Assembly: GCF_000069185.1 (NCBI RefSeq)
Contig: NC_010397.1
Location: 4,154,001-4,218,000, forward strand
Direction of reading: 5' to 3'
Source: Mycobacteroides abscessus ATCC 19977
GTDB taxonomy: Bacteria; Actinomycetota; Actinomycetes; Mycobacteriales; Mycobacteriaceae
Length of the DNA stretch: 64,000 bases
The translations under genes and the position numbers were made by a program. This document shows, one piece after another, positions 1-64,000 of this stretch. The notes beneath the pieces are model-generated. The model worked only from the letters and a program-made list of their open reading frames with translations, ran no database searches and was not told where the DNA came from. Positions within the stretch are counted from its first letter, which is position 1, and each line of letters begins with the position of its first letter.

Positions 1-3000
1 CGCCTGCCCGGAGCCGGCCACATACAACTCTCCAACGACACCCACCGGCACCTTCCGGAGCCAACCGTCGAGCACGAAGAAGGCAAGATGCTCCAGTGGC
101 ACGCCGATCGGGCTGCTGTTGCTATCGACATCTCCGTCATCGATTTCCCGGAATGAGGCGTGCACCGTCGTCTCGGTGATTCCGTACATATTGATCATGC
201 GCGGCAGCCCTGGATGACTGTCGAACCACGACGAAAGCCGTTGTGGTTCCAGCGCTTCTCCACCGAAGACCACGGTCTGGAGCTTGAGTTGCTGCCCCAT
301 TTCAGGCTGCAGCGCATCAGCAGTCTGCAACGCATAAAACGCCGAGGGCGTCTGGCTCAGCACGCTGACTTCCTCGCTGACGAGCAAGGCATGCAACTCT
401 TCTGGTGAGCGGACAACCGCGTCCGGCACGACGAGCAATCGTCCGCCGTACAACAGCGCACCCCAGATTTCCCACACCGAGTAGTCGAATGCCAGCGAAT
501 GGCATTGGGTCCAGACCTGCCCCAAAGCCAATTCCGCGTCGAGCGATTCCAGCAGCTGCGCGACGTTGCGGTGGGTCACCGCAACGCCCTTGGGAGCACC
601 GGTAGTACCCGACGTGTAGATGATGTACGCGATGTCATCCACCGCCGGAACAGGCAACGTGGTGTCATTCTGCGCGCTGACCGCCGGATCGTCGATATCG
701 ATCACCGGCACACCGGAGGCGCTGAGGCGCGGGAGCAGTTCCGCCGTGGTGACCGCGACGATTGGGGCGGCGTCACCCAACACGAAGTCGACGCGCGAAT
801 CGGGATGGGCAGGATCGATCGGCAGATACGCCGCTCCGGTCTTGAGCACAGCCAGGATGGCAGCGATCGCTTCGCCGGTACGCGGCAGCAGCAGTGCCAC
901 ACGCTCACCGGGACGAGCACCGTGGGTCACCAAGTGGTTCGCCAAACGGTTCGCGGTGGCGTCCAATTCACCGTAGCTCCACGACCGTTCACCACAGGTG
1001 ATCGCGATCGCCTCCGGGGCGCGTGCCACCTGCGCGGCGAAAAGTTCCGGAATCGATGTCAACGCAGGCTCCGGCCGGATCAACACCGCCCGGTTACCCC
1101 ACTTGTCCAACCGGTCGTGTTCGCCGGCATCGAGTAGATCGATCGACGACAGCCTCGTGGCCGGGTCAACGGTCATGGCCGCCAGCACCTGACGCAGTTT
1201 GTCGACGACGGTATCGATTTCCGCCGAATCGAAGACATCGGTGTCGAATTCGACGCGCAGGCTCAGTTCATTGCCCGGCATAGCCACCACCGACAACGGG
1301 TAATGGTTGTACTCGCGGCTGCTGAAATCGGTGATGCCGAGCTCCCGCGCACCGAGCAGCGCGTCGGCGTCGATCGGATAGTTCTCGTACACGAATAGTG
1401 TGTCGAAGAGCCTATCCAATCCAATCGCATGATGAATTTCGTTGAGCGCCAAGTGCTCATGCTCAACGGTGTCATTGTGCATGCGCTGCAACTGATCCAG
1501 TAGATCGGCAACGGTGGTCGCGGCAGTGATGTTCGCACGCACCGGCACCGTGTTGATCAGCAGGCCAACCATCGAATCGGCACCGGCCAAGTCGGCGGGA
1601 CGCCCCGACACCGCCGTACCGAACGCGACGTCGTGCTGACCGGTCAACCACGTCAGCACCTGAGCCCACGCGGCCTGTAGAACCGTGTTGACGGTGGTGT
1701 GCTGCGCACGGGCAAGTTCACCCAGTGACCGGGTGATGTCCTCGGAAATCCGATAGGACTCCACTCCCCGACGCCCTGCGGTGGCGAGCGATCCCACCAA
1801 GGTGGGGGCCTCGAAACCGTCGAGAGCCCTACCCCACACCGATTGCGCGGCAACGCGGTCTTGCCCAGCGAGCCACGTGACGAAGTTGCGGTAGGGAGCG
1901 GGTGCAGGCAGCTGGTGTCCGTAGTAGATGCTGAAGATCTCTTGCAGCAGGATCGGTAGTGACCATCCGTCGATCACGATGTGGTGTGCGGTCAGGACGA
2001 GCCGATGCTTGCCCACTTCGCCATCTTCGGCGCCGCCGAGCCCCGAGATAAGTGCGGCCCGAAAGACCGGCTCGGTGAACAATCGGCACACCGCGGCACG
2101 TTCAGCAGCACACAACTGTTCCACCTGCTGATCGATGTCACCGATCAATTCGACATGTTGCCAGGCGATTACCGGATCCGCGAGGATGATCTGTACGGGC
2201 TCTCCGTATTCCTCACTGAAGCGCGCAACCAGGTTCGGGTGGCGTTTGGCCACTGCACTCACCGCATCATGCAACCGGGCAACATCAAGGGCGCCGGTGA
2301 GAGTAAGTGCCAACTGCACCGCGTACACGTCGTCTTCGGTGGAATCTCCAGTGGCTTCCGCGAATCCGGCCTGGAATAGCAGTCCCTGTTGTAGTGGGGT
2401 CAGCGGGAGGACGTCAGAAATATCGTACTGCTGCACCAAGGCATCAATTTGCGGCTGGTTCAGTCGCGCCGGCGCCAGGTCGGAGGGCGTCAATCCGCCT
2501 CCGCCGGAACGAACATGCGCGCAGATTCCGGCCAGAGCCTCGAACCACAACCGACTCAAGCGATCGGCCTGGGCACCGTCCAGTGCCGATGGCGCCCACG
2601 ACCAGTTGGCACGAAGCTCGGGGCCCGCCGCGGTGTCCATGGTGCCGGCATTGAGTTCCACCGAATGCGCCAATGGCATCGAAATCGCCGCGGCCACATC
2701 CGTCAGCCGCAAGCTGTCCGCACTGATCCGCCAAAAGTCTTCGGAAAGATCGCCCGCTCCCGCGCCCAGCCGGCCAAGATAGTTGAATCCGATTGTCGGC
2801 TCGGGCCCGGTCAGATCGACACCGGGGTTCAGATAACGCAGCAGCCCGTACGTCAAGCCGTCCGGCAACGCACGCAACTGTTCCTTCGCCGTCTTGATCA
2901 CCGGGCCAAGAGCCGCCTCCCCGGCCGACACCTGTGCCCACGAGAGCTCGCCCACCGCCAGCGAGGCCGGGTACTTGGTGGTGAACCATCCGGTCGTGCG

Positions 3001-6000
3001 TGACAGGTCGATGCGGCGGTGAACAGCCTCGCCGATCTCCTCCTGGCGGCCATGTCCCTCAATATCGAAAGCGATGGGCGCTCCACTGACGCCGAGGAAT
3101 TCGTTCCAGGCCAGCCCGAAAGCGATCAGCAGAATGTCTTGCACCCCAGCGTGAAATGCCGCGGGTACCTCGCCCAGTAATTGTCTGGTGGTCTCGGTGT
3201 CCAACGCTACGGACAACCGTCCCGCGTTCGCGTAGGTGTCAATCTCCGGCTGCACCGTGCCCACCCGGGCCGGCGTAGCCAGAACTTGCCGCCAGGTATC
3301 GGCTTGCTCCACCACATCAGTTGAGAGCGCATGCTCCGCCAGCAGCGCAGACCAGCGAGCGAATGACGTTCCGCCTGCCGGCAGTTCGATGTCCGCACCG
3401 CCATGATGCTGCGCCCAGGCAATGTTTATGTCTTCCAATAGGATTCGCCAGGACACGCCATCGACTGCAAGGTGATGGATGACCAGCGCCAATTGCGCGG
3501 TGCCGGGCACCCACACCGCACTGAGCATCGAGCCGGTGGCCGGGTCGAGTGCGGTGCGCGCGGCCACCAATGCCTCATCGGACAGCTCGCCGACAACGTG
3601 CAAGCGGTCGCGGGCGTCAACAGCTCCCGCCTCAGGAACAAGCAGCGACCAGTCACCATCGTTGTCCTGCAAGCGAAGACGCAGAGAGGGGTGCCGGTCC
3701 AGCAGCGCCTGCAAGACGATGACCACATCGTCTTGCGTCACGGAGGACGGCACCTGAATCACCAGCGTCTGATTGAACTCGACGATGGGGCCGTCGACGT
3801 CGCGCAGCCAATGCATGATTGGGGTGACCGCCACCGTACCGAGACCTTCGTCGGCCACATAGGCTTCGCCGCCGGATACTTCGGCCACCGCGGCCAGCCG
3901 CGACACCGTTTGTTCGATGAATACGTCTCGCGGCCGGCACAGTACGCCCGCCGCCCGCGCGCGGGCCACCACCTGCATCGACAGGATGCTGTCCCCGCCC
4001 AGGTCAAAGAAGGAGTCGTCGACACCCACGCGCTCAACACCGAGCACCTGTGCGTACACGCCCGCGAGAATCTCCTCCACCGCGTTGCCGGGGGCTCGAT
4101 AGTCGGCCCCCAGGCCGCCGTATTCGGGAGCAGGCAACGCTCGGGTGTCCAGCTTGTTGTTGGAGGTCAACGGCAATGTCTCCAGCACCACCACTGCGGC
4201 CGGAACCATATAGGGAGGAAGACGTTTGGACAGAATGCCGCGAATTTCGGCGGGATCCGCGGTTCCGGTGACATACCCGACCAGGCGTTTGTCGCCCGGG
4301 CGATCCTCGCGCACGATCGCTGCCGCCTGGTCCACTCCATCGAGAGCGCCCAGCGCCGCCTGAACCTCGCCGAGCTCGATGCGGTATCCGCGGATCTTGA
4401 CCTGCTCATCGGCACGGCCCAGGTACTGCAGCTGTCCGTCGTCACCCCACAAAACCAGGTCGCCCGTGCGATACATGCGAGTACCCGGTTTCCCGAACGG
4501 GCATGCCACGAAGCGTGATGCGGTCAGATCCGAACGGCCCACGTATCCGCATGCGACGCCATCGCCGGCGACATACAGCTCGCCGACGACGCCCGCCGGT
4601 ACCGGCTGCAGCCAGGTGTCCAACACAAAAAGCGCCGCACCGGGCACCGGGGAGCCGATCGGGACCACAGCATCGGGCAGGTCGGCCTTGAGCGGAGCAC
4701 TGATCGCCACACACATGGTGGTCTCTGTCGGTCCGTAGGCGTTGATCATCGTTCGGCCGGGAGCCCACTTGTCCACAACGGCAGCCGGGCAGGCCTCGCC
4801 GACCACCGCGAGCGCGGTCGACTCAAGGCCATCGGGCGAAAGCATCGCCACGGCGGACGGCGTCTGGGTGAGAACCGTGACCTGTTCGGCGACCAGTAGA
4901 TCGTGGAAATCTGCCGGCGAAGCGGTGATCGATTCGGGAACTACCGCCAGCCGGCCGCCGCGCAGCAGCGCACCCCAGATCTCCCAGACCGAGACATCGA
5001 AGGCCAGGGAGTGGCACAACGGCCATACGCCTGGCTTGGGCAAACCGGCGTCCAACGACTGCATCAACTGCGTGACGTTGTGGTGCGTGACGGCCACGCC
5101 CTTGGGCGCCCCAGTGGTGCCCGAGGTGTAAATGATGTACGCGATGTCATCCGGCGCGGGAGCCGCCGGCACTAACCCAGATTGGCCTTCGGCTGGTGAG
5201 TCCGTGTGGGCATCGAGGTCAATGACGGCAAGACCGAAACCATCCAGCCGGCCCCTGAGATCAGTGGTGGTGATGGCCGCGACCGGGGCCGCGTCGCTGA
5301 CAATGAACTCCAGGCGTGACGCGGGTACTGCCGGATCAACCGGCAGATAGGCCGCACCGGTCTTCAGCACCGCGAGGATGCCGATGACCGCGCGGGCCGA
5401 TCGGTCCGAAAACAGGATTACCCGATCGCCGGGTCCCACTCCCCGATGTCCGAGTTGGATCGCCAAGCGGTCGGCGGCCTCGTCCAGCTCGCGGTATGTC
5501 AGGCTGCTTCCACCGAAGGTCAGCGCCACCGCATCCGGCTCGGCTGACACTTGCGCGGTGAACAGCTCAGGGATCGACACGGGTCTGGCGGCCGGGGCGG
5601 TGAGAATGGCCCTGTTGCCGAGCTCCGCCAGGTCCGCGAGTTCGTCGTTGACCAGGGAGTCCAGAGACGAAAGCCGCCGATCTGGATCGGCGGCCATCTC
5701 CGAGAGGAGGCGTTGCAGTCGGACCGCCAGATTTGGCACTCCGAATCTGGCGAAGGGCTCTCCGTCACCCGATGAGCTCAAGACCAACTGATCGCTTGCA
5801 CCGATAAAGAAAAGCCCAAAATGGCCCATGGGGCCGTGATTGGTATATGACGCGGTCGCGGGCGCGCCAGCGAGGTCCAAGGTCAGTCTGGCCGGAATGA
5901 AGTTGACCGCAACACGGTTTCCCGCATGCCGGGGGCCCCGCAAGCCGAATTCCTCGTCCTCGAGGGTGTGCACCGGGAACCGCTGGTGCTGCAGCAGTTC

Positions 6001-6960
6001 ACGAATGCGCGTATCCACATGCCGGCAGAACTCGGCGACCGTGGACTGTGGCGGGGCGTTGAGTACGAGCGGCACAACCCCGGCCATCATGCCCGGCAGC
6101 GTCCTGGAATCCGGATGCACGCGCCGGCTGACCGGGAAGTCCAAAGCCACCTCTGATCCAGAGGTGGACCAACCCCGCACCAGCAGCGCGCAGGCGGCGG
6201 TGATCACCGAGTATCGGCGAATCCGTAAAACCTTTGTCAGTTCCTTGATCTCACTGACCGTGACGTCGTCCATCTGAACGGAATCGGACGGCTTGTAGCC
6301 GTCCGATTCTTCGGAAGCGTGGGGCATCCGGTAGTCGAGCCCGCTGTCCGGAGGGAGGTTGTTGCTCCAGTACTCCCGATCCTCGGCGTATTCGGCGGAC
6401 GCGACGTAATCCGTCTCCCAGTCGACGAGATCCTGGAGCGTGCCGAAGTAGGCGGGGGGAATGGGTTCGCCCGTGGCCAGCGCCGTATAGATGGATGCGA
6501 CGCGACGGCTCACCACCGCCATACCCAAGCCATCCAGGTTGATGTGGTGGCACAAGCCGAACAGGTGGAACTCGTCGTCCGCGGTCCGGTACAACGCGAA
6601 CTTCAGCAGCTGACCGGTCAGCGGCATCAGCGTACGTTGAATATCCGTCGCCTTTTTGCGAGCAAGACCGGCCGGATCGTCCGAATCGCGCAGGTCCTCG
6701 AACGCCAGCTCCAGATCCGAATGATCAATCGGGCGCTGGACGATCTGTCCATCCACTTCAAAGAACGCAGCGCGAGCGGGTTCGGCCTCCGTCACAGCTT
6801 GACGAATGGCCCGCTCAAGGAGAACTCGTTCTACTTGACCTTCGATCCGAACCAAAAGACCTAGCTGCCACTCGGCACCAACCAGACCGGTTTCCTGGGA
6901 AAGCCAGATATCTAATTGTCCACGCGAAAGCGGTAATGCCCGGTCCTCAGACTCCAACAT
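1..6960 (-). CDS. mps1: GPL non-ribosomal peptide synthetase Mps1, 5' part (3' end outside window)
   Basis: This is the N-terminal 2320 codons of a multimodular NRPS making the GPL lipopeptide core in the cytoplasm; the frame is open to the window edge. Domain order by residue: condensation (about 1-440, HHINLDG near 136), adenylation A1 (about 465-960, core [11 protein letters not shown] near 610), carrier protein (FFDLGGDS, Ser near 991), epimerase (about 1045-1480, HHLAVDG near 1165, then GWFTTKYP), condensation (about 1510-1930, HHIVIDG near 1657), A2 (from about 1970, cut after core A6). The A1 pocket reads D-V-W-T-A-V-A-M-C, compatible with the Phe code; A2 reads D-Y-W-S-V-G-M-V-H, close to the Thr code. 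D-Phe then allo-Thr is the known start of the mycobacterial GPL peptide, and the first condensation domain would take the acyl chain. ATG at 6960 follows a GGAGAGGGGG ribosome site, 23 bases after mbtH. Confidence 0.93.
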
Positions 6961-6983
6961 TCGCCTACCCCCTCTCCGAAGGT

Positions 6984-7214
6984 TCAGCGCCCAAGACCCC
7001 CACCTTGCGCCAATCTCTCACGCAGGCTCTTCGGCCGGATATCGGTCCAGTTTTGTTCGATGTACTCCAGGCAGGCTGCACGGTCCGCTTCACCGAATAC
7101 AACGCGCCAGCCGTCAGGCACGTCGGCAAAAGCCGGCCATAGGCTGTGCTGCTCCTCGTCGTTGACCAAGACGAAAAAGCTTCCCTTGTCATCATCGAAT
7201 GGATTGATGCTCAC
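6984..7214 (-). CDS. mbtH: MbtH-like protein for the GPL synthetase
   Basis: This is a 76-residue MbtH-family protein, a chaperone/activator of NRPS adenylation domains. The family pattern is complete: [10 protein letters not shown] at the N terminus, [14 protein letters not shown], then [14 protein letters not shown] and DIRPKSL. The start is GTG at 7214, preceded by CCTGGAGAAAGC; an upstream extension in the same frame lacks family similarity. It lies immediately before mps1 on the same strand, so the two are almost certainly co-transcribed, and its partners are expected to be Mps1 and the downstream Mps2. Confidence 0.95.
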
Positions 7215-8165
7215 GCTTTCTCCAGGTTGCTTCGGTGGACATCGCAAACATACGGCTGAATTTAGAGCGTTGTACGGGGTTTCACAAAGTTCTAATCTTC
7301 GTAACTTTGACACATTCCCATTCGCTGCTGCAACTAATTAGCCAGAACATCACCGTTGACGTGTTTACGCAGATCAAGTATGGTTACTGCGATTCCGATC
7401 TGTTGCGACAAGCGCACACATGAGTATACCAAGTCCAGGCCCGCTGCGTGAGTCGAGCTTTTTGCGATACCCGAGAGCAACCAAATTTCACTCCACCGCC
7501 AAGTGCCACAGCAAAGTACTCAACTAGAACTGGTGACGGTTGTTACCCAATATTGGATCTTGCTGGGAATCTTTGTCAAGTAGCTTGAAGAAGTAGCCGA
7601 CATCGCTGCGTTCACAAGTTTTACGAGTTCACATACGTGCTCACCCCCGGTTGATTCATTGCGCGACAGACGGCGAATATTACGAGTGGGTGCGTACAGA
7701 ATGAACTCAGGACGACCTGAATTAGGATTCAAGCCTGAATCGGCACTGCACACGCGATGCTAGCAACAGGGCCCGAGGACACTGCGGTATCGAGAAGTAA
7801 ATGTGGTGACAAACTGCTACGAATTAAGTTCTCATCTATAAGAAATACCCCAGATATCCAGGGTCGTTAGACCCCCGCGCCCTCACCTTGGGCGACACAA
7901 CGAATTACGCGAAAAACATTGTTATGCGCGTTTCGCCCAATAACCCGCCGGGCATCACCGACACGATCTATATCGGTGCCCATTACGTGGTGTACAGCGA
8001 GTACACAGCCGCGTTGCCGCGCATCGCTCGAAGTGTGCGGAGCGAGGCTCCAAAGCATCCGCATGAGGACTTTCAGCCCGCCCTCAACGGGTACCTTGAG
8101 AACAGACCATTGAACGGCCATCGCAGCCGAATGCGAAATACGTGGCGCAGCGTTACGAAAACCGG
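7215..8165. promoter_or_regulatory. Long AT-rich non-coding region upstream of mbtH-mps1
   Basis: No convincing gene is seen in this stretch of about 950 bases. Its composition is clearly lower in GC than the flanks: I count 26 G/C in the 60 bases from 7501 and 22 in the 60 from 7801. Two short overlapping frames at 7867-8121 (minus) and 7888-8169 (plus) have no recognisable family or good ribosome site. It must carry the mbtH-mps1 promoter. Such AT-rich leaders are typical targets of the xenogeneic silencer Lsr2, known to affect GPL genes; binding here is inference. Confidence 0.55.
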
Positions 8166-8411
8166 TTAGTCGACCGGCTGCTCAGCGGTGACGTCCGTCC
8201 CGCTGATGGGAGACGAACCGGCCGGCATCAGCATGACAAAGACCGGGAGCCGCACCACAGCACCCGACAAAATGGGCAGCCGGATCGCGACGGAAACTAC
8301 CTCCAGCTCCAGACGTCTCCCCCGCCGAGTCTCCATCTCCAGACGTCCCGGTAACTGTCGGGGTGTCGCCAGCCAGTCCAGACCGCGTTCTATCGACTCG
8401 ACGACGTTCAT
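8166..8411 (-). CDS. Hypothetical small protein
   Basis: This is a possible 81-residue protein starting MNVVESIERGLDW, with an amphipathic start, a basic middle (METRRGRRLE) and a hydrophobic stretch (VVSVAIRLPILSGAVV) before a polar tail. I do not recognise a family. ATG at 8411 is used; GTG at 8414 is adjacent, and neither has a strong ribosome site. It lies downstream of fmt on the same strand with a gap of about 70 bases, so it could be the last gene of that transcript. It may equally be spurious. Confidence 0.35.
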   Translation of the reverse strand: MNVVESIERGLDWLATPRQLPGRLEMETRRGRRLELEVVSVAIRLPILSGAVVRLPVFVMLMPAGSSPISGTDVTAEQPVD

Positions 8412-8484
8412 CACTCAACTATACCTATCCGGCCGATGCCCGGCGCATGAAACTCCTTGCCGGAAGAGGAATCTGCCGCATCGT

Positions 8485-9306
8485 CTAGGCCTTGACAAAG
8501 CGGTACATCCGGTATTCGACGGACCCTCCGGCACGCAGATCGTCATAGGCGCGCTGAGCAGGCGCGAAGCGACGGACTATGCCACGAAGTGGAGCAGGCG
8601 TGGCACGGTCGATGACATATCGCCACCGTGCCAAGTTCTTCTCCATCCCGCGCCGTACTTCGGCGTTGATTCCGCGCTCCGACACCATGCGCAATGGCGC
8701 GTTCGCGAGCGCTACCTTCCAGCCCGCAACGTCCTGAACGCTGCGCGCATCTGTATAAAGGAAATTCCCGCCTGGTCGTAGCACCCGAGCCACCTCGGTC
8801 AGGAACACAGGGAAATGGGGATACAGATGCGACGACTCAACATTGATCACCGCGTCAAAGGACTCGTCGGGAAACGGCAGGTCCTCGGCATCTCCCTGAA
8901 CGAACTCCAGGCCCGGTAGATCGTGTCGCCTGCGGCAGAAGCTGATCCCGTCCGGGTTCAAGTCCAGGCCCGTATAGGAGGCAGGCTGCAGGGCGCGCAC
9001 CAAGTACGAGGCACCACCCCCGTGACCACAACCGACCTCCAACACCCGCTGACCGCCTAGGTCCGCCTGGGTGGCGGTGCTGTGATAGAGCTGGATGGAA
9101 TAACGGTCAGGCTCATCGGACGCCGACAGCGGGACACCCATCGCGGGTTCCTCTTCGTACCCATAATTGAGGAACACGACGTCCTCGGTTTCAAGCTTAC
9201 GCGTGGCATGCCGATAGATGAATTTCTGAACCCGCTGCGTGAACACCGCGTTCAACTTGAACATGACCCAGTCTCGCGACCTCTGCACTGGACGACTCCG
9301 TACCAT
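8485..9306 (-). CDS. fmt: SAM-dependent O-methyltransferase, Fmt (GPL lipid moiety)
   Basis: This class I methyltransferase carries VLEVGCGHGGGASYL (SAM motif I), YTGLDLNP and RVLRPGGNFLYTD. The sequence closely resembles M. tuberculosis Rv2952 (phthiotriol/phenolphthiotriol dimycocerosate methyltransferase), including PASYTGLDLNP.GI..C, PGLEFV.GDAE.LPF and SYRMY-type C terminus. In GPL clusters this family member, Fmt, methylates the hydroxyl of the fatty acyl chain. It is divergent from the gtf2-type gene starting at 9464. The start is uncertain: ATG at 9306 is the longest frame, and ATG at 9264 (MFKLNAVF) is also plausible; neither has a clear ribosome site. Confidence 0.88.
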   Translation of the reverse strand: MVRSRPVQRSRDWVMFKLNAVFTQRVQKFIYRHATRKLETEDVVFLNYGYEEEPAMGVPLSASDEPDRYSIQLYHSTATQADLGGQRVLEVGCGHGGGASYLVRALQPASYTGLDLNPDGISFCRRRHDLPGLEFVQGDAEDLPFPDESFDAVINVESSHLYPHFPVFLTEVARVLRPGGNFLYTDARSVQDVAGWKVALANAPLRMVSERGINAEVRRGMEKNLARWRYVIDRATPAPLRGIVRRFAPAQRAYDDLRAGGSVEYRMYRFVKA

Positions 9307-9414
9307 CGACGAAGTATGTCAGAGGTTTGAGTCCAGGACAGTGTTATCAAACCCTGAACTGCCTTGCGACAGTTGAAGAACCAGAGATAATGGCAACCGT
9401 TCGGGTTCACCGAC

Positions 9415-9444
9415 GCGACAACCCGCGACAACCCGCGACAAACA
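9415..9444 (+). repeat. Three 10-bp-phased GCGACA repeats before gtf2
   Basis: GCGACA recurs at 9415, 9425 and 9435, as two exact GCGACAACCC units followed by GCGACAAACA. The period is one helical turn and the array ends 20 bases before the gtf2 start codon. It may be a protein-binding site or simply a slippage-prone leader. Confidence 0.6.
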
Positions 9445-9463
9445 CTGAAGGGCCAGGGACAGT

Positions 9464-10717
9464 ATGAAGTTTGCGCTGGCATGCTACGGAACCCGCGGCG
9501 ATGTCGAACCATCCGTCAGCGTGGGATGCGAGCTGTCACGTCGCGGACACGACGTAAGCATTGCTGTGCCGCCCGAACTCATCGGCTTCGCGGAATCAGC
9601 AGGCCTGGCCGCCGTGCCGTACGGGCCGAAATTGCACGACTTTCTGCAGGACGAATTCCTCCGCACCTTCTGGACTCGATTGATGCGCAATCCCATCGGT
9701 GCTTTGCGTGAACTCTGGGCACCGATTGCCCGATACTGGCCGGACACCAGCACCACGCTGCTATCGCTGGCCGAAGACGCGGATTTGTTGTCCACCGGGC
9801 TGAACTTCGAACAGTCCGCAGGCAACGTAGCCGAGTACTTCGACATTCCGCTGATCATGCTGCACCACTTTCCGATGCGGCCCAATGGGCAACTGTTACC
9901 GATGCTGCCGGCTCGGCTCGTCCGATCCGGTGGGTTGCTCTCCGAATGGCTGTTGTGGCGCGCGACGAAGGACGCCGATGACGCGCAGCGGGAGGTCCTT
10001 GGCCTCCCGAGGGCAACCCGCCCCTCGGCATTCCGCACCGCCCGCCGAGGCGCGGTGGAAATCCAGGCCTATGACGCTGTTTCCGTACCTGGGTTGGCGA
10101 TGGAGTGGGCGAAATGGGGCGATAGCCGACCGTTTGTCGGTGCACTCACGATGGGGCTGACAACCGGAGCCGACCAGGACGTTGCTGCTTGGCTCGCCGC
10201 GGGGAAACCACCGATCTGCTTCGCTACAGGCAGCATTCCACTCGAATCTCCCTCCGACACAGTCGAAATGATCAGCTCCGCATGCGCGGAGCTGGGCGAG
10301 CGCGGGTTGATCTGCGCCGGCGGTACCGATTTCAGCGAGATCACCATTCCCGACCATGTCAAAGTGGTCGGGGCCGTCAATTACGCGGCGGTCTTCGCGG
10401 CTAGCCGAGCCGTCGTCCACCACGGCGGTTCGGGAACCACCGCGGCCAGCCTGCGAGCGGGTGTGCCGACCCTGATCCTCTGGAGCTCAGCCGATCAGCC
10501 GTACTGGGGAAATCAACTTAGCCGACTCAAGGTAGGTGCTGCCAGACGATTCTCCGCCACCGATCGCAATACACTGGCGGCCGACCTACGCCGGGTCCTT
10601 CTTCCAGAATATGCGGTTGCGGCCCGCGCAGTCTCCGCTCAGATGACCTCCCCGACGGATAGTGTCACCAAGGCCGCCGATCTCTTCGAGAGCACCGCCG
10701 GCCGAAAAGCGGTGTGA
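9464..10717 (+). CDS. gtf2: GPL glycosyltransferase, GT-B / UGT-like (Gtf2-type)
   Basis: This 417-residue glycosyltransferase belongs to the MurG/UGT-like family that attaches deoxysugars to the GPL core. The N terminus MKFALACYGTRGDVEPSV is the family's GTRGD acceptor-side loop, and the C-terminal domain carries VVHHGGSGTTAASLRAGVPTLI, the nucleotide-sugar binding signature. The ATG follows CCAGGGACAGT. It is the only gtf on the plus strand, divergent from fmt and convergent with the methyltransferase at 10729. Adjacency to fmt matches gtf2 of other GPL loci, where Gtf2 rhamnosylates the terminal alaninol; the acceptor assignment is inferred from position, not from residues. Confidence 0.82.
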   Translation: MKFALACYGTRGDVEPSVSVGCELSRRGHDVSIAVPPELIGFAESAGLAAVPYGPKLHDFLQDEFLRTFWTRLMRNPIGALRELWAPIARYWPDTSTTLLSLAEDADLLSTGLNFEQSAGNVAEYFDIPLIMLHHFPMRPNGQLLPMLPARLVRSGGLLSEWLLWRATKDADDAQREVLGLPRATRPSAFRTARRGAVEIQAYDAVSVPGLAMEWAKWGDSRPFVGALTMGLTTGADQDVAAWLAAGKPPICFATGSIPLESPSDTVEMISSACAELGERGLICAGGTDFSEITIPDHVKVVGAVNYAAVFAASRAVVHHGGSGTTAASLRAGVPTLILWSSADQPYWGNQLSRLKVGAARRFSATDRNTLAADLRRVLLPEYAVAARAVSAQMTSPTDSVTKAADLFESTAGRKAV

Positions 10718-10728
10718 GGATTGCCCCG

Positions 10729-11517
10729 CTATTGAGGCGGCTTGATGATCAGACCTTGCCCGGTGGGCAAGGCAACCACGGACACGCCCAACTCGCGAGC
10801 CACGTCGTCCATGGCGATGCGCTGCTCATCGCGGCCACGGTTTGCGTAGTCGTCCAGGAGCACGAACGCCCCCGGCGACAATCGTGGCCAAAAATACCGC
10901 AGAGTCTCCACTTCCGGTGGAGCACAGTTCATGTCGATATGTAGAAATGCCACCGCATCGGTGTCGACTTCAGCAAGCGTCTCGGGTACGGCCCCGACGA
11001 TGACACGCTGATTCTTCCACTGCGCGAAATTCGCCTTGACGCTGTCCACCGAGCTGACATACATGCCGTTTTTCACGAGTTTGTCGCTCTTTTCGAGCGC
11101 GCCGGCATTACGCTCACCGGCGCTGACGAAGCGTGGATCGAGACCGGCGAAAGTGTCGAGCAGATAGAACGTCTTGCCCAACCGATCCCAATCGAGGTAC
11201 TCCATGATGGCGCTGCTCAAGAATCCGTAGCTGACCCCGCACTCGACGAAATCACCCTTCACCTTGTTGGCGCTGGCCGCCGCCCACAGCCCCACATGTA
11301 CCCGCCAGTGCCACTGGTACCAGTCCGTGCCACCCAGCGCGCGAACGCCGCGTTCATACGCACGCTGGAAGTCGGGATCATCAAGGAACGCATGACTGTT
11401 GAAACAAATCAGTGCATCGTTCGAATAGACTTTAGGGAGAAGTGTGCGCGCAAGCCAATACTCCTTGCGGACCGCCCACAGCTGGATACGGGTACGGAGC
11501 GATAGCTCATCTGCCAC
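10729..11517 (-). CDS. TylF/MycF-family sugar O-methyltransferase
   Basis: This 262-residue SAM- and metal-dependent O-methyltransferase is TylF/MycF-like. GDFVECGVSYGFLSSA is the SAM-binding loop, AFLHIDMN gives the acidic metal-site segment and FVLLDDYANRGRDEQ the DD motif. It most likely methylates a rhamnose hydroxyl of the GPL (an rmt gene); the position (2, 3 or 4) cannot be read from the sequence. The start is GTG at 11517 without a strong ribosome site. It lies 113 bases downstream of atf1 on the same strand and faces gtf2 tail to tail. Confidence 0.82.
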   Translation of the reverse strand: MADELSLRTRIQLWAVRKEYWLARTLLPKVYSNDALICFNSHAFLDDPDFQRAYERGVRALGGTDWYQWHWRVHVGLWAAASANKVKGDFVECGVSYGFLSSAIMEYLDWDRLGKTFYLLDTFAGLDPRFVSAGERNAGALEKSDKLVKNGMYVSSVDSVKANFAQWKNQRVIVGAVPETLAEVDTDAVAFLHIDMNCAPPEVETLRYFWPRLSPGAFVLLDDYANRGRDEQRIAMDDVARELGVSVVALPTGQGLIIKPPQ

Positions 11518-11630
11518 AGCGGAAACGATAGCATCCGTCGTCGGTAAACTGGTGAGAAAGGCTCGCCACGAACCAATTCAGCTTGATCGAATCGCTATGG
11601 CTCACAAGCTGATCGATGTACGTCCTACGA

Positions 11631-12755
11631 TCACGCAGCATCGCGATCAAGAGGAATCGGTGGCCGCTCGGCCACCGTGACTGCCTGCTTCCGGGTAAGC
11701 CGGGACTTCAGTGCGATAGCGCGTTTTTCCACGACAAACCAACTGAAAGCCGCCAGCGGTACGGTGGCAACTGTCGCAATGACAAAGAACAGCAACAGAT
11801 TCAGACTGGCCAGACCCGAGACGACCAACAGCTGCTGTATGGGATAGGCGTAGATGTACGTACCGTATGACAGATCGTTACGTAGATTTAGCCGCGGTTT
11901 GTGGATAAGCGAGCCCGAGACGATGACCGCATAAGCCAGGGGCAACGCGGCCACATCTCGATAGTTCTCAAGCAGACCGGATACCAACACGATGGCAACG
12001 CTGAGCGCGACAAGCGACCAGCGCGCCGGCAGAATATCTTTGTACTGATTTAGCAGAGCGCCCGCCGCGAACATCACGGCAAATCTGGCCACCATCTGCG
12101 GGATCGACGTCGCCGCAAAGACTGGGTAGGAGAGATAGGCCGTCGCAGCGAGAAAGAACACGAATGCTGCCGGGACAACCCATCGGCGCTTCAGTAGGCC
12201 GGCGACGCCCAGCACTGCCACCGCGATGTAACAGATCATCTCGAATACGAGCGTCCAGATCGAGCCGTTCCAAACCCCCGGCCAGGGGACACCGCGCGGC
12301 GTGCCGTCGACGCCCGCGTAGTACACGTTGAGCAGGCCGTTGTTGATGACATATTCGATCGGCTTGTGTGAGGCGAACAGATCCGAGACCGAGCCGCCCT
12401 GGATGAGGACACTGGTGGGGGCGATAACGAACGCGATGATCGCCAGACACACCCATAACCCGGGAAAAATGCGCAACCCGCGAGCGATCGCAAAGTCCCG
12501 AAGCTTCGGTTTCCGTAGCCAACTCGCAGTGATAAGAAATCCCGAGACGGCGAAAAAGCCGTCCACTCCCACTTGTTCGATGAGCTGCTCGAACGGACGG
12601 TACGTGATGGTTCGACCGGTGAGTGGCCACGAATGCCAGAAAATGACGCTCACCGCCAGCGCGAGCCGCCATGCGTTCAGCGCGTTGTTTCGCGGGTCGA
12701 AGACCTGGCCGAGTGTCAAACCCTTAGCCTGCCCGGTCGCACCCGCCTTGGTCAT
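11631..12755 (-). CDS. atf1: GPL O-acetyltransferase, acyltransferase-3 family
   Basis: This 374-residue integral membrane acyltransferase-3 protein has about ten hydrophobic segments. The conserved histidine is in FWHSWPLTG, followed by GVDGFFAVSGFLIT and the RGLRIFPG motif. Family members transfer acetyl groups to sugars at the inner membrane, and two such genes in this locus fit the diacetylated 6-deoxytalose of M. abscessus-type GPLs. ATG at 12755 overlaps the stop of gtf1 (ATGA) and follows GCGAGG, favouring it over the in-frame GTG at 12764. It is strongly similar to the protein at 16012-17142 over its length; which acts first cannot be decided here. Confidence 0.85.
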   Translation of the reverse strand: MTKAGATGQAKGLTLGQVFDPRNNALNAWRLALAVSVIFWHSWPLTGRTITYRPFEQLIEQVGVDGFFAVSGFLITASWLRKPKLRDFAIARGLRIFPGLWVCLAIIAFVIAPTSVLIQGGSVSDLFASHKPIEYVINNGLLNVYYAGVDGTPRGVPWPGVWNGSIWTLVFEMICYIAVAVLGVAGLLKRRWVVPAAFVFFLAATAYLSYPVFAATSIPQMVARFAVMFAAGALLNQYKDILPARWSLVALSVAIVLVSGLLENYRDVAALPLAYAVIVSGSLIHKPRLNLRNDLSYGTYIYAYPIQQLLVVSGLASLNLLLFFVIATVATVPLAAFSWFVVEKRAIALKSRLTRKQAVTVAERPPIPLDRDAA

Positions 12756-14020
12756 GCCGAACACCTCGCCTGCGCGAACCGCTCCATGGCATCCGCGGCA
12801 GCGACAGCACTTTCACCGGGTTTGGTCATACCGGCCGCGAGCTCCCGGGCCCGATCGGCATAGTCCGACGCCAGGATTCGTCGCAAGTCGGCTACCAGCG
12901 ACTCGCGGGTGGTCGTCGAAAAGCGGCGAGTAGTGCCTACTTTCAACTTCTTGACCTGACCACCCCACAGCGTTTGATTGGCGTCCATCGACAAGATCAA
13001 CGTGGGAACTCCAGCCCGCAGACTGGCCGCGGTGGTGCCCGACCCCCCGTGGTGCACGACTGCCCGGCACGCGGGAAAAACAGTCGCATAGTTCACCGCG
13101 CCCACGACCTTGACGTGTTCGGGGAGCTGCGCGCCGCCAAAGTCGCTCCACCCGGCACCGATAAGCGCACGCTCGCCGAGCTCGGCACACGCCGAACCGA
13201 TCATTTCCAATGCGGCGGAAGGCGATTCAACCGGCATGCTGCCGAAACCAAAAAAGATCGGTGGCGTTCCCCCGGCGATCCACGATGCGACCTCCTCATC
13301 GGCTTCCTGTGTCATCGCCATGGTCAGCGAGCCCACGAATGGCCGCAGTCCATTCCACTTCGCCCATTCGGTAGCCAGACCCGGGAAACAGACCGAGTCA
13401 TACCCCTGAATCTCAAGCGAGCGACGCTCGGCGATCCGCTGCGGCGAGGGACTCGAAGCTTTCGGCAAGCGAAGCTCGCGCCGCTGGGCATCCTCCACCT
13501 TCTTGTTCAGCCGCCAGGACACCCAATCGAAGGCTCTCATCGCCGCGCGGCCCAGACGGGAGGGCAGGATTGTGACCAGCTGGCCGTTGGGACGCATCGG
13601 AATATGGTGCAGCGTGACCAATGGAATGTCATGGTACTCAGCGACATTTGCGGCCGGCTCCTGGTAACTCTGCCCGGCGAACAGTACATCGGCCCCCTGC
13701 GCCGCAGACATCAGCGTGGTGTTCATCTGCGCCCAGCACTCATCACTAAGCTCCCACATCTGACGCCACATCGTTCGAATCTCCCGCACCTTCCAGAAAG
13801 TGTGAAAGAAGAACGTCCAGAAATTGCGATACACGTCCAGCCACGTCTTGGTGTCCAACCCGTAGGAAACCGTCTCCAGCCCGGCCGACTCCGTAAAGCT
13901 GATCAGGTCGGGCGGCACCGCCATGACGACGTCGTGTCCCCTGCGCTGTAGTTCACGAGCCACGACGACAGAGGGCTCGATATCGCCCCGCGTTCCGTAA
14001 CTCGCCAGCACAAATTTCAT
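12752..14020 (-). CDS. gtf1: GPL glycosyltransferase, GT-B / UGT-like (Gtf1-type)
   Basis: This 422-residue paralogue of the proteins at 9464 and 18534 has the N-terminal MKFVLASYGTRGDIEPSV and the C-terminal AVVHHGGSGTTAASLRAGVPTLIL. The ATG at 14020 follows GGAAGCG and aligns with the two paralogues; a longer upstream frame to 14104 does not. Flanked by methyltransferase and acetyltransferase genes, it matches gtf1 of other GPL clusters, which adds 6-deoxytalose to allo-threonine; this acceptor is inferred from gene order. Its stop overlaps the atf1 start by four bases, so glycosylation and acetylation of the same sugar may be translationally coupled. Confidence 0.84.
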   Translation of the reverse strand: MKFVLASYGTRGDIEPSVVVARELQRRGHDVVMAVPPDLISFTESAGLETVSYGLDTKTWLDVYRNFWTFFFHTFWKVREIRTMWRQMWELSDECWAQMNTTLMSAAQGADVLFAGQSYQEPAANVAEYHDIPLVTLHHIPMRPNGQLVTILPSRLGRAAMRAFDWVSWRLNKKVEDAQRRELRLPKASSPSPQRIAERRSLEIQGYDSVCFPGLATEWAKWNGLRPFVGSLTMAMTQEADEEVASWIAGGTPPIFFGFGSMPVESPSAALEMIGSACAELGERALIGAGWSDFGGAQLPEHVKVVGAVNYATVFPACRAVVHHGGSGTTAASLRAGVPTLILSMDANQTLWGGQVKKLKVGTTRRFSTTTRESLVADLRRILASDYADRARELAAGMTKPGESAVAAADAMERFAQARCSA

Positions 14021-14069
14021 CGCTTCCAACGCCTTTCGGGTATCGCGGTTCAGTGGAGTGAGTCCGACG

Positions 14070-14876
14070 TCATTCCTTACGCCAAAACACCCCTGTACCG
14101 TCAATTTCCATGATCTCAGCAGTTATCCCATGCTTTGCCCGATAATCCGTGACGGCCTGTTTGCATGAGTCAAGCGCGTGGTAATCGTCGATGATGCAAA
14201 AACCTCCCGGGGACAAACGCGCGTAGAGCCCGTCAAGCGCCTGGATTGTCGACTCATAGAGGTCCCCGTCGAGCCGCAATACCGCGATTTGTTCAATCGG
14301 GGCGTCATGCAGCGTGTCTTTGAACCAGCCCGGCACAAAACGGACCTGCTGATCCAACAACCCATAGCGCTCGAAATTCGCCCGGACATTCTTTTCGGTC
14401 ACCGCCAGGATGGGCGCCGCGAGATGTAGCCGGTCTCCCTTGTCCGCCTTGTAATTGGCAGTGTCCGGAGGTGGCACGCCCTCGAACGAGTCGCAGAGCC
14501 AGACGCTTCGTGTCGTATCCCCGTACGCGGCCAGGACCGCACGCATCAGGATGGACGCACCACCACGCCAGACGCCACATTCGACCAGGTCTCCCGGCAC
14601 GTCATCGGCAAGTACCGTCTCGACGCACTGCTGCAGGCTGGTAAGTCGCTGCATTCCGATCATCGTCAGTGCATCTGCCGGCCAGTCCAGTCCCAAGTCA
14701 CGCTTGTGCGCATCGAACGCGCGCTTGCGCACGAGCACGTAGTCGCCAAATTTGAAAAAGGGACGATGCAGCCAGTTCCAACCCACTGGCACAAGTTCAT
14801 CAACTCCGTATCTGGTGAGGTCCTGCCGAAGCAGGTCCAGATAAGCGGATCGAGTGTCGTAATCGGTCACGGTCAA
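14070..14876 (-). CDS. TylF/MycF-family sugar O-methyltransferase (rhamnosyl methyltransferase)
   Basis: This 268-residue TylF/MycF-family enzyme carries GDLVECGVWRGGASILMRA (SAM loop), VWLCDSFEGVPPPD, VLRLDGDLYESTIQAL (metal aspartate) and GGFCIIDDYHAL (DD pair), a textbook set. It should O-methylate a deoxysugar hydroxyl of the GPL, most likely rhamnose. TTG at 14876 is spaced six bases from a GGGG run; GTG at 14870 is an alternative. It is about 50 bases upstream of gtf1 on the same strand and presumably in the same transcript. Confidence 0.85.
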   Translation of the reverse strand: MTVTDYDTRSAYLDLLRQDLTRYGVDELVPVGWNWLHRPFFKFGDYVLVRKRAFDAHKRDLGLDWPADALTMIGMQRLTSLQQCVETVLADDVPGDLVECGVWRGGASILMRAVLAAYGDTTRSVWLCDSFEGVPPPDTANYKADKGDRLHLAAPILAVTEKNVRANFERYGLLDQQVRFVPGWFKDTLHDAPIEQIAVLRLDGDLYESTIQALDGLYARLSPGGFCIIDDYHALDSCKQAVTDYRAKHGITAEIMEIDGTGVFWRKE

Positions 14877-15086
14877 GAACTGCCCCTATCTCGAAATGCT
14901 GGTGTCCCGTCCCAGCGGTAAGAATAGCCGCCCGCACGACTCCGTCGACACGTTTCGAGCTCGGCTACTCCGTTGTGGGGACTGCATTTTCGGTGGAATC
15001 TGTCAAAAAATCTTATGAACCGATGTCGCCAGATATTTCCGGCTCACGCGGGCGAAGTTTCCACGGTCCTTCATTAATATTCAGGC

Positions 15087-15905
15087 TCATCGGAACACCG
15101 CACGGGGCAGGCTCTTGGGCTTCTCCGCCCGGTGAATCACGACCACCGAGTCGAACACCTCGATCCGGTCGATGATGGTGGTCGCGAGGGGCACCTGAAC
15201 TCCCTCAAGCCTCCTGGGATGACCCTCCATGATCTGGTACACAGAGTTCATCTCCAGATAGTGGGCATGCATCGCGTCCATCAGCCACTTCGTGAAGTCG
15301 ATGAACGATTCACGCTGATCGCGATAGATCGTCCAGTAGTTGGCGCACACATCCTCGACGATGTAGACCCCGCCGGGCCGTAGCCGCGGAAACAGGTATC
15401 TGAACGAGCCGATCATCTGCTTTGGGGTGTGCCCGCCGTCATCGAGAATCGTGTCGAACGGGCCCAACTCGTCGACCACCGCCCCGAGGAATCGAACATC
15501 GGTCTGGTCACCGATACGCACGTGGACGCGATGCTCGGGATCATCGTGCCGCGCGGACTCGGGATTGATATCCAGACCCACGATGGTCGCGTCCGGCAAA
15601 TACTCTCGCCACATTTGCAGCGAGCCACCCCGGTCCACCCCGATCTCCAGCATCCGCTCGGTCCGCGCGAGGGCATGCTGATAAATGGGCAGGTAATGAC
15701 GCAACTTGTGCACCTTCTCGGCGCCCTCGAAGATCCGGCCTATCGGAGTATCCATGGCCGGAGTGTCGTCAGCGGACATCAAGACTTTCCCTGCTAAGTC
15801 CGGCCCGAGGGCATCGAGCATACGACGACGGCCCGCGTAGCGATAGCGCCGTGCGATAAACGGCGGCTTAGGCTGGAGGGTTAGCCGAAAAAGCGGCATA
15901 CTCAC
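15087..15905 (-). CDS. Class I SAM methyltransferase, probable GPL sugar O-methyltransferase
   Basis: This 272-residue protein has a class I methyltransferase core: ERMLEIGVDRGGSLQMW (motif I), ATIVGLDINPESA, FDTILDDGGHTPKQM and LRPGGVYIVEDV. The DDGGH plus EDV pattern resembles macrolide/aromatic polyketide deoxysugar methyltransferases of the MycE/ElmMI type, which act on 2-hydroxyls, a plausible role on GPL rhamnose. The start is GTG at 15905 or ATG at 15899, after an AAAGGG ribosome site. It sits between atf2 and the TylF-family gene on the same strand. Confidence 0.78.
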   Translation of the reverse strand: MSMPLFRLTLQPKPPFIARRYRYAGRRRMLDALGPDLAGKVLMSADDTPAMDTPIGRIFEGAEKVHKLRHYLPIYQHALARTERMLEIGVDRGGSLQMWREYLPDATIVGLDINPESARHDDPEHRVHVRIGDQTDVRFLGAVVDELGPFDTILDDGGHTPKQMIGSFRYLFPRLRPGGVYIVEDVCANYWTIYRDQRESFIDFTKWLMDAMHAHYLEMNSVYQIMEGHPRRLEGVQVPLATTIIDRIEVFDSVVVIHRAEKPKSLPRAVFR

Positions 15906-16011
15906 GGAACCCTTTGCGGTTCTTTACGGTTCGAAGAACGCGATTCGTTCCGAGACTTCCGAAGCGCCATACACATCAGCCTACCGACACGTTCCCGGTG
16001 CTATCGCCAAG

Positions 16012-17142
16012 CTAACTGTCCTCATGCGGCGACAGTGCCCGTTCCCGCAGCGCCACGCTATCCGCGACCGCCGGCTCCACACCGAGAGTACCGGCCGAGG
16101 TGGCGCGCTTCCGTTTAAGCCGAGACTTCAAAGCCAGCGCGCGTTTCTCGATCAGAAACCAGCTGAATGCCGCGGGTATGAGCGTTGCTACTGCTGAAAC
16201 ACCAAAGAATACAAACGGATTCAAGGCGTACAGACCCGCGACGGCCAGGAGCTGCTGAGTGGGCGAGGCGTAAATGTAGACACCGTAGGACAGATCAGTA
16301 TGAATATTCATGCGCTTGTTCTTGATCAGCACACCCGAGACCACCACGGCATAGGCCAGTGGCAACGCCCCGAGCACTCGATAGTCGGGCAACATGCCCG
16401 AAAACAGCACGATCACGACACTCACCGCCACTAATGACCAGCGGGCCGGTATGCGATCGCGCCACTGATACAACAGCGCACCGGCGGAGAACATTATCGC
16501 GCTACGCACCGCCAGCTGTGGGATGGTCCAGAGGCCCGGGAATGTCAGCGGCGGCAGCATGATCGCCGCAATTGTCGCCAGAATCAGTATCACGGGTGCG
16601 GTCCAGCGGCGACTGGCCAGGCCGAGCAAACCCAGACCGGCCACCGCGATATAGCACATCACCTCAAAAACGAGTGACCACAAAGACGCGTTCCAGATTC
16701 CCGGGTACGGGATATCGTGCGGCGTACCGCCCACGTCCAACTGGAGTTGCACCAAGGCACTGTTCTTCAACACGTACTCGACGGGTGCGCTGGAGAACAG
16801 CAGCCTCGCCGCGGAGCCGCCCTGGATCGCCACGCTCAGCGGTGCCACGACAAACGCTGTTATCGCCAGGACGATGTAGTAACCCGGCAGGATACGAAGA
16901 GCTCGCGCTACGAAATACTCACGCACATCGGGATTGCGAAGCCAACTCGCAGTGATCAGAAATCCTGACAGGGCAAAGAATCCGTCGACTCCCACCGAGA
17001 AGAGCAACTGAAGGATCGCTTTCGACTCCACTACCCGCCCGGTGAGAGGAAACGAGTGAAATAGGATCACCTCAGTCGCCAAAGCGAGCCGACATGCGTT
17101 CAGCGCGTTGTTTCGTGAATCGAATACAGAACCGAGCTTCAT
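16012..17142 (-). CDS. atf2: GPL O-acetyltransferase, acyltransferase-3 family (second copy)
   Basis: This 376-residue membrane acyltransferase-3 protein is paralogous to the one at 11631. Shared blocks are VFDSRNNALNACRLALA, LFHSFPLTGRV (conserved His), GVDGFFALSGFLITASWLR, RALRILPGYY and SWFLIEKRALALKSRL. ATG at 17142 follows a strong GGAGGCGC site. It likely acetylates the 6-deoxytalose of the GPL together with the other copy. The C-terminal tail (from about residue 340) is hydrophilic and differs between the copies. Confidence 0.86.
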   Translation of the reverse strand: MKLGSVFDSRNNALNACRLALATEVILFHSFPLTGRVVESKAILQLLFSVGVDGFFALSGFLITASWLRNPDVREYFVARALRILPGYYIVLAITAFVVAPLSVAIQGGSAARLLFSSAPVEYVLKNSALVQLQLDVGGTPHDIPYPGIWNASLWSLVFEVMCYIAVAGLGLLGLASRRWTAPVILILATIAAIMLPPLTFPGLWTIPQLAVRSAIMFSAGALLYQWRDRIPARWSLVAVSVVIVLFSGMLPDYRVLGALPLAYAVVVSGVLIKNKRMNIHTDLSYGVYIYASPTQQLLAVAGLYALNPFVFFGVSAVATLIPAAFSWFLIEKRALALKSRLKRKRATSAGTLGVEPAVADSVALRERALSPHEDS

Positions 17143-17309
17143 GCGCCTCCGCCACTCTTCGCTGGGAGCGTCATCGTATCGCCATCGCAGGGACTGATCA
17201 CGCTTTCCGGCATTTCTGCGTCAGGTTGGAAAAACATTGCCGCAGCCCAGGATTCACAGCAATCATAGGATGCCCGCGGTTATCGATCGATGCCGAGGTA
17301 CCGGCTTGC

Positions 17310-18398
17310 TCAAAAACGATTCGGGCAGTCTTTGTCGATCCATTCGAGCAGCGCATGTAGGCCGTCTTCCAGTGTCCACTTCGGACTCCACCCGAGGCCC
17401 TCGACTGCCGGCGCGATATCGCAGCTCGCCGCGCGCACGTCCCCATCGCGAAACTTCCCGACAACGACGGGTTCCGGCGCCGCGCAGATATCGGCCACCT
17501 TGCGCGCCAACTCGTGGATCGTGGTCGCGGTGCCCGAACCGATATCCAGGGTGCGGCGCTCGGTGGCAGGTGTGTGCACCGCGGCGAACAGCGCATCGAC
17601 AACGTCATCGATGAATACGAAATCGCGGACTATCCGCCCGTCTTCGTAAACCTCCAAGGCTTGTTTCTCACGTGCCAACCGCGCGAACAGGGTGACAATT
17701 CCGGTGTATGAATTGGTGAGCGATTGCCCGGGACCATACACATTCTGCAGCCGCAAGACACTCAGATTGGTGTCGTGCGCTGCGGCCCAGGACGCCAAGA
17801 GGTGTTCCTGCGCAAGTTTTGTACCCGCGTAGATGTTGGTCGGTCTGGGTTCCGTGCGATCAGCACAACTGGAAAGCGGCGTCGCGGATGCGCCCGCCGG
17901 GCCTTGTGGATCCCATTCACCGGCAAGCAGCTGCGCGTGGCTGCGCGGCCGCGGGTAAAAGACCTCCGCGCCGGACTGCCACGCGCCTTCGCCATAAACG
18001 GCTCGTGACGATGCGAGGACCAACTGGTCCGGTACGAGTGCCGAACGGCTGAGGGCATCCAGAAGTTGAGTTGTACCTACTACATTGACGGAGCCGTGGC
18101 GGGTCGCCTCCGAAAGCGACTGTGCTGTGCCCGTCTCCGCGGCCAGGTGGACGACCTGGGACGGCTCAAACAAGCGCAACACAGCATCCCAGTCCGGTGC
18201 GTGGGTGACATCGCCGGTGAACAAGCGCACCGACGCCGGCAGGTCGATCGCCCGCCCCCTGGCGTGGACCTGTGGGTGTAGGACGTCCATTACCGCCACG
18301 TCGTACCCCGCCTGGATGAGGCGGTTGGACAGCGCGGATCCAATGAATCCCGCGCCACCTGAGATGAGCACAGATTTCGACGCACTGGTCTTTGACAA
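17310..18398 (-). CDS. NAD(P)-dependent nucleotide-sugar epimerase, probable dTDP-6-deoxytalose formation
   Basis: This 362-residue extended SDR protein has an N-terminal Rossmann loop SGGAGFIGS, the active-site pair in YAGTKLAQE (Tyr-x-x-x-Lys) and LASSRAVYGEGAW. QNVYGPGQSLTNSYTGI and DGRIVRDFVFIDDV are hallmarks of the dTDP-L-rhamnose 4-epimerase branch, whose product is dTDP-6-deoxy-L-talose, the sugar placed on GPL threonine. A segment of about 35 residues before the catalytic Tyr (YPRPRSHAQLLAGEWDPQG onward) matches the place where that branch has a cysteine-rich insert, but the cysteines are mostly missing. It lies between atf2 and gtf3 on the same strand, with gaps of 167 and 135 bases. 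Confidence 0.83.
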   Translation of the reverse strand: MSKTSASKSVLISGGAGFIGSALSNRLIQAGYDVAVMDVLHPQVHARGRAIDLPASVRLFTGDVTHAPDWDAVLRLFEPSQVVHLAAETGTAQSLSEATRHGSVNVVGTTQLLDALSRSALVPDQLVLASSRAVYGEGAWQSGAEVFYPRPRSHAQLLAGEWDPQGPAGASATPLSSCADRTEPRPTNIYAGTKLAQEHLLASWAAAHDTNLSVLRLQNVYGPGQSLTNSYTGIVTLFARLAREKQALEVYEDGRIVRDFVFIDDVVDALFAAVHTPATERRTLDIGSGTATTIHELARKVADICAAPEPVVVGKFRDGDVRAASCDIAPAVEGLGWSPKWTLEDGLHALLEWIDKDCPNRF

Positions 18399-18533
18399 GC
18401 CGAGCCTCCCGTTCTTTCAGAGCTGTTAGGTGACCGGCACGCACCGGTAATGCGTTCCGGGTGAATGGTATCGATGGTGGTTCCGCTACGCGGGGTTGGT
18501 CTCTCACACTCTGCCGCGGGTAGCCATCCAGGC

Positions 18534-19793
18534 CTATGGGTGGGAAGCCTTTGCCTCCAGCAGGTCGGCTGCCTTGCTGACGCTATCGTGCGGCTTCGAC
18601 ATATGAGGGGCGATCGCGCGCGCCCGGGCCGCACATTCCGGGGTGAGAATCGTGCGTAGGTCCGAGACCAGAGAGTCGCGGGTTGTGGTCGAAAACCGCC
18701 GGGAGGCACCCACTCCCATACGCCTTAGCTGGTTCCCCCAGAACGGCTGATCACCAACGGTCCACAGAATCAGCGTGGGCACTCCTGCACGCAGACTGGC
18801 CGCCGTGGTGCCCGATCCGCCGTGATGAACGATCGCGCGACTCACCGGAAAGACCGCCGCGTAGTTCACCACTCCGACCAGTTTGACGTGTGGCGAGGTT
18901 TGGACGCCGCTGAAGTCGGTCGCCCCGGCACATACCAACGCGCGCTCTCCCAATTCTGCGCACGCTGAACCGATCATCTCGACTGTCTCGGCCGGAGATT
19001 CAACGGGGATGCTCCCCGAGGCAAAGCAGATCGGCGGGGGCCCCGAGGCTATCCACGACATCACCTCGTCATCAGCCGAGGTCGTCAGCTCCATGGTGAG
19101 AGCACCCACGAAAGGCCGTCGGCCTCCGTATTTCGCCCACTCTTCGGCCAGCCCCCGGAAGCACACGGCGTCGTAGGCCTGAATTTCCAGCGAATTGCGC
19201 TGACCTATACGCTGCGGCGACGGGCTGGTCGCCTGTGGCAATCCGAGATGTCGTCGTTGGGCATCTTCGGCCCCCTTGGTGACCCGCCAGGTCAGCCAGT
19301 CGTAGGCGGTCATCCCCGTCCGGGTCAGCATCGGCGGTAGCACCGGGAAAAGCTGACCATTGGGACGCCACGGCATCGTGTGTAGTGCGACCAACGGGAT
19401 CCCATAGAACTCAGCAACATTGGCTGCCGGCTCCTCATAGCCCACACTCGTGGACAGCAGGTCGGCTCCCTCTGCCACCGACACCAGGGTTTCACTCATT
19501 TCCGACCATTGTTCGGTCACCAGCTTCAGCGCCTGCCGACACAGTGCCACCAAGTCCTGCAGCCGCCAGAAGTGGCGGGTCCACGACGTCCACAAGTCGC
19601 GGTACTCATCGAGCTGCGGGCCCACGTGGATTCCGTAGGGCACCGCGGACAGCCCGACCGAGCCGGCAAAACCGATCAAGTCGGGAGGGACGGCCATGCG
19701 CACTTCATGACCCCGGCGCTGCAACTCTCGCCCAACAGCAACGGCAGGTTCGATATCGCCGCGAGTGCCATAACTTGCCATGGCAAATTTCAT
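18534..19793 (-). CDS. gtf3: GPL glycosyltransferase, GT-B / UGT-like (Gtf3-type)
   Basis: This 419-residue third paralogue of the locus has MKFAMASYGTRGDIEPAVAV at the start and AIVHHGGSGTTAASLRAGVPTLI in the C-terminal domain. ATG at 19793 follows GGGGAGG at a long spacing and aligns with the two other Gtf proteins; the frame extends upstream to 19856 without similarity. Position next to the epimerase and divergent from rmlA fits gtf3, which adds an extra rhamnose to make triglycosylated GPL in other mycobacteria; this role is inferred. It is the first gene of a long leftward run (gtf3 to the methyltransferase at 10729). Confidence 0.82.
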   Translation of the reverse strand: MKFAMASYGTRGDIEPAVAVGRELQRRGHEVRMAVPPDLIGFAGSVGLSAVPYGIHVGPQLDEYRDLWTSWTRHFWRLQDLVALCRQALKLVTEQWSEMSETLVSVAEGADLLSTSVGYEEPAANVAEFYGIPLVALHTMPWRPNGQLFPVLPPMLTRTGMTAYDWLTWRVTKGAEDAQRRHLGLPQATSPSPQRIGQRNSLEIQAYDAVCFRGLAEEWAKYGGRRPFVGALTMELTTSADDEVMSWIASGPPPICFASGSIPVESPAETVEMIGSACAELGERALVCAGATDFSGVQTSPHVKLVGVVNYAAVFPVSRAIVHHGGSGTTAASLRAGVPTLILWTVGDQPFWGNQLRRMGVGASRRFSTTTRDSLVSDLRTILTPECAARARAIAPHMSKPHDSVSKAADLLEAKASHP

Positions 19794-20255
19794 GACGGTA
19801 TAGACCTCCCCGATATCTGAATGTGCCACAGAATGGACGTCAATATTCTCGGCCATTATTACCGATTTCGCCCGCCTCGGATAGCCTCAATGCAATAGGC
19901 ATACACCCGTCTCCAATTCCACCGCGGGCCAGTAGCTAAGGCTCCGAAAAATGTATCGACCTGCCTTGCCGCATATAAACGACGAACTCGAATATGACGG
20001 CAATGAGAATGCGGCCGAACACACGTTCCAGGACCGCCAGTACGCTCCGTCGACGCGCTCGCCCCCTGCAGCCGGGCCCAGCGAGCGCCGATCACCAATA
20101 CCTGCGCAAGCATCTCGGGGGCTCGGTGCCGGGCACCGATTCCGTCGGCATTCCAGCTTCGTACGCGATAGGGTGACTAGGGAGTTGCGCGGGGCATGTC
20201 AGAAAAAGTCGCCACCGCAACCGGACTCGCATTTGTCATCGAGTAGGAGCACACG
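19794..20255. promoter_or_regulatory. Divergent intergenic region, gtf3 / rmlA
   Basis: These 462 bases without a convincing gene separate divergently read gtf3 and rmlA, so promoters for both directions must lie here. Short frames at 19859-20113 (minus) and 19951-20307 (plus) have no family similarity. The rmlA ribosome site TAGGAG lies at the right end. No clear sigma-factor hexamers or inverted repeats stood out. Confidence 0.5.
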
Positions 20256-21122
20256 TTGCGCGGCATCATTCTCGCAGGCGGCTCAGGCACTCGCCTACAC
20301 CCGATAACGACAGGCGTCAGTAAGCAGTTACTGCCGGTCTACGACAAACCGCTGGTCTACTACCCCCTGTCCACCTTGATCATGGCGGGCGTGCGCGACA
20401 TCCTGGTAATCACCACACCCGCCGATGCCCCGGCTTTTGAGCGCCTACTCGGCGACGGTTCAGCGTTCGGGATCAATCTGAGTTATGCCGTGCAACCCCA
20501 GCCAGAGGGGCTGGCACAGGCTTTCGTCATCGGGGCGCAACACATTGGCACCGACACCGCGATGCTCGCGTTGGGGGACAACGTGTTCTACGGGCCCGGC
20601 CTGGGCACGAGCCTGCGCAGGTTCGAGAACATCGACGGTGGGGCAATATTCGCCTACTGGGTAGCCAATCCGTCGGCATACGGCGTGGTCGAATTCGATG
20701 CCGCAGGAGTTCCCCTGTCCCTGGAGGAGAAGCCCGCGACACCGAAATCTCATTACGCCGTACCGGGGCTGTACTTCTACGACAACGATGTCATCGAGAT
20801 CGCCCGGTCGCTTCAGAAGTCGGCACGCGGTGAATACGAAATAACGGAGATCAACCAGATCTACCTGGATCAAGGTCGGCTCTCGGTCGAAGTCCTGCCG
20901 CGCGGGACCGCTTGGCTGGACACCGGAACGTTCGATTCGCTACTGGATGCGAGCGATTACGTCCGCACCATCGAACGCCGTCAAGGTCTGAAAATTGGCG
21001 TTCCGGAAGAAATTGCGTGGCGTGCCGGTTTCATCAATGACGATCAACTTGCCGCCCGTGCCCAAAAGCTACTCAAATCTGGGTATGGAAGTTACCTACT
21101 TCAGCTCTTGCAGCGGAAATAG
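20256..21122 (+). CDS. rmlA: Glucose-1-phosphate thymidylyltransferase RmlA
   Basis: This 288-residue enzyme makes dTDP-glucose from glucose-1-phosphate and dTTP, the first step to dTDP-rhamnose and dTDP-6-deoxytalose. [18 protein letters not shown] is the nucleotide-binding loop; [33 protein letters not shown] and EEKPATPKS follow in the standard order, and length equals the mycobacterial RmlA. The start is TTG at 20256 with TAGGAG nine bases upstream. A second rmlA for cell-wall arabinogalactan is expected elsewhere; this copy would be dedicated to GPL sugars. Confidence 0.95.
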
Positions 21123-21258
21123 CCCGATATTCCGGTTGGCGGTAACACTACGGAGTGTCAGACGTATAAAGAGATGTGGGCCTGGGAAACAACCCAGGCC
21201 TTGAGTACGGCTGAATACGTAAAGTTGATGTGGTCGGTACGAGGAGGCAATTGAGAAC

Positions 21259-21597
21259 ATGAACAAACTGTCACTGACGAAAACCATCGCGGCCGTGGGC
21301 GGTATCACCATGGCGTTGAGCGCGGGGGCGGGCCTAGCATCCGCAGACCCCGTTACGGACGAGATGGTCAACAGCACCTGTACGTACGAGCAGGCGAACG
21401 CCGCCCTACACGCGGAGAACCCAATGGCCGCAGAGTACTTCGACGCGTCGCCGCCCAACCAGCAGTTCATGCGAGAGTTCCTCAGCTCGCCAAAGGACAA
21501 GCGCGTGAGCATGATCAACCAAGTCAAGGGAAATCAGGGCATCGAGTACGTCATCCCGGTGTTCCAGCAGATGGTGCGCAGCTGCCACAAGTACTAA
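21259..21597 (+). CDS. Small secreted haemophore-family protein
   Basis: This is a 112-residue exported protein. A signal peptide (residues 1-29, hydrophobic AAVGGITMALSAGAGLASA, cleavage before DP) precedes a helical mature domain of about 83 residues with cysteines at 41 and 109, probably disulfide-bonded. The pattern (TCTYEQ near the start, MVRSCHKY at the end) resembles the mycobacterial haemophore-related family of Rv0203. Haem binding is not demonstrable from sequence. The ATG follows GAGGCAATTGAGAAC. It follows rmlA by about 140 bases on the same strand and is convergent with mmpL4b, separated by a hairpin. Confidence 0.8.
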   Translation: MNKLSLTKTIAAVGGITMALSAGAGLASADPVTDEMVNSTCTYEQANAALHAENPMAAEYFDASPPNQQFMREFLSSPKDKRVSMINQVKGNQGIEYVIPVFQQMVRSCHKY

Positions 21598-21612
21598 GAC
21601 CTGCCAGACAGA

Positions 21613-21658
21613 CCTGAAGGGCCGGGTACGACGCGATCGTCGTACCCGGCCCTTCAGG
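21613..21658. terminator. Bidirectional hairpin terminator
   Basis: A perfect inverted repeat has 21-base arms at 21613-21633 and 21638-21658 and a CGAT loop. It lies between convergent genes (the haemophore-family gene and mmpL4b), 16 bases after the former's stop, so it can serve both directions. There is no T-tract on either side, as is common for mycobacterial terminators. Confidence 0.9.
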
Positions 21659-21703
21659 CTCTATGCAAAAAATTGATGCGAAACCGGTTGAACGGCAAGA
21701 CCA

Positions 21704-24667
21704 CTACTCAGAAAGCCGCGGCAGCTCGGCCGTCGGCCCCTCGTCGTCATGGCGTGCATCGGTGTGCCAAGCACTTGGCGCGGACGCGCCAACGGGCGTC
21801 AGCAGCGCACTCGGCGGGCGCGGGCGCACACGCTGTGGCCACCAGAACCACCGGCCCAGCAGCGCCGCGATCGACGGGGTCATGAACGAGCGCACGATCA
21901 GGGTGTCGAACAGCAGGCCCAGGCCGATGGTGGTACCGATCTGCCCGATGATCTGCAGATCGCTGACGACCATCGAAGCCATCGTGGCGGCGAACACCAG
22001 TCCTGCCGATGTGACCACCTTTCCGGTACCACCCATCGCACGGATGATGCCCGTATTCAGTCCGGCGCCCAGCTCCTCCTTCATACGGGAGACCAGTAGC
22101 AGGTTGTAGTCGGAGCCGACCGCCAGCAGGATGATCACCGACATCGCCAGCACCATCCAGTGCAGATTGACTCCCAGGATGTACTGCCACAGCAGCACCG
22201 ACAAACCGAAGGACGCACCCAGCGAGAGCGCCACGGTACCGACGATCACCAGGGCCGCGATGAAACTTCGGGTAGTGATGAGCATGATGATGAACACCAG
22301 GCAGATCGCCGCGATACCCGCGATCAACAGATCGTATGTCGAGCCGTCTTTCCAGTCCTTGGCAGTCGACGCAGCACCGGCGATGTACACCTTGCCTCCG
22401 ACGAGAGGCGTCCCCTTGAGCGCTTCCTCCGCCGCGTTCCGTACCTGCTCGATCCGCGCGATCCCCTCCGGTGACATGGGGTCGCCGTTGTGAGAGATGA
22501 TGAACCGCACAGTCTTTCCGTCTGGCGATAAGAACGAACTCATAGCGCGCTGGAAATCAGGATTCTTGAATACCTCAGGCGGCAGGAAGAACGAATCGTC
22601 GTTCTTCGACGCGTCGAAGGCCTCCCCCATCGCCATGACATCGTCGGTGGTTTCATCCATCTGGGCGAACTGGCCCGACATGGTGGCGTACATGGTCAGC
22701 ACCGAGGTCCGCATGCTCTGCATGACCTCAATCATCTGAGGAAACTGAACGAGCAACTGCGGCATGATCGCGTCCAGCTTGTCCATGTTCTTGACGAGTT
22801 CGACCAGTCCGTCATCAAGCGCATCCGCGCCATCCAACGCATCGAAAATCGACCTGATCGACCAGCAGATCGGGATATCGAAACAGTGCTTCTCCCAATA
22901 GAAGTAATTGCGGATCGGCCGGAGGAAGTCGTCAAAGAGTGCGATGCTGCCGCGCAGGTCGTCGGTGATCTGCTGCACCTCGTGCGTGTCGGCTGTCATC
23001 CGGTGCGTCGTCTCCGACATCTTCTTCATCACGCCATACGTGCGTTGCATCGTCGCGATCATCTTGGCCATATCGTCGGCCTGCTTTTGCATTTCGGCGA
23101 TGCGCTTCTTCTGAAAACGCGTTGCCTGAACTTGTCCAGCGCTTTGCAGACTCAGCAAGAAGGGCACCGAGGTGTTGGCGATCGGGGTACCCTCCGGGCG
23201 GGTGATCCCCTGCACCCGCGAGACTCCCCGCACCTTGAAGATGGCCTTGGCCACCTTGTTCAGCACCAGGAAATCCGCGGGGTTCCTTAGGTCCCTGTCG
23301 GTTTCGATCAACAGCACATCGGGCGTAAGACGCGACTCGGAGAAGTGCCGCTGAGCGGCAGCGAATCCCTGATTCGCCGGGATATCGCTGGAGATATAGA
23401 GCCGATCGTTGTAGCTGGTCTTATACCCCGGGAGGGTGGACAGTCCGACCAGTGCCACCGCCAGCGACGCGACCAGAATGGGCGCCGGCCACCGCACAAC
23501 CGCGGTACCGATGGCTCGCCACCGCTGAACCCTCAACTTGCGCTTGGGTTCCAGCAGACCGAACCGGCTTGCCACCACGATTCCGGCGGGTACCAAGGTA
23601 ACGGCCACCGCCACTGCCGCGAGCATGCCGATGGCACACGGAATACCCATTGTCTGGAAGTAGGGCAACCGGGTGAAGTGCAGGCACAGAATGGCTCCAG
23701 CGATTGTGACGCCCGACGCCAAGACCACCGGGGCGACGCTGCGATATGTGGTGTAGTAGGCCGTCTCTCGGTCCTGGCCCGCCTGACGTGCCTCCTGATA
23801 CCGGCCGAAAAAGAAGATGCCGTAGTCGGTACCCGCGGCGATGCTCAGGAAGACCAGCATGTTGACGGCGAAGGTCGAGAGCACAAAAACGTCATGGTGG
23901 CCAAGGAACGCGACGATGCCACGGGCCGCTGCCAGCTCGACTCCCACCATGATCAGCAGCAGGATCACGGTAATCACCGAGCGATACAGGATGAGTAGCA
24001 GCGTGAAAATGATGACGACGGTGACCGCCGTGATCTTGAGGATCGATTTGTTGCCCGCGTGCTGCATGTCCGATGCCAGCGGCGCAGCACCTGCCACATA
24101 GGTTTCGACATCCTTGGGCGCCGACGGTGATGTCCGCTTTACGATGTCGCGAACCGCAGCCACCGACTGGTCACCCTGCGCGGTACCTTGATTACCCACG
24201 AGATTCAGCTGCACATATGCGGCTTTTTCGTCGGGGCTCTGCACGCTCGACGACGTCAGCCGATCTCCCCATAGATCCTGCACGTGCTCGACGTGTTCGG
24301 GATCGTTCCGTAGCTCGCGAACCAGCTGAGCGTAGTACTGATGTGCGTCATCGCCGAGCGGTTCCTTGCCCTCGAGCACGATCATCGCGGAACTGTCCGA
24401 GTTCGACTCGTTGAAGTCCTTGCCCATCCGCAAAATGGCCTTCACGGCGGGCGCGTCCTGCGGCATGAGCGATACCGACCGTTCATCCCCAACCGTTTCC
24501 AGCGCGGGGATGGCCTTGGTCCAGTCCCAATTGACCGAGGCCAGCGTCGTATAGAGGATCAGAACCAGCCACCCCAGGATGATCAGGGGCGACAGCGTTC
24601 GAATAGTCCGCGCGATGAACGGTCGCGAGCGCGCCGAGTCTGTCTCGGCACTCATACCCGGTTTCAT
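21704..24667 (-). CDS. mmpL4b: RND-superfamily lipid transporter MmpL4b
   Basis: This 987-residue MmpL transporter is required with MmpL4a for GPL export across the inner membrane. It has an N-terminal membrane helix, periplasmic domain 1, a first bundle with [16 protein letters not shown] (proton-relay Asp-Tyr), a second periplasmic part with a long coiled-coil-like stretch from about [18 protein letters not shown], a Cys pair in [11 protein letters not shown], and a second bundle with [18 protein letters not shown] at 24667 overlaps the mmpL4a stop (TGATG) and follows AGAGGA. The in-frame region upstream lies inside mmpL4a. The C terminus carries a short charged tail. Confidence 0.93.
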
Positions 24668-27546
24668 CAATTCCTCTGCAGTACCGAGCGGACCAGGCGC
24701 GGCCCCCTCCACCCGCGCACCGCGCCGACAGGGCGGGGAGAAACCTGCAACGGCCACCAGAACCACCGGCCCAGGAGCGCGGCGATAGCCGGTGTCATGA
24801 ACGCTCGCACGATCAAGGTGTCGAACAGCAGACCGAGACCGATCGTGGTACCCACCTGCCCGATGGTGAGCAGGTCGCTGACGATCATCGAGCCCATCGT
24901 GGCCGCGAACACCAGCCCAGCGGCCGTCACGACCTTGCCGGTACCACCCATCGCGCGGATGATGCCGGTTTTGAGTCCAGCACCCAGCTCTTCCTTCATT
25001 CGTGAGACCAGCAACAGGTTGTAGTCAGACCCCACGGCAAGCAGGACGATGACGGACATCGCCAGCACCACCCAGTTGATCTGTATGCCGCAGATGTGTT
25101 GCCACACAAGAACTGACAGACCAAACGATGCCCCAAGCGAAAGCGCCACCGTACCGACGATGACCAAGGCCGCGACCAGACTCCGCGTCATCAACAACAT
25201 GATGATGAAGATGAGGCACAGTGCCGCCACGCCCGCGATCAGGAGATCGTATTTCGATCCCTCGACCAGCTCACTGACCCCAGCGGCCGTACCTGCCAAT
25301 GAGAGTTTGGCGTGCTCCAGAGGCGTCCCCTTGAGAGCTTCTTCCGCGGCCGTCTTGATTGGCTCCACCCGCGAGATGCCTTCGGGGGTCGCCGGATCCC
25401 CTCGTTGAGATATCAGCATGCGCGAGGACTTGCCGTCCGGGGACATGAAGATCTTCATGACGCGCTGGAAGTCCTTGTTTTTCAGAACATCCGGCGGCAG
25501 GTAGAACGAGTCGTCGTTCTTGGAGGCATCGAAGGCCTTGCCCATGGCCGTGGAATTCTCCGTGGACTCGTCCATTTGCGCGAAGATGCCGGACATCGTG
25601 CTGTGCATGGTCAGCATCGATTCACGCGTGCTCTTCATGGTCTCGATCATGATCGGGAACTGTTCGAGCAGCTGCGGCATCAACTTGTCCAGCTCGTCAA
25701 GATCACCGACCAAGGTTTGCATCTTGTCGGTCACCTGATCGACGCCGTCAAGGGCGTCGAATATCGATCTGATGGACCAGCAGATGGGAATGTCGAAGCA
25801 GTGCTTATCCCAATAGAAGTAGTTGCGGATCGGCCGCCAGAAGTCTTCGAAATCCTCGATGTGGTCGCGCAGCGTCCGCATGTCCTGCTGGAGGTCCTTG
25901 GTGGTGCTGACCATGCGGTGTGTGGTGTCGACCATCTGATTCATCAGGTCGGACATGCGCTGCATGAGAGCGATCGTCTTGGACATATCGTCGGCCTGTT
26001 TGAGCATGTCGTCCATACGCGCCCGCTGGAACGGCAAGCTCAGTCGCTGGCTCGCATTCGACATACTGAGCATGAACGGCACCGACGAGTGTTCGATCTG
26101 TGTGCCCTCGGGCCGGGTAATGGACTGCACATTCGCAATGCCCGGCACCGCGAACACGGCCTTGGCCAGCCGGTTAAGTACCAGCAGATCAGCCGAGTTG
26201 CGCATATCGTGATTGGCTTCGATCAGCAGGATGTCGGGTGTGGACATCTTCGATTCCGGGAAGTGCCGCGAGGCGGCGACGAGTCCCTGAGTCGCGGGTA
26301 TGTCCTGCGGGATGAACTTGGCATCGGTGTAGCTGGGGTTGTATCCGGGCAGCGTCAACAATCCGATCAGGGCAACCGCCACCGTCGCAGCGAGGATGGG
26401 CCCGGGCCACCGCACGATCGCGGTACCGACCCGCCGCCACCGACGCGTCGTCACCTGTCGCTTCGGGTCGAACAGTCCGAAACGACTGCCGGCGGCGATG
26501 CAGGCCGGGACCAAGGTCAGCGCCACCGCAACCGCCACCAAAATGCCTACCGCGCCGGGGATACCCAGTGGCTTGAAATAGGGCAGGCGGGTGAAGTGCA
26601 GACACGCGATGGCGCCGGCGATGGTCAGACCAGAAGCCAGCACAACCTTCGCCACACCCTTATAGGCGGTGTAGTAGGCGGATTCGCGATCCTCCCCGGA
26701 CTGACGTGCCTCCTGATAACGCCCCGCGAAGAAGATTCCGTAGTCGGTGCCGGCGGCGATGCCCACCGATACCAGGAGATTGACGACGAACGTGGTCAGG
26801 CCGACGATCCCGTGCATGCCGAGGAACGCGACAAGACCGCGGGCGACCTGCAACTCGATGCCGACGGTGAACAACAGGATGATGACGGTGATGATCGATC
26901 GGTAGAGCAAGAGCAGCATCAGGAAGATCACCCCGACGCTCACCAGGGTGATGAGGATGACCGTACGGTTTCCGCTCTCGGCCATATCCGAGACGATGGC
27001 CGCCGGTCCCGTGACATAGGCCTTGACGCCCGGCGGCAGCCCCGGAGTTTCCCTGACCACCTTCTGAACGGCTTCCACCGATTCATTCGCGTCAGCCTGA
27101 CCAAAACGCCCTGTCAGATTCAATTGCACATACGCGGCTTTTCCGTCGGCGCTCTGCGCGGCACCGGCAGTCAGCGGATCACCCCAGAAATCCTGCACAT
27201 GCTGCACATGCTTCGGATCGTCTTTCAATTGGCGGATGACGGCGTCGTAATACTTGTGCGCATCGTCTCCGAGGGTGCCCTCTCCCTCGAGCACGATCAC
27301 CGCGACACTCTCGGAATTGGACTCCTGAAAGACCTTCCCCATCTGCGTCATCGCCTTGACGGACGGCGCATCCGGAGGGCTCAGTGAAACCGAATGCTCT
27401 CGCTCGACGATCTCCAGTGGTGGCACCTTGACGGTCAGCAAGACCGTGATCGCCAGCCAGCCGAGAATAATGAAGACAGCGCCCCGGCGGATAATGGTCG
27501 CCATTATCGGCCGATGCGATTTAACCTTGCCGTCGTCCGCGCTCAT
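24667..27546 (-). CDS. mmpL4a: RND-superfamily lipid transporter MmpL4a
   Basis: This 959-residue MmpL transporter is a tandem paralogue of MmpL4b, with the same architecture. [16 protein letters not shown] and [15 protein letters not shown] are the two proton-relay segments, and the periplasmic coiled-coil-like stretch contains the same [11 protein letters not shown] motif. ATG at 27546 overlaps the mmpS4 stop (ATGA) and follows GAAGG; GTG at 27564 is possible. It is related to M. tuberculosis MmpL4 (Rv0450c). Loss of MmpL4a or MmpL4b is known to cause GPL-negative rough colonies in M. abscessus. Confidence 0.93.
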
Positions 27547-27959
27547 GCGGCCTTCAAGAGGCACGAGGTGAACGCGTTGGTCTGATTTGTCACCTTCTCG
27601 GATTTGACCTCATCGTCGACGATGATGCGGCAGCCGATGCTGCTGCCGTCGCCCTGCGCCATGATGCTTCCCACCGCGGTGGTCTTGCCGATCTCAAATT
27701 TGACGGACCACGGAAGTGGCACTTTCTGAATGAACAGCGGATCACCATTGACATCGAAATAACTGATATCAGCTACATTTCCCGGCGACCCGAAAACTTC
27801 GTAAGACATCTTCTTTGGGTCGAACGATTTAGCGTCACTCACATTCGTATCAGCATACGAAGGGCGCTTCTCGTTACCGAATACGCCGTGGAGTCGCGAC
27901 ACCGTAAATCCGCCGACGGCAATTACCGCAATCACCAGCAGCGGAATCCACAGACGCAT
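27543..27959 (-). CDS. mmpS4: MmpS4, small membrane accessory protein of MmpL4
   Basis: This MmpS-family protein has one N-terminal membrane helix (residues 4-22, [17 protein letters not shown]) and a periplasmic beta-rich domain. [35 protein letters not shown] and [10 protein letters not shown] parallel M. tuberculosis MmpS4 (Rv0451c). It assists the MmpL4 pair. The start is unclear: ATG at 27959 and TTG at 27962 lie 17-20 bases from the strong GAGGAGGG site, whereas an in-frame ATT at 27974-27972 is five bases from it. It is the first gene of the mmpS4-mmpL4a-mmpL4b operon. Confidence 0.9.
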
Positions 27960-27974
27960 CAAAAGCCGAAGAAT

Positions 27975-28495
27975 CGTAACCCTCCTCGTCTATCTCCGCA
28001 TCCGGCACCGTGCGCGGATCTGCGCATCCCAAATTGCAAAACGCGGAACACCTCAGCGGTGCTCCCCGGCCGTTAAAGATTAGACCATGCATCTGAGCCG
28101 CGTATGCACCCGTTGCAGACCCGATATCCATTGATTAACACGCTATTTGGGATACGAGCGTGTACAGATTTACTGCAGGGAACCCGAGCAACGATCGCGT
28201 GCGGATTTTGCATTTCACAGAATGGGTGAACAGATAGTTAATCAGCAGTTGAGGCCCCTCTTTATGACCCCGAGGCCCCCTAGCCGGTCCGAGTGACGCC
28301 GGTCATAGCGAGAAGCAGCGTGGCCAGACATGTTCGCCCGTCACCCCAGCCACGGTAGCCCCAGAAAGCAAACCAGCTTGATCGTCCGGTTACCTCGGGC
28401 CCGCCCCTAACAAAGCGGAGGTCGATACCCCTGGATGGATCCCATCCTTGCCAAGACTGCGAAGGTGCAGTTCGCAAAGCGCGTACGCTGGCCAC
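27975..28495. promoter_or_regulatory. Divergent intergenic region, mmpS4 / ramB
   Basis: These 520 bases separate mmpS4 (leftward) and ramB (rightward) without a convincing gene. Three TTGCAAA-like elements stand out: AAATTGCAAA at 28031-28040, GATTTTGCAT near 28204 and TTCGCAAAGC at 28471-28480; as I remember it, RamB sites contain TTTGC/GCAAA cores, so autoregulation is possible. The mmpS4 ribosome site GAGGAGGG lies at the left end. The minus-strand frame 28280-28615 has no family similarity. Confidence 0.45.
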
Positions 28496-29926
28496 GTGTC
28501 CAAAACGTACGTTGGAGGGCGCCTTCGTCAACTCCGGAGCGAACGCGGGTTCAGTCAGGCCGCGCTCGCCCAGATGCTGGAGATCTCGCCGAGTTATCTC
28601 AACCAGATCGAGCATGATGTCCGACCGCTGACCGTTGCGGTCCTGCTGCGCATCACCGAGGTCTTCGGTGTGGACGCGACATTCTTCTCTTCCCAGGACG
28701 ACAGCCGCCTCATCGCCGAGCTACGCGAGGTAGTGCAGGACAAAGACCTGGATATCGACGTCGACCCGGCCGAGATCGCCGACGTGGTCGCCGGGCACCC
28801 CGCGTTGGCCCGCGCGATGGTCAATCTGCACCGGCGCTATCGAATCACGACGACGCAATTGGCCGCGGCGACCGAGGACCGCTACACCGATGGCAGCGGC
28901 AGCGGATCCATCACCATGCCGCATGAAGAAGTGCGCGACTACTTCTATCAGCGCCACAACTATCTGCATGAGCTGGATACGGCCGCCGAAGACCTGACGG
29001 TTCGTATGCGCATGCACCGGGCGGACCTGGCCCGCGAGATCGCGGACCGCCTCACCGAGGTGCACGGCGTACAGATCGCCCGCCGGATAGACCTGGGCGA
29101 CAGCGTCCTGCACAAATACGACCCCGCGTCCAAGACGCTGGAAATCAGCAATCACCTCTCGGGTGGACAACAGGTCTTCAAGCTGGCCGCCGAGCTGGCC
29201 TATCTGGAATACGGCGATCTCATCGACACGATGGTCGACGACGGCAAGTTCACTTCTGAAGAATCACGCAAGCTGGCGCGGCTGGGCCTGGCCAATTACT
29301 TCGCCGCCGCCACGGTGCTGCCCTACCGTCAGTTCCACGGGGTGGCAGAAGATTTCCAATACGACATCGAGCGGCTTTCGGCCTTCTATTCAGTGAGCTA
29401 CGAGACCGTCTGCCATCGGCTGTCGACGCTGCAGCGCCCGTCCATGCGTGGGGTGCCGTTCTCCTTCGTTCGAGTGGATCGCGCCGGAAACATGTCAAAA
29501 CGTCAGTCGGCCACCGGGTTCCATTTCTCCTCCAGTGGCGGAACCTGTCCGCTATGGAACGTCTACGAGACCTTCGGTAACCCCGGCAAGATCCTGGTCC
29601 AGGTGGCCCAGATGCCCGACGGACGCAACTACCTGTGGGTCGCGCGCACCGTTGAGCGCCGCGCATCCCGATACGGCCAGCCCGGTAAGACCTTCGCGAT
29701 TGGGCTGGGGTGCGAGCTGAGACATGCACACCGGCTGGTCTACTCGCAGGGCCTGGACCTGTCCTCCGAAGGAGCTACCACGCCGATCGGTGTGGGTTGT
29801 CGTGTCTGTGAGCGTGACAACTGTCCCCAGCGCGCCTTCCCCGCACTCGGCCGGGCACTCGACCTGGACGAGCATCGCAGTACGGTGTCGCCATACCTCG
29901 TTCTGCAGGAAGGAGCTCACCCATGA
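28496..29926 (+). CDS. ramB: RamB-family transcriptional regulator of acetate/propionate metabolism
   Basis: This 476-residue regulator is colinear with M. tuberculosis RamB (Rv0465c). The N-terminal XRE helix-turn-helix (SKTYVGGRLRQLRSERGFSQ, LEISPSYLNQIE) is followed by an IrrE-like central domain and a C-terminal domain ending with a Cys cluster (GCRVCERDNCPQRAFPALGR). RamB controls glyoxylate-cycle and related genes. The start is GTG at 28496, matching the Rv0465c N terminus; 16 upstream in-frame codons have no similarity. No ribosome site is evident, so leaderless translation is possible. Its stop overlaps the next gene (ATGA). Confidence 0.92.
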   Translation: MSKTYVGGRLRQLRSERGFSQAALAQMLEISPSYLNQIEHDVRPLTVAVLLRITEVFGVDATFFSSQDDSRLIAELREVVQDKDLDIDVDPAEIADVVAGHPALARAMVNLHRRYRITTTQLAAATEDRYTDGSGSGSITMPHEEVRDYFYQRHNYLHELDTAAEDLTVRMRMHRADLAREIADRLTEVHGVQIARRIDLGDSVLHKYDPASKTLEISNHLSGGQQVFKLAAELAYLEYGDLIDTMVDDGKFTSEESRKLARLGLANYFAAATVLPYRQFHGVAEDFQYDIERLSAFYSVSYETVCHRLSTLQRPSMRGVPFSFVRVDRAGNMSKRQSATGFHFSSSGGTCPLWNVYETFGNPGKILVQVAQMPDGRNYLWVARTVERRASRYGQPGKTFAIGLGCELRHAHRLVYSQGLDLSSEGATTPIGVGCRVCERDNCPQRAFPALGRALDLDEHRSTVSPYLVLQEGAHP

Positions 29927-30456
29927 GCAGTGGCCGTATCCCGTCAGGTGGTCTGCGCGAGCTCGGACCCATCAACTGGGTGATCGCCAAGGGCATGGCA
30001 CGTGCGGTAAACGCCCCGGAAATGCACCTGGCGACCACGCTCGGACAGACGGGCGCCAGGTTCTGGCCATGGCTCGCCTATTCCGGAGCCATCCTGCGGG
30101 GTACCAAACTGTCCACCCGGGACACCGAGGTGGTCATCCTGCGCGTGGCCCACGTCCGCGAGTGCGAGTACGAACTGCAGCACCACACCCGCATCGCCAA
30201 ATCAGCTGGCATCGATCCGGCGTATCAAGAGCGGATTTTCACCGGGGCCGGTGCCGAGGGGCTCTCCGACAAGGAACGTGCCCTCATCACGGGTGTTGAC
30301 GAGATTCTCACTACCAGAACGCTTTCCGATGAGGCATGGGAAGGACTTTCGAAGTTCCTGGACCGCCGCCAGCTCATCGGTTTCTGCCTCCTGGTCACTC
30401 AGTACGACGGGTTGGCGGCCACTATGTCGTCGTTGCGGATCCCGCTGGATCACTGA
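29923..30456 (+). CDS. Carboxymuconolactone decarboxylase / AhpD-like family protein
   Basis: This 177-residue AhpD-fold protein has the family helix TEVVILRVAHVRECEYELQHHTRIAKSAGI. It shows ECEYELQHH in place of the redox CxxC of true AhpD, so a peroxidase-partner role is not supported, and substrate is unknown. It is translationally coupled to ramB (ATGA overlap), as in the M. tuberculosis Rv0465c-Rv0464c pair. It is convergent with the aldo/keto reductase at 30475. Confidence 0.85.
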   Translation: MSSGRIPSGGLRELGPINWVIAKGMARAVNAPEMHLATTLGQTGARFWPWLAYSGAILRGTKLSTRDTEVVILRVAHVRECEYELQHHTRIAKSAGIDPAYQERIFTGAGAEGLSDKERALITGVDEILTTRTLSDEAWEGLSKFLDRRQLIGFCLLVTQYDGLAATMSSLRIPLDH

Positions 30457-30474
30457 CCGCCGGACCAGCCGCCG

Positions 30475-31464
30475 CTAGCCCTCCAGCCGCGCGAGATGTT
30501 CCGCGTTGTACCGATCCCCCGCTGCCGCTGCAAGACATTCGAGGCGGACAAGATGCTCCGGTAGCAGTTCGATATCCACCGCGCCGACGTTCTCGTTGAC
30601 ACGCGAGACCTTCGTGGTCCCGGGTATCGGCACGATATCGTCACCACGAGCGAGCAACCACGCCAACGCTACCTGCGCGCTGGTCGCCCCTATCGAGGAC
30701 GCCACCGAACGAACCTCCTCCACCAGCGCCAAGTTCGCATCGAAGTTTTCTGCACTGAACCTCGGCTGTTCTCTACGGAAGTCTCCCTCGGCCAATTGGT
30801 CTCGCGAGCCGATGGCGCCGGTGAGAAAGCCGCGGCCGAGCGGCGAGTAGGCGACCAGGCCAATGCCTAGCTCGCGGATGGTCGGCAAGATCTCGTCCTC
30901 GATATCGCGGGTCCACAACGAATATTCGTTCTGCAGCGCCGTGATCGGATGAACGGCATGCGCCCGGCGTATCGTCCCGGCAGCAGCCTCCGACAACCCG
31001 ATATACCGAACCTTCCCTTGTTGAACCAGCTCGGCCACCGCTCCGATGGTGTCCTCGATGGCGACATTCGGGTCGACACGATGCTGGTAGTAGAGATCGA
31101 TGTGGTCAACACCGAGCCGCCGTAACGATCCTTCGACAGCGGTCGAGATGTTGCCGGGAGTGCTGTCGAGGACCTGCGATGCACCATTGCCGTGAGACAC
31201 CAATCCGAATTTGGTGGCAAGGACAACCTCGTCACGCCGGCCCGCGATGGCCCTACCGACGAGCTCTTCATTAACGAAGGGACCATAGATCTCTGCGGTA
31301 TCAATCAAGCTGACGCCTAGGTCCAGCGCGCGCCGGAGCGTGTCGATGGAAGTCGCTTCGTCGGGCCCGCTTTCGCTACCAATCGCACGGTAGTAGGCGG
31401 ACATCGACATGGCGCCCAGGCCGATCCTTGACACAGATAACTCACCGAGCCACGTGTGTTTCAT
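30475..31464 (-). CDS. Aldo/keto reductase
   Basis: This 329-residue NADPH-dependent aldo/keto reductase belongs to the AKR13-like branch. The catalytic tetrad is visible: Asp55 and Tyr60 in [15 protein letters not shown], Lys85 in VLATKFG, His128 in DLYYQHRVD. The C-terminal [16 protein letters not shown] is the NADP-binding segment. ATG at 31464 follows GGAGGAAAG and lies one base after the MerR-gene stop, so it is co-transcribed with and probably controlled by that MerR regulator. The natural substrate (aldehyde, ketone or quinone) is unknown. Confidence 0.92.
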
Positions 31465-31465
31465 G

Positions 31466-31885
31466 TCAGTTCTTCTTTCCTCCGGCGGATTGAGCCGAGG
31501 CACCATTGACCGACTCCGTGTAGTAGGCGACCTTGAAGTCGACGACCCTGAGGTCCTCGGTGAGCCGCTCCATTGCGGCCAGAATCCGGACGCGCTGCGC
31601 GAACAGCAGCTCCAAGCGCTCGGCGTGGGTCTCCTCACCACCCGCGAGGAGTTCGATGAACCTCCGCATATCGCGTACCGGCATGCCGGTACGGCGTAAC
31701 CGCAGCATCAGCTGGACACGTTCGATGTCGTCGTCACTGAAACGGCGCCTGCCACCGGCGTCGCGGGGGACCCGCGGAAAGAGGCCCTCACGCTCGAACC
31801 AGCGCAGCGCATCGATCGACAGTCCGGTTCGCTGGGCGACGTGCGAGATGGGGAAGCCGGCATGGGATGGCTCACTTGTGCTCAC
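31466..31885 (-). CDS. MerR-family transcriptional regulator
   Basis: This 139-residue MerR-family protein has the winged HTH ([21 protein letters not shown] then [19 protein letters not shown]) and a C-terminal dimerisation helix ([20 protein letters not shown]). It has no cysteines, so thiol or metal sensing is unlikely. The start is GTG at 31885. A perfect 20-base dyad directly upstream and the adjoining aldo/keto reductase suggest autoregulation and control of AKR expression, as in AdhR/YhdM-like electrophile-responsive systems; the inducer is unknown. Confidence 0.92.
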
Positions 31886-31893
31886 AAAGCCAC

Positions 31894-31929
31894 GGTAGAA
31901 CCTGGAGTCGACTCCAGGTCAAGTGTCAG
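31894..31929 (-). promoter_or_regulatory. MerR-type promoter with 20-base perfect palindrome
   Basis: The palindrome ACCTGGAGTCGACTCCAGGT occupies 31900-31919. Read leftward it sits between a TTGACC -35 (overlapping its left end) and a TTCTAC -10-like element, the layout of MerR-controlled promoters in which the dyad fills the spacer. The GTG of the MerR gene is 15 bases beyond the dyad. Confidence 0.85.
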
Positions 31930-32114
31930 ATTCCGCGCAAGACGCCACCAAAGTTGTCGCAGGTACCGCGCCCGGCGCCATCTGCACCGTTGACACGTTC
32001 TCGATGCGGCCGCACGATCGGTCCATGCGCTTGGTCCAGGACTGTAGGTAGGCGCGCAATCCCGTTTGCGCGCTATCGGTTTCACCCCACCCCGCCAAGC
32101 GAAGGTACCCCCAC

Positions 32115-33653
32115 ATGTCTTCCGCAACTCATCAACTCACCGTCAACGGCAGATCGCTGCGGACGGCCGACTCTCACGGACTCGAACGCGACGCCATCGG
32201 CTCCTGGGGCGTCTTCGCCCAGGGACTCGCGGCGGCCGCGCCCAGCGTCGCGGTCGCGACGGTGCCGTTCTCGCTCTTCGTGGCGGCCGGCAAGGGCGCC
32301 GCCTGGTCGGCGGTGATCGGCCTGGTAGCGGTTGTGCTGATCGCCACCACGATCAGCTTCCAGGCCAAACGGACGGTGTCCTCGGGCTCACTGGGTACGT
32401 ATGCCGGCAATGGGCTGGGCCCCGGCGCCGCCTACGCCGCAGGCTTCAGCCTGCTCATCGGGTACATAACCTTTGCCACCACCGGGACCCTCGGCGGCGT
32501 GCTGTACTTCGAGTCCTTCCTCGACGTCATTGGAATTCATTCGGAAGCAAACGGATTCAAACTCGCCTTGGTCGCATTGGTTGTCGCATTCGCCGTCTAC
32601 CTGCCATACCGCGGCGTCTCAATCTCGGCGAAGTACGAGCTCATCTTCGAAATTATCGCCACCGCACTAATTCTCATCATCATCGTGGCCTCATACATCA
32701 GCTATGGCTGGCGCATCGACACCGAACAGTGGGCGCTCACGAATCTGGGCAACAGCACCACCTTCATCGCGGCTGTCACGGCAGTGGGCGCGTACGCGGG
32801 GTTCGAGAGCGTGGCATCCCTTGGCGCCGAGTCCAGGGATGCGCACCGCACCATTGCCCGGTCGCTGCTGCGTGTTGTGCTGATTATCGGCGTGCTGTAC
32901 ATCCTGGCCACCTATCCGCAAATTCTGCAGTTCCGGAACATAGACGGCGACAGCGCGATACTTCCGCAGATTGCCACGAATGCCGGTGTGGCATGGGCCA
33001 TCTATCCGATAAGCCTTGCCGTGACCATAGCGTTCATCGTATTCGTCACCGCCGTGATCAATTCGGCCGCACGCGGTCTCTTCACTCTCGCACACGAGGG
33101 CGCGCTCCCGGCAGTACTCACGCGGGTACACCCGACCTATAAGACCCCTGTCGCGGGCATCTTCCTCATCGGGATCATCGCGACGGCGTTCTCCGTTACC
33201 GCCACCCTCAGCTCGGTGGGCCGCCTGGTGTTCGATGTCTATGGAAACTACGTGGCCAACTGGGGATTCCTGGTCAGTTATCTGCTCGTGGTGGTGGCCA
33301 CACCCATCTGGCTGTACCGAATCAAGGCGCTCACCCCGGCACGACTGTCGGTCTCGGCCGCCGCCACCGTGGCCATCGGGTACGTGATCTTCAGCAATTT
33401 CTATCCGATTCCCAAATTCCCGTTCAACATCCTGCCGCTGATATTCGGCGCCATTCTGCTCGCTGGACTGCTGCGCTACTGGTATCTGCGCATCCTGCGG
33501 CCCGAGGTAGCAGCCCGGATCGGTTCCATCCAAACACTTTCCGAGTCCGAAAAGGAACGCCTGGCTGAACTCGGCATCCTCGAAGTTCTCCACGAGGAGC
33601 CCGCCGCAGAGCCCGTACCCGAACCCGTCGATACAGGAGTTCTCGTCAAATGA
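32115..33653 (+). CDS. APC-superfamily amino acid/polyamine permease
   Basis: This 512-residue permease has about 12 membrane segments. The N-terminal GLERDAIGSWGVFAQGLAAAAPSVAVA and the GAYAGFESVASLGAE motif are typical of the APC family; the C-terminal 50 residues are cytosolic and acidic. It should import an amino acid, amine or small organic acid. The ATG follows GAAGG. It heads an operon whose next two junctions overlap (ATGA, GTGA), so the imported compound is probably the substrate of the flavoproteins or acetyltransferase downstream. Confidence 0.88.
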   Translation: MSSATHQLTVNGRSLRTADSHGLERDAIGSWGVFAQGLAAAAPSVAVATVPFSLFVAAGKGAAWSAVIGLVAVVLIATTISFQAKRTVSSGSLGTYAGNGLGPGAAYAAGFSLLIGYITFATTGTLGGVLYFESFLDVIGIHSEANGFKLALVALVVAFAVYLPYRGVSISAKYELIFEIIATALILIIIVASYISYGWRIDTEQWALTNLGNSTTFIAAVTAVGAYAGFESVASLGAESRDAHRTIARSLLRVVLIIGVLYILATYPQILQFRNIDGDSAILPQIATNAGVAWAIYPISLAVTIAFIVFVTAVINSAARGLFTLAHEGALPAVLTRVHPTYKTPVAGIFLIGIIATAFSVTATLSSVGRLVFDVYGNYVANWGFLVSYLLVVVATPIWLYRIKALTPARLSVSAAATVAIGYVIFSNFYPIPKFPFNILPLIFGAILLAGLLRYWYLRILRPEVAARIGSIQTLSESEKERLAELGILEVLHEEPAAEPVPEPVDTGVLVK

Positions 33654-34918
33654 CCACCGCCACCACCTCACCAGTCCATGCCTATCAAGGAGTCAGTGAT
33701 ACCGAGTTCTCCGAGTGGGAGCAGGTGGCCGCACGCGTCGCCGGCGAGCTGTCCGCCACCGCGCTGACGCGCGACCGGGCCAATCAAAATCCCATTGCCG
33801 AGATTGAGCTGCTGCGCCGGTACGGCCTGTTGTCATTCGCCACTGCGCGCGAATTCGGCGGCGCCGGAGGAAGTTTGGTGCAAGCACTGCAGCTCGGGCG
33901 CATCATTGCTGCCGCCGACGGGTCAATAGGACAACTGTTGGTCTACCACTACTCCAACGGAGTGTGGACCTACATCCTCGGGTCGCCGACTCAACGCGAA
34001 TACATCTCGCGTGGCGTGGGCGGGCACGGCTGGTTTCAGGGCAGTGTCAGTAATCCACGCGATCCGGGTATCACGGTCACCCGAACCGAAGAAGGTTATC
34101 GCGTCAACGGCAAACGGACCTTCGCCACCGGGGTCGCCGTGGCCGACTTGATCACCGTCCTCCTTTATGAAGCCGAGCCCATCAACGCAATCATTCCGAG
34201 CGAGCGGGACGGACTACGGTTCAACGACGACTGGGACAACCTCGGACAGCGGCTTACAGCCAGCGGCAGTGTGGAATTCGACAATGTTCTGCTGCGTCAT
34301 GACGAGGTGCTCACCGGGCTTGACGAGTACTCAGGGCTCGATGGATCGCGCGAGCGCCGCGACGGCCTGCGCGCGCTGTTCAGCCAACTGATCTTCGTGC
34401 ATCTGTATCTCGGCATCGCCGAGGGCGCGCTGGCTGCCGGCGTGGCATACATAAGAGACAAGGGCCGTCCCTGGCCAGAGGCGCACTCGACCGACGTGAC
34501 AGAGGATCCGTACCATCAACAGCTGCTGGGTCGCCTGTCGGCAGGGATCGCCGCGGGTGTTGCCCTAGCCGATTCCGCTACAAAGGAATTCGAGCAGGCT
34601 TTGGCGTTCGGTGAAGCACCGACGGAGGCACAGTGGGGCGCACTGGCAATCCGGGTAGACCAGGCGAAGTCGGTAGCCACCGAGATATCCCTGGACGTGA
34701 CGCACAACATCTATCAGGCCACCGGCGCCCGGTCGACCGCCAACTCCGTTGGTTTGGATATCTATTGGCGCAACGCACGCACGCACACCACGCATGACCC
34801 ACTGCCATACCGTCAGCGCGAGATCGGCAGGCACCTGCTGACCGATCAATGGCCTTCACCGCGCAGCCTCAATGGCCTGGGGCGTCTCGCCGAAACAACA
34901 CAGGGCAAGAAGCCGTGA
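33650..34918 (+). CDS. Acyl-CoA dehydrogenase-fold flavin monooxygenase (DszC/SfnB-like)
   Basis: This 422-residue acyl-CoA dehydrogenase-fold protein has LLRRYGLLSFATAREFGGAGG and GHGWFQGSVSNPRDPGI in the N-terminal half, YRVNGKRTFATGVAVADLI in the beta domain, and a helical C-terminal domain ending RTHTTHDPLPYRQREIGRH. The last motif and the lack of a clear catalytic base favour the reduced-flavin-dependent monooxygenases of the DszC/SfnB type (sulfur or nitrogen oxygenation) over a true acyl-CoA dehydrogenase. A separate flavin reductase would be needed and none is in the operon. It overlaps both neighbours. Confidence 0.82.
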   Translation: MTTATTSPVHAYQGVSDTEFSEWEQVAARVAGELSATALTRDRANQNPIAEIELLRRYGLLSFATAREFGGAGGSLVQALQLGRIIAAADGSIGQLLVYHYSNGVWTYILGSPTQREYISRGVGGHGWFQGSVSNPRDPGITVTRTEEGYRVNGKRTFATGVAVADLITVLLYEAEPINAIIPSERDGLRFNDDWDNLGQRLTASGSVEFDNVLLRHDEVLTGLDEYSGLDGSRERRDGLRALFSQLIFVHLYLGIAEGALAAGVAYIRDKGRPWPEAHSTDVTEDPYHQQLLGRLSAGIAAGVALADSATKEFEQALAFGEAPTEAQWGALAIRVDQAKSVATEISLDVTHNIYQATGARSTANSVGLDIYWRNARTHTTHDPLPYRQREIGRHLLTDQWPSPRSLNGLGRLAETTQGKKP

Positions 34919-36096
34919 CCGACATCCGTTTCCTACAGAGCCGGGCGGAACACGAACGCGCCTTCACGGTGTTCTGGCGCGCCATGGTCGGGCTACCCGC
35001 GCTCGGAGCCGTCGCAGCGGACGAATTGTTAGAATTAGGGCGGTATTTGGGCGCATTCGTGCAGGGAGAACTGATCGGCGGCGCCGATTCGTACACCAGC
35101 TGGCTCACCGTTCCCGGTGGATCCCGAGTTCCGCATGCGGCGGTCACTCATATCGGTGTATTACCTACTCACACCCGGCGCGGAATCCTCACCGCCTTGG
35201 TCACCCGGCAGCTCACCGATATCGCGGGCCGGGGCGAGATTGTCGCCAGCTTGCGTGCTTCCGAAGCGGTCATCTACCGCCGCTTCGGTTATGGGATAGC
35301 GACCAGCAGTGCGACTTATCGCATTCAGCGGCGCCGGGCGGCGCCGCTGCGCCCCATCGATACTGGGGCAATCGCCCTACTCGACGCGGCAGCATCGCCC
35401 GAAGGGCTTGCGGCAATTTACGAGCGAGCGGCGTGGACGGGATCCGTGGCGCGTCCGCCGCAATGGTGGCGCTTGCATGAGCTTTTCGACGCCGCCGACC
35501 CCGTCAAGCCTTATGTAGTGACGCACCCGGACGGTTATGTGCGATACCGGCCGCAGGACACCGCCGAGTGGTTCTCCAGCAGCGCGCGCACCATATCCGT
35601 TGACGATCTTGTCGCACATAGCGACGAGGCGTACCGGGCGCTGGTCGGCCATCTGCTGGATCTGGACCTGGTCGACGTCATCGAACTCGGACCGCGCCCC
35701 ATCGATGACCCGCTCCCCCATCTGGTGACCGATCCCCGGGCCGTGGCGGTAGCCGGGATCCGCGACGAGACGTGGCTGCGACTGGTCGATGTCGAGGCGG
35801 CATTGGCGGCGCGTACTTACACCGACGGCGCACCGGTGGTCATCGAGGTACAGGACACCCTCCTCCCACACAACGCGGCACGTTTCTCGGTGAGTTCCGA
35901 CAAGGTGCGGCGCACCCAGCACACTCCCGACATTTCGGTCGACGTCGCCGCCCTCGGATCGGTCTATCTCGGCGGCAACACCTGGACACGACTTGAGCGA
36001 GCCGGTCTGGTGTCCGCGCAGTCGCCGGGAGCGATCCGCGCCGCCGATGCCCTCTTCTCCACCGGTACGCAACCTTTCGCAGGTACCAACTTCTAG
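34915..36096 (+). CDS. eis1: Eis-family GNAT N-acetyltransferase (Eis1-like)
   Basis: This 393-residue Eis-family protein has an N-terminal GNAT domain with VTHIGVLPTHTRRGILTALV (acetyl-CoA loop), a second GNAT-like domain (about 150-290) and a C-terminal SCP-like domain ending in Phe, whose carboxylate takes part in catalysis in this family. The conserved YRRFGYG tyrosine is present. GTG at 34915 overlaps the previous stop. M. abscessus has two Eis proteins; position points to Eis1, which is not the main aminoglycoside-resistance enzyme. The operon context (permease, two monooxygenases) suggests an amine-containing nutrient or toxin as substrate, which is inference. Confidence 0.88.
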   Translation: MTDIRFLQSRAEHERAFTVFWRAMVGLPALGAVAADELLELGRYLGAFVQGELIGGADSYTSWLTVPGGSRVPHAAVTHIGVLPTHTRRGILTALVTRQLTDIAGRGEIVASLRASEAVIYRRFGYGIATSSATYRIQRRRAAPLRPIDTGAIALLDAAASPEGLAAIYERAAWTGSVARPPQWWRLHELFDAADPVKPYVVTHPDGYVRYRPQDTAEWFSSSARTISVDDLVAHSDEAYRALVGHLLDLDLVDVIELGPRPIDDPLPHLVTDPRAVAVAGIRDETWLRLVDVEAALAARTYTDGAPVVIEVQDTLLPHNAARFSVSSDKVRRTQHTPDISVDVAALGSVYLGGNTWTRLERAGLVSAQSPGAIRAADALFSTGTQPFAGTNF

Positions 36097-36105
36097 GAGT
36101 CTGCC

Positions 36106-37437
36106 GTGTCATCCAGGAACGGTCGCCAGCTTCATCTGCTGGCCTTTGGCAACGTGCGCGCGGGCGGCGCATGGCGGCTACCCGGCGTGCGGAACGGCCC
36201 GGCCAACCAGCTCAACACCCTGGTCGCCACCGCGAAGGCGGCCGAGGCTGCCAAGTTCGACGCCGTCTTCTTCGCCGACGGTCTCAACTTCGGGCCGAAA
36301 GCAACCTGGGCCCACAAATCCACCGAGGACTTCGAACCACTCACGGCCACCTCCTACCTGGCCGCGGTGACCGAACGCCTCGGCCTCGTGGTCACCGGTT
36401 CGTCAACATTTCAACCGCCTTACCACCTTGCCCGCCAACTGTTATCGCTCGATCATCTGAGCTCGGGGCGGGCCGGGTGGAATCTTGTGACAAGCTTTGC
36501 GCAGGCCGCTGCCGCCAACTTCGGCGAGCGGGGTTTCCTCCCGCACGATGAGCGCTACCGGCTGGCCGAAGAGACGTTACAAGTAGTGAAGTCACTGTGG
36601 CATTCCTTGGAGCCGGATACCGTCATCGAGGATCGCGCGGCCGGAATCTACAGTGATATCAACAAGATTCATGTCGCCAACCACGATGGGGAATTTCACA
36701 AGGTCAAGGGACCGCTCGGGGTAACCCCCTCCCGCCAGGGGCATCCAGTGATATTTCAGGCCGGATCGTCCACCACCGGAAGAGCCTTCGCCGCCAGACA
36801 TGCCGAGGTGGTCTTCACCGGACAGACCGACGTCGAACGGGCCAAGAACTTCTACCGGCAACTCCACCAGGAGGCGCGTGCCGCCGGCCGAACCTTCGCT
36901 CCCCTGGTAACCCCGTCGCTCGGTGTGGTCGTCGGCTCGACAGAGGCCGAAGCACTCGCCGCGGAAAGTACGATCTACGAACACTTCATCCCCGAGTACC
37001 AAGCGGGTTGGCTGCTCGAAGTCGATGTCAACGTCGTCGGCGCCGACCTGGACGGCCCGGTACCGGCATCGGCTTTCCCGGACAGCACCGAAACCCATCA
37101 GACCGCCCTGGCGGGATACAAACACCTTGCCACCGTGGGTAATCCCACGGTCAGAGAGTTCCTCTACCGCACCTTGAATGCCTTCGGCACCCGGTTTGTC
37201 GGTTCCGCGGAGCAGGTCGCCGATCAGATCGAGCTCTGGTTCTCGGAGGGAGCCGCCGACGGCTTCATTCTGAGCACATCGGGACTGCCTGGCCAGTTCG
37301 AGCTCTTCACCGAGCATGTGGTACCAATCCTGGTGCGACGAGGCCTCTTCCGCGCCGAGTACACCGGGTCGACGCTGCGCGAGCATCTAGCCTTGCCATG
37401 GCCTGTCCCGGCACGCCCGCCCGCCCTGCTCGCCTAA
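36106..37437 (+). CDS. NtaA/SnaA/DszA-family FMN-dependent monooxygenase
   Basis: This 443-residue bacterial-luciferase-fold monooxygenase has RQLHLLAFGNVRAGGAWRLP at the start, FDAVFFADGLNFGP, LDHLSSGRAGWNLVTS, NFGERGF and HPVIFQAGSSTTGRAFAARHAEVVF, the signature run of nitrilotriacetate/dibenzothiophene-sulfone monooxygenases. It uses FMNH2 and O2 to cleave C-N or C-S bonds. GTG at 36106 follows TAGGAG, nine bases after eis1. Pairing with a DszC/SfnB-like partner in one operon suggests sequential oxidation and cleavage of a sulfur- or nitrogen-containing compound. Confidence 0.9.
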   Translation: MSSRNGRQLHLLAFGNVRAGGAWRLPGVRNGPANQLNTLVATAKAAEAAKFDAVFFADGLNFGPKATWAHKSTEDFEPLTATSYLAAVTERLGLVVTGSSTFQPPYHLARQLLSLDHLSSGRAGWNLVTSFAQAAAANFGERGFLPHDERYRLAEETLQVVKSLWHSLEPDTVIEDRAAGIYSDINKIHVANHDGEFHKVKGPLGVTPSRQGHPVIFQAGSSTTGRAFAARHAEVVFTGQTDVERAKNFYRQLHQEARAAGRTFAPLVTPSLGVVVGSTEAEALAAESTIYEHFIPEYQAGWLLEVDVNVVGADLDGPVPASAFPDSTETHQTALAGYKHLATVGNPTVREFLYRTLNAFGTRFVGSAEQVADQIELWFSEGAADGFILSTSGLPGQFELFTEHVVPILVRRGLFRAEYTGSTLREHLALPWPVPARPPALLA

Positions 37438-37440
37438 ACG

Positions 37441-37941
37441 TCAAGCCGCTGCGGTGACCTCGCGCAACGTTCCGTTGGTCACGTCGTAGACGAAGCCGCG
37501 CACACTGTCCTTGCGCGGCACGAACGGATTGGCATTGATCCGCGCGAGGGATTGGCGGACATCCTCGTCCAGATCGGTGAAGGCCTCGGCGGACCACGGC
37601 GGCTTGATGCCTGTCTCATCCTGAATCGACTGTTTGAACGCGTCGTCGGTGAAGGTCAGCATTCCGCAGTCGGTGTGATGGATGAGAATGATCTCCTCGG
37701 TACCCAAGAGCCGCTGCGAGATAGCCAACGACCGGATTTCGTCCTCGGTAATCACGCCACCCGCATTGCGGATGACGTGCGCGTCGCCCTCATGAAGACC
37801 AAGCAGCCCATAAGGATTCAGCCGCGCATCCATGCACGCGACCACAGCGACCTTTCGGGCCGGAGGCAGCGGCAGTTCGCCTTTGTCGAAACTGGCCGCG
37901 TAGGCCTGGGCATTCTTCAGCAGTTCGTCAGTGGTCGACAT
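37441..37941 (-). CDS. Beta-class carbonic anhydrase (CanA/Rv1284-like)
   Basis: This 166-residue beta-carbonic anhydrase has zinc ligands Cys36, His89 and Cys92 with the Asp38-Arg40 dyad in VACMDARLNPY and IHHTDCGMLTF. Strong similarity to M. tuberculosis Rv1284 extends over HVIRNAGG, RSLAISQRLLGT and FTDDAFKQSIQDETGI. It hydrates CO2 in the cytoplasm. It reads leftward, ending three bases from the monooxygenase stop, so it is not part of that operon. Confidence 0.95.
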   Translation of the reverse strand: MSTTDELLKNAQAYAASFDKGELPLPPARKVAVVACMDARLNPYGLLGLHEGDAHVIRNAGGVITEDEIRSLAISQRLLGTEEIILIHHTDCGMLTFTDDAFKQSIQDETGIKPPWSAEAFTDLDEDVRQSLARINANPFVPRKDSVRGFVYDVTNGTLREVTAAA

Positions 37942-38018
37942 GGCGTGAAGCTATGCGCAGGCACGCATCCCGTCAACGGTTACAAGCGATCTGATCCCAG
38001 AGTCCCCGAAGAGGGGAA

Positions 38019-39416
38019 TCAGAAGTTGATCATGTGCCCCGCAAGTCCGTGGAACGCTTCCTGCAGCGCCTCGGACAGCGTCGGGTGGGTATGCACATTG
38101 CGGGTCAGCTCATTGACCGTCAGGTCCCACTTCTGCGCCAGCGTGAGCTCGGGCAGCAGCTCGGAAACATCGGGGCCAATCAGGTGCCCACCGATCAGCT
38201 CGCCGTACTTGGCATCGGCGATCAGCTTCACAAATCCGGTCGGGTCGGCCAGGCCATGTGCCTTACCGTTCGCCGTGAACGGGAACTTGGCCACCTTGAC
38301 GTCGTATCCCTCGGCGCGGGCCTGTTCCTCGGTGAGGCCGAAGCTGGCCACCTGCGGCTGGCAGAACGTCGCCCGAGGCATCATCCGGTAGTCGCCGAGC
38401 TCCAATGTCTCTGCACCAGCGATGGTTTCGGCCGCCACAACCGCCTGCGCCTCGGCGACGTGAGCCAGCTGCAGCTTGGACGTGACGTCGCCGATCGCGT
38501 AAATGTGGGGCACATTGGTGCGCATTCGCTCGTCGATGGCGATCGCACCGCGATCGGTGAGGGCCACGCCGGTGTTCTCCAGGCCGAAGCCCTCGACGTT
38601 GGGCGCGAAACCGATGGCCTGCAACACCTTGTCGGCGACGAGCTCGCTCTCCTGCCCGTCCTTGCTGACCTTGACGGTGACCTGCGACCCGGAATCGGTG
38701 ATCGACTCGACCTTGGTGCCGGTGAGAATCTTGACGCCCAGCTTTTTGTACTGCTTTTCGATCTCCTTGGACACCTCAGCGTCCTCGTTGGGCAGCGCAC
38801 GCGGCAAGAACTCGACGATGGTGACGTCCACCCCGTAGTTCTTGAGCACGTAGGCGAACTCCATGCCGATGGCACCCGCCCCCGCGATGATGATCGAGCC
38901 GGGCAGTTCACGGGTCAGGATCTGCTTTTCATAGGTGACCACGTTCTCCGAAAGCGAGGTCCCGGGTACCAGGCGCACACTGCTGCCGGTGGCGATGATC
39001 ACGTTGGCGAAGGTCAGCGTCTCATGAGAACCGTCGGCCTTCTTGACCGCCAAGGTATTGGCATCGGTGAACGTGCCGACTCCCTCGTACTCGGTGATCT
39101 TGTTCTTCTTCATCAAGAAGTGCACACCGGCCACGCGCCCCTCGGCGACCTTGCGACTGCGGTCGAACGCGGCGCCAAAATCGAAGGTGGCCTCGCCACT
39201 GATACCAAAGGTCTTGGCTTCCTTGGTGAAGATGTGGGCCAGCTCCGCGTTCCGCAGCAGTGCCTTGGACGGGATACACCCGACATTGAGGCAAACTCCG
39301 CCCCAATACTTCTCCTCGACGATGGCTGTCTTCAAACCCAGTTGGGCGGCGCGAATGGCCGCGACATAACCACCGGGACCGGCTCCGAGAACGACGACGT
39401 CATAGTGTGCAGTCAC
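38019..39416 (-). CDS. lpdC: Dihydrolipoamide dehydrogenase LpdC
   Basis: This 465-residue E3 flavoprotein has the FAD loop [14 protein letters not shown], redox disulfide Cys42/Cys47 in [16 protein letters not shown] loop [12 protein letters not shown], a second FAD segment YAIGDV and the C-terminal HTHPTLSEA base. It is near-colinear with M. tuberculosis LpdC (Rv0462), the E3 of pyruvate and branched-chain dehydrogenases and the peroxynitrite reductase/peroxidase. GTG at 39416 ([10 protein letters not shown]) matches that N terminus. It is the last of three same-strand genes in the order of Rv0460-Rv0461-Rv0462. Confidence 0.96.
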
Positions 39417-39491
39417 GAACCCCACACTAGTAGGACGGCGATTGGACGGGAGAATGAACTCCCTCTCGCCAAAGGCGGGAAAATCGCGAAA

Positions 39492-40283
39492 CTATGCCCT
39501 GTCTCGGTACTGGATGCCCCAACTGCGCAGCGGCTCAGGGCACAGCGACTTCACACCCGGCACCGAAGGCGCCGTGCACGCCACATAGCCATATTTGACG
39601 CCGGCGGCCGCCACCGAAATGGCCGGCGCTGTCAAAACGGCGAACGCAAGGGCAACTATCAGCGGCCGGGGCTCGAACATGGCCAAGAGCAGCGCGATCA
39701 ACACGCAGGCAAACACCCAGGCCAACACATATTCAACTGCGACAATTCGGTCATGCGGCAGCAGTGTCGCGAACCAGTTCTGGTAGAGCAGCAACCCGAC
39801 CGCGGCGGCAGGAATCCAGGTCCCCACCAGTATCAGCAGCAACACCCAGCGCTTCAGGAGCGCGGGCTCCCGCTCCGCAGGTACCCGCACCGGTTTGGCG
39901 GGCTCGTCGCCAAGCACGGGAACCGCCCCGGTGTACGGATCCGGGGTCATCGCCTCGGCCCTGGAACGGCCGACCGCAGCCGGTATCGCTCCGGTGCGAT
40001 CACTGCCGACGTCGAAGGCCTCAGTCAGCGGCAACGCATCGGTGTCGATACGGCCGGTGGGCACCAGATCGTCTTCGTCGTCCTTGAACGCCGAGAACGC
40101 GGTGAACGTGGCTGTGTCCAGGCCATCCCGGGCCTTGCCGTCATCGATCGGCACGGCCAGCGGATCGGCGAGGTCGCCCTCGACAACGCTCGGTTGGTCC
40201 GCGTCGTCGACCAACTCCGCCGCGGCGCCGTCGGCCTCCGCATCCGTCTTCTCGACTGTGTTTTCCGCGTTCTTGTCAGACAC
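39492..40283 (-). CDS. Membrane protein with acidic N-terminal cytosolic region (Rv0461-like position)
   Basis: This 263-residue protein has an N-terminal part of about 140 residues that is acidic and low-complexity (Asp/Ala-rich), probably disordered. It is followed by three membrane segments (WVLLLILVGTWIPAAAVGLLL, YVLAWVFACVLIALLLAMF, LIVALAFAVLTAPAISVAAAG) and a short Cys-containing C-terminal end (YVACTAPSVPGVKSLCPE). Function is unknown. GTG at 40283 overlaps the stop of the upstream membrane-protein gene by eight bases. Position before lpdC matches Rv0461 of M. tuberculosis. Confidence 0.8.
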   Translation of the reverse strand: MSDKNAENTVEKTDAEADGAAAELVDDADQPSVVEGDLADPLAVPIDDGKARDGLDTATFTAFSAFKDDEDDLVPTGRIDTDALPLTEAFDVGSDRTGAIPAAVGRSRAEAMTPDPYTGAVPVLGDEPAKPVRVPAEREPALLKRWVLLLILVGTWIPAAAVGLLLYQNWFATLLPHDRIVAVEYVLAWVFACVLIALLLAMFEPRPLIVALAFAVLTAPAISVAAAGVKYGYVACTAPSVPGVKSLCPEPLRSWGIQYRDRA

Positions 40284-40554
40284 CCTGAATCACCTGTATC
40301 GCCGCCAGAATCCCGAACCAACCAGGAGCGATCGCCAGAATGAATGCCGCGACCGCGGTCATCCATTTGCGTGTGGACGCGATCAAGATCAAAAACCCGA
40401 TCAGGCTCGGTATCGCCACGATCAGGCCGATGACCAAATCCGGCCGTACAGACTCGTGCGCGACCAAGACGCTCGACATTCCGGCGCCTAGTCCAACTGC
40501 TATCCCCAGCAGCATCGCGCTAGCGACAACTTGCGCGCGTGGCAGTGGTATCAC
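40276..40554 (-). CDS. Small three-helix membrane protein (Rv0460-like position)
   Basis: This 92-residue protein is composed almost entirely of three membrane helices: VVASAMLLGIAVGLGAGMSSVLVA, LVIGLIVAIPSLIGFLILIA and MTAVAAFILAIAPGWFGILAA. Function is unknown. GTG at 40554 has AGGAG at a good distance. It starts a three-gene unit with the next membrane protein and lpdC, and is divergent from the peptidase gene at 40635. Confidence 0.82.
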   Translation of the reverse strand: MIPLPRAQVVASAMLLGIAVGLGAGMSSVLVAHESVRPDLVIGLIVAIPSLIGFLILIASTRKWMTAVAAFILAIAPGWFGILAAIQVIQGV

Positions 40555-40634
40555 GAGAAAGCTCCTGCTCGGTGTTTTAGATACGCCCCCGGGCCACCTT
40601 CGACCATACTGCGGTCACTGGCACACTTGCTCAA

Positions 40635-42662
40635 ATGACGTCGGCGCGCCGCTCCCTGGACCCATATCTCTGGCTCGAGGACATCGGTGGTGACGAGCCC
40701 CTGAACTGGGTACGCGAGCACAACGCGATCACCACCAGCGAGTTTTCCGGCGCGCGCTTCGAGGAGATGCGTGACGAGGCGCTGGCCATTCTCAATACCG
40801 ACGCGCAGATCCCCTATGTGCGCCGACGGGGCGAATATCTCTACAACTTCTGGCGCGATGCCACCAACTCCCGTGGCCTTTGGCGGCGAACCACTTTGGA
40901 TCGGTACCGCCGGCACGATCCGGAATGGGACGTCGTCATCGATGTCGACGCCCTGGCGGCCACGGAAGATGAGAACTGGGTGTGGGCCGGGGCAGCCGTG
41001 CTGCGCCCCGACTTCCAGCGCGCGCTGGTGAGCCTGTCGCGGGGCGGCTCGGACGCGGTAGTGGTACGTGAATTCGATCTAGAAACAAGGCAGTTCGTCG
41101 CCGGCGGATTCGAGCTGCCCGAGGCCAAGACCCAGATCAGCTGGGTCGACGCGGACACCGTGTACGTGGGCACGGACTTCGGGCCGGGCAGCCTCACCGA
41201 CTCCGGGTATCCCCGCCTGGTCAAGCGCTGGAAACGCGGCCAATCCCTGGACGACGCCGAGCTGGTGTTCAGCGGCGAAGCCTCGGATGTGACCGTGGGC
41301 GCCAGCTTTGACGACACCCCCGGCTTCGAACGCACGCTGATCAGCCGGGCCACCGACTTCTTCAATTCAGAAGTTCACGAGCTGACCGCCGACGGCGAGT
41401 TGTTGCGTATCGATGTCCCCACTGACGCTTCGGCATCGATCCACCGCGAGTGGCTGCTCATCGAGCTCAAGTCATCGTGGCAAGTCGGCGACATCGAGTA
41501 TTCGGCGGGAACACTGCTGGCGGCCCGGTACAGGGATTACGTCGCCGGTGATCGCACGCTCACCCCGGTGTTCGTGCCCGACGAGCACGCGAGCCTGCAC
41601 CACTACGCGTGGACCCGCGACCGGCTCACCGTCGCGATCCTGCGCGATGTGGCCAGCGAGATCTTGGTGTTCACCCCCGGAAGCTGGCGCTCCGAACCGC
41701 TGCCCGGCGTTCCAGACAACGCCACAACTCAGATCGTCGCCATCGATGATCTCGGTGACGAGATATTCCTCGACACTTCGGGTTTCACTCAGCCTTCGAC
41801 GCTGCTGCGCGGCGAGGTCGGCCCGGCTGGCGCCTCCGTGTCCCCGATCAAGACAGCGCCATCGTTCTTCGATGACGCCGCCTTTGAGGTGGCCCAACAC
41901 TTCGCACGATCCGACGACGGTACGTCGATTCCATATTTTGTTGTGCGCGCCAAGGGATCTGAAGCCGCGGGACCCACCCTGCTCGGCGGCTACGGAGGCT
42001 TCGAGGTCGCACGGACACCCGGGTATGACGGCGTGCTGGGCAGGCTGTGGCTCTCCCGCGGCGGCACGTACGTACTGGCCAATATCCGTGGGGGCGGAGA
42101 GTACGGACCGGTCTGGCACACCCAGGCCATGCGCGAGGGCCGCCACTTGGTCTATGAGGATTTCGCCGCGGTCGCACGAGATCTGGTGGCGCGGGGCATC
42201 ACCACCGCAGCACAGCTAGGTGCCCAAGGGGGAAGCAACGGCGGCCTGCTGATGGGTGTCATGCTCACGGCGTACCCGGAACTGTTCGGCGCGCTCGTGT
42301 GCCAGGTGCCGCTGCTGGACATGCGCCGTTATCACCTACTACTGGCCGGCGCTTCCTGGGTTGCCGAGTACGGTGATCCCGACAATCCGGAAGATTGGGA
42401 GTTCATCTCCAAATACTCTCCCTATCAAAATATTTCGATGGATCGGCGATACCCCCCGGTGCTGGTGACCACGTCTACCCGTGATGATCGGGTCCATCCC
42501 GGGCATGCACGCAAGATGACCGCGGCTCTGCAAGAAGCGGGGCAACCTGTCTGGTACTACGAGAACATCGAGGGCGGCCACGGAGGCGCGGCCAACAACG
42601 AGCAGTCCGCGTTCAAGGCTGCGCTGGCCATCGAGTTCCTCTGGCGCCAGTTGGCACCCTGA
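40635..42662 (+). CDS. Prolyl oligopeptidase family serine peptidase (S9A)
   Basis: This 675-residue cytosolic peptidase has an N-terminal beta-propeller-like region (about 60-400) and a C-terminal alpha/beta-hydrolase domain. The triad is visible: Ser534 in GGSNGGLLMG, Asp in TSTRDDRVHPGHA and His in EGGHGGAANN. IRGGGEYG is the family oxyanion-region motif. Such enzymes cut short peptides after proline. It corresponds to Rv0457c in M. tuberculosis order, and is divergent from the Rv0460-Rv0462-like unit. Confidence 0.93.
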   Translation: MTSARRSLDPYLWLEDIGGDEPLNWVREHNAITTSEFSGARFEEMRDEALAILNTDAQIPYVRRRGEYLYNFWRDATNSRGLWRRTTLDRYRRHDPEWDVVIDVDALAATEDENWVWAGAAVLRPDFQRALVSLSRGGSDAVVVREFDLETRQFVAGGFELPEAKTQISWVDADTVYVGTDFGPGSLTDSGYPRLVKRWKRGQSLDDAELVFSGEASDVTVGASFDDTPGFERTLISRATDFFNSEVHELTADGELLRIDVPTDASASIHREWLLIELKSSWQVGDIEYSAGTLLAARYRDYVAGDRTLTPVFVPDEHASLHHYAWTRDRLTVAILRDVASEILVFTPGSWRSEPLPGVPDNATTQIVAIDDLGDEIFLDTSGFTQPSTLLRGEVGPAGASVSPIKTAPSFFDDAAFEVAQHFARSDDGTSIPYFVVRAKGSEAAGPTLLGGYGGFEVARTPGYDGVLGRLWLSRGGTYVLANIRGGGEYGPVWHTQAMREGRHLVYEDFAAVARDLVARGITTAAQLGAQGGSNGGLLMGVMLTAYPELFGALVCQVPLLDMRRYHLLLAGASWVAEYGDPDNPEDWEFISKYSPYQNISMDRRYPPVLVTTSTRDDRVHPGHARKMTAALQEAGQPVWYYENIEGGHGGAANNEQSAFKAALAIEFLWRQLAP

Positions 42663-42722
42663 ACCGAAATCTCAGGGCAATCCCGGATGCCGTCGAACGT
42701 GCTCGCGGCGGAGGATGGCCTC

Positions 42723-43160
42723 ATGAGCGAATCCAACACCGTGCCACCGTGGGTCAACAAGGTGGTCAGGGGCGTGCTCCGCAGCCCCCTGCACCCCGTA
42801 CTCAGCGGCAACATCGCGCTGTTTACATTCACCGGCCGCAAGAGCGGCAAGGAGTACAACGTCGCCGCCACCTATGTTCGCGATGGCGATGTCCTGACCA
42901 TTTTCACCGATAGGACATGGGCCAAGAATCTGCGTGATGGACGACCGGTCACCGCCCTGGTGCGCGGCAAGCGGCTCGAGGGCACCGCTGAACTGGCGAC
43001 CGGACCGCAGATCGCGGGTCCGCTGACCGAGCTTCTCCTCCGGGTACCGCGCGACGCCAAGTACCACAACGTGCGTCGCGATCCCGATGGCAGCCTGAAC
43101 CCATCCGACATCAACCGCGCCGCCGCCCGTGAAAGCATGGTGACGATACGACTGACGTGA
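42723..43160 (+). CDS. Deazaflavin (F420)-dependent nitroreductase-family protein
   Basis: This 145-residue split-barrel protein of the F420/FDOR (DUF385) family has NIALFTFTGRKSGKEYNVAATYVRDGDVLTIFT in pieces typical of Ddn-like enzymes (GRKSGKEY binding the F420 tail). ATG at 42723 follows GGAGG; the frame is open upstream to 42687 but without ribosome site. Substrate is unknown. It lies 60 bases downstream of the peptidase on the same strand. Confidence 0.85.
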   Translation: MSESNTVPPWVNKVVRGVLRSPLHPVLSGNIALFTFTGRKSGKEYNVAATYVRDGDVLTIFTDRTWAKNLRDGRPVTALVRGKRLEGTAELATGPQIAGPLTELLLRVPRDAKYHNVRRDPDGSLNPSDINRAAARESMVTIRLT

Positions 43161-43610
43161 GGTACATCACCCTGCGGCCCGCACAGTCTCGCAACTCACG
43201 TCCCTCCCACCAGCCAATCGCGATGTAACGGCACATTCACCTACATGCAGTTTGCTCGGCGGGTCCTGACCCCGGCGAGTGGGCGTAGCCGATGGATCAT
43301 GTAACCGCAGCTCAAAGGCGCTAACTGTAGCTAGCGTTGTGTAAATTGACAGCTAACACTCCAGTTCAGAGACATGCATCCGTCGACATACGCGTTCTTT
43401 TGCGTCGCGCCCTGTTACCGAAATCGAGACCTAGCCGTTACCGTCATGAGTTGTTGCCGTCGAGTGAGCTCAGCTAGCGTAGTAACCAACTGAACTATTG
43501 GCTGCGGCAAAGTTGCCCGGCCGGCGAAGGTACTCACCGTCAGCGGTGTAAGCGCACTGATGCACTTCCGAATGACTGGTAGTTAGAGCCCGAATGCCGT
43601 GAGGTGCACT
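43161..43610. promoter_or_regulatory. Non-coding region with a 12-base direct repeat
   Basis: These 450 bases contain no recognisable gene. A 12-base element occurs twice with one mismatch: AGCTAGCGTTGT at 43329-43340 and AGCTAGCGTAGT at 43472-43483. A TTGACA hexamer lies at 43346-43351, but I see no good -10 downstream. The right end carries GAGGTG, the ribosome site of the small gene at 43611. Confidence 0.4.
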
Positions 43611-43802
43611 ATGACAAACAACCTATTCGTCGGGTTGAGCGAGAACGGGTGGGACCACGCTCCGTGGGACGCCGAACCAGAGTTCTCGCCCTCCGAACTG
43701 GACATCCTCCTGGATCGCCGGCTGTCTGCCAGTGACGCCGCCGAACGTATCGGATGCGTGGAGCACGACGTACAGCGCATCCGCGACGCTCACGCCGCCT
43801 AG
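43611..43802 (+). CDS. Small protein with helix-turn-helix-like C terminus
   Basis: This 63-residue protein is acidic and Trp-rich at the start (GWDHAPWDAEPEF), with a C-terminal ILLDRRLSASDAAERIG then VEHDVQRIRDAH that looks like a short HTH of the kind used in small DNA-binding or sigma-like proteins. ATG at 43611 follows GAGGTG. No family is recognised. It overlaps tail to tail by four bases with the membrane-protein gene at 43799. Confidence 0.6.
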   Translation: MTNNLFVGLSENGWDHAPWDAEPEFSPSELDILLDRRLSASDAAERIGCVEHDVQRIRDAHAA

Positions 43803-44635
43803 CGGCGCAACAGCGCGCCGAGCAGCCCTGACACGACGCCGATCACGATCACCAGGCCACCTGCGGCCATCGTAAGACTCAGCCAGTGGTGTGCATTGCC
43901 GACAGCCGCGGTGACGAGACTGTCGGCCACATCGCGGACATTGCCGGTGACGCGACTCAGCGGCCGGTCCAGGTAGCTCCGCCCGATCTCCAGGCCTGCC
44001 CAACCCGCCGCACCCACCAACAGGGCCGAAATCCCTAGCCCCGCAAGTCCCTTAGCGCGGCTACGCACCGCAAGTTGAGTCAGACCGGCCAACACAAGCG
44101 TCAAACCGAAGAAGATCCACACGGCCAGCTGGCCGAAGCGGGCCACCGGAACCAAACGGCCCGGGGTGAGGCCCGCCAGCTTGTCGTCGGTAACCGACAC
44201 CTTCAATGTTTCTGGCGCCTTGATAGAAAGGCCTTGCGGTGCAAGGCTCTTGATCATCGGGGCAATATCGATCTGCCACCCGCCCTGCGAATCACGCTGC
44301 GCGGAGCTCGAGTTCGTGAACAACCACTGATGCGCCATTCTGTTCACCGACCCGAAGTCCGCTTCAAACTGCGGTCCACTGGTGTACGAGGCGACCAGCT
44401 CCGCCACCTGGGACTCATCGACACGTGAACCCTGCTTCTTACCCAGCGACACGATCTGGGTGGTCAACTCCCCGGCGATCGCATGCTGGACCCTGGGATC
44501 GGCCGCAGCCGGAGCGGTCAGTGCCGCATAGCCGTTCTCATCGACGAGCCGGGACTGTGCCCAGGCAGCGGCGATGGTCACGGCCAGTGCGGCGGTGGTC
44601 AGCAGCCATAACAGGGCCGCGAACAGGAATCGCAT
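43799..44635 (-). CDS. Conserved membrane protein, four membrane helices
   Basis: This 278-residue protein has an N-terminal signal-like helix (FLFAALLWLLTTAALAVTIAAAWA), an extracytoplasmic domain of about 130 residues (ESQVAELVASYTSGPQFE, PMIKSLAPQGLSIKAPETLKVSV) and three further helices (LAVWIFFGLTLVLAGLTQLAV, GLGISALLVGAAGWAGLEIG, AAGGLVIVIGVVSGLLGALL). Function is unknown. ATG at 44635 is chosen because the signal-like helix starts there; the frame continues to 44722 without sense. Confidence 0.75.
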   Translation of the reverse strand: MRFLFAALLWLLTTAALAVTIAAAWAQSRLVDENGYAALTAPAAADPRVQHAIAGELTTQIVSLGKKQGSRVDESQVAELVASYTSGPQFEADFGSVNRMAHQWLFTNSSSAQRDSQGGWQIDIAPMIKSLAPQGLSIKAPETLKVSVTDDKLAGLTPGRLVPVARFGQLAVWIFFGLTLVLAGLTQLAVRSRAKGLAGLGISALLVGAAGWAGLEIGRSYLDRPLSRVTGNVRDVADSLVTAAVGNAHHWLSLTMAAGGLVIVIGVVSGLLGALLRR

Positions 44636-44740
44636 CGAGCCCAGGTTAGTCGAATCCGTGAACGGGCCACGTACTGAGACGCGACCGGCCAGGGACGGTC
44701 TGTCGCAGCGGACTCTACACAAGCGGGCGACACAGATATA

Positions 44741-44780
44741 GATATATGTCTTACATTCGAGGCTGTACCATATATATGTC
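44741..44780 (+). repeat. ATATATGTC direct repeats in lipase promoter
   Basis: GATATATGTC (44741-44750) and TATATATGTC (44771-44780) lie exactly 30 bases apart, three helical turns, in the 190-base gap upstream of the lipase gene. The second contains the perfect palindrome CATATATATG. They look like a pair of operator sites. Confidence 0.5.
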
Positions 44781-44824
44781 TCAATTGCTCCGCAGGAGAC
44801 ACCGACGGGGAGGGGCTCTGCTTA

Positions 44825-46177
44825 GTGACTACCGGCGCGACGAATGAACGCAAGCCCGAGCAGGCAAGGCCACCGCGAGAGGAATGGGAAACCCGCGACC
44901 AAGTTCCGCTGCTACCGAGCCGCGACCCGTTTTATCAGCCCCCCGTCGGCTTTCGGACACTCCCCGCGGGAGCTGTGTTGCGTTGGCGCCGAGTGGATTT
45001 GGCTTTATTCGGCCGGATCAGACAACACGTGGACGCTTGGCAACTGCTCTACCGCACCAACAGCATGCACCATGAGCCGGAGGTCGCGGTCACCACCGTT
45101 GTCCTTCCCGCTCGTGTGCGGGCACCGGCACATCGCCCCTTATTGGCCTATCAGTGTGCTATCGACGCGGTCGCCGACAAATGTTTTCCCTCCTACGCGC
45201 TCAGGTACGGCTCGCGAGCAATCGGCGCCGTACCTCAGTTCGAGTGGCCCCTGATCGCCGCCGCGGTGGCACGCGGGTGGGCGGTGTCGATATCCGACCA
45301 TGAGGGGCAAGACGGATGCTTCGTCGCGCCACGGGAGCCTGGCTACCGCATCCTGGACGGGGTGCGCGCCGCCATGAGCTTCGAGCCACTCGGTCTGGAT
45401 CAGAGTACGCCGGTGGGCATTTGGGGATACTCGGGCGGGGGAATGGCAAGCTCATGGGCGGCCGAGATGGCTCCGGCCTATGCTCCGGAAATCGGTATCG
45501 TGGGAGCAGTATTGGGCGCTCCCGTCAGCGACCCGGGTCAACTCGCGGTGCGATTGAACGCAACAGCGTTCTCCGGCTTAACGGCCATCGGCATCGCCAG
45601 TTTGCGGCGCTGCTATGCGGGTCTAGACGCGCGCATCAACGCCCATATCGACGCAGAGGGACAGCAGATCTTGGCCGCTGCCAGCCAGCTGGACACTGTT
45701 CGGGCGGGCGCTCGATTTGCCAAGCAGGACTTCAACAACCACTGCGATATCTCGCTAGCAGAACTGTTGACGCAACCCGAGATCGTCGAAGTATTCGACG
45801 ACGTGCGTTTGGGACAGCACGTGCCCGCGTGCCCGATGCTGGTCATACACCCTCAGCACGATCAGATCATCGACGTGCGCGACGTCGACGCTCAGGTTCA
45901 GCGCTATCTCGCCGCCGACGGCCACGTGAGTTATGTGCGTGACCACTGCAGCGAGCACATCTCTCTGATGCTGCTCTCCGCACCGCTAGCGCTGAATTGG
46001 TTGAAGAACCGGTTCCGGGGCACCGGCACCTCTAACGCACAGAACATCCCAGTCTTTTCGATAGCACTGTCCGCCAAGGCAATTCGTGGCTACCTCAGCA
46101 TACTCGCAACCATGCTAAGAGCAGTGTTGGCTCGTCCCTTAGGGCCCACAACGGCCCGATCACAGCACCGGATCTAA
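44825..46177 (+). CDS. Alpha/beta-hydrolase, LIP-type secretory lipase family
   Basis: This 450-residue hydrolase has the nucleophile motif GIWGYSGGGMASSWAAE, a likely acid in MLVIHPQHDQIIDVRDVD and His in RDHCSEHISLML, as in the Candida-type LIP (secretory lipase) family represented in mycobacteria. No signal peptide is visible; the N terminus is charged (NERKPEQARPPREEWETRD). The C-terminal part has a hydrophobic stretch (YLSILATMLRAVLA) that may contact membrane. GTG at 44825 has GGGAGGGG upstream. Substrate (triacylglycerol or other ester) is unproven. Confidence 0.83.
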   Translation: MTTGATNERKPEQARPPREEWETRDQVPLLPSRDPFYQPPVGFRTLPAGAVLRWRRVDLALFGRIRQHVDAWQLLYRTNSMHHEPEVAVTTVVLPARVRAPAHRPLLAYQCAIDAVADKCFPSYALRYGSRAIGAVPQFEWPLIAAAVARGWAVSISDHEGQDGCFVAPREPGYRILDGVRAAMSFEPLGLDQSTPVGIWGYSGGGMASSWAAEMAPAYAPEIGIVGAVLGAPVSDPGQLAVRLNATAFSGLTAIGIASLRRCYAGLDARINAHIDAEGQQILAAASQLDTVRAGARFAKQDFNNHCDISLAELLTQPEIVEVFDDVRLGQHVPACPMLVIHPQHDQIIDVRDVDAQVQRYLAADGHVSYVRDHCSEHISLMLLSAPLALNWLKNRFRGTGTSNAQNIPVFSIALSAKAIRGYLSILATMLRAVLARPLGPTTARSQHRI

Positions 46178-47040
46178 TCCGTGAGCGCGCGCCCCAGGAT
46201 CAGCGGATCTGCCTGACCGACAACGTCGAGATCTTTGTCGTCGTAGTCGAACTTGCCCAGCACATGGCGCATCGCATTGACACGAGCCCGCTTCTTGTCG
46301 TTGCTCTTCACCACGATCCACGGGGCGTGATCTGTATCGGTCAGAGAGAACATCTCTTCCTTGGCCTTGGTGTAGGCATCCCACTTGTCCAGGGATGCCA
46401 AGTCCATCGGTGAGAGTTTCCACTGGCGTACCGGGTCAACCTGCCGGATCGCGAATCGCGTGCGCTGCTCGGCCGCCGACACCGAGAACCACAGCTTGGT
46501 CAGGCTGATGCCGTCGTTGACCAGCATCTGCTCGAAAAGTGGTGCCTGGTGGATGAATTCGGAATGCTGCTCATCGCTGCAGAATCCCATGACCCGCTCG
46601 ACCCCAGCACGGTTGTACCAAGACCGGTCGAAGAACACCATCTCGCCCGCGGCCGGCAGGTGTGGCACGTACCGCTGGAAGTACCACTGGGTACGCTCCC
46701 GCTCGGTGGGCTTCTCCAGCGCGACCACGCGTGCACCGCGCGGGTTCAGGTGTTCCATGAACCGCTTGATGGTGCCGCCCTTACCCGCGGCGTCCCGTCC
46801 CTCGAAGAGAATGACATGCCGCGCGCCGGTGCGCTTGCTCCAGTTCTGCAGTTTGAGCAGCTCGATCTGCAGCAGCCGCTTCTCGAGTTCGTACTGGTGG
46901 CGGCTCATCCGCTCGTCGTACGGGTAGTTCTCCCGCCAGGTGTCTACCGCGACACCATCGGGCGCGATCAGTACCGGGTCGTCGTCATCGTCGTCATCGA
47001 CGGTGTAGCCCTCCGCAGCGGCGGTAATGGTGTCGGTCAC
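46174..47040 (-). CDS. ppk2: Polyphosphate kinase 2
   Basis: This 288-residue class I PPK2 uses polyphosphate to phosphorylate nucleoside diphosphates (or the reverse). Walker A is FEGRDAAGKGGTIKRF, Walker B MVFFDRSWYNRAGVERVMGF, and the lid LEKPTERERTQWYFQRY. PPWI-type end VVKSNDKKRARVNAMRHVL is typical. The N terminus has an Asp run (VDDDDDDDPVL). It is expected to be the Rv3232c counterpart. GTG at 47040 is the start. Tail overlap of four bases with the lipase gene. Confidence 0.93.
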   Translation of the reverse strand: MTDTITAAAEGYTVDDDDDDDPVLIAPDGVAVDTWRENYPYDERMSRHQYELEKRLLQIELLKLQNWSKRTGARHVILFEGRDAAGKGGTIKRFMEHLNPRGARVVALEKPTERERTQWYFQRYVPHLPAAGEMVFFDRSWYNRAGVERVMGFCSDEQHSEFIHQAPLFEQMLVNDGISLTKLWFSVSAAEQRTRFAIRQVDPVRQWKLSPMDLASLDKWDAYTKAKEEMFSLTDTDHAPWIVVKSNDKKRARVNAMRHVLGKFDYDDKDLDVVGQADPLILGRALTD

Positions 47041-47098
47041 CGGCGAAAACTAACCCCGGCAATCGTCCTTCGGATGGACGGTGAGTAAACGGCCGGTG

Positions 47099-48628
47099 TC
47101 AGCGCCGAAACGGGCGCAGCGCCTTGTTCGAGAGCTTGGTGAGGCTCTTGAGCGCAACCGGCGCCAACCAGCTCGGGCCGCTGTACCACAGCGGCTCGCT
47201 GGGCAGCGTCACTCGAGTGTCGACGATGGCCTCGGTACGGCAGTACTTGCGCAGTCCGTCCACACCACCGAAGCGCGACCCCAGCCCCGACCCCTTCCAA
47301 CCGCCGTGCGGCGCGGTCAGGCAGGACAGGTTCATGATCACGTCGTTGATGTTCACGGTGCCGCAATCAAGTTGCAGCGCAACGCGTTCAGCGCGCCTAC
47401 GATCCTTGGACCAAACACTGGCCGAAAGTCCGTACTCGCTGTCGTTGGCCAGTGCGATGGCTTCGGACTCCTCGGAGTACCGCATGATCGGCAACGTCGG
47501 ACCGAAGGTCTCTTCGCGCATGCAATCCATGGAATGATCGACATCGACCAGCACGGTTGGCGCGTAAAAGCTGCCGTGGCCCGGGATTCGGGCACCACCG
47601 GTCAGCGCCCGCGCCCCGGAGGAAACTGCTTGGCGCACATGCCTGTCCACAACCTCAAGCTGGTTTTCATCGATCATCGCGCCCACACTGTGGTCCAGAC
47701 CCGCACCGATCTCCAGGCCGCGCACCTCCTCGACCACCAGATCAACGAACTGCTCGTAGATCGAGTCGTGCACGTACACCCGCTCAACAGATACGCAGGT
47801 CTGGCCGGCGTTGAACATGCTGCCCCACACGGCGGCGTGCGCCGCCCGCTTGACGTCGGCGTCCGGCAGCACCAGCATCGGATCCTTGCCGCCGAGTTCC
47901 AGGCTCACCGGGGTGAGCCTGCGCGCGGCGCGCTCCATGATCTTCTTGCCGGTGGCTGTCGAGCCGGTGAACTGGACGAAGTCCACGTTGTCCACCAGAG
48001 CCTCGCCCACCTCACGGGCGCCGTGTACCACCTCGAATACCGGGGGACCACCGATCTCTGCCCAGCCATTGGCGATGAGTTCATCGGACAGCGGGGTGCG
48101 CTCAGACGGCTTGAGTAAGACTGAACAGCCCGCCAACAGTGCTGGGATCACATCCCAGTAGCCCAGTGCCACAGGATAATTCCACGGCGAGATGACCCCC
48201 ACCACCTTGCGGGGCCGCTGGTGCACGGTGATCTTCTTGGTGTTCATGGCAATCGAGGACGCGGGCCGCGACTCCGGCGCCAGGAACTCCGCGGCCTTGG
48301 GCGCGTAATACGCGATGATCGCGAGTATCGAGGGAATCTCGATGCCACCGTCGATCTTTGACTTGCCGGTCTCGGCGATCAGCTGAGCTTCGATGCGCCC
48401 AGTGTTGTCGATCAACCATTGCGCGAATCGGGCCAGTACCTGGCCGCGCCCCTCGGGGCCGAGTCGCTCCCAGGACGGCTGTGCCTTCGCCAGTTGCGCG
48501 ACGATCCCGGGGATGTCCGACGGATCGGTCCAGTTCACCCGACCTACGACCTGCCCGTTCGCGGGATTGCGCACGTCATGGGAGGTATCGCTGGGGGTGC
48601 TGACGAGATTTTCAGACGTCGTTGTCAT
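47099..48628 (-). CDS. Aldehyde dehydrogenase, succinate-semialdehyde dehydrogenase-like
   Basis: This 509-residue NAD(P)-dependent aldehyde dehydrogenase has VVGVISPWNYPVAL (cofactor), VQFTGSTATGKKI, catalytic Glu in LELGGKDPML and Cys in FNAGQTCVSVERVYV, then EETFGP and a hydrophobic C-terminal end. Similarity is nearest to GabD2-type succinate-semialdehyde dehydrogenases and related long-chain enzymes; substrate is not determinable. The C-terminal YSGPSWLAPVALKSLTKL extension could be membrane-associated, unusual for soluble GabD. Confidence 0.88.
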   Translation of the reverse strand: MTTTSENLVSTPSDTSHDVRNPANGQVVGRVNWTDPSDIPGIVAQLAKAQPSWERLGPEGRGQVLARFAQWLIDNTGRIEAQLIAETGKSKIDGGIEIPSILAIIAYYAPKAAEFLAPESRPASSIAMNTKKITVHQRPRKVVGVISPWNYPVALGYWDVIPALLAGCSVLLKPSERTPLSDELIANGWAEIGGPPVFEVVHGAREVGEALVDNVDFVQFTGSTATGKKIMERAARRLTPVSLELGGKDPMLVLPDADVKRAAHAAVWGSMFNAGQTCVSVERVYVHDSIYEQFVDLVVEEVRGLEIGAGLDHSVGAMIDENQLEVVDRHVRQAVSSGARALTGGARIPGHGSFYAPTVLVDVDHSMDCMREETFGPTLPIMRYSEESEAIALANDSEYGLSASVWSKDRRRAERVALQLDCGTVNINDVIMNLSCLTAPHGGWKGSGLGSRFGGVDGLRKYCRTEAIVDTRVTLPSEPLWYSGPSWLAPVALKSLTKLSNKALRPFRR

Positions 48629-48670
48629 TGGTCGAGTCTAGGCACGAAGCGACCCACGTGGCTATCCCCA

Positions 48671-49204
48671 CTAGTTGGTTGGAATGATCCCACGCAGGTA
48701 TGCAGCCTGGCCCAGGTGCTGCGCGCAGTCGTCGACGATGCTGACCAGCCGGACACTCGCGGTGACCGGTGGGTCCCACTGTCGGTCGACAACACGCGCG
48801 AGTTCGGAATCGGTCAGAGTATCGACGTAACTCAACGTCATCTCGTGCACGTCCCGGTAGTAGCCACTCAGTTGATCGGCGGTCGCGACCACCTTGGCCA
48901 CGTCACCGGCGGTATGTCCGTATCCGTTGGAGTCGGCGGGTAGATCCAGCCCGAATCGCGGCTCCCAGCCGCGGGCCGTCCACACCGGCTCGGCGCCGGT
49001 CATGGCACAGATCTGCACGTCCTGGCATCGCGCCGAATGCCAGATCAGCCACGCGATGCTGTTCGCGTCGGGAGTGGGGCGATACGTCAGCGCTGGATCC
49101 GACAAGCCGTCGGTCACCTCACCGACGTGTTCGATGATCCGGGTAAAGCTGTCGCGCAACAGCTCCCGTGCCGACGCGGCCGCCACAATATCGGTATCCG
49201 TCAT
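48671..49204 (-). CDS. DinB-like (DUF664) protein
   Basis: This 177-residue four-helix protein of the DinB/DUF664 family has metal-ligand-type histidines in AWLIWHSARCQDVQI, YRDVHEMT and IVDDCAQHLGQAAYLRG. In actinobacteria the fold includes thiol (mycothiol)-dependent enzymes. It stands 54 bases downstream of the MFS gene on the same strand. Function is unknown. Confidence 0.85.
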   Translation of the reverse strand: MTDTDIVAAASARELLRDSFTRIIEHVGEVTDGLSDPALTYRPTPDANSIAWLIWHSARCQDVQICAMTGAEPVWTARGWEPRFGLDLPADSNGYGHTAGDVAKVVATADQLSGYYRDVHEMTLSYVDTLTDSELARVVDRQWDPPVTASVRLVSIVDDCAQHLGQAAYLRGIIPTN

Positions 49205-49258
49205 ACCTGTGACGGTACGAGCATCGTACGGCCATGTCGACAGCCGCGGCGACAGCGC

Positions 49259-50452
49259 CTAACGCGGTGGCTTGACGGACTTCGACGGTGGGGTGACCGC
49301 GAGAGCGCCTGCGGCACAGCCACAAATCACCACGGCGAAGATCGGCAGTACCAGCGCGGTATTCAGCGACAATGCGTCGGCCACCCAACCGATCAGTGCG
49401 GGGCCACCCAGCACCGCGACGTAACCGGTCCCTACCACCCGCGACAGCACACGGCCCTCGTGCTGTTCGTCGATATTGCCGGCGACCGTGAACACCTGGG
49501 GAACGCCACCGGCAAGACCGAGGCCCACGGCCACCCAGCCGGCCAAGGTCAGCGGCAGCACCGGTGCGGCGATCACAGTGAGCATTCCCACGGCGGCCAG
49601 CGCGCATCCGCCCCGCAACACCCGAACCCGTCCCACCCGCTCGACCAGCTTGTCGACGGTGAAGCGACCGACCGTCATCGCGAGCATGAACACCCCGAAG
49701 GCGAAGGCGCCCTCGGAATGGGAGGCACCCAAATGCTCCTGTGCGTGCAGGCTGCTCCAGTCCGTAGCCGATCCCTCCGACAACATCAAGAGGAACGCGA
49801 GCAAACCGAGCACCACCACCTGGCCCCGCCGGTACGACACGGGCGGCGGCATCGTGTACGGCACTGTGTCCGGCGCCTCCACCTCGCCCGCACGCAGCTT
49901 GCCGCGCAGCAGCACCGAGGCCGAGCACGTCAGCAGGGCCAGGCACAGAACCGTCACTCCCAGCACCGTCGCCCACACCTTCAGGTGCAGCGCGAAGGCC
50001 GCCGACCCGATGCCGGCACCCACCACGTTGCCCACAGAGAACACACCATGGAATGAAGCCATGATGGGCCGGCCGTAGAAACGCTCGACGTCGACCGCCG
50101 CGGCATTCATCGCGACGTCGGTGATCCCCACCGTGACACCGCACAGAACAGCGCCCACTCCGGCAACCCACACGGTGTGGGCAGCCAGCGGGATGTTGAC
50201 ACCGAGTGCCATCGCGGCACCGCCCACAATCGCAATGGGGCCACTACCGAATCGGTCTACCAGGACACCACTGAGCTGCATGCCCAGCAGGGCGCCCACG
50301 CCCAGGCCCAACACCACAAAGCCCAACTCCGTCGAGGACATCCCCGTGGCCTGCTTCATGGTGGGCAGGTGTACGGCCCAGGTGGCCACCACGAGTCCGA
50401 ACGATGCGAATACACCGATAACGGCCACCCGCATACGCAGCGGTTTCGTCAA
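49259..50452 (-). CDS. MFS transporter
   Basis: This major facilitator protein has about 12 membrane helices, with LGVGALLGMQLSGVLVDRFGSGP (loop 2-3 motif) and FTVDKLVERVGRVRVLRGG in the second half. TTG at 50452 is chosen because GTGAGGA lies seven bases upstream; the frame extends to GTG 50521, and ATG 50434 is also in frame. Substrate is unknown; the sequence looks like the sugar/drug-type MFS_1 group. It is divergent from the ArsR-type gene. Confidence 0.85.
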   Translation of the reverse strand: MTKPLRMRVAVIGVFASFGLVVATWAVHLPTMKQATGMSSTELGFVVLGLGVGALLGMQLSGVLVDRFGSGPIAIVGGAAMALGVNIPLAAHTVWVAGVGAVLCGVTVGITDVAMNAAAVDVERFYGRPIMASFHGVFSVGNVVGAGIGSAAFALHLKVWATVLGVTVLCLALLTCSASVLLRGKLRAGEVEAPDTVPYTMPPPVSYRRGQVVVLGLLAFLLMLSEGSATDWSSLHAQEHLGASHSEGAFAFGVFMLAMTVGRFTVDKLVERVGRVRVLRGGCALAAVGMLTVIAAPVLPLTLAGWVAVGLGLAGGVPQVFTVAGNIDEQHEGRVLSRVVGTGYVAVLGGPALIGWVADALSLNTALVLPIFAVVICGCAAGALAVTPPSKSVKPPR

Positions 50453-50597
50453 GAAATAGTCCTCACCTCGGCGTTGAGCCAACGATCGCGCGCCCCCCAC
50501 CGCGACCTCGGCGAGCAGCACTCACCGGTACCTTCTGACCACAGTACTGACCATGGCCACCCCGGGACGCAGCGCCACTTCGGGCAGCAAATATCCC

Positions 50598-50630
50598 TTG
50601 ACATTCATATGACTATGTAGTGATATGAAT
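50598..50630 (+). promoter_or_regulatory. ArsR-type operator and promoter, probable leaderless start
   Basis: ATTCATAT (50603-50610) and ATATGAAT (50623-50630) form an inverted repeat with a 12-base spacer, the usual ArsR-family arrangement. TTGACA at 50598-50603 and TGATAT at 50621-50626 (17-base spacer) make a plausible promoter whose start point would fall on or next to the ATG at 50633. Confidence 0.75.
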
Positions 50631-50632
50631 GC

Positions 50633-50971
50633 ATGGACGCCTTCATGGTGATCGCCGATCCGACCCGACGCCGGATCATCGACGCCCTGCGCGGAGGTCC
50701 GGCCGACGTCACCACGCTGATCGAACGACTGGACATATCGCAGTCATTGGTGTCCAAGCACCTCGGCGTCCTACGGGACGCCGAGGCCGTTCGGGTGGAG
50801 GTCGCCGGCAAGCGCCGCGTCTATCACCTGGCTGACGATCCGCTACCGGCCGTACTGGCCTGGGTGACGCCGTATCACCGTAAGTGGGCCAGCGCACTCG
50901 ACCGCCTGACATTTCTCATCGACAGCGACGCCGGCATGCACGACACCGAGAAAGAGGTCAACCGTGACTAA
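50633..50971 (+). CDS. ArsR-family transcriptional regulator
   Basis: This 112-residue winged-helix repressor has DPTRRRIIDALRGGPADVTTL, recognition helix SQSLVSKHLGVLRDAEAV and wing VAGKRRVYHLA. No metal-binding Cys cluster is seen. Members of this subfamily are typically fused in operon with SRPBCC/AHSA1 proteins, as here. ATG at 50633 has no ribosome site and sits directly after the operator. It overlaps the next gene by eight bases. Confidence 0.93.
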   Translation: MDAFMVIADPTRRRIIDALRGGPADVTTLIERLDISQSLVSKHLGVLRDAEAVRVEVAGKRRVYHLADDPLPAVLAWVTPYHRKWASALDRLTFLIDSDAGMHDTEKEVNRD

Positions 50972-51479
50972 CCCCCTGGACGCCACCCTCGCGCCGTGCG
51001 AGGACCACGAAGGCCGGTGGGTCCTCACCATGTCCCGCGATCTAAACCACCCTCCGGAAAAGGTGTGGCCATGGCTCGTCGATCCGGACAGACTGCGCCA
51101 GTGGTCACCCGCCATACCCGATCGCCCCTTGGATTCGGCGGGGCCGGCCAACGTTCAGGAAACCTCCGCCGATCCCGTGCTCGACGGCGAGGTCCTCACA
51201 GTCGATCCGCCCCGTGAGCTGATCCATCGCTGGGGCCCCGAAGATACCTTGCGATGGCGAATCGAACCGACCGACACCGGGTGCCGGCTCACCCTTGAAC
51301 ATTCAATGGCCGACCGCGGCCACGCCGCTGGGAACGCGGGCGGTTGGCACATCTGCCTGGACACACTCAGCCTGGCCGTCGCCGGGACACCGCGCGGCAG
51401 GGTTGTCGGCATGGATGCGATGAAATACGACTGGCAAAGCCTCAACGATCGGTATACGGAGATCCTCACCATCAACTAA
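50964..51479 (+). CDS. SRPBCC (AHSA1-like) domain protein
   Basis: This 171-residue START/Bet v1-fold protein has RDLNHPPEKVWPWLVDPDRLRQWSPAIPDRP and TVDPPRELIHRWGPEDTLRWRIEP, the AHSA1 pattern; the fold binds a hydrophobic ligand. GTG at 50964 overlaps the ArsR stop. The pair is presumably a small sensor/effector unit whose inducer is unknown. Confidence 0.88.
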   Translation: MTNPLDATLAPCEDHEGRWVLTMSRDLNHPPEKVWPWLVDPDRLRQWSPAIPDRPLDSAGPANVQETSADPVLDGEVLTVDPPRELIHRWGPEDTLRWRIEPTDTGCRLTLEHSMADRGHAAGNAGGWHICLDTLSLAVAGTPRGRVVGMDAMKYDWQSLNDRYTEILTIN

Positions 51480-51842
51480 CAGCGGCAACGAATTCCGTTG
51501 TCCCGCTTGAAAAAATCCGGCAGCCACACCGCTCCGAAGAGCACACCACCCTCGGGGAGCATTCCACGTCGGGCGATCACTCCGGTTCCGGCGGCAGTAA
51601 CGCGGACCGGGGAGGGCACACGGAACTTGTGGACGCGCGCAGCGGGGTCCGTTGCCCGGCAGTCAATTTGGACACACCGAGACGCCAATATGGCGGCTCA
51701 CCGCGCACTGCGGCCGTAGTGGTCAATTTACGTAGATTCGCCACGGCAACCGATCCGGGTATGGCGTAAGTGCTTTACCCAGAATTACTCTCAGGCCACC
51801 GCACCCGGCAACGGCGCCGGGTGCCGGCGCGGGAGGGTCGCG
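51480..51842. other. Non-coding gap before the PE-PPE gene
   Basis: These 363 bases hold no recognisable gene. Short frames on both strands (for example 51498-51719 plus and 51476-51688 minus) lack family similarity. The right end carries GGGAGGG, the ribosome site of the gene at 51843. No repeats or hairpins stood out. Confidence 0.5.
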
Positions 51843-53423
51843 ATGGCTGGTCAGTATTCGGTCCCGGGGAAGCGTCACTCGCTGCGTAGATACGTCGCAA
51901 CCATCACGGCGGTAGCGGCGACATGCACGGTCCTGGCACCGCTGGCGATGGAATCACGGACCATCGCCTCGACTCTCGCCTCGTATGTCATCGGAATCGG
52001 TGGCAACAACGACGGCGCAAGTGCCAACATCCCCCGCAAGCTCGGTGGTGCTTACAGCGTCGATTACCATCCGGTCTCGTATCCCGGAGCCATCTGGCCG
52101 GTCAGTGGCCTCACCGCGCCCACATTCAAAACATCTGTGGCACAAGGGCGCACCAACCTCAATGATGAGATCGTCACAGCAGGAAACCAGCCGATCACCA
52201 TCGTCGGGTACTCGCTGGGCGCCGTCGTGGTGAGCAAATCGCACAGCGACCTACTGCAGCGGTACCCGGGCGGAAATCCCAACATTCAGTTCGTGCTGAT
52301 GGGCAGCGCGAACACACCCAACGGGGGCATCTTCGCCCGATTTCCCTGGCTCAAGATTCCGTTGGCCGATATCGAATCCAACGGCGCTTGGGAACCCGAC
52401 CAGTTCAAAACAAAGGTGATCAACACCGAATACGACACCTACGGCGACTTCCCCGCGTACTTCAATCCGCTCGCACTCGCCAATTCCATTGCCGCGATCC
52501 AATACGCGCATCCCGATGCGTACTACGACCGCATCGATCCCGCCGCTCTTGACGATCCCGACAACCCCAACGTAGTCAAAACGGTGCAGGGCAACACCAC
52601 CTATTACCTGGTACGCGCCGAGCACCTACCGTTGCTGCAACCACTGCGCGATCTCACCAATCCCATCGGGGCGTCCTTCGTACTCGACGCCATCGAGCCC
52701 ACCCTGAGGGTGTTCATCGATATGGCCTACGACCGCGACACCGGCCCGGGAACCACCACACAGTTCAGCTTCTTCACCCCGTCGAAAAACATCGTCGACG
52801 CGTTCAACAAGCTACCTACCGCCATTGCGGAAGGCGCCCACAACGTCGAGAACGGCCTTGCGGGTGCAACACCCAAACAGTCGGCGTCTCCTGAGAAACC
52901 GGCCAGCCCTCCTGTCCCCCAGCCAGGCCCCACGAATCCCGGGTCGGCAACAACCCAGATACCGGCACCGGAGGCTCCCACACCATCGGTTGTCTCCCTC
53001 AGCACCGCGGAGCCACCCGCACCGCCTGCGTCGGCCAAGGCCGCCGACCCCACGGCCATCTCCGTCAGTACCGCGGGCGCCTCCACAGCCCGAGACCAGG
53101 ACTTCCAACCTGATACGAAGCCCGATCCGAAGAGCACGCCGCCTCCGACAAAGGACTCGGTTGGGGAAGCCGACAAGTCCAAGAACACCCTGAAACCCAC
53201 ATTGCGGCTTCCTAAACTCCCTGTGGCACAACCCGGAACGGCACCGAAGAGCCCCAAGTTCCCGTCACTCAAGAACCATCTCAAGTCCGTTCCGGGGCTC
53301 AGCGAGAAGAAGAACCCCGCCGCAGACGCGTCGAGCAAGCATTCACAGCCCGCGAACGCACCGGCACATACCAGCGATAAGACCTCGGACCACGCCTCCG
53401 AAACAGGGCGCGGCGCTGCCTAA
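51843..53423 (+). CDS. PE-PPE-domain alpha/beta-hydrolase with proline-rich tail
   Basis: This 526-residue protein has an N-terminal hydrophobic segment (about 15-40; signal-like or anchor), then a PE-PPE (PF08237-type) serine-hydrolase domain (about 50-320). The nucleophile is Ser124 in TIVGYSLGAVVV, followed by VLMGSANTPNGGIFARFP and the YDRIDPAAL region. It lacks PE or PPE domains themselves. Residues from about 335 to the end are low-complexity Pro/Ala/Ser/Lys-rich, probably disordered and surface-exposed. Family members are cutinase-like esterases; substrate is unknown. Confidence 0.83.
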   Translation: MAGQYSVPGKRHSLRRYVATITAVAATCTVLAPLAMESRTIASTLASYVIGIGGNNDGASANIPRKLGGAYSVDYHPVSYPGAIWPVSGLTAPTFKTSVAQGRTNLNDEIVTAGNQPITIVGYSLGAVVVSKSHSDLLQRYPGGNPNIQFVLMGSANTPNGGIFARFPWLKIPLADIESNGAWEPDQFKTKVINTEYDTYGDFPAYFNPLALANSIAAIQYAHPDAYYDRIDPAALDDPDNPNVVKTVQGNTTYYLVRAEHLPLLQPLRDLTNPIGASFVLDAIEPTLRVFIDMAYDRDTGPGTTTQFSFFTPSKNIVDAFNKLPTAIAEGAHNVENGLAGATPKQSASPEKPASPPVPQPGPTNPGSATTQIPAPEAPTPSVVSLSTAEPPAPPASAKAADPTAISVSTAGASTARDQDFQPDTKPDPKSTPPPTKDSVGEADKSKNTLKPTLRLPKLPVAQPGTAPKSPKFPSLKNHLKSVPGLSEKKNPAADASSKHSQPANAPAHTSDKTSDHASETGRGAA

Positions 53424-53483
53424 TCCAGCTTTCCCGTCGCCGAACCTACTTGACGCTAAGCACCTTTCACCGAGTTGGCGGGA

Positions 53484-54440
53484 TCAATGCCCCGGCGGTA
53501 TGGGCCGCTGCGCTCCGCCCTGCACCGTAGTGGGCCGGCCCCGAAAGCAGTTGACCGAGTAGGGGTAGTCTTGCGTCATCACGTAGTGATAGGTCTCCAC
53601 ATCCCGGCCGTCGAGGCGCACGCTACTGGTGATGCCATGACATTCATCGAGATCCCTTGTGGTGAGGATATTTCCATCGCTCACTCGCGCGCCTGTGATG
53701 GGAAATCCGTCAAGCGCGTACCCCACGACCTCGGCGATATCTGACGTCGCCAGACACGGGCTGGGCGTGTGGTAGTGGTAGCTACCCGTCACCTCCGGGT
53801 GCCCGGCGCAGCCATCCTGCACCTCCCATGCGCCGGCGTCGCGGCCACCGGCGTCCAATGCGCTGAAGAGCACAACACCTGAGAGCATCACCCCCACCTC
53901 GGGACCGATGCACTGCGGAATGCCATAGGTCGGTTCGGAAGCCAGCACGTAGGTCAGGTCCTGCGCGGTGATCGCGTTCGGGTTGCGGTCGTACTGATAC
54001 GCAGTGTCATCGGTTGCGATCGGGAACCGTCCGGTGGAATGGTCTCGGGGCAGATCGTTGGTTGTGATGACCCGAACGCCCTCGGACCTGGCCTCGGAGA
54101 ACTCGCCGTGGTGCTGCACGTGCCCCTGGACGTGTGTCTTCATGTCCGGGTAGTACCACTGACCGTCCGCCGAAAACCAGGGCCCGCGCACGGCCGCACC
54201 GATGGCGGCTCCTGCCGCGAAACTCTCCGCATACCGCGGGCACGCGTAGACATATCCTCCGCGCGCCCCGTCGGTGACAATCTTTCCGTCCCCGACGGGC
54301 AGCTTGCCGTCGGCGAACAGGTCGCCGTAGTCATGGCCGACATCGAGTGTCAGGCGTTGCGCCCCCGGGCGGGGAGGCCCGGTGCAGGCTGCGACGACCA
54401 CGACGCATATCAGCCGGAGCACCACCCCCACGCACCTCAC
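53484..54440 (-). CDS. YHYH-domain lipoprotein
   Basis: This 318-residue protein has an N-terminal export signal with lipobox VAAC at residue 19, so likely a lipoprotein. It then carries a YHYH domain whose name-giving motif is in VTGSYHYHTPSPC; other histidines lie in HVQGHVQHHGEF and YHYVMTQDYPYS. The domain is found in secreted proteins that may bind metal. Function is unknown. It precedes the cupin on the minus strand downstream of it, probably in one transcript. Confidence 0.82.
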   Translation of the reverse strand: MRCVGVVLRLICVVVVAACTGPPRPGAQRLTLDVGHDYGDLFADGKLPVGDGKIVTDGARGGYVYACPRYAESFAAGAAIGAAVRGPWFSADGQWYYPDMKTHVQGHVQHHGEFSEARSEGVRVITTNDLPRDHSTGRFPIATDDTAYQYDRNPNAITAQDLTYVLASEPTYGIPQCIGPEVGVMLSGVVLFSALDAGGRDAGAWEVQDGCAGHPEVTGSYHYHTPSPCLATSDIAEVVGYALDGFPITGARVSDGNILTTRDLDECHGITSSVRLDGRDVETYHYVMTQDYPYSVNCFRGRPTTVQGGAQRPIPPGH

Positions 54441-54456
54441 GACGACCAGTCAAGCA

Positions 54457-54813
54457 TCACCCCTGCGGGTAGAAGAGGAAAAGCACGCAACCCTGGTCGG
54501 ACTGGGGAATGTGCCAGGACTCCGCCGGGGCATGCAGGAAGGTGCCCGCCGGGTAGTCGTTGACACCATCATTGAGCACCCCCGAGACGACATACACCTC
54601 CTCAGGCCCGGGCCGATGGTGATCCTCCCCGGGCCACACCGTTCCCGGGGCGATGGTTGTGATCAGCGCTTTCGCGCCATTGTCGCCCTCCCAGAGCGGC
54701 TGGATGGTCACCCCCGGGAAGAGTTCGACCGGGTCGACATCGGCAGCCGATCTCCACGCATATCCGGGGGCATTGGGGCCAAACTGAGCGGGGTCGCCGT
54801 GGGCTGTCGTCAT
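54457..54813 (-). CDS. Cupin-domain protein
   Basis: This single-domain cupin has GEDHHRPGPEEVYVVSGVLND (first metal-ligand motif H-x-H with E) and GTFLHAPAESWHIPQ (second, with His), so a metal-binding barrel. Start is uncertain: ATG 54813 (118 residues) is preferred; ATG 54846 (129 residues) has GGAGG only one base before it. It sits 16 bases upstream of the YHYH gene on the same strand. Substrate is unknown. Confidence 0.82.
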   Translation of the reverse strand: MTTAHGDPAQFGPNAPGYAWRSAADVDPVELFPGVTIQPLWEGDNGAKALITTIAPGTVWPGEDHHRPGPEEVYVVSGVLNDGVNDYPAGTFLHAPAESWHIPQSDQGCVLFLFYPQG

Positions 54814-54889
54814 GGCCAGAGCAACCCCGTTTGACGGTCTGTGCATTCCTCCTGTGGGCTACTCACATCGCGTCGCCTAGAATGGGTGA

Positions 54890-55054
54890 ATGCCAGCCAA
54901 GACCGACCCAGCCGCGATCGACGACCTCGAGCCGCTGACGGACGAGACTGCCCATCAGGCTCAGCGCGTCGTCGCCGCGTACGCGAACGATGCCGACGAG
55001 TGCCGCATGCTGCTCGCGATGCTGGGTATCGGGCCGACCAAGGTCGACGCGTAA
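54890..55054 (+). CDS. Small conserved protein beside otsA (Rv3489-like)
   Basis: This 54-residue protein starts MPAKTDPAAIDDLEPLTDET and ends AMLGIGPTKVDA. M. tuberculosis Rv3489, a protein of the same size next to otsA, has this position, so it is probably an orthologue. The sequence is helical and acidic. It lies 30 bases upstream of otsA, and the two are probably co-transcribed. Confidence 0.78.
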   Translation: MPAKTDPAAIDDLEPLTDETAHQAQRVVAAYANDADECRMLLAMLGIGPTKVDA

Positions 55055-55084
55055 CTCGATACGTTTCCCACCTCAGAAACAATC

Positions 55085-56596
55085 ATGGCGACCCAGTCGG
55101 ATGAGCGATCGCCGGTAAAGCCTGTCACCGGCACCTCCGACTTCGTTGTGGTCGCCAATAGGCTTCCCATCGACTTGGTGAAGCTGCCCGACGGTTCCAC
55201 GACGTGGAAACGCAGTCCGGGTGGGCTGGTCACCGCGATGGAGCCGTTGCTGCGCAAGCGCCGTGGTGCCTGGGTCGGCTGGCCGGGCGTGCCTGATGCG
55301 GATGTCGAGCCGGTTTCCGAAGACGACATGGTGCTGTACTCGGTCCGGCTTTCCACCCAGGAAGTCGCCGAATACTACGAGGGCTTCTCCAACGCCACCC
55401 TGTGGCCGCTGTACCACGATGTGATCGTCAAGCCGGAGTACCACCGCGAATGGTGGCAGGCGTACGTCGACGTGAACCGCAAGTTTGCGGAGGCGACGGC
55501 CGCTGTCGCCGCCGAGGGCGCGACGGTCTGGGTGCAGGACTATCAGCTGCAACTGGTTCCCAAGATGCTTCGCATGCTGCGTCCCGACCTGACCATTGGT
55601 TTCTTCCTACATATCCCGTTCCCGCCGGTCGAACTATTCATGCAGATGCCCTGGCGTACCGAGATCGTCGACGGCCTGCTGGGCGCCGACCTGATCGGCT
55701 TCCATCTGGCCGGGGGTGCCCAGAACTTCATGTACTTGGCGCGAAGACTGGTGGGCGCCAGCACCTCTCGCGCATCTATCGGCGTGCGCTCGCGGTTCGG
55801 CGAAATCCGCGTGGGCTTCCGCACCGTCAAGGTGGGTGCTTTCCCGATCTCGATCGACTCGACGCAGCTGGACAGCGTTTCGCGTAGCCGGCAGATTCGC
55901 CAGCGCGCCAAGGAGATTCGCGCCGAACTCGGCGGCCCCCGCAAGATCTTGCTGGGCGTTGACCGGCTTGACTACACCAAGGGCATCGATATTCGGCTGC
56001 ACGCATATGAGGAGTTGCTCGCCGAGGGCCGCGCAAGCCGCGAAGACACCGTCTTCGTCCAGCTCGCCACGCCCAGCCGCGAACGCGTGGACAGCTACAA
56101 GAAGATGCGTGGCGATGTGGAACAGCAGGTGGGTCACATCAATGGCGAGTTCGGCGAGGTCGGGCACCCCGTAGTGCATTACCTGCACCGACCGGTACCA
56201 CGCGAGGACCTGATCGCCTTCTTTGTCGCCGCCGATGTCATGCTGGTGACACCGCTGCGCGACGGTATGAACCTGGTGGCCAAGGAGTACGTCGCCTGCC
56301 GCAGCGATCTGGGCGGCTCGCTCGTACTCTCCGAATTCACCGGTGCCGCGGCAGAATTGCGTCAGGCATATCTGGTGAACCCGCACGATATCGACGGCGT
56401 CAAAGACGGTATCGAATCTGCGCTGAACCAGACCCCCGAAGAGGGACGGCGCCGGATGCGGGCGTTACGCCGTCAGGTGCTCGCACATGACGTGGATCGG
56501 TGGGCACGCGCGTTCCTGGAAGCACTGTCCACCCCGGCGACCGGCGACTCGATCGCACCGGAGCAGCCCGCGGTATTGGGTGGCGAACCTCTCTAA
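55085..56596 (+). CDS. otsA: Trehalose-6-phosphate synthase OtsA
   Basis: This 503-residue GT20 enzyme makes trehalose-6-phosphate from glucose-6-phosphate and a nucleotide-glucose. [10 protein letters not shown] and [12 protein letters not shown] form the N-terminal substrate loop; [37 protein letters not shown] and [14 protein letters not shown] follow in the expected order. Length equals mycobacterial OtsA. It is convergent with the mce4-associated gene (four-base tail overlap), as in M. tuberculosis where otsA (Rv3490) lies by mce4. Confidence 0.97.
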
Positions 56597-57075
56597 AGCG
56601 GCGTGATGTAGGAGATCAGCCACTTGTCTCCCGCACGCGTATAGTCCACCTGAATCGATGATGAGTCGTACACCGGTGTGCGCGACTGGTCGGTGATGGT
56701 GCGGTTCATGTACACCACCACCTGGGCCGAGTCCCTGTGCGCGGCAATGATTCCGGTTCCCACAATGCTGGTCTGGCTGACGATCTTGCGTTGTTTGGCC
56801 TGCGGGATGATCTCCCTGTTGGCCTTGTCTTCGAATTCGCGCCGGTACTCCGGGGTCAGTCCCGCGTATTGCTCGTCGAGGCTGCGCTCGACGGTCTGAT
56901 AGTCGTACCCGAAGATGCTTCCGATCTGCTTGCCGGCCTGCTTGATGAGCGTCTCCCCCGCCGCCCGGCTTGCCACCGTGTCGACCCGATGCCAGTACAT
57001 CCCGCCTGCCGCCGCCGACAGCCCCACGACAACCAACACGGTCACCGCGACGAAAATTCTTGCGAGCCAACGCAT
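56593..57075 (-). CDS. Mce-associated membrane protein (last gene of mce4 operon)
   Basis: This 160-residue protein has an N-terminal membrane helix ([24 protein letters not shown]) and a periplasmic domain of the Mce-associated (Mam) type. ATG at 57075 overlaps the previous stop (TGATG). It is the expected Rv3492c counterpart. Mam proteins stabilise Mce complexes. Its own stop overlaps otsA tail to tail. Confidence 0.88.
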
Positions 57076-57752
57076 CAGCTCTGCCCGTCCGGCCACCGCA
57101 GGTCGTATGCAGTCATATTGCCCTGCTGATCTTCGGCCACGATCATCCGCATGCGATAGGACTTGGAGGGTTCGTTGACTCCCGAGTCGGCATTGGTGAG
57201 CGTCACGCGCGCCGAGATGAGTATCGAGGCCTTCTTGCTCACCTCGTCGATACTCTCCAGACTCGCCTTTTTGATCACCACTTCCGAGCTGGTCCCGGTC
57301 TGGTGGTACAACGCCTTCAGATTGGCGGTGTTGTCGGGGTTGAACGTGCCGCGCAGCGGTCCGCTGGTGCTGTTGACGAATTGGTCGACGTTCTTATCGA
57401 TGCTGTCCGGGCTGTAGGTCATCATGTTCGTCACCGTCTGTACGGCGGTATCCACGAAGCGCTGATCGCGCGCGGCCCGAAGGTCATCACGGTGTTGGGC
57501 ACGCCCCATGAGTGCCAGCGCCACACCCAGCGCGCCAACGAGCACCACCACCAGCACCGTGGCCGCCCTCAGCACACCACGGGTGTTGCCTGGCCGACGC
57601 GAATCAGCAACGGTGGGCTCAGGTTTTGACAGGGCTTCGGTACGGCCCAGCGACACACTGATGGGCTCGGCGCTGACCTCTCCCGTGGGTCCGGCAGGCC
57701 GCGCGGCGCGCCGCCGGGTGGTCTGCGACGCACTCTTTTTCTCTTCGGTCAT
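57075..57752 (-). CDS. Mce-associated membrane protein (Rv3493c-like)
   Basis: This 225-residue protein has a disordered, basic, Ala/Pro-rich cytosolic start (about 1-65), one membrane helix (VLRAATVLVVVLVGALGVALALMG) and a periplasmic domain with YSPDSIDKNVDQFVNSTSG. ATG at 57752 overlaps the mce4F stop (ATGA). It is a Mam-family member of the mce4 operon. Confidence 0.88.
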   Translation of the reverse strand: MTEEKKSASQTTRRRAARPAGPTGEVSAEPISVSLGRTEALSKPEPTVADSRRPGNTRGVLRAATVLVVVLVGALGVALALMGRAQHRDDLRAARDQRFVDTAVQTVTNMMTYSPDSIDKNVDQFVNSTSGPLRGTFNPDNTANLKALYHQTGTSSEVVIKKASLESIDEVSKKASILISARVTLTNADSGVNEPSKSYRMRMIVAEDQQGNMTAYDLRWPDGQS

Positions 57753-59278
57753 ACCGGCTTCGGTCCCAACATCAGATCCGCCCATGTCTCCGCCTCAGTG
57801 CCACGGTCCAGTGCGGGCGCATACACACTCGGCTGATTGTTGGCGTCAAGAAAAACACCATTCTTCGGATCATAGGCACGCGCCGCCATCGGCCCGGATT
57901 GCGCTGATACCGGCATCACATCGCCACCGGCAGGCGGCACTTCCGGGGCGGGCGGAGACGGCGGCGGCAGCGTCGGGGTGCCCGGGTCCGGCTCAGCCCC
58001 CGGCGGGATATTCGGGAACTTGTTAGGCGGAAGGATGTTCCGCGGATCTTCCACCGGGGTGTCATACGGGGCGGGCGGACCGCGCCACGGGTTACTGCCG
58101 ATCGGCACGTATCCGCGTGGGTCACGGCACAGCTGAATGGTCGGCGCCCGTTTGCCGGGAAATTCCTGGCACGGGTAGTTGCGTGCACCCCGCACCGCGC
58201 TGGGGTCGTTCTGCGCGGTCTTGCAGTACATGTCGCGGGGCAGCTCCCGCAAGGTCTCGTCGGCCGGAGTACGCATCAGCGGCGGGGGCACGAAACCGGT
58301 CAGACATGGCGGCGGGTCCCCCAGGTTCAACCGGAAGTCCAGCTTGGCACCCTCGTCCATCGGTGCTCCACCGGCCACCGTCAGCAACGCGGAGAACAGC
58401 GCCGGCAGGATGACCAGCGATTGCTCGATCGACTTGTTGTAGATGACGCCGACGCGCCCCAGGTTGGCCAGGCTCGCCGCCAACACCGGGAAGGACGGGC
58501 GAATACCCGCGAACAGTTGCGAGGCCTGCTCAGAAGCTCCCGGTGCCACCTTGAGGAACTGTCGCAGCTGAGGGTCGGCCTTGGCGAAATGTTCAGTCAG
58601 CGCTGCCAAGCTGGACACCGATCCGCGGATGTTGTCGCCGCTGCGAATCTGGGCGTCCAACAGCGGCCCTACCTGATCGATCAGTTTGGTGGTGCTGTCG
58701 TAGTTGGTGTTGGCCTCTTGGATCAGCAGCCGTGACGAGTCGATCAGCCGGGAAAGCTCCTGACCGGATCCGTTGAACGCCTTGAATGCCTCTGCCAGCA
58801 CCTCGCGCAGCCGGGTGTCGGCAACGGTGTTCACCAGGCCGTCCGCCTGACGCAGCAGGGTGGAGACGTCGGTGGGAATGGAGGTGCGGTCTGCTCCGAT
58901 CACGTCGCCTGACCGCAGGGTCCCGGCCGCGCCCGTAGGCGGTGGGATCAGGTCCACATATTGCTCGCCGATGGCCGAGACGCTCTTGACCGCCGCCACC
59001 ACATTGCCTGGCACCTTCACGTTGTCGTTGAGACGCATGGTGGCGGTGACCCCCTCGGGGGTCAGCTCAACGTCGGTGACCCGTCCGATCTGCACACCGC
59101 GAAACGTGACGTTCGCATTCTGGTACAAACCACCCGAGGCGACGAATTGTGCCTTCACATCGTGTTTTCCGATACCGAGGGCCGTAGGCACCCTCAGGTA
59201 GAAGATCGCCATGAGGGCCACACTGATGACCGTGACTGCCGCGAAGATCGCCAGCTGTATCTTGATCAGCCTTTCCAT
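57749..59278 (-). CDS. mce4F: Mce4F
   Basis: This 509-residue MCE protein has an N-terminal helix, the MlaD-like MCE domain (VKAQFVASGGLYQNANVTFRG, VSAIGEQYVDLIPP), a helical region and a long C-terminal Pro-rich tail with a Cys-bearing part (YCKTAQNDPSAVRGARNYPCQEFPGKRAPT). That block is highly conserved in Mce4F. ATG at 59278 overlaps the mce4E stop (TGATG); the longer frame to 59371 lies in mce4E. Confidence 0.94.
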   Translation of the reverse strand: MERLIKIQLAIFAAVTVISVALMAIFYLRVPTALGIGKHDVKAQFVASGGLYQNANVTFRGVQIGRVTDVELTPEGVTATMRLNDNVKVPGNVVAAVKSVSAIGEQYVDLIPPPTGAAGTLRSGDVIGADRTSIPTDVSTLLRQADGLVNTVADTRLREVLAEAFKAFNGSGQELSRLIDSSRLLIQEANTNYDSTTKLIDQVGPLLDAQIRSGDNIRGSVSSLAALTEHFAKADPQLRQFLKVAPGASEQASQLFAGIRPSFPVLAASLANLGRVGVIYNKSIEQSLVILPALFSALLTVAGGAPMDEGAKLDFRLNLGDPPPCLTGFVPPPLMRTPADETLRELPRDMYCKTAQNDPSAVRGARNYPCQEFPGKRAPTIQLCRDPRGYVPIGSNPWRGPPAPYDTPVEDPRNILPPNKFPNIPPGAEPDPGTPTLPPPSPPAPEVPPAGGDVMPVSAQSGPMAARAYDPKNGVFLDANNQPSVYAPALDRGTEAETWADLMLGPKPV

Positions 59279-60444
59279 CAGCGACCACCTCCCTGCGGTG
59301 CGGCAGGTGCCGGCAGATCGAACGGGCTGGTCTCCTTGCCGTTCAGATTGGCCATCGATCCGATGAGCCATTCCGGCGGGTTCACCACGTCGTTGAAATG
59401 CTGCATATTCGGATCGAAGAACGATGTGGTGAAAAGCGTTTCACCCAAGCGGCGCGCGGTGAGGTCGAATGTCACGAAGACATTCAGGTAATCGCCACGA
59501 ACCGCGTTGCGCAGATACTTGGTGCTGAACGGGAAGGTCGGCAGCAGATCGAGGCTGTCGATCAGTACGTCCCGGTTCTCCGCCAGCGCGCGAACAACCG
59601 GGTACAGCCCCTTGAGATCGGCGACGATGTCGTCCTTGGTGGTTCGGAGCACCCGGTCGGTAATCTTCGCAAGGTTGCCCACGGAGCGGAAAGCCTCGAT
59701 GATGTTCGCGCGATTCTCGTTGAGCACCTTCAGCGCGGGCTCGATCGAATCGATTGCGCGACCGAGGCTTTCCTTGTGCTCGGCCAGCACTCGGGAGAAC
59801 TTGTCGATGCCTTCGATGGCAGAGATGATGTCGTCCCGCTGAGAGTTCAGCGACGAGATCAGCGTGGCAAGTTTGGGCAGTACCTGGGTCAGGTTGCCGG
59901 TGCGCCCCTTGAACAGGTTGTACGTCTCATCGGTGATGTCTTGTAGCGCACCCAGATTGCCCTTGTTGACCACCACCGACAGCGCAGACAACACCTCTTC
60001 GGTGCTGGGGTACTTGCCGGTCCGGCTCAGTGGAATAGTGGCTCCGCCGGTCAGCTTACCCACCGCGGGCTCACCCACCGGCGCGGCAAGCTCGATGTGC
60101 TGCGAGCCGAGCAGACTGGTCTGCGCGACCTTGGCGACGGCGTTCGCCGGCAGGTGCACCTCGGGCTCCAGCGATACCTTGACCCCGGCATACCAAGAAC
60201 CGTCGGGTTTCTGGAATGCGTCGATACCCGACACGCTGCCCACCGTCACGTCGTCCACCATGACCGGCGAGTTCTGCGGCAACGTGGTGACATCCGGCAG
60301 CTCGACGGTGACGGTGTAGGACCGCGATCCGTGTCCTGCCGTACCGGGCAGATTCAGCGAGTTCAAACCATTGAACTGGCATCCACTGACGACGACGGCG
60401 ACGCCGACACCCATCACGGCGGCACGTAGTACGTTTCGGCTCAT
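59278..60444 (-). CDS. mce4E: Mce4E, Mce-family lipoprotein
   Basis: This 388-residue MCE protein is made as a lipoprotein: signal segment AVMGVGVAVVVSGC with the lipobox VSGC (Cys at 22). The MCE domain (YTVTVELPDVTTLPQNSPVMVDDV, SLLGSQHIELAAP) and helical region follow. It corresponds to lprN/mce4E of M. tuberculosis. ATG at 60444 overlaps the mce4D stop (ATGA). Confidence 0.94.
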   Translation of the reverse strand: MSRNVLRAAVMGVGVAVVVSGCQFNGLNSLNLPGTAGHGSRSYTVTVELPDVTTLPQNSPVMVDDVTVGSVSGIDAFQKPDGSWYAGVKVSLEPEVHLPANAVAKVAQTSLLGSQHIELAAPVGEPAVGKLTGGATIPLSRTGKYPSTEEVLSALSVVVNKGNLGALQDITDETYNLFKGRTGNLTQVLPKLATLISSLNSQRDDIISAIEGIDKFSRVLAEHKESLGRAIDSIEPALKVLNENRANIIEAFRSVGNLAKITDRVLRTTKDDIVADLKGLYPVVRALAENRDVLIDSLDLLPTFPFSTKYLRNAVRGDYLNVFVTFDLTARRLGETLFTTSFFDPNMQHFNDVVNPPEWLIGSMANLNGKETSPFDLPAPAAPQGGGR

Positions 60445-61835
60445 CGCGGTGCTCCTGGAATCGCCGGTGGCGGCGCGTCATCCGCTGTCACCGGAAAGCC
60501 CGGCGGTACCGGCCCCGGCTCCGCGGGGCGCACCTCGGTGCCCGGCGGTGGCGGTGCGTTTACCTCGTCGGGCCCCAACATCAGTGCGCTCAGGTCTTGC
60601 GGTGACGGCTTCGGCGGTGGCGGGGCACCGTTCGGCCGAACCCACACCAGATCCTCTCGTGGCGCCTGAGACTTCGCCTCTGTCTCGGGAGTGTCGTAGA
60701 TGATCTGTCCCTTGTACGCCGAGATCTGGTTGATCGGGTGCAGCAGTATCGGCGCATAGTTGAAGGTCGCCCGGCGCAGTACGGGTCCCATTCGTTCGCG
60801 GCAGATCTCGGCCCGCTTCAGATACTCGGTCTTGGTGCCTGTTTCGAACACACCACCACAGATGAACTGCACCGGGTTCGCCAAGTTGGGGATGGACAGC
60901 ATGCCGTTCAAGGTGCCGGCCGCGGGGTTGTAGATGTTGTAGAAGTTGGCCAGACCGTTGGGGGCGACGTGCAGAATCTGCTCAAGGTCGTCGCTCTGGT
61001 CGGAGAAGATCTTCACGAAATCGCTCAGTTTGTTCACCTGATCGATGAGTGCGGAGTTGGTGTCTCCCAAGAACCCTCGCACGTCGGTGAGGGCCTGGTT
61101 GAGCGCGCCCAGGGTGGCTCCGAGATTCTCGGTGCTGGCGGCCAGCACCTTGGACACCGACGCCAGATGGGTGCTGAACTGCACGATCTGCTCGTTGGAG
61201 TTCGCCAACGCGTCCACCAGGGTCTGCAGGTTCTTGATCGTGCCGAACAGATCCGTCCGCGAGTCACCGAGTCTGCCTGCCGCCTGGGAGAGTTCACGCA
61301 CCGCATTGCGGAAGGAGTCACCATTGCCATCGAAGGTGGTGGCTGCCTGGTTGATGAAATCGCTTACCGGCCCCTTGGATTGCCCCTGCGGCCCCAGGCT
61401 GTCACTGAGTTTGGCCAGCTCGGTCTTGACCTCGTCCCATTCGATCGGGACGGCGGTCTTGTCCAGCCCCAGCGAGGCACCGTCTTGCAGTGCCTTGCCG
61501 TCGGTGTAGGCAGGAGTCAGCTGAACAAACCTTGCGGTCACCAGATTCGGCGCCATGATGATGGCCTGAGCGCCCTCGGGCACCTTGAATTTGTCGGGCA
61601 TCTCCATGGTGACCTTGACGTCACCCTCGCGCGGCTCGACCGCACTGATGCGCCCGGCCTTCACGCCCAGGATCCGGACGTCGTCGCCCGGATACAACCC
61701 GACCGCCGACGCGAAATGCCCGACGATCTTGTAGGTCCCGCGGCTGGGCCACACCCAGTACAGGAGGCCGCCCACGAGTGCCACGGAGAGCATCGCGAAG
61801 GCCCCACGCTTGAGCCAGGTTTTCGATGTTGTCAT
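60441..61835 (-). CDS. mce4D: Mce4D
   Basis: This 464-residue MCE protein has an N-terminal helix (GAFAMLSVALVGGLLYWVW), MCE domain with GHFASAVGLYPGDDVRILGVKAGRIS, a coiled helical region (RLGDSRTDLFGTIKNLQTLVDAL) and a Pro-rich C terminus. ATG at 61835 overlaps the mce4C stop (ATGA). Confidence 0.94.
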   Translation of the reverse strand: MTTSKTWLKRGAFAMLSVALVGGLLYWVWPSRGTYKIVGHFASAVGLYPGDDVRILGVKAGRISAVEPREGDVKVTMEMPDKFKVPEGAQAIIMAPNLVTARFVQLTPAYTDGKALQDGASLGLDKTAVPIEWDEVKTELAKLSDSLGPQGQSKGPVSDFINQAATTFDGNGDSFRNAVRELSQAAGRLGDSRTDLFGTIKNLQTLVDALANSNEQIVQFSTHLASVSKVLAASTENLGATLGALNQALTDVRGFLGDTNSALIDQVNKLSDFVKIFSDQSDDLEQILHVAPNGLANFYNIYNPAAGTLNGMLSIPNLANPVQFICGGVFETGTKTEYLKRAEICRERMGPVLRRATFNYAPILLHPINQISAYKGQIIYDTPETEAKSQAPREDLVWVRPNGAPPPPKPSPQDLSALMLGPDEVNAPPPPGTEVRPAEPGPVPPGFPVTADDAPPPAIPGAPR

Positions 61836-62890
61836 GGCGATTTCGGCCTCATGATCTGGCGTTCACCGATCAGACCGTTCAAGTAGTCCGAGAGGCTCGC
61901 GGGCAGCTTGCCGGGCTGAAAGTACGTGTCGAACGCGACGGCGGTCAGCGTGGCGGGTGGGAAGCCGTAGACGTTGACATGGAAGCCCGGCCCCGAGGAC
62001 ACGACCTCGCCGAGCGCTGTGCCGTACCCGGGCAGACGCTTGAGCGCTTCGCTGATGTGCGCCTTGCGGTCCAGCAGATCGTCGAGCACAACGCTCAGCT
62101 TCTCCATGGTGGGACGGAACTCTTGGCGGTTGTCGGCCACGAATCCGCTGATCTGCTGTGAGAGTCCCTGGATACGGTTGATCAGCTCGCTGATCGCCAG
62201 ACGCCGCTCATCGAGCGCGGCGAACAGTTGATTACCGTCAGTGACGAGCTTGTTCACCTGACCGGCGCGCTCGGACAGAATCCCGCTCACGGATTTCGCG
62301 TGTGTCAACAGCTGCTCGAGCGCGGCGTCACGGGCGTTCAACGTACGCGAGAGTGAGGCGACGCCGTCCAGGGCGCCGCGCAGCTGCGGGGTGGCATCCC
62401 GCATCGCCTCGGTGATGACCTGCAGCGACTGATCCAGTTGCGCCTTGTCGATCCCGCCGGCCGAGGCGCCCAAATCGCTCAGTGCGCTGTTCAGCGTGTA
62501 CGGCGTCGTGGTGCGACCCAACGGAATCTCCGTGATGCGACCGGCCCCCGCCGGCGTCACCGAGAGCGACTTTTCACCCAGCACCGTGGTGGTCCGGATC
62601 GCCGCCAACGACTGATCGCCCAGTCGGATCGAACGGTCCACCGTGAAGTCAACCCGAACCTTGTTGCCCGCCAAGGAAACATCCTTGACCTGCCCCACCT
62701 TGATACCCGATACAAAGACATTGCCGCCCGACTCCAGCCCCCCGGAGTCCGCGAAATACCCCGTGTACTGCTTACCCTGCGGCCAAAACGGCAGGCCCGT
62801 ATAACCGAACGCGACCAGCACCAGCATGCTCACCACAGCAATGCCGAAGATGCCGGTGCGTACCGGGTCCTTCTCCTGAATGTCACTCAT
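61832..62890 (-). CDS. mce4C: Mce4C
   Basis: This 352-residue MCE protein has an N-terminal helix (TGIFGIAVVSMLVLVAFGYTG), MCE domain (YTGYFADSGGLESGGNVFVSG, TTTVLGEKSLSVTPAG) and helical region; it has a short C terminus without the Pro-rich tail seen in D and F. ATG at 62890 overlaps mce4B by eight bases. It is one subunit of the Mce4 tunnel. Confidence 0.94.
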   Translation of the reverse strand: MSDIQEKDPVRTGIFGIAVVSMLVLVAFGYTGLPFWPQGKQYTGYFADSGGLESGGNVFVSGIKVGQVKDVSLAGNKVRVDFTVDRSIRLGDQSLAAIRTTTVLGEKSLSVTPAGAGRITEIPLGRTTTPYTLNSALSDLGASAGGIDKAQLDQSLQVITEAMRDATPQLRGALDGVASLSRTLNARDAALEQLLTHAKSVSGILSERAGQVNKLVTDGNQLFAALDERRLAISELINRIQGLSQQISGFVADNRQEFRPTMEKLSVVLDDLLDRKAHISEALKRLPGYGTALGEVVSSGPGFHVNVYGFPPATLTAVAFDTYFQPGKLPASLSDYLNGLIGERQIMRPKSP

Positions 62891-63917
62891 TTTTGAAGGC
62901 ACACCTGCCCTTCGACGGGTCTGGCGGTCCACCGAACGGGATCAGCCAGTCGGTGCCGACGGGCCCGTTGACCTTGATCCGGATGGAGCAGTAATAGATG
63001 TTGAAAAAAGATCCGTACGCACCAAGGGCGTTGAGCCGCAGATAGTTCTCGGCCAGGTTCTCTACGACGACGTTGACGTCGGCCTTGCGCTCATCAACCC
63101 GCGTGGCCAGTTGGCGGGCCTGCTCGATGGTGCCCTTGATGTACGGCCGGGTGTCCTTGAGCACCGACTCCAGCGATGAAGCCGTCGAAGCGAGCGGCGG
63201 CAGTGCACCGGCGACCACATCGCGCTGTTGCGCCAATCCCGAAATGAGCTGCTGCAGTTGATCCACGCTCGAGGAGAACTGTGTGCTCTTCGAATCGACA
63301 GTGGCCAGCACCTCGTTCAGGTGGTTGATCACATCGCCGATCAGCTGATCGCGCTCGGCCAATCCAGAAGTGAAAGAGGATGTGTCGCCAAGCAATTGAG
63401 AGAGCGTTCCGCCCTGTCCCTGGAGAATCTGGATGAACGCATTGCTGATCTCGTTGACCTTCGCGGCGTCGAACCCCTTGAGCACGGGCCGAAGTCCGCC
63501 AAGCAATGCGTCCAGATCGAGTGCGGGCTGGGTGTGCTCCTTGTCGAGCGTTCCGCCGTCGGGCAGTTTATGTAGTTCACCGGGGCCCGCCGTGATCTCC
63601 AGATACCGGTCGCCGACCAGGTTCTCGTACCTGATGATGGCACGGCTGGAGCTGTAGAGCTGGTACTTCGAATCAACATCGAAGGTCACTTCGACACTGT
63701 TGTCACGATTCAGGGATACGTTCTTCACCCGGCCCACCGGCACCCCGGCGATCCGCACCTTCTGCCCCGACCGTAAATCGGACGCCGTGCTGAACATCGC
63801 GTGATACCTCTTGCCCGAACCGAATCGGAACTCACCGAAGGTGATGATCAGTCCGGCGGCCACCAGCAGCATCACCACGGTGAAGACGATGACCTTGATT
63901 TGTGTGGCGCGCTTCAT
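62883..63917 (-). CDS. mce4B: Mce4B
   Basis: This 344-residue MCE protein has helix QIKVIVFTVVMLLVAAGLIIT, MCE domain (YHAMFSTASDLRSGQKVRIAGV, YENLVGDRYLEITAG) and a long helical region; the end PFGGPPDPSKGRCAFKNE is typical for B subunits. ATG at 63917 overlaps the mce4A stop (TGATG). Mce4A-F form a periplasmic tunnel fed by YrbE4A/B and Mce-ATPase to import cholesterol. Confidence 0.95.
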   Translation of the reverse strand: MKRATQIKVIVFTVVMLLVAAGLIITFGEFRFGSGKRYHAMFSTASDLRSGQKVRIAGVPVGRVKNVSLNRDNSVEVTFDVDSKYQLYSSSRAIIRYENLVGDRYLEITAGPGELHKLPDGGTLDKEHTQPALDLDALLGGLRPVLKGFDAAKVNEISNAFIQILQGQGGTLSQLLGDTSSFTSGLAERDQLIGDVINHLNEVLATVDSKSTQFSSSVDQLQQLISGLAQQRDVVAGALPPLASTASSLESVLKDTRPYIKGTIEQARQLATRVDERKADVNVVVENLAENYLRLNALGAYGSFFNIYYCSIRIKVNGPVGTDWLIPFGGPPDPSKGRCAFKNE

Positions 63918-64000
63918 CAGAACTCACTTCGCTTCGCGAAGGCACCGTTGTACAGGTACTGGAGGGTATCGGGGGCGTTGACCTGCAGCTCCTCCAACGG
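63917..64000 (-). CDS. mce4A: Mce4A, C-terminal 27 codons only
   Basis: An open minus-strand frame enters from the right edge and ends with a TGA overlapping the mce4B start. The visible residues end PDTLQYLYNGAFAKRSEF. The identification as Mce4A rests on position upstream of Mce4B, not on the short sequence itself. The remainder and the yrbE4 genes lie outside the window. Confidence 0.8.
   Translation of the reverse strand, partial: PLEELQVNAPDTLQYLYNGAFAKRSEF

Follow-up and report, generated by a model that had tools for sequence, protein, structure and literature searches.

Eis enzymes are known from work on drug resistance and virulence, and the eis1 locus of Mycobacterium (Mycobacteroides) abscessus raises another question about them: what does an Eis acetyltransferase do in an operon with a permease and two flavin-dependent monooxygenases? 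Here, we analysed this operon within a 64-kb window, meaning the whole stretch of DNA under study, and in related loci of other genomes. We consider it likely that the operon codes for a sulfur-limitation pathway, which takes up an S-substituted amino acid, most probably a cysteine with an S-alkyl or other S-substituent, and releases the sulfur from it.

A four-gene operon coding for nearly sulfur-free proteins

The four genes lie on one strand and are tightly coupled (Table 1; MAB_4124 is Eis1 in the numbering of PMC6839843). Reading the junctions and translating the open reading frames confirmed the spacing claimed by the sequence-only reading, two four-base overlaps and a nine-base gap. The permease and DszC-like genes have ATGA in common, the DszC-like and eis1 genes GTGA, and nine bases lie between the Eis1 stop (36096) and the GTG start of the NtaA-like gene (36106). 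No flavin reductase is found among the four genes, and no Rfam family matches within the 64-kb window at the gathering threshold. The gene order is identical in the five closest loci of our genome scan (L098-L102, from three named Mycobacteroides and two Mycobacterium sp.), and loci of Gordonia, Actinomadura, Amycolatopsis, Dactylosporangium and Paractinoplanes contain the same kinds of genes in different arrangements. The four-gene arrangement thus exceeds chance.

Table 1. Features of the operon and its leader (positions in the window)
Feature	Position	Strand	Remarks
Inverted repeat GGCGCGCAA-N5-TTTGCGCGC	32051..32073		41 bases 5' of the permease gene; may act as operator or leader hairpin
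APC-superfamily amino-acid permease MAB_4122	32115..33653	+	512 aa; PF13520; number follows published numbering
DszC/SfnB-like flavin-dependent monooxygenase MAB_4123	33650..34918	+	422 aa; PDB 8cda; proposed S-oxygenase
Eis1 N-acetyltransferase MAB_4124	34915..36096	+	393 aa, GTG start; PDB 6yca; proposed acetylation of the imported amino acid
NtaA/DmoA-family FMN-dependent monooxygenase	36106..37437	+	443 aa, GTG start; proposed C-S cleaving step

The arms of the inverted repeat are identical in four of six aligned leaders (window, L098, L099 and L100); the repeat is changed in L101 and one base shorter in L102. In the genome it is a single site at 0 or 1 mismatch, and a regulon was not found, as 15 genomic sites match at up to three mismatches and a reversed control pattern gives 14. 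For this reason, the repeat is operon-specific at most.

Within their 1,766 internal residues, the four operon proteins contain one Met and no Cys, whereas the pooled rate of the 46 called window genes predicts 42.6 such residues. This expectation is low, as three of the four operon genes are among the 46. The single Met is located in Eis1, which has no Cys, while the permease, MAB_4123 and the NtaA-like protein each have neither residue internally. In the genome, 19 PF13520 permeases were found, and the Met+Cys content is 0 in the one from the operon and 1.71-5.07% in the other 18. In the related loci, the median Met+Cys content is 0.00% for the permease (n=53) and the NtaA-like protein (n=54), 0.26% for the DszC-like protein (n=51) and 0.31% for GNAT proteins (n=38); it is 3.08% for LepA (n=24) from the same loci. 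A similar depletion of Met and Cys is described in Gordonia, where it concerns oxygenases that are induced during growth on organosulfur sources (PMC7661421, section 15).

Published RNA-seq data point in the same direction. Table 2 of PMC13340314, which holds two of the four operon genes, gives log2 values of -4.4 for MAB_4122 and -4.9 for MAB_4123. The sulfonate/sulfate ABC genes MAB_2461-2463 and SsuA/SsuB change in the same direction, and the alkanesulfonate monooxygenase MAB_1060 and the FMNH2 oxygenase MAB_4234c co-vary with the two operon genes. This co-variation was seen in strain GZ002 and was unrestored by sigH complementation, and the experiment behind it did not address sulfur. The sequence-only reading had left the substrate as an amine- or sulfur-containing compound. 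Composition, conserved context and the co-variation of the first two genes favour the sulfur branch of that claim.

Relatives of the operon proteins and the conserved neighbourhood

The permease matches PF13520 (AA_permease_2) with 74.5 bits (cut-off 27), and its copies are 67-93% identical in mycobacteria and Gordonia and 53-61% in the other scanned genera. MAB_4123 has the fold of acyl-CoA dehydrogenases, and its top NCBIfam matches, DszC (NF043015, 254.2 bits) and SfnB (TIGR04022, 248.4 bits), lie below the equivalog cut-offs of 850 and 430.9, respectively. The protein is identical to the chain of PDB 8cda across 422 residues, and the next solved relatives are DszC (237 bits), a thermophilic DszC (218) and methanesulfinate monooxygenase (184). 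Outside Mycobacteroides, DszC-like proteins are 24-33% identical to MAB_4123, except for 69-70% in two Actinomadura. When 348 genomes of the order were searched for DszC, 98 of them had a match at E<=1e-30; with the window set aside, the best full-length match is 38-42% identical among the matches listed.

The NtaA-like protein scores 440.6 bits against TIGR03860 (cut-off 279.7). Compared with PDB sequences, among whose listed names ScmK is absent, it matches B. subtilis YtnJ best (287 bits) and DszA second best (257 bits). A nitrilotriacetate monooxygenase with 251 bits and an EDTA monooxygenase with 193 bits are also among its solved relatives. We take YtnJ to be CmoJ of S-alkylcysteine salvage. 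At the family level, the protein is predicted to be an NtaA-family reduced-flavin C-S monooxygenase of the kind used in the Cmo and Scm pathways. A homologue search scored 8000 candidates, of which 7548 passed E<=1e-40, and the 120 listed among these carry only generic names.

Neighbourhoods in other genomes were typed by tblastn with reference proteins; greedy longest-ORF annotation was dropped, since antisense ORFs win in high-GC DNA. Of the 59 permease-anchored loci, 56 have an acetyltransferase within 9 kb that is coded on the strand of the permease, so that a coded N-acetyltransferase, as in Cmo and Scm, is found both in the operon itself (Eis1) and in nearly all related loci. Eighteen loci have an Eis-type enzyme, 36 a non-Eis GNAT (a class checked with Pfam in three of the 36), two have both (L128 and L139) and three neither. 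In two of these three, the contig ends at or just past the permease; L143 has a full neighbourhood with the permease alone. All 36 GNAT-only loci are mycobacterial. The swap of the acetyltransferase is lineage-structured and therefore represents few independent events. SsuD-like genes on the same strand accompany the permease in six of the 59 loci, sulfate ABC genes lie downstream in nine, and the cluster L111, which was typed in full, codes for DmoA-like and SfnB-like proteins. An M20 deacetylase was absent by tblastn from the 59 permease- and 60 Eis-anchored loci (five references, one of which is an antisense ORF), that is, no clustered N-acetylcysteine deacetylase of the Cmo/Scm kind was found. 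Two amidohydrolases coded elsewhere in the genome score 327 and 288 bits against TIGR01891 (cut-off 153.75), the family to which ScmP and YtnL presumably belong. The five M20 proteins of the genome contain 1.70-2.89% Met+Cys and are hence not sulfur-poor.

A proposed salvage route and its alternatives

We propose that the permease takes up an S-substituted amino acid, which would then be N-acetylated by Eis1 with acetyl-CoA. The DszC-like enzyme could oxygenate the thioether sulfur with reduced flavin, and the NtaA/CmoJ-like enzyme would cleave the C-S bond oxidatively, yielding an aldehyde and the sulfenate or sulfinate of N-acetylcysteine. Enzymes coded outside the operon might finally reduce and deacetylate this product, giving cysteine or sulfite. 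The substrate is probably an S-substituted cysteine; like the order of the steps, the products and the deacetylase, we infer it from the enzymes and their context. Several observations speak against the proposal: the failure to find an M20 deacetylase in the loci, the M20 proteins of the genome with their ordinary sulfur content, the lack of a flavin reductase among the four genes, the low identity of most DszC-like proteins outside Mycobacteroides, the limits of the co-variation data, the lineage structure of the acetyltransferase swap and the lone permease of L143.

The sequence-only reading was aware of no published pathway that combines these enzymes. This view is not supported, as B. subtilis S-alkylcysteine salvage is already published (PMC10863075; strategy in PMC12757645). 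In that pathway, N-acetylation is followed by the two flavoenzymes CmoO and CmoJ and then by deacetylation (PMC10863075), and PMC12757645 links the ytn cluster to the breakdown of S-methyl- and S-benzylcysteine. The plan to acetylate, S-oxidise, cleave the C-S bond and deacetylate has thus been published for enzymes of these kinds, which gives the set a precedent. The operon shares with Cmo/ytn an N-acetyltransferase, two reduced-flavin monooxygenases and the proposed aim of cysteine salvage, and YtnJ is the nearest solved relative of its NtaA-like protein. It differs by an Eis-family acetyltransferase, an APC permease, the lack of a clustered deacetylase among the genes found, proteins with almost no Met or Cys, and a DszC fold in the place of CmoO. 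The candidate for the S-oxidising role in the operon is a DszC/SfnB-like protein, whereas we assume CmoO to be of the luciferase-like kind. What is new is the Eis-family enzyme in the acetyltransferase slot, the DszC-like candidate S-oxygenase, the APC permease, the absence of a linked deacetylase in our searches and the nearly sulfur-free proteins.

The alternative that survives best, although we regard it as unlikely, is a Dsz-, Sfn- or Ssu-like desulfurisation of an organosulfur compound other than an amino acid (a sulfone, sulfinate, sulfonate or thiophene-type compound), with a peripheral acetylation by Eis1. As in the Dsz (4S) pathway, where DszC acts with DszA, a DszC-like candidate S-oxygenase is paired with an NtaA-family C-S monooxygenase, DszC and DszA are the next and the second solved relatives of the two enzymes, respectively, sister clusters contain SsuD-, DmoA- and SfnB-like genes, and composition and co-variation suit any sulfur-starvation pathway. 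In contrast to Dsz, the operon has no desulfinase, its DszC-like protein stays far below the equivalog cut-off, the transporter is an amino-acid permease, and the acetyltransferase that accompanies the permease so regularly would be superfluous for a sulfone pathway.

As a special case of the salvage route, the substrate could be S-(2-succino)cysteine, a cysteine damage product, and the operon an actinobacterial Scm (Yxe) pathway, which we think improbable. The logic of acetylation, cleavage by an NtaA-type FMN monooxygenase and deacetylation matches that of B. subtilis Scm (PMC9706529; PMC12757645). The Scm route, as far as these two sources describe it, uses one monooxygenase and no S-oxygenase, whereas the operon has a second monooxygenase; the ScmP deacetylase is linked in Scm, and our sequence comparison does not include ScmK. 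In both systems, one step is carried out by different enzymes depending on the genome, but the swapped step differs: it is the cleaving enzyme in Scm (ScmK or 2SL) and the acetyltransferase in the permease loci (Eis or another GNAT). Use of an amine or amino-polycarboxylate such as nitrilotriacetate, EDTA or a polyamine as nitrogen source, suggested by the NtaA family name and by the two solved monooxygenases for such compounds, is very improbable, as nitrogen limitation gives no reason for sulfur-free proteins, YtnJ and DszA outscore both of these enzymes, and several sister clusters contain sulfur genes.

Eis1 within the Eis family

Eis1 has the domain architecture of the family, namely PF13527, PF17668 and PF13530 (Acetyltransf_9, Acetyltransf_17 and SCP2_2; 77.6, 75.7 and 67.0 bits, all above cut-off). 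It has the Eis fold in common with M. tuberculosis Eis and M. abscessus Eis2, and solved Eis structures are among its matches. Among 60 Eis-anchored loci, a few of which are cut by contig ends, seven fall into the Eis clade of the window, and the permease is present in five of these seven and in none of the 53 others. Conservation of eis1 without its flanking genes, which the sequence-only reading had named as evidence against its proposal, therefore gives a mixed picture: linkage mostly holds within the clade and is absent outside it. By the same numbers, a cluster linkage of every Eis1-like protein can be dismissed. NtaA-like neighbours without the permease were seen at several Eis loci outside the clade (L041, L044, L070, L075, L076 and L080). 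The clade consists mostly of cluster-linked proteins and spans six bacterial families in a tree that does not contain M. tuberculosis Eis. Unlike Eis1, Eis2 falls outside the linked clade in this tree, and its matched part contains 2.47% Met+Cys compared to the one residue in Eis1. According to PMC11980559, the endogenous substrate of Eis2 is still to be established.

A drug-modifying or virulence role of Eis1 with accidental neighbours is hardly credible, even though survival of an eis1 mutant in macrophages is reduced by about one log at day 5 (PMC6839843): Eis1 leaves aminoglycosides unmodified, for which a narrow active site is held responsible (PMC9308005), eis1 is suppressed in macrophages and M. 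tuberculosis eis fails to take its place (PMC6839843), and the linkage extends over an Eis clade of six bacterial families. The metabolic role put forward from the sequence, consisting of import, two reduced-flavin oxidations and N-acetylation, is supported. In the open-licence PMC literature surveyed on Eis1, MAB_4122-4125 and pathway terms, we found neither a proposal of a sulfur role for Eis1 nor a direct sulfur experiment on the operon. One might further speculate, though we doubt it, that a large branch of Eis proteins, wider than the clade of the window, is metabolic and acetylates sulfur amino acids for scavenging, with the drug and virulence Eis proteins as side lines, and that the operon is a third, Dsz-type route (sulfone, then sulfinate) acting on N-acetylated amino acids and selected for almost no sulfur.

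Taken together, the sulfur signature of the operon narrows the candidate substrates of Eis1 to a few small compounds and makes the substrate question testable in vitro, and it cautions against counting eis1 as a resistance gene. If the proposed salvage route is correct, the acetylate-cleave-deacetylate strategy of Bacillus would also occur in Actinomycetota, where different enzymes would fill two of its slots.

Sulfur amino acid content of the operon proteins and their paralogues

Sequence and family searches agree with the four genes, overlaps and families described in the sequence-only reading. The match of Eis1 to PDB 6yca (864 bits) spans the whole protein, and across 422 residues PDB 8cda shows no difference from the DszC-like protein. 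The eis1 gene is MAB_4124 in the relevant part of PMC6839843, and MAB_4122 and MAB_4123 are annotated as a putative amino acid permease and a probable monooxygenase in that of PMC13340314. As this numbering matches the gene order, we infer that the NtaA-like gene is MAB_4125.

With start residues excluded, the permease, DszC-like and NtaA-like proteins contain no Met or Cys and Eis1 contains one Met, giving a single such residue among the 1,766 of the four proteins together. The pooled Met+Cys content of the 46 window genes called by codon usage, which include three of the four operon genes (Eis1 dropped out of the calling), is 2.41%, predicting 42.6 residues for the operon. A hand Poisson calculation gives a probability of approximately 1e-17 for one or fewer, but residues are not independent, and paralogues are therefore the better control. 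Among the 19 APC permeases found in the host genome (5,090,491 bases in two contigs, the larger of 5,067,172), the operon's has 0.00% Met+Cys and the others 1.71-5.07%. For acyl-CoA-dehydrogenase-fold proteins (ten with loci, from 39 match rows), the lowest values are 0.00% for the operon's and 0.23% for the next, with all others at 1.47-4.99%, and the five long NtaA-family matches have 0.00% in two cases and 0.66-1.86% in the others. The depletion is common to relatives in the permease-anchored loci, with medians of 0.00% for the permease (n=53) and NtaA-like proteins (n=54), 0.26% for DszC-like proteins (n=51) and 0.31% for the GNAT proteins (n=38), and of 3.08% for LepA from the same loci (n=24); these values derive from the best tblastn stretch per locus, with close and distant family members mixed in some sets. 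Depletion of sulfur amino acids is known for proteins made under sulfur limitation. In Gordonia, for example, induced oxygenases contain 0.88-1.33%, compared with 3.01% for the proteome, according to the section of PMC7661421 consulted.

Other sulfur-poor genes of the host and features near the operon are listed in the table. By gene numbering, the NtaA-family pair lies near MAB_4234c and the second DszC/SfnB-like gene is probably MAB_1422c; both co-vary with the operon in print.

Features in the window, the host genome (contig G000:C2) and locus L111
Feature	Position	Strand	Remarks
Aldo/keto reductase	30475-31455	-	preceded by MerR-family regulator
MerR-family regulator	31466-31885	-	NmlR-like, 77 bits, below cut-off
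Perfect 20-base palindrome ACCTGGAGTCGACTCCAGGT	31900-31919		just upstream of MerR gene
Window gene	20256-21122	+	0.70% Met+Cys; lowest of the called genes, operon aside
Window gene	51843-53423	+	0.76% Met+Cys; second lowest of the called genes, operon aside
Two NtaA-family genes near each other (L199, L200)	G000:C2:4302066-4305474		second: no internal Met/Cys in 352 aa, read from first start codon
Second DszC/SfnB-like protein (L230)	G000:C2:1426182-1427321		427 aa, 1 Met, no Cys
Inverted-repeat copy, 3 mismatches	G000:C2:2103369-2103391		~30 bases before M20 hydrolase match (2103425 on)
Locus L111	4245-19192		GNAT cluster upstream of sulfate ABC

Gene neighbourhoods and Eis phylogeny

Searching with an alignment of six permease sequences yielded 59 loci in other genomes. 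The entire operon with its flanks is kept in the five closest (L098-L102), three of them named Mycobacteroides. Six Gordonia loci have, in this order, Eis, an SfnB/DszC-like protein, a short NtaA-related protein and an NtaA-like protein, and carry the permease as well. In Actinomadura, Amycolatopsis, Dactylosporangium and Paractinoplanes, the permease and Eis occur in other gene orders with NtaA-like, DszC-like or SsuD-like proteins, and in Williamsia the permease adjoins Eis, with the remaining genes on the opposite strand. In Mycolicibacterium-type mycobacterial loci, the acetyltransferase slot is occupied by a different GNAT protein, which in the three loci read has 329 residues, Acetyltransf_1/7 but no Eis domains, and weak solved relatives. 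In L111, the one cluster typed in full, its neighbours are an NtaA-like protein that shares 67% identity with that of the window, an SfnB-like protein that stays below the cut-off at 251.7 bits, and a DmoA-like protein whose best solved relative is DmoA (460 bits). On the same strand and within 9 kb of the permease, 18 loci have only an Eis-type protein, 36 only a GNAT and two (L128, L139) both; none is found in L129, L149 and L143, the first two on contigs that end at the permease or just after it. That an acetyltransferase almost always accompanies the permease is a robust observation. The Eis/GNAT exchange follows lineage and thus reflects few independent events. In L139, from the alphaproteobacterium Pseudogemmobacter hezensis, a single stretch contains the permease (61% identity), the GNAT (40%), an Eis-like protein (34%) and SsuD-like and peptide ABC genes, and horizontal transfer is possible.

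In nine of the 59 loci (L111, L107, L112, L116, L122, L123, L126, L153 and L154), sulfate-ABC binding-protein and transport permease genes follow downstream on the same strand. They were named subI and cysT by context, and the L111 binding protein exceeds the TIGR00971 cut-off. Within the stretches covered, lepA was detected on the other side of the GNAT cluster in all nine except L126. The GNAT cluster and sulfate ABC form, as judged from gene content, a putative island for organic and inorganic sulfur.

An Eis homologue (E<=1e-20) is present in 170 of 251 searched genomes of the family. After the merging of duplicates had reduced 81 rows to 77 distinct ones, the tree places Eis1 in a clade of 22 (support 98/98), of which all but L038 and L065 have the permease in their locus. 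Since many rows came via the permease, the fair count is that of the 60 Eis-anchored neighbourhoods (the 50 best matches excluding the window's own, nine chosen lower rows and host Eis2), where the permease is found in 5/7 inside the clade and 0/53 outside. Median Met+Cys of Eis is 0.26% in the clade (n=21) versus 1.49% outside (n=55; Mann-Whitney p = 8e-7, kinship not corrected for). Outside the clade, Eis of L083, L085, L086, L087, L041, L058, L067 and L128 is also nearly Met/Cys-free (0.23-0.50%). Further Eis branches may therefore serve sulfur scavenging, or low Met/Cys may not be specific to the operon-type cluster. Some of these loci hold peptide ABC, DszC-like or NtaA-like genes.

A predicted pathway for thioether amino acids

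The operon permease is of the amino-acid type. Among solved relatives, the NtaA-like protein scores highest with YtnJ (287 bits), which we take to be CmoJ. DszA (257) and a nitrilotriacetate monooxygenase (251) come next, ahead of an oxidoreductase that takes its name from the latter family (235) and DmoA (225). Besides 8cda, the best solved relative of the DszC-like monooxygenase is DszC (237 bits), which oxygenates thioether sulfur. Based on these relationships, the operon reads as a pathway in which a thioether amino acid would be imported by the permease, acetylated, S-oxygenated and finally cleaved at the C-S bond. Cleavage could act on the sulfoxide (Cmo-like, sulfenate product) or the sulfone (Dsz-like, sulfinate product), and the sequence fits either.

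There is precedent in the S-alkylcysteine salvage of B. subtilis, as outlined in the portion of PMC10863075 consulted: acetylation comes first, CmoO oxidises the sulfur, CmoJ (YxeK and DszA homologue) splits the C-S bond of the sulfoxide, which yields an aldehyde and N-acetylcysteine sulfenic acid, and reduction and deacetylation follow. An excerpt of PMC12757645 describes acetylation, breakdown and deacetylation as a general strategy comparable to a protecting group. A small substrate suits the Eis1 active site, which is too narrow for aminoglycosides (Ung et al. 2021, as reviewed in part of PMC9308005). Due to the aldehyde release in CmoJ-type cleavage, the aldo/keto reductase could also be related to the operon, but among the related loci the MerR gene was seen adjoining it only in L098-L102. 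The palindrome ACCTGGAGTCGACTCCAGGT is a likely candidate for the MerR operator.

Several points speak against such a pathway. No linked deacetylase was found in the loci examined, and none of the four operon genes encodes a reductase. Amidohydrolase candidates elsewhere in the host genome are not Met/Cys-poor. The DszC-like partner differs widely from cluster to cluster, and in L143 the permease occurs with the other cluster genes absent. Separately from these points, a copy of the operon's inverted repeat precedes an M20 hydrolase match; such 3-mismatch matches are at chance level in the host genome.

Published expression and biological role

Table 2 of PMC13340314 (strain GZ002) is restricted to the most extreme changes. 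In it, MAB_4122 and MAB_4123 are approximately 20-fold and 30-fold lower in a sigH mutant than in the wild type; neither Eis1 nor the NtaA-like gene appears there. The same pattern is seen for MAB_2461-2463 (sulfate/sulfonate ABC), MAB_2459-2460 (hypothetical), MAB_2217/2218 (SsuB/SsuA), MAB_1060 (alkanesulfonate monooxygenase), MAB_4234c (FMNH2 oxygenase), MAB_1422c (acyl-CoA dehydrogenase) and MAB_1183 (rhodanese-like). Because mutant and complemented strain differ little and not significantly for all these genes, we interpret them as a sulfur-type set whose members co-vary and are high in the culture of the wild type, rather than as a SigH regulon. The word 'sulfur' is absent from the main text of that paper, and the sulfur reading is our own.

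This kind of pathway is already known. The near lack of sulfur in the four proteins is striking, and no description of an Eis-family enzyme in such a pathway was found in the parts of the literature searched. Taken together, the genes form a coherent, putative sulfur-scavenging operon. The modest macrophage defect of an eis1 mutant, reported in the consulted part of PMC6839843, is not predicted by a role in sulfur scavenging, but could be an effect of it.
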